DNA of 21,510 nucleotides, taken from NCBI GenBank assembly GCA_902803685.1, contig CADCQR010000074.1:1-21510 (forward strand), given 5' to 3'. The notes beneath the pieces were generated by a model. It ran no database searches. It saw only the letters and a program-made list of their open reading frames with translations, and had not been told where the DNA came from. The position numbers and the translations under genes were made by a program. Below are positions 1-21,510 of this stretch, piece after piece; the first letter of the stretch is position 1, and every line of letters starts with the position of its first letter. The DNA is from an uncultured Erysipelotrichaceae bacterium. Lineage in GTDB: Bacteria > Bacillota_I > Bacilli_A > RF39 > UBA660.

Positions 1-61
1 ACTATTCTTAATTTGATTATTGTATAAAAAACAAATAAAAAAATATGGAAAAAACCTAAAC

Positions 62-301
62 TCAAAAGTATTTATTCTTATAAAGTAGTATAATATCTTG
101 TAAAATGGATTTATCTAATGCTTTTGCGGGCATATGTCCTCGATTTCCGTGGGCAAAACTAGATTTTCCGTTTTTTCTATATTTGATTATTAAACGATTT
201 ATTTGTCGTTCTGTAATACCTAGTTTTAAAGCAGCACGTTTTTTATTGCCGTTATGTTCAACTAGTTCTTTGATAACTTCATATTTATTTTTTTCATTCA
301 T
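62..301 (-). pseudogene. IS1202-like (ISNCY) transposase, N-terminal remnant
   Basis: Encodes the N-terminal helix-turn-helix part of a transposase. The visible signature is the stretch reading NKKRAALKLGITERQINRLI followed by a HGNRG-type motif, which I associate with IS1202/ISNCY family transposases. It has under 90 residues where a complete enzyme has several hundred, so the catalytic DDE domain is missing. It stops at a TGA just after the YKNKYF residues. Inserting one base there would let reading continue in a family-like way, so a frameshift is likely. An in-frame ATG exists at 322, but the ATG at 301 is preceded by AGAAAGG at suitable spacing and fits the family start better. The element may extend beyond the window's left edge. 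Confidence 0.7.
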
Positions 302-324
302 TCTTAATTCAACCTTTCTCATAA

Positions 325-339
325 GTCACTTCAAGTGAC
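325..339. repeat. 7-bp inverted repeat upstream of the transposase remnant
   Basis: GTCACTT, one C, then AAGTGAC form a perfect 7-bp inverted repeat between the transposase remnant and position 340. Near-repeats TTAGGACATT (351-360) and TTAAGACATT (376-385) follow. These may be end sequences of the insertion element; no clear target-site duplication is visible. Confidence 0.45.
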
Positions 340-430
340 ATATTAATATATTAGGACATTTTCAAACGATAACACTTAAGACATTATAATAAATTAATCA
401 TAATGTGTTAAAATGAAAGACTTACTATCC

Positions 431-458
431 TTGAATTTATTTTTTTTCTTGATATAAT
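431..458 (+). promoter_or_regulatory. sigma-A type promoter for the M3-like peptidase
   Basis: A TTGAAT -35 (431-436) and a perfect TATAAT -10 (453-458) are separated by 16 bp. Transcription would start near 465, about 20 bp before the ATG at 485. Confidence 0.65.
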
Positions 459-484
459 ATCAATTGTTATATGTGGGGGGTATT

Positions 485-1618
485 ATGTCGGTTAATGATA
501 TTCAAGAACTTAATAAAAGAATTAAAGTAGCGCGAGAACAATATGCAAATTCTAAGAGTTGGGACGAAATTGTAGCACTAATTGACTATATTGAGACTTT
601 ATGTAGTGTTAGAAATTCTAAGTTAGGATGTATAGGAAAGATACTTCCAGCATGTAAGTTTGAAGCTAGTTATTATGAAAAATATTTACAAAAAACAGGT
701 TTTGCTGAAAAAAGAATGTTAAGAAATTTTGTTTTGAATAAACAATTTCATGTGGATTATATGAATGAAATTCTAGGTGGTATAGAAAATGATTTGTTAT
801 CTTCAAATGATGTTAGTAGTAATCATAGTGTTTTTTCAAAAGCTGATTTTTTTACTATATTCCACGATTTTACAAAAAGTATATCTTTGGATAAGCTGTT
901 TGATAAACTTGTTACAGAAAGAAGACTTCACACATTTACTAGAGGGGCATTTGATGATTTATTAGCGTTTATGACATATAATCCTTTAAATAAAGATAGT
1001 GATATTTTTGTTGGTGATCTTAAATTTGATATCAATGCTATGACAACTTTAGCTCATGAGTTTGGCCATGTTTATGATTTTTATAATTTTGATGAATCTG
1101 TAGGAAAATACAATCGTTATTTTTATGAATCATTTTTTGATGAAACTATTTCTAAATTATTTGAATTACTTTTTTTTGATTATATGATTAAAAGTAACAT
1201 TTTTCTTGACGAGGTAAAATTTGAACAAAGTGAATTTGATTTCATTAATTATACTTATATTTTGGCTTCATATATTATTGGATTATTACCTGATAACTTG
1301 CTTCTTGATGGAGAATACAAGCGTTTAACTAAAAAAGATTTGTATCATCTTGTGAAAGGTTATTTTGCTGATAAAAAGTCACTTAAAGATTTTTTAAGTG
1401 AGTGTAGTGGTATTAATGTTGTAACTGATTGTACATATGCTTATGGTAGTATTTTATCAAGTTTTTTAAAAGATTCTGTTGATCAGGATGGCTTTTCGAA
1501 CGAATTGATGGATTCTTTTATGAAAAATCGTAGCGGTTTGTTTTCAGAAAGGTTTTTAAGGCAATGGGATATGAGTCCCGATAAGTATATAAAATTACGT
1601 CATAAACAATTAAAATAG
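485..1618 (+). CDS. Compact M3-type (oligoendopeptidase-like) zinc metallopeptidase
   Basis: Predicted cytosolic zinc metallopeptidase of 377 residues that would cleave peptides. The active site is clear: HEFGH at residues 191-195 supplies two histidine ligands and the catalytic Glu192. FDE at 218-220, 25 residues later, gives the likely third ligand, Glu220, as in gluzincins of the M3 family (PepF, thimet). PepF-type enzymes are usually about 600 residues, so this is a short member, with the N-terminal domain reduced. There is no signal peptide. The reading frame can be extended to a TTG at 464, but ATG 485 is preceded by GGGGGG at 475-480 and is the better start. It has its own promoter and is a single gene; the downstream operon has a separate promoter. 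The family call is good; the substrate is unknown. Confidence 0.75.
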   Translation: MSVNDIQELNKRIKVAREQYANSKSWDEIVALIDYIETLCSVRNSKLGCIGKILPACKFEASYYEKYLQKTGFAEKRMLRNFVLNKQFHVDYMNEILGGIENDLLSSNDVSSNHSVFSKADFFTIFHDFTKSISLDKLFDKLVTERRLHTFTRGAFDDLLAFMTYNPLNKDSDIFVGDLKFDINAMTTLAHEFGHVYDFYNFDESVGKYNRYFYESFFDETISKLFELLFFDYMIKSNIFLDEVKFEQSEFDFINYTYILASYIIGLLPDNLLLDGEYKRLTKKDLYHLVKGYFADKKSLKDFLSECSGINVVTDCTYAYGSILSSFLKDSVDQDGFSNELMDSFMKNRSGLFSERFLRQWDMSPDKYIKLRHKQLK

Positions 1619-1640
1619 AATGTGATTATGTGTTCTTTTT

Positions 1641-1677
1641 TGTCAAATTTGACATAAGTTTAAAAAAATGATATAAT
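1641..1677 (+). promoter_or_regulatory. Consensus promoter overlapped by a 14-bp palindrome (putative operator)
   Basis: A perfect TTGACA (1649-1654) and a perfect TATAAT (1672-1677) are separated by 17 bp, with transcription predicted near 1684. A perfect palindrome, TGTCAAATTTGACA, occupies 1641-1654 and ends exactly at the last base of the -35 box. A dimeric repressor could therefore block RNA polymerase here. The promoter is seen directly; the operator role is inferred from position and symmetry. It drives the histidine leader and the 1895-4992 operon. Confidence 0.75.
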
Positions 1678-1702
1678 TTGCTCAGTTGGAGGAGAGATTA
1701 TT

Positions 1703-1771
1703 ATGTTTAAATTATTAACAAATAAATTTAATCATCATCATAATAGTCTGCACTTGTTAATACGACATTAG
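1703..1771 (+). CDS. Histidine-rich leader peptide (22 aa)
   Basis: A 22-codon reading frame starts 20 bp after the predicted transcription start. It has a strong GGAGGAG ribosome site ending 6-8 bp before the ATG. Five of 22 residues are histidine: three consecutive CAT codons at 1733-1741, CAC at 1751 and CAT at 1766 as the last sense codon before TAG. It lies just before alternative RNA hairpins and an intrinsic terminator, and the operon it leads contains a HisRS-like gene. This is the classical layout of an amino-acid attenuation leader, in which ribosome stalling at histidine codons senses uncharged tRNA-His. The frame, codon content and ribosome site are seen directly; the sensing role is inference. 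Confidence 0.75.
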   Translation: MFKLLTNKFNHHHNSLHLLIRH

Positions 1772-1868
1772 ATTTGTTGTAGGTACAAGTGCTATTTGTA
1801 GTGCTTGTACCTAGCATAATGCAAATAATCTCTATTATGCTACTGCAAGCACGCAGTGGCATTTTTTT
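1750..1868 (+). promoter_or_regulatory. Transcription attenuator with competing hairpins
   Basis: Four alternative pairings can be read off. A:B pairs 1750-1757 (inside the leader peptide's histidine codons) with 1785-1792, 8 bp perfect. B:C pairs 1781-1794 with 1799-1812, 14 bp with two G-U pairs and a 4-nt loop. D pairs 1812-1820 with 1834-1842, 9 bp, starting where B:C ends. The terminator pairs 1838-1846 with 1853-1861. A:B excludes B:C, and D excludes the terminator because they share 1838-1842. The C strand (1801-1809) can also pair over 9 bp with 1844-1852, which is the terminator's 5' arm and loop. Ribosome position on the leader peptide could choose among these folds. Which state gives readthrough is not settled by inspection. 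Confidence 0.7.
1838..1868 (+). terminator. Intrinsic terminator within the leader
   Basis: The stem TGCTACTGC (1838-1846) pairs with GCAGTGGCA (1853-1861): 9 bp with one G-U pair and a 6-nt loop, followed by seven T residues at 1862-1868. It lies between the leader peptide and the first structural gene, so it would end transcription before the operon unless prevented. Confidence 0.8.
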
Positions 1869-1894
1869 GTAAAAAAATTAGATAGGAGATTATT

Positions 1895-2689
1895 ATGAGA
1901 GATATTAGTAGTTGTTGGATGGATAAAGACATTCAATATAAATATATAATAGAAAAATTAAAAAGAACAAAAAATGATATTTTAGAATTTGGCGAAGCTT
2001 ATGCTGAAATATTTAATGGGGCGCCTTTTTATGAAAGCTGGGATATAAAAAGCGCTAGAAAAGTATTGTTGTCATATTTAGATGATGATGCACTTGTATT
2101 ATCTTCACGGTACAAAGAAAAAATAATCGGCTTTTTGGTAGCTGTTGGTAAAGTTCCAGAAGAACAACAAAAATTTGTTCAATGTTTGGAAAATATAAAG
2201 TTTATTGAGGAGATAGGCGTTTTAAGTGATTTTAGAGGCAAAATGATTGCAAGTGAAATGATTAGAGTGCTTTTATTAGAGTATTTAAATACTGATGATA
2301 GATATATAGGATATCGTACTAATGCTATGCGATACTTTGCTGTTAATGATTCAGAAAGTTTTGAGAGCGCTCTTGCTAGAGTTCAAAAAGAAGACAGAAT
2401 AAAAAGAATGAGTGGAGAATCAATCTATATTCCGGAATTTAGCTATGATGAGAAGCAAGCATTTATAAATAAGTATATTGAGGTAATTAAAAATAGACCT
2501 GAATTGGATGTTTCAAACTCTAATGCTTTATTTAGGAGTATTTTTGGTGACATTGATTATAGTACGATTGATGGCAACTATTCTTTTCAAACTGATCCAA
2601 CTGGTGATGGTAATGATCGGATATTCCCTGTAATTGATTTATCAAAAAAAATTATATTAACTAGGGGAGGCAATATTAGTGGAAACTAG
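1895..2689 (+). CDS. GNAT-family N-acetyltransferase
   Basis: A 264-residue cytosolic protein of the GNAT superfamily, which transfers an acyl group from acyl-CoA to an amine. The acetyl-CoA loop is visible at residues 109-120 (VLSDFRGKMIAS, a version of the RxxGxG/A motif), after the strand EEIG at 105-108. The N-terminal part carries a FNGAPFYESW stretch resembling the FNxxPW region of several GNATs. The C-terminal 120 residues, after about 145, are not diagnostic. It is the first gene of the operon behind the histidine attenuator, with AGGAG at 1884-1888. Its stop overlaps the next gene by 11 bp, so the two are probably translationally coupled. The acceptor substrate cannot be told from sequence; a histidine derivative is a guess from context only. 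Confidence 0.7.
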   Translation: MRDISSCWMDKDIQYKYIIEKLKRTKNDILEFGEAYAEIFNGAPFYESWDIKSARKVLLSYLDDDALVLSSRYKEKIIGFLVAVGKVPEEQQKFVQCLENIKFIEEIGVLSDFRGKMIASEMIRVLLLEYLNTDDRYIGYRTNAMRYFAVNDSESFESALARVQKEDRIKRMSGESIYIPEFSYDEKQAFINKYIEVIKNRPELDVSNSNALFRSIFGDIDYSTIDGNYSFQTDPTGDGNDRIFPVIDLSKKIILTRGGNISGN

Positions 2690-3719
2690 GCAGATATTAA
2701 GAGATTTAGTTAATTTCAATACAATCAATGATTATGATAATAAGAAAATTATTAATTATATTGAAAAATATTTAAATAATATTGGATTTATAACTGAATA
2801 TAAAAGTAAAAACCTTGTAATGAGTATTAATGATAATTGTCCTATTGGTTTTTTAGGCCATACGGATACTGTTTCTTATTCTGATGAATGGACAGTTAAG
2901 CCATTTTCTTTAAAAGAACGTGGTAATAAGTTATATGGCTTGGGTGTGTGTGATATGAAAGGATCTATTGCAACCATGCTTTCTGTTGTTGCCCAAATAG
3001 ATTGGAGTAAAAAATCAAAGGGTATTAAGTTGTTTTTTACATTTGATGAAGAGATTGGCTTTTCTGGTATAACTGAGTTAATTAAAAGTGAAATGAAATT
3101 TCCAAATTATATGATAATTGGTGAACCTACGAATAATGAAATAGTTAATGCTAGTAAAGGGTTGTTAGAATTAAAAGTCTCTTTTCGTGGAGTATCTTCG
3201 CACTCAAGTAAGCCAGAAGAGGGAGTTAATGCAATTGAAAATTGTATTGCCTTTATACAAAAAATGCAGAATTTATACGTTGAGTTAAAAAAAGAGGTTA
3301 TTGAGTCAAAGGCTATTACTATGAACATTGGTTTAATAAGCGGCGGTACTAGTATTAATATTGTACCGAATTACTGTGAGGTTTGTATTGATTTTAGAAC
3401 GATAACTAAGTATCAGAATGAATTTATAGTAAAACAAGTAGAAAGTATATTACAAGACTTTGATGCTAAGTTTGAAGTTATTAGTAATATAAGGCCATTT
3501 CAAAATAATGCTGAGAAAATTAATATGAGTGACTTTATTTCTGAAGCTAGTTTTATTGATTCTGAAAATAAATATATTTTAGGAGTTGGTCCAATAACGG
3601 CACATAAAGCAGATGAATTTATAACCATAAGTAGTCTAGAGAAGCTAGAAAAGCAATATCTAAATATGATAGAAGAAAAATTAAATGAGGTGGATATTTA
3701 TGAAGATACAAAATGTTAG
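2679..3719 (+). CDS. M20-family metallohydrolase, ArgE-like N-acyl amino acid deacylase or dipeptidase
   Basis: A 346-residue enzyme of the M20 family, which hydrolyses N-acyl amino acids or dipeptides with two metal ions. The expected residues are present: GHTDT with His61 and Asp63, CDMKG with bridging Asp92, DEE with Glu124 (base) and Glu125, GEPT with Glu149, the lid-domain SSHSS with His175, and a C-terminal TAHKADE supplying the last histidine. The GLGVCDMKGS and GEPT contexts resemble acetylornithine deacetylase (ArgE) more than carboxypeptidase G2. The start is GTG at 2679 with AGGGGAGG at 2663-2670. It overlaps the acetyltransferase gene upstream and the HisRS-like gene downstream by 20 bp. 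No arginine-biosynthesis neighbours are present, so an ArgE role in arginine synthesis is unlikely. A plausible substrate is an N-acyl-histidine or a His-containing dipeptide, which is inference. Confidence 0.8.
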   Translation: METRQILRDLVNFNTINDYDNKKIINYIEKYLNNIGFITEYKSKNLVMSINDNCPIGFLGHTDTVSYSDEWTVKPFSLKERGNKLYGLGVCDMKGSIATMLSVVAQIDWSKKSKGIKLFFTFDEEIGFSGITELIKSEMKFPNYMIIGEPTNNEIVNASKGLLELKVSFRGVSSHSSKPEEGVNAIENCIAFIQKMQNLYVELKKEVIESKAITMNIGLISGGTSINIVPNYCEVCIDFRTITKYQNEFIVKQVESILQDFDAKFEVISNIRPFQNNAEKINMSDFISEASFIDSENKYILGVGPITAHKADEFITISSLEKLEKQYLNMIEEKLNEVDIYEDTKC

Positions 3720-4992
3720 AGGGGGATTTGACTTTTTGCCGAAAGAACAAAGAGTAAGAAATTATATACGTAATGTTTTAATAAAAGTCTTTGAAGAATA
3801 CGGCTTTAAATCTATAGAAACACCTATATTGTGTTATTATGATATGTTAAGTGATAAATATGATGAAAATAATGACATTTTGAAAGAAATATATAGGTTA
3901 AAAGATCAAGGAAATCGAGATTTGGGGTTGAGATATGATTTGACTGTTCCTTTTGCCAAGTTTATTGCTTTAAATAAAAATAAAATATCTTTTCCCTTTA
4001 GAAGATATGAGATTAATAAGGTCTTTAGAGATGGACCGGTTAGGGTAGGGAGAGATAGAGAGTTTACTCAATGTGATGCAGATGTTGTCGGTATTAATGG
4101 TCAATATGTAGAAGCTGAATTATTGTCTTTGTACGTTAGAGCATTTAGTAAGCTTAATATTGATATAGTTATAAAATATAATAATAGAAATTTAATGAGT
4201 GGTTTAATTATGGAAAGTGGTGTTCCAGAGAATCTAGTATCTAATGTTACTACAATACTTGATAAAAAAGATAAAATGACCAATAAAGAGATTGATGCTC
4301 TATTATTTGAAATCGGGTTAAATGATTATCAAATTGATAATATAAATAATTATTTTTATATGAGTCTGGGTGAGTTGACTGAAAAATTTAAAGATTCAAA
4401 TAACGATAAGATTAAAGTAGGATTATGTGAAGTTAATCAATTAGTTAGTTATTTATCTGATATAGGTATTAATAATTATTGCGAATTCACCATATCGCTT
4501 GCTAGAGGACAGAATTATTATACTGGTAATGTTTTTGAGGTTTACGAAAAAAACGGTTTGATTAAGGGAAGTATCGGTGGTGGTGGTAGATATGATAAAA
4601 TAGTTGGCGATTTTATAGGCGATGGTAATGTATATCCAACTGTTGGAATTAGTTTTGGTTTATCTTCCATTTATGAGTTATTAAAAGATTCAAAAATATT
4701 TGCTGATAAGTCAGAGATAGATTTCTTTATAATTCCGTTAGATACTGAGTCAGAATCTTTGCAGCTTGCTAATAATATTAGAAATATGGGATATAATGTG
4801 GAAATAGATATGACGAAAAACAAAGTAAGAAAAAGTATGGAATACGCAAATAGAGAAAAAATTCCGTTTGTTATTGTATTAGGAAAAAAGGAAATTGATG
4901 AACAAAAATTTGATATAAAGAATATGTTGACCAGCGAAAAAATATCCATTTATTTTACTTCTTTAGGTAAAATAAAAGATTTAATCAATTGA
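3700..4992 (+). CDS. Histidyl-tRNA synthetase paralogue of the eukaryote-like type, altered motifs
   Basis: A 430-residue class II synthetase-like protein with a complete catalytic core and a C-terminal anticodon-binding-like domain (about 338-430). LRYDLTVPFAKF at 77-88 and RRYEINKVFRDGP with GRDREFTQCDAD at 101-128 (motif 2) match the eukaryote/archaeal-like HisRS form rather than the E. coli form. The histidine-A motif, normally RGLDYYTG, reads RGQNYYTG at 269-276, keeping the catalytic arginine but losing Leu-Asp. Motif 3 reads GISFGLSSIYELL at 316-328. The usual Glu-Arg pair is Ser-Ser, so the conserved motif 3 arginine that contacts ATP is absent. ATG 3700 is preferred over 3685 because GAGGTGG sits 7 bp before it. 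It ends with TGA. It could be a second HisRS, a regulatory paralogue like HisZ, or an amide-forming enzyme. Confidence 0.8.
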   Translation: MKIQNVRGGFDFLPKEQRVRNYIRNVLIKVFEEYGFKSIETPILCYYDMLSDKYDENNDILKEIYRLKDQGNRDLGLRYDLTVPFAKFIALNKNKISFPFRRYEINKVFRDGPVRVGRDREFTQCDADVVGINGQYVEAELLSLYVRAFSKLNIDIVIKYNNRNLMSGLIMESGVPENLVSNVTTILDKKDKMTNKEIDALLFEIGLNDYQIDNINNYFYMSLGELTEKFKDSNNDKIKVGLCEVNQLVSYLSDIGINNYCEFTISLARGQNYYTGNVFEVYEKNGLIKGSIGGGGRYDKIVGDFIGDGNVYPTVGISFGLSSIYELLKDSKIFADKSEIDFFIIPLDTESESLQLANNIRNMGYNVEIDMTKNKVRKSMEYANREKIPFVIVLGKKEIDEQKFDIKNMLTSEKISIYFTSLGKIKDLIN

Positions 4993-5064
4993 TATTATAT
5001 ATATTTTGTTGAATTATGGTTATTTTTATTTTATGTGTGCATATTAATTATTAGGTGATTAATA

Positions 5065-5520
5065 ATGTATATTGATATTAAAAGTATTACTAAATATATT
5101 TTGATTCCCCTAATTTTGGGGGCGCTAGCTGGTTTTTTGTCTGGAAGCTTTGGCGGTTATAAAGATATGGTAATGCCAAGTTTTGCGCCTCCTGGTATTT
5201 TATTTCCTATTGTTTGGAGTATATTGTATATATTAATGGGAGTATCAAGATATATCATTTCTCAAAAGGATAATAATAGCAGCGCCGTTAGTATATATAG
5301 ATTTCAATTAGGTGTTAATTTATTATGGAGTTTTTTCTTTTTTACTTTTAGATGGTATTTGTTTTCATTCTTGTGGATTATTTTATTAATAATTTTAGTA
5401 TTAATAATGATTAAAAATTTTTATAACCTTTCAAAGGTTGCTTCTTTTTTACAAATACCATATTTGGTTTGGATTGTTTTTGCATCTATACTTAATTTTT
5501 CCATATATTATTTAAATTAG
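5065..5520 (+). CDS. TspO/MBR family membrane protein
   Basis: A 151-residue integral membrane protein with five hydrophobic segments. The family signature is clear: SFAPPGILFPIVWSILYILM at about residues 37-56 matches the tryptophan-rich sensory protein (TspO/MBR) PPGxxFPxVWxxLYxLMG motif. The N-terminus also has the GxLxGFLSG pattern. Family members bind porphyrins and cholesterol-like ligands and are linked to stress responses or tetrapyrrole breakdown; the role here is unknown. The ribosome site is TTAGGTGATT, about 8 bp before ATG. It lies 72 bp after the HisRS-like gene with no clear terminator between them, so it may be read with that operon. A good terminator follows at 5598. Confidence 0.85.
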   Translation: MYIDIKSITKYILIPLILGALAGFLSGSFGGYKDMVMPSFAPPGILFPIVWSILYILMGVSRYIISQKDNNSSAVSIYRFQLGVNLLWSFFFFTFRWYLFSFLWIILLIILVLIMIKNFYNLSKVASFLQIPYLVWIVFASILNFSIYYLN

Positions 5521-5597
5521 TTCATATTAAATAAATAAAAAAGTGGAGAAGAACTGGTTTGATAAATTTCTATATTAAATAAAAAGTTCTAAGCATG

Positions 5598-5630
5598 ACT
5601 ACATCGATAATTTGTTGGTGTAGTTTTAGT
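5598..5630 (+). terminator. Intrinsic terminator after the TspO gene
   Basis: ACTACATCGA (5598-5607) pairs with TTGGTGTAGT (5615-5624), 10 bp with two G-U pairs and a 7-nt loop, followed by a T-rich run. It separates the TspO gene from the transposase remnants on the other strand. Confidence 0.6.
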
Positions 5631-5643
5631 TTATTTTTAATTT

Positions 5644-5904
5644 TTATGCTATTATTGTAGTATAAAAATTTGTGTACTTGATTTTTAAATCAATTTCCTT
5701 AATTTGTAATTCATTGAGAGATTTTGGATCGGCTCTCTCAATGAAATCTTTAAACTGGCCTTTGAGTGTTTCTATCCAATGATTGTGTGTATATGTATAA
5801 GGTGCTGACATGCTTGGCGTTAGATTCACCTCAGCGGTTTTTGTTTCGTATATTCCGCTCTTATACATTCCTCCTCTATCTGAATGTAATATCATATTAT
5901 TCAA
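5644..5904 (-). pseudogene. IS3-family OrfB transposase, C-terminal remnant
   Basis: About 86 residues of the IS3 OrfB (rve integrase) catalytic core survive. The N-terminal LHSDRGGMYKSG segment is the family LHSDQGxQY motif carrying the second catalytic Asp. THNHWIETLKGQFKDF corresponds to the NxxxExFxxxLKxE region with the last catalytic Glu. The end reads out of frame: shifting one base near 5650 gives a YYNN run, matching the family's YYNxxR ending. It has no first catalytic Asp and no OrfA, so it is inactive. It belongs with the OrfA start at 6245-6316 as two ends of one decayed element. Confidence 0.75.
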
Positions 5905-6015
5905 TTTATAATTACTTTTATTTAATAATTGTAAATTATATTCAATAAAGGTATTATATAGTTATTTTCCTATACAAGATATTAGTATTTCTGAACTATA
6001 GGCACCTATGAAAAA

Positions 6016-6203
6016 TTATATATTTTGTTTTCCACCTAGTTCTAAATTTACTTCAATGGTATCAGTGAATATAACTTTATAAATGTCATCTACGCTTATA
6101 TTTTCAGCTAGTTTTCATATGTATATTTGGTTTCATTATCTTTTGTAATAACTGTATATTTTCCTTTGTTTTTATTTTTCTTTTTAACGTCAGGTCGTTT
6201 CAT
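6016..6203 (-). pseudogene. Frameshifted small reading frame between IS3 remnants
   Basis: From ATG at 6203 the frame runs about 31 codons (beginning MKRPDVKKKNKNKGKYTVIT) to a TAG in the GAAAACTAGCTG context. A one-base shift there restores an open frame that continues AENISVDDIYKVIFTDTIEV to a TAA at 6016-6018. The joined product of about 62 residues has ordinary protein composition and does not look like IS3 OrfA or OrfB. I do not recognise the family. The single frameshift suggests a recently inactivated gene or a decayed passenger gene. Confidence 0.45.
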
Positions 6204-6244
6204 AATTTTACATTATACTAAGAAAGACATACAACAAGTAATAA

Positions 6245-6316
6245 CTAATTCTCTAAAACCATTTTAACGGCTTTAATTTTCTGCTCTCTAGAAAAATTTC
6301 TATACTCTCTTGCCAT
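6245..6316 (-). pseudogene. IS3-family OrfA transposase, N-terminal remnant
   Basis: A 23-codon frame starts MAREYRNFSREQKIKAVKMV and stops early at TAG. The basic (R/K)-x-(Y/F)-S-x-E-x-K-x-x-A-V-x-x-V pattern is the start of an IS3 OrfA helix-turn-helix protein. A good AAGGAG ribosome site lies just before ATG, so this is the true 5' end of the element. The rest of OrfA and the front of OrfB are deleted between here and 5904. The stretch 5905-6310 otherwise holds only the frameshifted frame at 6016-6203. Confidence 0.65.
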
Positions 6317-6347
6317 ATTAATTCTCCTTTCTTAAATTTTAACATAT

Positions 6348-6385
6348 AAAAAATCTACACACTTTTTATTTTGCGTAGATTTTTT
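6348..6385. terminator. Bidirectional terminator after the minus-strand secreted protein gene
   Basis: AAAAAATCTAC (6348-6358) pairs with GTAGATTTTTT (6375-6385), 11 bp perfect with a 16-nt loop. The A and T runs on either side make it usable in both directions. It follows the minus-strand gene that ends at 6411. Confidence 0.6.
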
Positions 6386-6410
6386 CAAATCACTTCTCTA
6401 ATCAGCTTTT

Positions 6411-7160
6411 TTATTTATTTATTTCATGTCCTAAATCATAGAAGCTTCCATCAGCTGTTGCGCCAATTGTTGTTCTCCATCCAGCTTGATTATATGCGTC
6501 TACATTGTATAGTTTTACTATACTACTGACGTTTGGAACTTTACCGCTAGTTTTAAACATATCTTTATTATCGTAATAATTCATTTTATAATAGATATTA
6601 TTTTGACTGTCTGTTTGTTTTATGAACATGGGTGTATATTCGACTGTTCCATCTTCCATTAAGAAGAATAGCGTTAATCCTTCTGCTGATTGTCCTAATT
6701 CACCAACCATAACATCTTGAACATTTTTTTCAAATCCTATTACTTTATAATCTTTTGTCTCATTTGCCCAGGCAGTGGCTTTGCTCATTGACCCGAACAC
6801 TTCCCAATTAATACTTAAGATTACTTCATTTTTTGAGTCGGCAATTTTCATTGCTAAGCCATCGTTCTCTGCTTTTGTTGATTCATTTTTATATTTAACT
6901 TCAGTTGTATTAATACATTTAGATAAATCTAATTCTTTTATTGTAGTTGTGTTGCTTTCTTCGTTTGTTTCTTTCTCTGTGTTTTCCTTTTTCTCTTCTT
7001 CCTCGTTGTAGTTCATTGAGTTTTGTGTGTTAGTTTCTTTTTCTTTTGACGACAAAATTCCATTATTAATGCATATGTAGCTTACTAATCCTAGCACTGC
7101 AAAAGATAAAATTGCTATGATTATAATCATTCCTTTTGAACTTTTTCTTTCATTTTCCAT
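6411..7160 (-). CDS. Membrane-anchored secreted protein, unknown function
   Basis: A 249-residue protein. It has a short basic N-terminus, one hydrophobic segment at about residues 10-31, and an acidic, Glu/Asn/Thr-rich linker from about 35 to 75 that looks disordered. A folded domain of about 170 residues follows, ending in QAGWRTTIGATADGSFYDLG. There is no lipobox cysteine, so it is probably an uncleaved signal anchor with the C-terminal domain outside the cell. The start ATG has GGAGGG at good spacing, and a TATAAT reads on the minus strand at 7185-7180. I do not recognise the domain. It stands alone on the minus strand between the IS remnant and the ABC exporter operon, facing away from it. 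Confidence 0.65.
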   Translation of the reverse strand: MENERKSSKGMIIIIAILSFAVLGLVSYICINNGILSSKEKETNTQNSMNYNEEEEKKENTEKETNEESNTTTIKELDLSKCINTTEVKYKNESTKAENDGLAMKIADSKNEVILSINWEVFGSMSKATAWANETKDYKVIGFEKNVQDVMVGELGQSAEGLTLFFLMEDGTVEYTPMFIKQTDSQNNIYYKMNYYDNKDMFKTSGKVPNVSSIVKLYNVDAYNQAGWRTTIGATADGSFYDLGHEINK

Positions 7161-7337
7161 AATTTTTCCCTCCGTCGTTATTATAATTGCAATTATTATA
7201 TATTTGTTGTTTTTTTATGTAGAAGTGGGGTTTTAAATGTAAATTAATGTAAATTTTTAATTGATATTTTTTATTAATTAGTGATTTTGTATTTTTATTA
7301 AAATATTTAATCTATTATTATTTTAGGAAGTGTGTTT

Positions 7338-8318
7338 ATGAAGATTATTGAAGTGAAGAACTTGAACAAGGATTATACATTTAGTTTAAAGAATGAAGAT
7401 AAAGGATTTATCTATAATTTGTTTCATGATAAGAAAAAAACAATTAAAGCCGTTAATAATATATCTTTTGATGTAGAAGAGGGAGAGACTGTTGCCTTTA
7501 TTGGTCCTAATGGGGCAGGTAAATCAACAACAATAAAAATGTTGACTGGTATTTTATATCCTACAAGTGGAGATATAAAAGTATGCGGGTTAAGACCAAT
7601 CAGTGATAGAAATGCCTTAGCTTACAATATAGGTACGGTTTTTGGACAAAGGAGTCAGTTGTTACCAAATTTACCATTGACAGATACAATGGAAATGTTT
7701 GGTGTTATGTATGATATGGATGAAAATGCCATAAAAAAAAGAATAAAAGAGCTTGCTAATTTATTTGAACTTAACGAGTTTATCAAGCAACCTGTTAGAA
7801 AATTATCTTTAGGGCAACGAATGCGTGCTGAAATTGCTACATCATTGATGCATAGACCAAAAATCATATTTTTGGATGAGCCTACTATTGGGTTAGATGT
7901 AGTTTCTAAGAAAGGGTTAAGAGATTTACTTTTGAAGATAAATAGAGAAGAAAAAGTTACTATTTTTTTAACAAGTCATGATACTGAAGATATTCAAAGT
8001 ATTTGCGATAGGTGTGTTATAATTAATCACGGTAAAATAATAATAGATACTTCTACTAAGCAATTATTAAATGATTATGTCAAAATTAAAAATATTATTA
8101 TTACTCCAAATGTTGAATTTTCTGAATTTCCGGATTTATCAACGGGAATGAGTTATACTAAGAAGAGTAAAAATCAAATTATTGTTAGTGTTGACACTAA
8201 TGTAATACATACACAAAAGGCTCTGGAACAATTAATTAAAACGTTTGATATTGATGATATTAATATTGATAATGAATCTCTAGAAAGCATTATAAGGAGT
8301 ATTTATGAAAAAAATTAG
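7338..8318 (+). CDS. ABC-2 type exporter, ATP-binding protein (COG4586-like)
   Basis: A 326-residue ATPase that powers the two permeases downstream. Motifs in order: Walker [10 protein letters not shown] at 56-64, a Q-loop glutamine in VFGQRSQ at 101-107, signature LSLGQ at 156-160, Walker B IIFLDEP at 176-182, and switch histidine in TSHD at 212-215. The insertion before Walker A (residues 13-40, [20 protein letters not shown]) is typical of the subfamily paired with DUF990-type permeases. The residues after about 240 form a C-terminal extension. ATG 7338 has AGGAAG at 7325-7330 and is preferred over a GTG at 7332. The next gene starts inside its 3' end (14-bp overlap), which supports an operon. 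The exported substrate is unknown. Confidence 0.85.
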
Positions 8319-9102
8319 ATTTGCTTTAGCTGTAATAAAAATATTTATGAAGAATCAAATACAAGATAGAACGCATTTGATTTTGGATATTTTTAATATG
8401 GTATCTAGATGTTTAATTGTATTTTTATTGTATGCTTATATATTCAAAATAAGCGGTGGTAGTATAAATGGTGTTAATTATATGACTACTATGTGGAGTA
8501 TGTTCATATATTTCTGCATTATGACATTAGGTATAAGAAAATTAGATACGCTTATAATGAATGAGGTAAAAAGTGGTAATGTTGAGCTGTTTATGAATAA
8601 GCCGGCTGGTTATTTAGCAATTAGTTTTTTTAAAGTGTTAGGACAGGGCATATATTCTTTTGTATTTATAAGCGTATTAGGCTCTGTTATTATGGCATTA
8701 TGTATTGGTATACCACATTTAAATCTAATTATTTTTATACCTACATTTGTACTTACGTTTATTTTAGGTCAAATTTTAGGATTGTTAATTTATGGAATCA
8801 TAGGGGTATTGTCATTTTTTATTCAAGATATAAGACCTGTTCATTGGGTTGTTGATAAAGTGGTCATGGTTCTAGGAGGCAGTTATTTACCGATATCAAT
8901 GTTTCCTAATATAATGAAAATTATTGCTTTTATAAGTCCATTTGGCGCAATAAATTTTGCTTCTAGTACTGTATATGAAACTTGGAATAATGAGTTTCTT
9001 TTGAGAATTGGTTTACAATTATTTTGGATTGTTGTTTTTGCTGCGATTTTAGAATGGTTATATAGGAAGTCTAAAATTCGAGCAATGATAAATGGAGGTT
9101 AG
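8305..9102 (+). CDS. ABC-2 type exporter permease 1 (COG4587-like)
   Basis: A 265-residue membrane protein with about six hydrophobic helices and a cytosolic N-terminus. Its pattern fits the ABC-2 permease family found next to COG4586 ATPases. A landmark is the [20 protein letters not shown] segment (about 91-110), corresponding to the conserved I(r)sGxleexLlrPxxxxxx region. [14 protein letters not shown] precedes the last helices. It overlaps the ATPase gene by 14 bp and has GGAG a few bases before ATG. With the ATPase and the next permease it should form a heterodimeric exporter. Confidence 0.75.
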
Positions 9103-9104
9103 TA

Positions 9105-9896
9105 ATGAATGGTGTAAGTTTGGCTTTACTAAATATCAAAAAAAATTTTAAAAATGAAAAAGAGCTAAGAAGCTCGTTTATTATTTCAATTATAGGCATG
9201 ATAATAAATAATATAGCATTTTTAATATTGTGGTATTATTTTGGTAAAACAGTTGGAAATTTAAATGGTTGGAGACCTGTTGATATTTTTGGTTTGTATG
9301 GCTTTAGTACCACTTCTTATGGAATTGTTGTTTCATTATTTTATGGTATTTTTAATATTCCTAATTATATAACCAGTGGGAATTTTGATAGGTATTTATT
9401 AACGCCCAAAAATATTCTTTTAAAAGTTTCTACTTCTGCTATTTCTACTAGTGCAGTTGGTGATTTATTATTTGGGATTATTTGTTTTATCATTTTTGTA
9501 TGTTATAGTAAATTAACTGTTATTCAAATTTTAGCGTCATTATTATTGATAATAATAGCTTCTATTATATTTTACTCATTTTCATTAATTTGTATGAGTA
9601 TCTCCTTTTATTTGATGGATGGCAGTAATGTTTCTAACGGGTTATATGGAATGTTTTTAAGTAATTCTTTATATCATGGTGGAGCCTTTACTGGGATTTT
9701 GCGATTGATATTTATTTTTGTTGTACCATCTTTATTGTTAGGGGCAATACCTGTAGAAATTATAAAATCAATGTCTTTGTTAAATTTGATTGTTGTAATA
9801 TCGTTGGCTGTTTTTTGGTTATTGTTGGCAATTTTCTTTTTTTATAAGTCATTAAGAAAATATGAAAGCAATAATTTATTTGGTTTTGGTGCATAA
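9105..9896 (+). CDS. ABC-2 type exporter permease 2 (COG3694-like)
   Basis: A 263-residue membrane protein with about six hydrophobic helices, paralogous in plan to the preceding permease. It carries the matching ITSGNFDRYLLTPKNILLKV segment (about 88-107), the IxxGxxDxxLlkPxxxL element of this permease family. It starts 2 bp after the previous stop with a GGAGG site, and is the last gene of the three-gene unit. A terminator overlaps the end of the convergent gene immediately downstream. Confidence 0.75.
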   Translation: MNGVSLALLNIKKNFKNEKELRSSFIISIIGMIINNIAFLILWYYFGKTVGNLNGWRPVDIFGLYGFSTTSYGIVVSLFYGIFNIPNYITSGNFDRYLLTPKNILLKVSTSAISTSAVGDLLFGIICFIIFVCYSKLTVIQILASLLLIIIASIIFYSFSLICMSISFYLMDGSNVSNGLYGMFLSNSLYHGGAFTGILRLIFIFVVPSLLLGAIPVEIIKSMSLLNLIVVISLAVFWLLLAIFFFYKSLRKYESNNLFGFGA

Positions 9897-9897
9897 T

Positions 9898-9921
9898 AAG
9901 AGTCTGCATTAGACTTTTTTT
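9898..9921 (+). terminator. Terminator of the ABC exporter operon
   Basis: AAG-AGTCT (9898-9905), a GCATT loop, AGACT (9911-9915) and a run of T to 9921 give a 5-bp core stem extended by A-T/G-T pairs. It lies just after the last permease gene and overlaps the stop codon of the convergent minus-strand gene. Confidence 0.65.
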
Positions 9922-10991
9922 GTTAATATTTGAGGATTTTGGTGTTCATCACCATTAATAATTTTATATTTTGGGTTAAATATAATGGATATTTGATTAT
10001 TATTTGCTTTTATTATTCCTCTGGCAATATAACCTGTTGAGTTTTGTTCTATGATTATGTTATATTGCGGGGTATCGTCAGTAGAAGTAGGAATTAATCC
10101 ATATCTGTAATAGTATGAGAGTTGATTTTCACAATCTGTGATTTGTATATTTCTTGGATTGTTATATTTTAATATTTTTGAAATATTTATACTATTCCAG
10201 TTAACGTTTATATCATCATCTTTGATATAAATCTGGCATAAGTAGACATTGTTTGTATCTGTTGCTACTAGTAATTCTTTTAGTAATTGAGCACTTGTTT
10301 CATTCAAATTGTCATTTTCATCGTAGATTAGTGGAATGTATTTGTTATATTTAAAATAAAAATATTCAAACTTTTCTAAATCTAAAATTTCTAATGATGA
10401 ATTTGATAGGTCTTGTTGCATTAAGAAAAAATCTAGAGCCTCTGATGGATAACTTAATGACTCAATTTTGTTATGAAAAATTGTAATTTCATTGTGATAC
10501 TTTTGTTGGAATAACTTTAATATTCCTAAAGTTGATAGTTCAATAGTTGTATAATCTTCATATTCAGGTTTTTCATTGGTTTGTATATACAAATATCCTC
10601 CTTGTGCCAATTGCTTTATGATTTTTTGTTCTGTTTTGGAAAATTGAATATCTAATTCCTCAACTATAACTGGTGATAAAGCCTCTATTTTTTTTAATGT
10701 AAAATATTTTATATTGAATGTTTCAAAGTAATTTTTTATGTAAGGACCAGCCATTTCTATTAATTGTTGTTTTTGTATAATTGCATTATCATTAGTACTT
10801 AGAACAAATTGGCAGTTTTTTAGCCGTATGAAATTTTGTAGTTCGTAAATTGTTTTTTCTTCAAATTCAACATTAGGATATTTATGTTTAAAATCTTCTA
10901 TTAGTAATTTTAACGTTATGTAGGAGACACTTGTAAATTTTAGTAATGCTCCTGCAAGTAGTTGTGCTGAATTTAATATTTTCTGTGCCAT
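9909..10991 (-). CDS. Hypothetical protein, 360 aa
   Basis: A predicted soluble protein with no signal peptide or membrane segment. The N-terminal half (to about residue 150) is charged and helical, with KFTSVSYITLKLLIEDFKHK early on that could be part of a helical DNA-binding or adaptor fold. The C-terminal half is richer in Asn, Tyr and Ile. I see no catalytic motif and do not recognise the family. It is transcribed alone on the minus strand, converging on the ABC exporter operon. AAAGGA lies before ATG, and an extended -10 promoter is 22-31 bp upstream. Normal codon use suggests a resident gene rather than an import. Confidence 0.6.
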   Translation of the reverse strand: MAQKILNSAQLLAGALLKFTSVSYITLKLLIEDFKHKYPNVEFEEKTIYELQNFIRLKNCQFVLSTNDNAIIQKQQLIEMAGPYIKNYFETFNIKYFTLKKIEALSPVIVEELDIQFSKTEQKIIKQLAQGGYLYIQTNEKPEYEDYTTIELSTLGILKLFQQKYHNEITIFHNKIESLSYPSEALDFFLMQQDLSNSSLEILDLEKFEYFYFKYNKYIPLIYDENDNLNETSAQLLKELLVATDTNNVYLCQIYIKDDDINVNWNSINISKILKYNNPRNIQITDCENQLSYYYRYGLIPTSTDDTPQYNIIIEQNSTGYIARGIIKANNNQISIIFNPKYKIINGDEHQNPQILTKKV

Positions 10992-11013
10992 TTTGTAATC
11001 CTTTCTTTTTGAT

Positions 11014-11022
11014 ATTATAGCA
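11014..11022 (-). promoter_or_regulatory. Extended -10 promoter for the 360-aa gene
   Basis: On the minus strand TGCTATAAT reads from 11022 to 11014, an extended -10 with a perfect TATAAT hexamer. No good -35 is visible. The 5' untranslated region would be only about 15 bp. Confidence 0.55.
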
Positions 11023-11263
11023 TGTTGTGAGATTATTAATTGCTAGCCGAATTTGGGTTAAGAGGTTTTGTATAGCTTTATGTTTTTTTCAGATAATTAT
11101 TGTGAAGTTAGCTACGGTGATTTTTACCTCATAAAAGTTTTTCTGTTAATGTTGAAGGCATTTATATAGAAGATAGAATTGTTTTTGAAATATTGGAATT
11201 AACTTATTTTATTATGTCACTTAATTTAGAAAGAAAATTAGTTGTATTATTAATTTTGGATTG

Positions 11264-11297
11264 AAAAAGAGAATATATAAGTTTATATTCTCTTTTT
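11264..11297. terminator. Strong bidirectional terminator, 14-bp perfect stem
   Basis: AAAAAGAGAATATA (11264-11277) pairs perfectly with TATATTCTCTTTTT (11284-11297) around a 6-nt loop. The A and T runs make it work in either direction. It contains the stop codon of the minus-strand gene at 11283. Confidence 0.75.
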
Positions 11298-11672
11298 ACT
11301 GCGATTAATTTGTTTTTCTTGCTTGAAGACGTTTACTTCGACTCCCCGAAAACTTATATCTGTTTTTTGAATGCCATTTGGCTTTTTATGAATAGTTGTT
11401 CTAGGTTTTAAGAGTGTTAATTTTGTTAATTCAAACCCTTGTTTGGATAGTTCACTTGAAAATATTTCAGTTAAGCGATGAGTGCTTAGATATTCTTGGT
11501 AATTTTGTATATCATTTGATACAATAAGTTTCCCACAGACAAATATGCGCATATTCTGTTTTTCGTCGGCGTTTTGTGGGATAAAATGTACATTTACATT
11601 CATATCTAGTGAATCTTGAAAATAATTTGTAATAATTTCTTTAGTTGTTTCTGCACTAAATGTAATTTTCAT
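11283..11672 (-). CDS. Hypothetical protein, 129 aa
   Basis: A small soluble protein without signal peptide or membrane segments, with a basic C-terminus (KQINRSKKRI). The order appears to be alpha/beta mixed, with strands around VNVHFI and MRIFVCGKLIVS. I recognise no motif. The frame is open from a GTG at 11681, but ATG 11672 is preferred because AAGGTG lies just before it. It has a well-formed promoter at 11731-11703 and its own terminator, so it is a complete single-gene unit. Confidence 0.55.
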   Translation of the reverse strand: MKITFSAETTKEIITNYFQDSLDMNVNVHFIPQNADEKQNMRIFVCGKLIVSNDIQNYQEYLSTHRLTEIFSSELSKQGFELTKLTLLKPRTTIHKKPNGIQKTDISFRGVEVNVFKQEKQINRSKKRI

Positions 11673-11702
11673 TTTAATCACCTTCGACTTCTTTTCAAGC
11701 GT

Positions 11703-11731
11703 ATTCTAACATATCATATTCTAAAAGTAAA
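11703..11731 (-). promoter_or_regulatory. Promoter for the 129-aa minus-strand gene
   Basis: On the minus strand TTTACT (11731-11726) and TAGAAT (11708-11703) are 17 bp apart. A TG dinucleotide one base before the -10 makes it an extended -10. Confidence 0.6.
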
Positions 11732-11849
11732 CAAATAATATAAAAATGTTATTTTTTTGTTTGTTTTTAAATTTAGTTTACTAGCTTATATGTATGTTTT
11801 GTTACAAAATCTATTATAACTTGTGTTATTATATGTTTGGGGTGAATTC

Positions 11850-12158
11850 ATGAATGACATTATAGAACAGTATAGATATTTAGTTGCTGGATATTATGGT
11901 ATGTTTTTGGTTGATGAATATCCATTAAAAGAATTTGTAATACAGGATATAAAGGAGTATATAGAAAATTTTATTGATATAAATATTAGGGATTCATTTG
12001 ATTATAAAAAGGAAAGCGAAATAATAAAGGATCAATATACGGATAGAGTTAAGTTACAAGATTTGTTGTTGGTGTTGCATAAAATAAATGCTGATTTTGA
12101 AGTGGAATTGATTGTTAAAGAGAAACTTCGTAAGCTGGGCAGAAAAGATTACTTGTAA
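11850..12158 (+). CDS. Hypothetical protein, 102 aa
   Basis: A small, acidic, helix-rich cytosolic protein (DEYPLKEFVIQDIKEYIENF and similar heptad-like stretches) with a basic tail. No domain is recognised. ATG 11850 has GGGGTGAA just upstream and is preferred over a GTG at 11823. It is followed 46 bp later by a membrane protein gene with its own likely promoter. A role alongside that membrane protein is possible but unsupported. Confidence 0.6.
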   Translation: MNDIIEQYRYLVAGYYGMFLVDEYPLKEFVIQDIKEYIENFIDINIRDSFDYKKESEIIKDQYTDRVKLQDLLLVLHKINADFEVELIVKEKLRKLGRKDYL

Positions 12159-12180
12159 TTTTTTTGAAACTTAATATAAT
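12153..12180 (+). promoter_or_regulatory. Putative promoter for the membrane protein gene
   Basis: TTGTAA (12153-12158) and a perfect TATAAT (12175-12180) are 16 bp apart. They lie 25 bp before the ATG at 12205, overlapping the end of the previous gene. Confidence 0.55.
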
Positions 12181-12204
12181 ATAAATCACTTGGGGGGATT
12201 AATT

Positions 12205-13056
12205 ATGAGCTTAGGCTATATAGTGATTTATTGCTTTTTAGGAATCATATTGTTCTTGGCTATACTTTTTTTACGTAAAAAATATGCTATAAGTAATTTA
12301 CATAATATTCTTTTTTCTATAATAATCTTTTTAATGATATCTGGCTTTTTGTGTGAATTTGGCTTTTCTTTTTTGAATAAAAACATATTTATGATAGTTA
12401 TTTTTGAGTTTATATTTGATATTGTATATACGAATTATATTTTAGAGGTTGATTTTTTTAATAAAGAAGATTCAAAATTACTTACTTACATTGTTATTAT
12501 TTTAATTTCTGTATTTTTAAATAACAAATTTATAAATTCTGTTGATAAGATTTTTTTAACAGGTGAAGAATTACGTTTTATTTTGTGGTGGTTAATAATT
12601 TTATTTTTATATAATTTTTCAAAAAAAGAAGTTAATTTAAATATTAAAAATTTTACTAATAAAAGTATTGATGAGAATAGTATAATTAATTCGTTTACAA
12701 AACTTAGAACTAGATATTTAGATGATGTGGCTGTAGATGATATGAATCTTGAGTTACTTATCTATTCTGTTATGATTTACAACAATATGCATAAAAGCCG
12801 TTTTTCTAGAAAATTTGATAATATTCTTTATTTGATTGATGGTAAGAAAAGAAAGTATGGAATAATGCAAGTGGAATCTAATAAAGTAATTAGTGATTCA
12901 GAAAGTATTAATATTGTAGTAAAAGATTTAAAAAAATTGTTGGATAAAAAGATAAAAAAAGATTCTTATGAATTGGCTTTAAAAAAATATATGGGGCAAG
13001 ATAATAAAGATGTTGTTGAAATATTTAATACGTTAAAGAAGTTCTTTAAACTTTGA
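12205..13056 (+). CDS. Polytopic membrane protein with a cytosolic C-terminal domain
   Basis: A 283-residue protein. Residues 1-140 hold about five hydrophobic helices. The last 140 residues are soluble and charged, with LRTRYLDDVAVDDMNLELLI and FDNILYLIDGKKRKYGIMQV segments. The soluble part looks like an alpha/beta domain, but I can name no family. ATG 12205 follows GGGGGG at 12192-12197 and is chosen over a TTG at 12190. The stop is TGA. It lies 39 bp before a lipoprotein gene, with an extended -10-like TGGTATAGT at 13065-13073 between them, so the two may or may not be co-transcribed. Confidence 0.65.
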   Translation: MSLGYIVIYCFLGIILFLAILFLRKKYAISNLHNILFSIIIFLMISGFLCEFGFSFLNKNIFMIVIFEFIFDIVYTNYILEVDFFNKEDSKLLTYIVIILISVFLNNKFINSVDKIFLTGEELRFILWWLIILFLYNFSKKEVNLNIKNFTNKSIDENSIINSFTKLRTRYLDDVAVDDMNLELLIYSVMIYNNMHKSRFSRKFDNILYLIDGKKRKYGIMQVESNKVISDSESINIVVKDLKKLLDKKIKKDSYELALKKYMGQDNKDVVEIFNTLKKFFKL

Positions 13057-13095
13057 TTTATTTATGGTATAGTATCAGTAAGGTAGGTACTAAGT

Positions 13096-13920
13096 ATGAG
13101 GTTAAAGTATTTTGTTGTTTTGTTATTAATAATTATTCTGTGTGCAGGATGTAGTTGGAAGTATGCTAGTACAACAAGGAACATTAGACATAGTGGTTTT
13201 GCTATAGCTGGTAGTTCGTTTAAATGTGATTCTATATATAGTGAAAAAGATGGCGTTGTTGATGCAGTTAGATTTTATATTGGAAATTATATGATTACTA
13301 AAAGCGGCGTGATTTATGAAACCAATTTAGGACAGCTGTATTCTAATGATTATAATTGTCGAAAGCCAGATTTTGGAATGTCAATTTCTGCTGTATTTGA
13401 TTTGAATGTTGTAAAATCTGGTGATAATTATTATTATGTGGGGGGAAATGAAGATGTTGCTGCATTTTCACAGGTGAATAAAACTGATAATGATTATATT
13501 TTGTACGATTTGTTATTAAAGGAGTCAAGCGTTCTTAAAGTTAGTACTATTAATGCTAAGGATGGAACGTACTATGTTTTGAAAAATGATGGTAATATTT
13601 ATGAATATAAGATAAGTAATTCTGATAATAAGTATAATCTAGATAGCAGTAATGTGGTCTTTTCTAAAAACGATTATGGTTCTGATATTATTGATTTTAA
13701 TTATGTTGGCTCTAATTCAGCATCTTATATTAGAACAACTGATTCTTTTTATAGATATAAAATGATAAATAGTGAACAGTGCTCTAAGTATGCTGATGTT
13801 GCTTGTGAATATAAGCTGCAGAAAGATGAAGAACTTGGATTGGAAAGTGACAATATATTGGCATATAATGGTGGTACTTTAATAACAACTTATGGGGCTA
13901 TTTTTAATGTTTCAAATTAA
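13096..13920 (+). CDS. Lipoprotein of unknown function
   Basis: A 274-residue predicted lipoprotein. The N-terminus has basic residues, a hydrophobic core and a lipobox LCAGC with the lipidated Cys at residue 19, so it should be anchored on the outer face of the membrane. The rest is rich in Ser, Asn, Asp and Tyr, with repeated short strand-like units (for example GVIYETNLGQLYSND, GNIYEYKIS, SFYRYKM) suggestive of a beta-propeller-like or repeat beta fold. Four further cysteines (in FKCDS, YNCRK and EQCSKYADVACEY) could form disulfides. AGGTAGG lies before ATG, and an 8-9 bp hairpin ends the unit. Function unknown. Confidence 0.65.
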   Translation: MRLKYFVVLLLIIILCAGCSWKYASTTRNIRHSGFAIAGSSFKCDSIYSEKDGVVDAVRFYIGNYMITKSGVIYETNLGQLYSNDYNCRKPDFGMSISAVFDLNVVKSGDNYYYVGGNEDVAAFSQVNKTDNDYILYDLLLKESSVLKVSTINAKDGTYYVLKNDGNIYEYKISNSDNKYNLDSSNVVFSKNDYGSDIIDFNYVGSNSASYIRTTDSFYRYKMINSEQCSKYADVACEYKLQKDEELGLESDNILAYNGGTLITTYGAIFNVSN

Positions 13921-13929
13921 ATATTAAAT

Positions 13930-13956
13930 AGGAAGATAGTTTGTTATCTTCCTTTA
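13930..13956 (+). terminator. Terminator after the lipoprotein gene
   Basis: AGGAAGATA (13930-13938) pairs perfectly with TATCTTCCT (13945-13953) around a 6-nt loop. The T-run is short, so efficiency is uncertain. Confidence 0.5.
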
Positions 13957-13965
13957 TGTTATAAT
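13957..13965 (+). promoter_or_regulatory. Extended -10 promoter for the methyltransferase/RluA pair
   Basis: TGTTATAAT at 13957-13965 is a perfect extended -10, 24 bp before the ATG at 13989. There is no clear -35; the upstream space is occupied by the terminator hairpin. Confidence 0.6.
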
Positions 13966-13988
13966 ATGAGTATTTTTGAGGTGATAAA

Positions 13989-14861
13989 ATGTTATTAGCA
14001 GACAAGTGGAAGGATTATGAGTTGGTTGATGCTTCCAGTGGAGAAAAATTGGAAAGATGGGGTAAGATATATTTATTGAGGCCTGATCCACAGATTATTT
14101 GGAATAATGGTAATTTGTTAGAAAAATATAGTGATATAATAAATGCTGTATATCATAGAAGTAATAAAGGCGGAGGATATTGGGAAAATCTAAAAAAAAC
14201 TCCTGAAAATTGGAAAATTAGTTATAATGGTTTGATATTTAATATTAAGCAAATGGGCTTTAAACATACTGGATTATTTCCTGAGCAGGCTGTAAATTGG
14301 GATTTTATGATTAACAAAATTAAGAAAAGCGGTAGAAAGATTAGAGTTTTAAATTTATTTGCATATACCGGTGGTGCAACAGTAGCGTGTTTATCTGCTG
14401 GAGCACATGTTACTCACGTTGATTCTTCTCGTGGTATGGTGGAATGGTGCAAAGAAAATGTAAAAGATTCTGGTATGCAAGGTGAAAATATTAGATATAT
14501 AGTTGATGATGTATGCAAGTTTGTTGAAAGAGAATTTAGAAGAGGAAAGAAGTATGATGCCATAGTAATGGATCCGCCAAGTTATGGTCGTGGAGTTAAT
14601 GGCGAGGTTTGGGATATAGAAAAGGATTTATATTTATTGATTGAAAAATGTTTAGATATTTTATCTGATGATCCATTGTTTTTTTTGATAAATTCTTATA
14701 CTGCCGGTCTTAGTTGCCATGTTTTAGAAAACATTTTAAAGGTAAAGATGATTGGTAAATATGGTGGAACCATAAAATGTGGTGAAGTTGGTATACCCAT
14801 AGGAGAAGAAGAGCTTGTCCTACCTTGTGGAATATATGGAAGATGGGAAAAAAATGAATAA
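13989..14861 (+). CDS. Class I SAM-dependent methyltransferase (COG1092/RlmI-K-like)
   Basis: A 290-residue methyltransferase using S-adenosylmethionine. Motif I is RVLNLFAYTGGATVACLSAG at about 118-137, and the acidic residue after the next strand is in HVDSS. The catalytic motif IV is DPPSYGRG at about 194-201. The VLNLFAYTGG plus DPPSYG combination is typical of COG1092 rRNA m5C/m7G-type enzymes (RlmI/RlmK). It lacks the N-terminal PUA domain of RlmI, and its N-terminal 100 residues form a shorter family-specific region. GAGGTGAT lies before ATG. Its stop overlaps the pseudouridine synthase start, so the two RNA-modification genes are probably translated together. The exact target RNA is unknown. 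Confidence 0.75.
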   Translation: MLLADKWKDYELVDASSGEKLERWGKIYLLRPDPQIIWNNGNLLEKYSDIINAVYHRSNKGGGYWENLKKTPENWKISYNGLIFNIKQMGFKHTGLFPEQAVNWDFMINKIKKSGRKIRVLNLFAYTGGATVACLSAGAHVTHVDSSRGMVEWCKENVKDSGMQGENIRYIVDDVCKFVEREFRRGKKYDAIVMDPPSYGRGVNGEVWDIEKDLYLLIEKCLDILSDDPLFFLINSYTAGLSCHVLENILKVKMIGKYGGTIKCGEVGIPIGEEELVLPCGIYGRWEKNE

Positions 14862-15516
14862 GTTAAATGTTTTATATGAGGATAATCATATAATTGTAGT
14901 GGAAAAGCCTGTAAATGTTTTAAGTCAGTCTGATTCTACTGGAGATTTAGACTTGCTTACTATGGTAAAAAAATATGTAAAAGAAAAATATCATAAACCT
15001 GGTAACGTTTATATAGGTTTGGTGCATAGGCTGGATCGCCCAGTTGGTGGGATTATGGTTTTTGCTAGAAGTAGCAAGGCCGCTAGCAGGTTAAATAAGC
15101 AATTTATGGAGCACACTGTAGATAAAAGATATTTAGCTATTGTACGAGGGAAAGTAAAGAAAAATGATGTGTTTATAGATAAATTAGAAAAAGGTGATAA
15201 TGGTAATACTATAGTTAGTGATAAGGGCAAATATTCTGAATTGGAGTACAATTTGATTAATTACCATCATGGTTTAAATTTAAGCTTGGTTGAAGTACAT
15301 TTGAAAAGTGGACGTCATCATCAGATAAGGGTTCAATTTTCTAGTCGTGGCCATTCTTTAGTTGGTGACCATAGATATGGTCCTATTGATAATAGTAATC
15401 TTTGTCTTTTTGCATACAGGCTTTCTTTTATGCACCCTGTAAAGAAATTTGAAATGAATTTTAAAATAAATCCACATTCTAATGGTTTTTGGAAATATTT
15501 TGAAGGACTATACTAA
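14854..15516 (+). CDS. RluA-family pseudouridine synthase
   Basis: A 220-residue RNA pseudouridine synthase that isomerises uridine in rRNA or tRNA. The catalytic motif is GLVHRLDRPVGG at 55-66 with Asp61. ALYEDNHIIVVEKP-like start residues and SGRHHQIRVQFSSRGHSLVG (family motif GRxHQIRxHxxxxGxPxxGD) confirm it. It lacks an N-terminal S4 domain, as do RluA-type minimal enzymes. ATG 14854 overlaps the preceding stop by 8 bp and follows GGAAGATGGG, so coupling with the methyltransferase is likely. An earlier in-frame start inside the methyltransferase gene is not favoured. Confidence 0.9.
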   Translation: MNKLNVLYEDNHIIVVEKPVNVLSQSDSTGDLDLLTMVKKYVKEKYHKPGNVYIGLVHRLDRPVGGIMVFARSSKAASRLNKQFMEHTVDKRYLAIVRGKVKKNDVFIDKLEKGDNGNTIVSDKGKYSELEYNLINYHHGLNLSLVEVHLKSGRHHQIRVQFSSRGHSLVGDHRYGPIDNSNLCLFAYRLSFMHPVKKFEMNFKINPHSNGFWKYFEGLY

Positions 15517-15549
15517 TTTTTTATTATTTGTAATTGTTTAATAAAACAT

Positions 15550-15578
15550 TTGCATTCCTGATTATTTTTTGTTATCAT
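15550..15578 (+). promoter_or_regulatory. Putative promoter for the Pro/Ala/Val-rich protein
   Basis: TTGCAT (15550-15555) and TATCAT (15573-15578) are 17 bp apart, 37 bp before the ATG at 15616. The match to consensus is moderate. Confidence 0.45.
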
Positions 15579-15615
15579 TATTTTAGAGTACAAGAATAGA
15601 GGGAGTCTGATTATA

Positions 15616-16863
15616 ATGAAATTTGATTTTACATGGTTTACAAGTCTACCTGGTATGCTTATTACCGGCGGAGTTGTTTTACTGATTGTGGCTTTGATTA
15701 TATTGTTAGTTACTAATAAAAAGTCTAAGAAGATGAAAGAAGCTATGGATGAAGCTGGTGGGCAAGATGTACAAAGTCCAGCTGATAATGGTGTGGCAGT
15801 TGGTGCTGCTATTGGTCAAGATGATATGAATATGGGAGGTGTTCCTACTGCTATGGCAACTCCTGATATTGCTACTGTTCCTATGGCAACAGCTCAGAAT
15901 GGTGTAGCACCTGTAGAAACTATTGCCACTGTTTCTAATGTTGTTGATCCTGCTGCAGTTATGGCAGCTACTGCTAGTACTAATCTTGCCCCTGCAGTTC
16001 CTGTTATAGCAGCACCCGAGACTGCTCCTACCGATTTGGGTAGTGTTGCTAATGCTATGGCTATGGCACAGCCTACTGTTGATGCCGGACAAGTTATGCC
16101 TACTCAAAATATTGAGGACGTTCCTGGCAGTGTTCAACCTGTTGGTGTAAGTGAAGCTTTGGTAGCACCAAGTGTTGCTCCTATAGCACCTCAGCCAGAT
16201 ATTATTCAAAATTCTGTTGAAATGAATATGCCTGCTAGTGGTATGGATGTATCTAATGTTATGCCAATTAACACTGATTTACAGGATGCCTCTCAAGCTA
16301 ATATGTTTTCTTCACAACCTATTGTGAATAATGAAAATGTATCTATTTATGGGGGAGTTAATCCGACTGATTCAATTAATACTGCTGTATTCCAAGATAA
16401 TAATACTAGTACAGTAAATACTATTTCTCAGGAAAATATTGCTGTTACAAATGATGTTGTGGCATCTGCTCCTATAGGTAGTGAATTTGTAGATGGTGTT
16501 GCTCCATCTGCTGTTATACCGGTTCAGCCTGAGACAGTAGTTGTACCACAAGTGCCAGTTGTTTCTCAGTCTGCAGCTGTTGTTCCCGATTTTAATAGCG
16601 GTGTTGCTGTTGTACAAACTTCAGTAGTACCTTCTATGCAAAATGTTGTTCCAGATACTATGGGGGTATGTGCTACTGTTATGCCTAATGTATCTGCTGC
16701 CCCTATTTCTGCAGCTCCTTCGGCACCGGCTGTTGCTCCATCTACTGCAACAACTTTCGGTAGTGTACCAGTTGTACCTGCTATACAAGGTCAAGCAGTA
16801 CCTTCTGTGCAAGCTGTTCCTCCAGTAGCTGCTGTTCCTCAGAATCCCGGAATGTATCAATAA
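15616..16863 (+). CDS. Membrane-anchored Pro/Ala/Val-rich disordered protein
   Basis: A 415-residue protein with one hydrophobic segment at about residues 13-34, then a basic stop-transfer patch (NKKSKKMKEAMD). About 370 residues of low-complexity sequence follow, rich in Ala, Val, Pro, Thr, Ser, Gln and Asn, with recurring short units such as VAPS, VVPSVQ and MATP. It has no cysteine-rich, enzymatic or sorting (LPXTG) motif. The long tail is probably disordered. The basic patch after the helix suggests the tail may be cytoplasmic, but topology is not certain. The gene is visibly less AT-rich than its neighbours because of the amino-acid content. GGGAG lies before ATG, and the unit ends at a strong terminator. 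A scaffold or spacer role is a guess. Confidence 0.65.
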   Translation: MKFDFTWFTSLPGMLITGGVVLLIVALIILLVTNKKSKKMKEAMDEAGGQDVQSPADNGVAVGAAIGQDDMNMGGVPTAMATPDIATVPMATAQNGVAPVETIATVSNVVDPAAVMAATASTNLAPAVPVIAAPETAPTDLGSVANAMAMAQPTVDAGQVMPTQNIEDVPGSVQPVGVSEALVAPSVAPIAPQPDIIQNSVEMNMPASGMDVSNVMPINTDLQDASQANMFSSQPIVNNENVSIYGGVNPTDSINTAVFQDNNTSTVNTISQENIAVTNDVVASAPIGSEFVDGVAPSAVIPVQPETVVVPQVPVVSQSAAVVPDFNSGVAVVQTSVVPSMQNVVPDTMGVCATVMPNVSAAPISAAPSAPAVAPSTATTFGSVPVVPAIQGQAVPSVQAVPPVAAVPQNPGMYQ

Positions 16864-16879
16864 GTATAATTGTTTTAAT

Positions 16880-16912
16880 ACCATTTCTTACCATAGAGGT
16901 GGTTTTTTTTTT
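16880..16912 (+). terminator. Strong intrinsic terminator
   Basis: ACCATTTCT (16880-16888) pairs with AGAGGTGGT (16895-16903), 9 bp with two G-U pairs and a 6-nt loop, followed by about ten T residues. It isolates the 15616-16863 gene from the glycosyltransferase region. Confidence 0.75.
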
Positions 16913-16928
16913 ATTATAAGAAAAATTG

Positions 16929-16937
16929 TGCTATAAT
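16929..16937 (+). promoter_or_regulatory. Extended -10 promoter for the glycosyltransferase operon
   Basis: TGCTATAAT at 16929-16937 is a perfect extended -10. Transcription would begin near 16944, giving a 5' leader of about 57 bp. Confidence 0.6.
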
Positions 16938-17000
16938 TTTTTTGGACTGTAATTTAATTACTTTGTATTTTTATTATTATGTTTGAAAGGAGGAGTGCGT

Positions 17001-18158
17001 TTGTCTGATAAAAATATTGTTAAAAAGGTATCTATTCTTAGTTTGCATTTAGGTTACGGAGGAATTGAAAAGTCTGTAGTGGCTTTAGCCAATTCACTTA
17101 GTTTCGGTTATGATGTTGAGATTGTTGTTTCTTATAAATTGTATGATAAACCAGCATTTGATGTCGATAAAAAAGTTAGAATAAAATATTTGACAGAGGG
17201 AGTTGTTCCTAATAAAAATGAATTATATGATGCAATAAGCCGAAAAAACTTGCGTGATATAGTTCTTGAAAGTTGGACAAGCTATAATATTTTAAAAATA
17301 AGAAAGAAAACAATGGTTGAATTCATAAAAAAATCAGATTCTGATATAATTATCTCTACTAGGGATATTTTTGATGATTGGTTAGGTAAATATGCCAATG
17401 AGTCTATTGTTAAGATTGGCTGGGAACACAATCATCATCATGGAAATATAAAATATGCTAATAAATTAGTTAGTTATGCTAAGAAACTTGATTTTTTTGT
17501 TGTAGTATCTAATGATTTAGAAAGATTTTATAGTAATAAGTTGTTGAATAGTAATTGTAAGTGTGTATATATTCCAAACATACTTGATTATTGGCCTAAA
17601 TATGTATCTAGACTAGATAAGAAGCGTTTAGTTAGCGTCGGTAGATTAAGTTCAGAAAAAGGGTTTATGGATCTTTTATTAATATATCAGAAATTGGTTT
17701 CTAAGTATCCTGATTGGTCATTGGACATTGTTGGTGACGGTCCAGAAATGTCTTTACTAAAAGAATTTGTCAAGAAAAATAGTTTAAAAAAAATTACTTT
17801 GCATGGATTTAAGAATAAAAAATCTATTAATGAATTGTTGCATAATTCGTCAATATATTTAATGACTTCGTATACTGAAGCATTTGGTATTGTATTGATT
17901 GAAGCAATGTCTCATGGAGTCCCTTGTATAGCATTTGACTCTGCCGAGGGAGCAAGGGAAATAATTCAAAATGGAAAAAATGGCTACTTAATAAAGCATC
18001 GTTCTGTGGATGAGTACTTAGAAAAGACTTTTAAACTAATGGAAGATAAAGAACTAAGGGCTAAAATGGGAAGTGTTGCTCGTACTACTTCAAAGAAATA
18101 TTCTGGTGACGAAGTAATTGATTTTTGGAAAGAGTTATTTGATGAAAAGAGTTGTTAA
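17001..18158 (+). CDS. GT4-family (GT-B fold) glycosyltransferase
   Basis: A 385-residue enzyme that transfers a sugar from a nucleotide-sugar donor, probably during surface glycan assembly at the inner membrane face. The N-terminal Rossmann half has the LGYGGIEKSVVALAN acceptor-side glycine loop. The C-terminal half has VSVGRLSSEKGFMDLL, LDIVGDGPEMSLL, LHGFKNKKSINELLHNSSIY and the donor-site TEAFGIVLIEAMSHGVPCIA with the EX7E-type glutamates. The start is probably TTG at 17001: AGGAGG at 16988-16993 is 7 bp away, while GTG at 16995 would be too close. It is the first gene of a cluster with Alg14/PssD and Alg13/PssE homologues, which begin right after its stop. Confidence 0.8.
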   Translation: MSDKNIVKKVSILSLHLGYGGIEKSVVALANSLSFGYDVEIVVSYKLYDKPAFDVDKKVRIKYLTEGVVPNKNELYDAISRKNLRDIVLESWTSYNILKIRKKTMVEFIKKSDSDIIISTRDIFDDWLGKYANESIVKIGWEHNHHHGNIKYANKLVSYAKKLDFFVVVSNDLERFYSNKLLNSNCKCVYIPNILDYWPKYVSRLDKKRLVSVGRLSSEKGFMDLLLIYQKLVSKYPDWSLDIVGDGPEMSLLKEFVKKNSLKKITLHGFKNKKSINELLHNSSIYLMTSYTEAFGIVLIEAMSHGVPCIAFDSAEGAREIIQNGKNGYLIKHRSVDEYLEKTFKLMEDKELRAKMGSVARTTSKKYSGDEVIDFWKELFDEKSC

Positions 18159-18159
18159 T

Positions 18160-18630
18160 ATGAAAAAAGTATTGTTTATATCAAGTACTGGTGGTCATCT
18201 TGATGAATTATTGAAATTAGAATCTACATTTGATAAGTTTGATTATCATATTGTTACGGAAAAAACTAAATCTAATTTGTATTTAAAAGATAAGTATTTA
18301 AATAGGGTTGCTTATTTATTATATGGTACAAAGCATAATATTCTTTCTTATCCGTTTAAATTATTTATAAATTGTATTATTAGTTTATTTTTTTATTTAA
18401 AATATCGCCCTGATTATATTGTTACTACTGGTACACATACTGCTGGGCCTATGTGTTGTATTGGTAAGATTTTTGGAAGTAAAATTATTTATATAGAGAC
18501 ATTTGCTAATATATTCACTAAAACTTCAGCTGGAAGTATTATTTATCATTTTGCTGATAAATTTGTAGTACAATGGGAAAGTATGAAAAAAATGTACCCT
18601 GATTCAGATTTTTGGGGGTGGATTTTTTAA
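18160..18630 (+). CDS. Alg14/PssD-like glycosyltransferase subunit
   Basis: A 156-residue protein matching the Alg14/PssD/EpsE family, the membrane-recruiting acceptor-binding half of a two-subunit UDP-sugar transferase. It starts MKKVLFISSTGGHLDELLKL; the STGGH glycine loop is the family signature. A hydrophobic stretch at about 65-82 (LFINCIISLFFYLKY) is the membrane association helix. TGTHTAGPMCCIGKIFGSKI follows, and YIETFA matches the family's E(S/T)xA motif. The first gene's stop is one base before this ATG. The next gene starts within its stop codon (1-bp overlap), as expected for subunits of one enzyme. An earlier in-frame start within the GT4 gene is not favoured. Confidence 0.85.
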   Translation: MKKVLFISSTGGHLDELLKLESTFDKFDYHIVTEKTKSNLYLKDKYLNRVAYLLYGTKHNILSYPFKLFINCIISLFFYLKYRPDYIVTTGTHTAGPMCCIGKIFGSKIIYIETFANIFTKTSAGSIIYHFADKFVVQWESMKKMYPDSDFWGWIF

Positions 18631-19478
18631 TGATATTAGTTATATTGGGAACGCAAGATAAAGATTTTTCTAGACTTTTGCTGGCTGTTGAAAAGCAGAT
18701 TAAGACGGGAAATATAAACGAGAAGGTTGTGGTTCAGGCTGGTCAGACTAAATTTCAATCGGATTATATGGAGGTTTTTGATTTTTTGTCAGCACCAGAA
18801 TTTGATTCATTAATGCGTGAAGCAGATTTGATAATTACGCATGGTGGTGTTGGATCTATATTGGGAGCTATAAAGTACGGTAAGCGTGTTATAGCTGCTG
18901 CTAGGTTGGCAAAGTATGGTGAACATCACAATGATCATCAAAAGCAGATAATCAACGAATTTGTAAAAAAAGGTTATATTTTAGAATTGAAAGATTTTAA
19001 TAAGCTTGATGTTATGTTAAAAAAGGCAATATCTTTTAGACCTAAAAAATTTGAAAGTAATAACGCTAATTTTATTAAGAAATTAGATGATTACATTGAA
19101 AGTGAGAATCATGTTAGCTGGCTAAATAAATATATTTATATTTTTAAGCACTTTTTTATATTATTATTTTATACTGTGCTTATATATTTAATTAAAAAGA
19201 TTTTTCCTAATATAGAAGATGTTTATATATTTAAATATCATTATATTTTGTTTTTTGCAGTTAGCTATTTTTTAGAAAAAAGATTTATATTTGGAAAATG
19301 TAAAAACAAGTTTTGGATAGATATTTTGATGTTTGTATCTTATGTTTTTGTTGATTCTTTACTATTTGTTTTTATGTGTAATAGAGATTCGTTTATATTA
19401 TTTCAAGTTCTGTTTTTCTTTTTTACAATATTTAGTAATAAGTTGATTTTTTTCAAGAAGTACGTAGTTAATAACTAG
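18630..19478 (+). CDS. Alg13/PssE-like catalytic subunit fused to a GtrA-like membrane domain
   Basis: A 282-residue protein. Residues 1 to about 160 match Alg13/PssE, the donor-binding catalytic half of the two-subunit transferase: MILVILGTQDKDFSRLL, the DLIITHGGVGSILGAIKYGK donor loop and HHNDHQKQI. Ordinary PssE ends near residue 160. Here about 120 more residues form four hydrophobic helices with features of GtrA-like proteins: YFLEKRFIFGK at the end of helix 2 and FSNKLIFFKKY at the end of helix 4, echoing the GtrA NxxF(x)F pattern. GtrA-like proteins are small four-helix proteins implicated in moving lipid-linked sugars. I infer a fusion, with the C-terminal part serving as membrane anchor or translocation partner. 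ATG 18630 overlaps the previous stop by one base. Confidence 0.75.
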   Translation: MILVILGTQDKDFSRLLLAVEKQIKTGNINEKVVVQAGQTKFQSDYMEVFDFLSAPEFDSLMREADLIITHGGVGSILGAIKYGKRVIAAARLAKYGEHHNDHQKQIINEFVKKGYILELKDFNKLDVMLKKAISFRPKKFESNNANFIKKLDDYIESENHVSWLNKYIYIFKHFFILLFYTVLIYLIKKIFPNIEDVYIFKYHYILFFAVSYFLEKRFIFGKCKNKFWIDILMFVSYVFVDSLLFVFMCNRDSFILFQVLFFFFTIFSNKLIFFKKYVVNN

Positions 19479-19524
19479 TTTAATTAAATCTTTTGTTTAT
19501 GAAGATGTATATTGTAGAAAAATA

Positions 19525-19552
19525 TGTACATTTTTCTTTTTTTTGTTATAAT
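19525..19552 (+). promoter_or_regulatory. Promoter for the coiled-coil/glycosidase pair
   Basis: TGTACA (19525-19530) lies 16 bp before a perfect TATAAT (19547-19552). A TG at 19544-19545 makes the -10 extended. It is 25 bp before the ATG at 19578. Confidence 0.6.
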
Positions 19553-19577
19553 TTATATTGTATGGGGATGTGATGCT

Positions 19578-20156
19578 ATGAAGTTAAAGAATGTGTCTTT
19601 TCTATTAATGATAATCTCTTTTGTGATGATTTTTTCGGGTTGTGTTTCTATGTTTATTATTAGTTTAAGAGAAGATAGAAGCTTGGTTTTAGGAAGAATG
19701 AATGATGTTTCTAATTCTTTTGAGGAGTTCACAACAAGTGTAAGTTTATATGAGGACCAAAGAGATCTTTTATATGAAAAATATTTAAGTACTTTATATT
19801 ATGATACTATGGCTAGCCAAGATACACTAGTTAAAAATAGTTTATCTAATTATGAAGCTATAGTCGATAATATAGAGAAGCAAAAGAAGGTTTTAGATGC
19901 TTTGTGTAATGATGTATATTATCCTGATTCACGTGTAAATAACAAATGTAGTAATTATAAGATAATATTTGAGCAAGTTAATAATTTGTTTGTAAATGAT
20001 ATTAACTATTATAATAAAAATATTGCTAAATATAATTTGTATGCTAAATCAGTCAATTCTGATAAATTTATTGCTAGCTATGAGACTAAAAAAAAGTATA
20101 TAGATTGTAACAATGATGGTAGGTTTGAAAGTAAAGAGGATACAAATGGAAAGTAA
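19578..20156 (+). CDS. Surface coiled-coil protein with a C-terminal EF-hand-like loop
   Basis: A 192-residue protein. Residues 6-30 are hydrophobic and contain FSGC (Cys22), a poor lipobox, so it is either a lipoprotein or a signal-anchored protein. Residues 35-110 are helical and probably coiled-coil (NDVSNSFEEFTTSVSLYEDQ and onwards). Three later cysteines lie at 110, 124 and 177. The end carries DCNNDGRFESKE at 176-187, a full 12-residue EF-hand calcium loop pattern (D1, N3, D5, G6, E12). ATG 19578 follows GGGGATGTGATG; an earlier start would put the promoter inside the gene. Its 3' end overlaps the phosphodiester glycosidase gene by 11 bp, so the two are probably made together. Family not recognised. 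Confidence 0.6.
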   Translation: MKLKNVSFLLMIISFVMIFSGCVSMFIISLREDRSLVLGRMNDVSNSFEEFTTSVSLYEDQRDLLYEKYLSTLYYDTMASQDTLVKNSLSNYEAIVDNIEKQKKVLDALCNDVYYPDSRVNNKCSNYKIIFEQVNNLFVNDINYYNKNIAKYNLYAKSVNSDKFIASYETKKKYIDCNNDGRFESKEDTNGK

Positions 20157-21174
20157 AAAGCGCACCGGAAAATTAAAAAAATTGTTTCTTATCTTTTTGT
20201 CAGTTTTTACTTTTTTTGTATTTATTTTTGTATTTTTATTTTATGGCCCTATTGATAGCTTTAAAAACTTTTGGATTACTTCGGCTATGACTACAATGAA
20301 TCATCAGTATTTGGCAACTTGGCTTTATTCTGATAAGTATATTGCTGAGGTTTTAGCTTCTAATTCTGTTGAAGAAATTAATGAAATTTCTGATGTTAAT
20401 GCAATTAAATTTAAAAAGTATACTACGAGTATTTATAAAAATGAATATGATAAGGAAATATTGACTAAAGATTCAGACAATCAGCTTTATAAGTTGATAG
20501 AAGTTAGTGGTGGTTCGTATAAGGGTTTTTTAGTGGCAATTTATGACCCATCACGTATACATATAGCTACAACTAAGTATTTAGGGGTTAGAGGAGAAGA
20601 TATTTTAACTGTAGCTAATAGAGAAAATGCAATAGTAGCTATGAATGCTGGGGGTTTTTATGATCCAGATTGGAACAGTAACGGAGCATTACCGCATGGT
20701 ACTGTAATAAGTCGTGGGAAAGTTGTTAGTGATTTTGCAGATGCTAATGTTGGCGGTGGCTTTATTGGCTTTAATAATGATAATAAGCTAGTTCTTGGTA
20801 AGATGAATGCAGAATCTGCAATAAATGCTGGAATTAGGGATGCCGTTGAATTTGGACCATTTTTAATAGTTAATGGCAAAAGAAGTTTTGTAAAAGGAAA
20901 TGGTGGTTGGGGGATTGCCCCAAGAACGGCCATCGGACAAAGGCAAGATGGAATAGTTTTATTTCTGGTAATAAATGGTCGTATTCCAAGTAGTATAGGT
21001 GCTGATATGGTTGATTTGTGTGATATATTAGAAAATTATGGTGCTTATAATGCTGCTAATTTAGATGGCGGTAGTTCTTCAGAATTGGTTATTAATAATG
21101 AAATCATTAATACACCTGTTGCAGGGGGAACTAAGGGTTTAAGAAATATGTCTACATTTTGGATATTAAATTAG
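20146..21174 (+). CDS. Phosphodiester glycosidase family protein (NAGPA domain), membrane-anchored
   Basis: A 342-residue protein with a single N-terminal membrane helix (about 12-33) after a basic MESKKRTGKLKK start, placing the catalytic domain outside the cell. Residues from about 120 match the NAGPA family (PF09992), which hydrolyses phosphodiester-linked sugars. Visible motifs are AIVAMNAGGFYDPD, GAxPHGTVISRGKVVSD, GGWGIAPRTAIGQRQDGIVL with LVINGR, AANLDGGSSSELV and the end residues. Its position after glycosyltransferase genes suggests it trims or remodels a phosphodiester-containing surface glycan or teichoic acid-like polymer. ATG 20146 has AAAGAGG 6 bp upstream and is preferred over 20113, which lies inside the preceding gene's EF-hand region. 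Confidence 0.8.
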   Translation: MESKKRTGKLKKLFLIFLSVFTFFVFIFVFLFYGPIDSFKNFWITSAMTTMNHQYLATWLYSDKYIAEVLASNSVEEINEISDVNAIKFKKYTTSIYKNEYDKEILTKDSDNQLYKLIEVSGGSYKGFLVAIYDPSRIHIATTKYLGVRGEDILTVANRENAIVAMNAGGFYDPDWNSNGALPHGTVISRGKVVSDFADANVGGGFIGFNNDNKLVLGKMNAESAINAGIRDAVEFGPFLIVNGKRSFVKGNGGWGIAPRTAIGQRQDGIVLFLVINGRIPSSIGADMVDLCDILENYGAYNAANLDGGSSSELVINNEIINTPVAGGTKGLRNMSTFWILN

Positions 21175-21200
21175 TTGTAGAAATTTGAGAGAATTTGCGG

Positions 21201-21206
21201 TATAAT
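21201..21206 (+). promoter_or_regulatory. Possible -10 for the last gene
   Basis: A perfect TATAAT sits 20 bp before the final gene's ATG. No -35 at normal spacing is visible, so this is a weak call. Confidence 0.35.
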
Positions 21207-21226
21207 ATCCGGCAGAGGTGTTGGAT

Positions 21227-21510
21227 ATGTATATAGGCTTAGTTGAATATTGTGGTGATCCTGTATTGGCTAATGTACTTTCTATTGCTCAAAGAATATT
21301 GAATATATTTCAAATAGTTATGCCTATAATTGCAATTGTTTTTCTAGTTAGAAATCTTATACGTTTAATGGCAACTCCTGAAGAAAAGAAACTTCATAAT
21401 GTATTAAGAAATTGGTTTCTTGCACTTGTGCTTTTCTTTGCATTGCCTATTATAGTTGATGCAGTGATGGGGTTATTATCAGATGATTATTCATTATCAG
21501 CTTGTTGGAA
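21227..21510 (+). CDS. Small membrane protein, truncated by the window end
   Basis: An open frame from ATG 21227, with AGAGGTG six bases before it, to the window edge (about 94 codons seen). It has two strong hydrophobic helices: one around residues 27-46 (FQIVMPIIAIVFLVRN) and one around 67-84 (FLALVLFFALPIIVDAV). Between them lies a short charged loop (MATPEEKKLHN). This two-helix hairpin plan resembles pilin-like or VirB2/TrbC/Maff2-type small membrane proteins, but I cannot assign a family. The gene continues beyond the window. Confidence 0.6.
   Translation, partial: MYIGLVEYCGDPVLANVLSIAQRILNIFQIVMPIIAIVFLVRNLIRLMATPEEKKLHNVLRNWFLALVLFFALPIIVDAVMGLLSDDYSLSACW

Follow-up and report, generated by a model that had tools for sequence, protein, structure and literature searches.

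The Escherichia coli his leader (hisL, RF00514) has six segments and, like the leaders described here, combines a short open reading frame (ORF) carrying a run of His codons with a chain of competing helices and an intrinsic terminator, located ahead of His-related genes. For an auxiliary TrpRS of Streptomyces coelicolor, work by Vecchione and Sello from 2010 reportedly found ribosome-mediated attenuation, the auxiliary enzyme giving antibiotic resistance; this resembles the present case as an aminoacyl-tRNA synthetase under leader-peptide attenuation, but concerns Trp and an actinobacterium. In the classical model, as outlined in PMC1183508, lack of leader translation leads to helices I:II and III:IV and thus to super-attenuation. 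In Firmicutes, His leader-peptide attenuators have been predicted for hisZ and hisS* of bacilli (PMC2965389, 2010), and his attenuators for the B. cereus group, Peptostreptococcaceae/Lutispora, and six Erysipelotrichales (PMC9413887, 2022), the latter paper stating that RF00514 finds nothing in Firmicutes. These share with the present leaders a His-rich peptide, a terminator/antiterminator arrangement, and low-GC Gram-positive hosts; the PMC9413887 attenuators, however, are described as preceding his biosynthetic operons, unlike the present family. The Staphylococcus aureus ilv-leu attenuator, for which PMC5794164 gives promoter-activity and mutant evidence, is likewise a case of amino-acid leader-peptide attenuation in a Firmicute, but it responds to leucine, controls a biosynthetic operon, and has a different predicted antiterminator. 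T-boxes also sense uncharged tRNA, whereas the leader described here would do so via a translating ribosome.

The window, by which we mean the whole 21,510-nucleotide stretch of DNA analyzed, contains a leader (Table 1) that is probably a ribosome-mediated transcription attenuator sensing charged tRNA-His and controlling a GNAT-M20-HisRS operon via segments A-B-C-E-F, with histidine starvation as the ON state. A preliminary description of this DNA had reported a His-rich 22-codon leader peptide (1703-1771) followed by competing helices and an intrinsic terminator. The ORF is present as reported, its five His codons comprising three consecutive CAT codons (1733-1741, the proposed sensing run) and two others at 1751-1753 and 1766-1768, and the leader RNA folds with z = -6.35, 0/200 shuffles being equally stable. 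The first helix does use bases of the leader ORF: 1750-1757/1785-1792 (A:B) is present in the minimum-energy fold, and on removal of the bases up to 1757 a 15-bp helix, 1780-1794/1799-1813 (B:C), appears in the centroid instead. Strand C can also pair with the 5' arm and loop of the terminator (C:E), the window duplex having 15 pairs and a stability of -18.9 kcal/mol. Apart from the hairpin 1837-1846/1853-1862, no terminator-like site was detected in 1500-2000 (shuffle mean 0.1). A scan of the window with Rfam covariance models returned no family at its gathering score, T-box (RF00230) and RF00514 included, in keeping with the earlier statement that no T-box motif is visible at the site.

Table 1. 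Features of the leader and of the operon that follows it (window positions)
Feature	Position	Strand	Basis or detail
Sigma-70 type promoter, TTGACA-17-TATAAT	1649..1677	+	Consensus positions matched 12/12
Shine-Dalgarno of leader ORF, GGAGGAGAG	1688..1696	+	Strong; GGAGG at 1688-1692; from sequence
Leader ORF, MFKLLTNKFNHHHNSLHLLIRH	1703..1771	+	ATG 1703, TAG 1769-1771, 22 codons, 5 His
Strand A	1750..1766	+	1750-1757 with B 1785-1792; inner core 1762-1766 with 1776-1780
Strand B, common to A:B and B:C	1780..1794	+	Folds; B:C permutation test
Strand C with tail	1799..1817	+	1799-1813 with B, or 1801-1809 and 1812-1817 with E 1837-1852
Strand E	1837..1852	+	Terminator 5' arm 1837-1846, loop 1847-1852
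Strand F (1853-1862) and T-tract, intrinsic terminator	1853..1868	+	1837-1846/1853-1862 hairpin, then T's
GNAT-fold N-acetyltransferase, first operon gene	1895..2689	+	AlphaFold2 pLDDT 88.1, GNAT fold matches in PDB
M20 family peptidase/deacylase (ArgE/DapE-like)	2679..3719	+	PF01546, PF07687
Histidyl-tRNA synthetase, HisRS-2 type	3700..4992	+	TIGR00442, 338.9 bits (cut-off 286.75)

Related leaders were collected by three routes. A genome scan with an acetyltransferase alignment gave nine loci (protein identity 47-64%), and in 9/9 of them the GNAT gene is adjoined by an ORF that carries a His run and hardly varies at its 3' end. A search with the leader motif covered the 385 genomes of the order to which one of these loci belongs and gave zero-mismatch matches in at least 13, 12 of them with a true leader: four were already among the known loci, and the other nine comprised eight full leaders and one chance match. 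Matches with up to two mismatches occur in 156/385 genomes, many of them probably by chance, since a reversed-pattern control also often matches. The acetyltransferase itself occurs in so few of these genomes (4/385 at E < 1e-70, 8/385 at E up to 0.001) that the leader must also travel with other genes. A covariance model, R1, built on 18 leaders, contributed ten further leaders; R1 matches were found in 3/395 genomes of the class, and in 11/145, 8/117, 11/145, and 11/145 genomes of four largely overlapping family samples. The resulting 29 candidates (the window, nine via the acetyltransferase, nine via the motif, ten via model searches) yielded 27 leaders used throughout. L054, a chance motif match within a gene, was left out, as was L079, which has lost the region from C to E; in the genome of the latter (G372) the hisS-2 start is fused, as judged by eye, to an IS30-type transposase-like ORF, and L079 looks like a decaying, rearranged, or misassembled copy. 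By their record titles, from which lineage was taken, the leader-bearing sequences belong to uncultured Bacilli, Erysipelotrichaceae, and Tenericutes, and in one case Clostridia; a viral sequence collection gave no exact motif match. One contig (C79 of G004) carries two different His leaders on opposite strands, one for GNAT-M20 and the other for hisS-2 (L004, L085).

The anatomy of the leader is conserved and supports the coupling to a His peptide proposed in the preliminary description. Strand A is preceded by 2-4 His codons in 27/27 leaders, as compared with seven consecutive His codons in E. coli hisL. Because the parser demanded the A, B, and C core motifs together with a Shine-Dalgarno-like motif, an ATG, and a pair of His codons, the universal presence of these features is partly built in. 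The in-frame stop varies (TAA 24, TGA 2, TAG 1), as do the N-terminal residues of the peptide, which we presume to be translated. A promoter-like site with at most three mismatches lies in the 80 nt 5' of the leader ORF in 26/27 cases versus 971/2700 mononucleotide-shuffled controls, and the terminator hairpin is followed by at least four T's in 26/27. The exception in the latter respect is L003 (L003:4735-5137), which lies 3' of a stretch that looks tRNA-like by eye and has a poor promoter (four mismatches) and a terminator lacking a U-tract; this leader is perhaps non-functional or co-transcribed. The end of the leader ORF, ATACGACATTR (window 1760-1770; at the same place in 22/27), is conserved beyond pairing needs, making a pausing or peptide role possible. 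In the window, the stretch AGAGATTATT at 1693-1702, over the Shine-Dalgarno region of the leader, is perfectly complementary to the pre-terminator spacer at 1824-1833, in a region that is also paired at minimum energy; such pairing might shut off leader translation on completed transcripts.

The preliminary description suggested looking for covarying stems. In a column alignment of 18 leaders, 94.4% of A:B cells hold standard pairs, no two-sided changes occur in A:B, and the two pairs with such changes in B:C do not exceed shuffles; the core is too conserved for column-wise covariation to be informative, and it was therefore replaced by a permutation test in which helix partners were swapped between the 27 loci (2000 permutations). 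Here the four helices are supported. Swapped partners were as good as the true ones in 14 permutations for A:B and in none for B:C, C:E, or E:F, compared with 603 for A:E, 1937 for B:E, 1601 for C:F, and 1801 for A:F. A non-redundant set of 17 leaders gave the same picture (22, 0, 0, and 0 versus 706, 1869, 1740, and 920, in the same order). Pairing in A:B, B:C, C:E, and E:F is locus-specific, and this specificity is absent from the four control combinations. The result for C:E supports the earlier suggestion that strand C, pairing with the terminator loop, acts as an alternative antiterminator. Across the 27 leaders C:E has 7-17 pairs and -9.3 to -19.8 kcal/mol; it is more stable than dinucleotide shuffles of E (p < 0.05) in 17/27, and a leader's own E beats the mean foreign E in 20/27 (not in L003, L005, L006, L070, L073, L080, and L082). 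C:E is weak in L070 and L080 (-9.3 and -9.4 kcal/mol; shuffle p 0.21 and 0.58), and in L080 a reversed C pairs better with E (-11.3 kcal/mol). Counts of changes within best-duplex C:E pairs were not taken as evidence, because picking the best duplex of each locus biases them.

The position of the His codons relative to strand A suggests how these helices could be used. A ribosome with its A site on a codon protects mRNA to about +13. Because A lies 14-20 nt beyond the first His codon in 27/27 leaders, it would stay free when a ribosome stalls at that codon; the last His of the run lies 11 nt before A in 24/27. The sign of the response, which the preliminary description left open, can accordingly be proposed: a stall upstream of A would give A:B and C:E, and hence ON. 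When histidyl-tRNA is scarce, the leading ribosome would stall on the His run and A:B would form ahead of it; C, being unpaired, would then zip onto the emerging 5' arm and loop of the terminator, preventing the terminator and allowing transcription of the operon. When histidyl-tRNA is plentiful, the ribosome would reach the stop codon and unwind or cover A, B:C would pair, E would be left for F, and transcription would end (OFF).

We mimicked the ribosome by cutting the RNA 13 nt after the A-site codon and took medians over the 27 leaders. In transcripts ending before F, a stall at the first His gives 11.9 A:B and 13.0 C:E pairs; these values drop to 9.1 and 12.4 when the stall is moved to the last His. 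A full-length transcript whose ribosome has reached the stop codon has 11.0 B:C and 11.2 E:F pairs. C:E is also favored in the fed state before F (11.9 pairs), being more than one pair higher in the starved than in the fed state in 12/27 leaders and lower in one, while full-length folds favor the terminator even under starvation (E:F 9.2, C:E 1.4 pairs), E:F being lower starved than fed in 10/27. When the transcript ends at C, more A:B than B:C pairs are predicted in 16/27 leaders without a ribosome, in 9/27 with a first-His stall, and in 0/27 with a last-His stall. Full-length equilibrium folds do not separate the two states; since thermodynamics alone shows no switch, the model needs co-transcriptional order and kinetic trapping.

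The main competing explanation is an even-parity attenuator of the E. coli his type, in which A is covered by the stalled ribosome, B pairs with C, and the antiterminator is D:E (about 1814-1820 with 1835-1841), the fed state being A:B, C:D, and E:F. Folded as a whole, the window leader does adopt A:B, a C':D hairpin, and E:F at minimum energy, the window can form a D:E hairpin of -6.8 kcal/mol, and a last-His stall on transcripts ending at C yields B:C over A:B in 27/27 leaders. The pairing of C' with the downstream spacer is also weakly locus-specific (4/2000 permutations as good; 109/2000 in the non-redundant set). Nonetheless, we consider this scheme unlikely: A begins beyond the usual reach of a ribosome stalled at the first His codon in every leader, the locus-specific C:E pairing would be left without a role, and D:E is not locus-specific, with 1534/2000 permutations as good as the true partners. 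Moreover, only 8/27 leaders, including the window, reach -4 kcal/mol when the stretch after C, where D:E lies, is folded; D:E was therefore rejected as a general antiterminator. The earlier proposal that D (1812-1842) blocks the terminator under starvation is thus not upheld as a general mechanism. D is no separate conserved element, its 5' part (1812-1817) belonging as a tail to the long C:E antiterminator; what is conserved as antiterminator is strand C paired with the 5' arm and loop of the terminator.

Two further explanations place the sensing elsewhere. A nascent peptide with the C-terminal sequence LLIRH might arrest the ribosome as TnaC does, in response to a small molecule or to His, with codon starvation secondary. 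LLIRH and the following stop are kept in 22/27 leaders, a conservation above pairing needs, but LLIRH is missing from five leaders in which the His run and the strand A RNA are intact: L075 ends in LLIRL and L081 in LYNRH, the L082 ORF stops inside A (LHL), and in L080 (HHHSNRTC) and L085 (HHHHNNRTCK) the frame through strand A is shifted, giving NRTC and RTCK. L006-L009, moreover, carry Arg instead of His before LLIRH through an A-to-G substitution, after which the A:B pair persists as G-U in 2/4 and is lost in 2/4. Peptide arrest as the primary signal therefore seems very unlikely. Hardly credible, in our view, is an element working independently of ribosomes (a riboswitch or protein-bound attenuator) that overlaps a His-rich ORF by chance: the primary sequence of the A loop is strongly conserved, but a His run, Shine-Dalgarno motif, start, and in-frame stop accompany it in 27/27 leaders (partly a parsing condition), the peptide varies at its N terminus and ends at any of three stop codons, the downstream genes are mostly His-related, and no Rfam family matches.

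Within the preferred reading, a His-sensing ribosome acting through A-B-C-E-F, the computed folds without a ribosome set these leaders apart from E. coli hisL. In transcripts ending before F, the terminator arm of hisL has 2.3 upstream pairs, whereas the present leaders have medians of 12.9 C:E and 11.9 A:B pairs; at full length both give the terminator (E:F 11.4 and C:E 0.1 pairs here). The method meets similar limits with hisL, which has 11.8 upstream pairs before F in the fed state and 0 at full length in any state. Because A:B and C:E are the helices predicted before F without a ribosome, with the hisL terminator arm almost free in the same calculation, the family looks like an odd-parity, default-ON design. 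On balance, we lean towards regarding it as a five-segment attenuator in which completion of the peptide represses and de-repression follows whenever strand A stays clear of ribosomes, and as a sequence-conserved RNA family of T-box-rich, apparently histidine-auxotrophic uncultured Bacilli, at least five genomes of which combine a T-box HisRS gene with a distinct leader-controlled one. Loss of leader translation would then be expected to cause read-through. If this polarity holds, shifting the sensing codons to a place before the first helix and using an odd number of segments would be enough to give ribosome-coupled attenuation a default opposite to that of trp and his. As far as our literature search shows, the RNA family is new in these uncultured Bacilli, as are the genes it controls and the inverted geometry: apart from the two Firmicutes papers (PMC2965389, PMC9413887), no description of this leader or of a His attenuator with inverted parity was recognized among the titles and abstract beginnings listed, in a search that covered few subscription journals and is not proof of absence.

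The genes under the leader differ from the his biosynthetic operon controlled by hisL. GNAT-M20 follows the leader in the window, L001, L002, and L004-L009, and is itself followed by HisRS-2 in the window and L002; the L003 sequence ends after the GNAT gene. HisRS-2 is the first gene in L052, L053, L071, L073, L075, L080, and L085, and M20 in L057 and L058, the latter also with a different small GNAT and HisRS-2. hisG (PF01634) lies under L055 (1648-2226) and L056 (4278-4970) in genomes G098 and G106. In L051, L059, L078, and L082 the first gene encodes a long protein without a Pfam match (494 aa in L059). The next gene is an S66 peptidase in L059 and, on visual inspection, in L051, whereas the L078 and L082 sequences end too soon to show it. 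The first ORFs under L070 and L081 find no explanation among the leader-controlled gene types. With HisRS-2 or hisG in many operons, the controlled genes belong to His metabolism or charging; for GNAT and M20 alone this is less clear.

In the window operon, the GNAT gene gave no Pfam match at 0.001, has the precomputed label PF20224, and has relatives carrying PF00583; a fold search returned the general GNAT fold without pointing to a substrate. Judged by curated cut-offs, the M20 protein scores too low for all 25 NCBIfam families listed. HisRS-2 also matches PRK12420 with 470.4 bits, under the cut-off of 540, and its best solved relatives are 6nhi (1e-72) and the cytoplasmic HisRS 4g84 (2e-56), which we take to be the human enzyme, the bacterial 1kmm, presumably E. 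coli HisRS, being far weaker (2e-21). A defense-system library gave matches for 0/3 of the operon proteins. The L059 S66 protein is close to MccF-like structures (4h1h, 7e-72; MccF 3sr3, 3e-40). Because MccF-like S66 proteins and a GNAT sit under the same switch, some leader operons might, more speculatively and by analogy, provide inducible protection against HisRS-blocking compounds; MccE is a GNAT with which the GNAT under the leader can be compared.

The host set comprised 25 leader genomes, i.e. 24 with a kept leader and G372. hisD was found in 0/25 of them versus 13/14 control genomes, and on this comparison the leader genomes are probably histidine auxotrophs. HisG exceeded its cut-off in 2/25 genomes, corresponding exactly to the two leader-controlled orphans, a third match being below cut-off; in G098 and G106 hisG, encoding ATP phosphoribosyltransferase, is thus an orphan found without hisD and apparently lacks a pathway to feed. 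HisRS-2 with 54-70% identity to that of the window occurs, at full length or at a contig edge, in 10/25 genomes, and a distant HisRS-1 (25-37% identity) in 21/25; six of the ten HisRS-2 genomes have both (G002, G041, G281, G331, G732, and G759), and HisRS-1 was not found in the other four (G004, G189, G214, and G231). T-box (RF00230) matches number 6-15 per genome in all 20 leader genomes searched, 19/20 having one over cut-off. By coordinate comparison, a T-box lies directly 5' of hisS-1 in at least 10/20 (G001, G002, G007, G008, G009, G041, G195, G281, G331, and G759), and in at least five genomes (G002, G041, G281, G331, and G759) such a hisS-1 coexists with a leader-controlled HisRS-2. This recalls the division of labor in Bacillus, where, according to the published account, hisS has a T-box and its paralogue hisS* a His leader. 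The contrast drawn in the preliminary description between Firmicutes with T-boxes and Proteobacteria with peptide leaders is weaker than stated, His leaders having been predicted in Firmicutes before (PMC2965389, PMC9413887). If the polarity holds, the five or more genomes are a natural experiment in which uncharged tRNA-His is sensed in two different ways, one for each HisRS gene. In bacteria known so far only from metagenomes, the RNA family can moreover be searched for as a specific marker of genes that respond to histidine, unknown proteins included.

HisRS-2 remnants occur in G309 and G372; in the former, a hisS-2 remnant with stop codons lies near the genes controlled by L051 (G309:C6:33646-34048), the leader of which is intact. 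In the window, a TspO/MBR family gene (5065-5520) lies directly 3' of the operon, and short ORFs at 62-322 and 5644-5904, both on the minus strand, flank the operon region and have by eye the look of transposase remnants.
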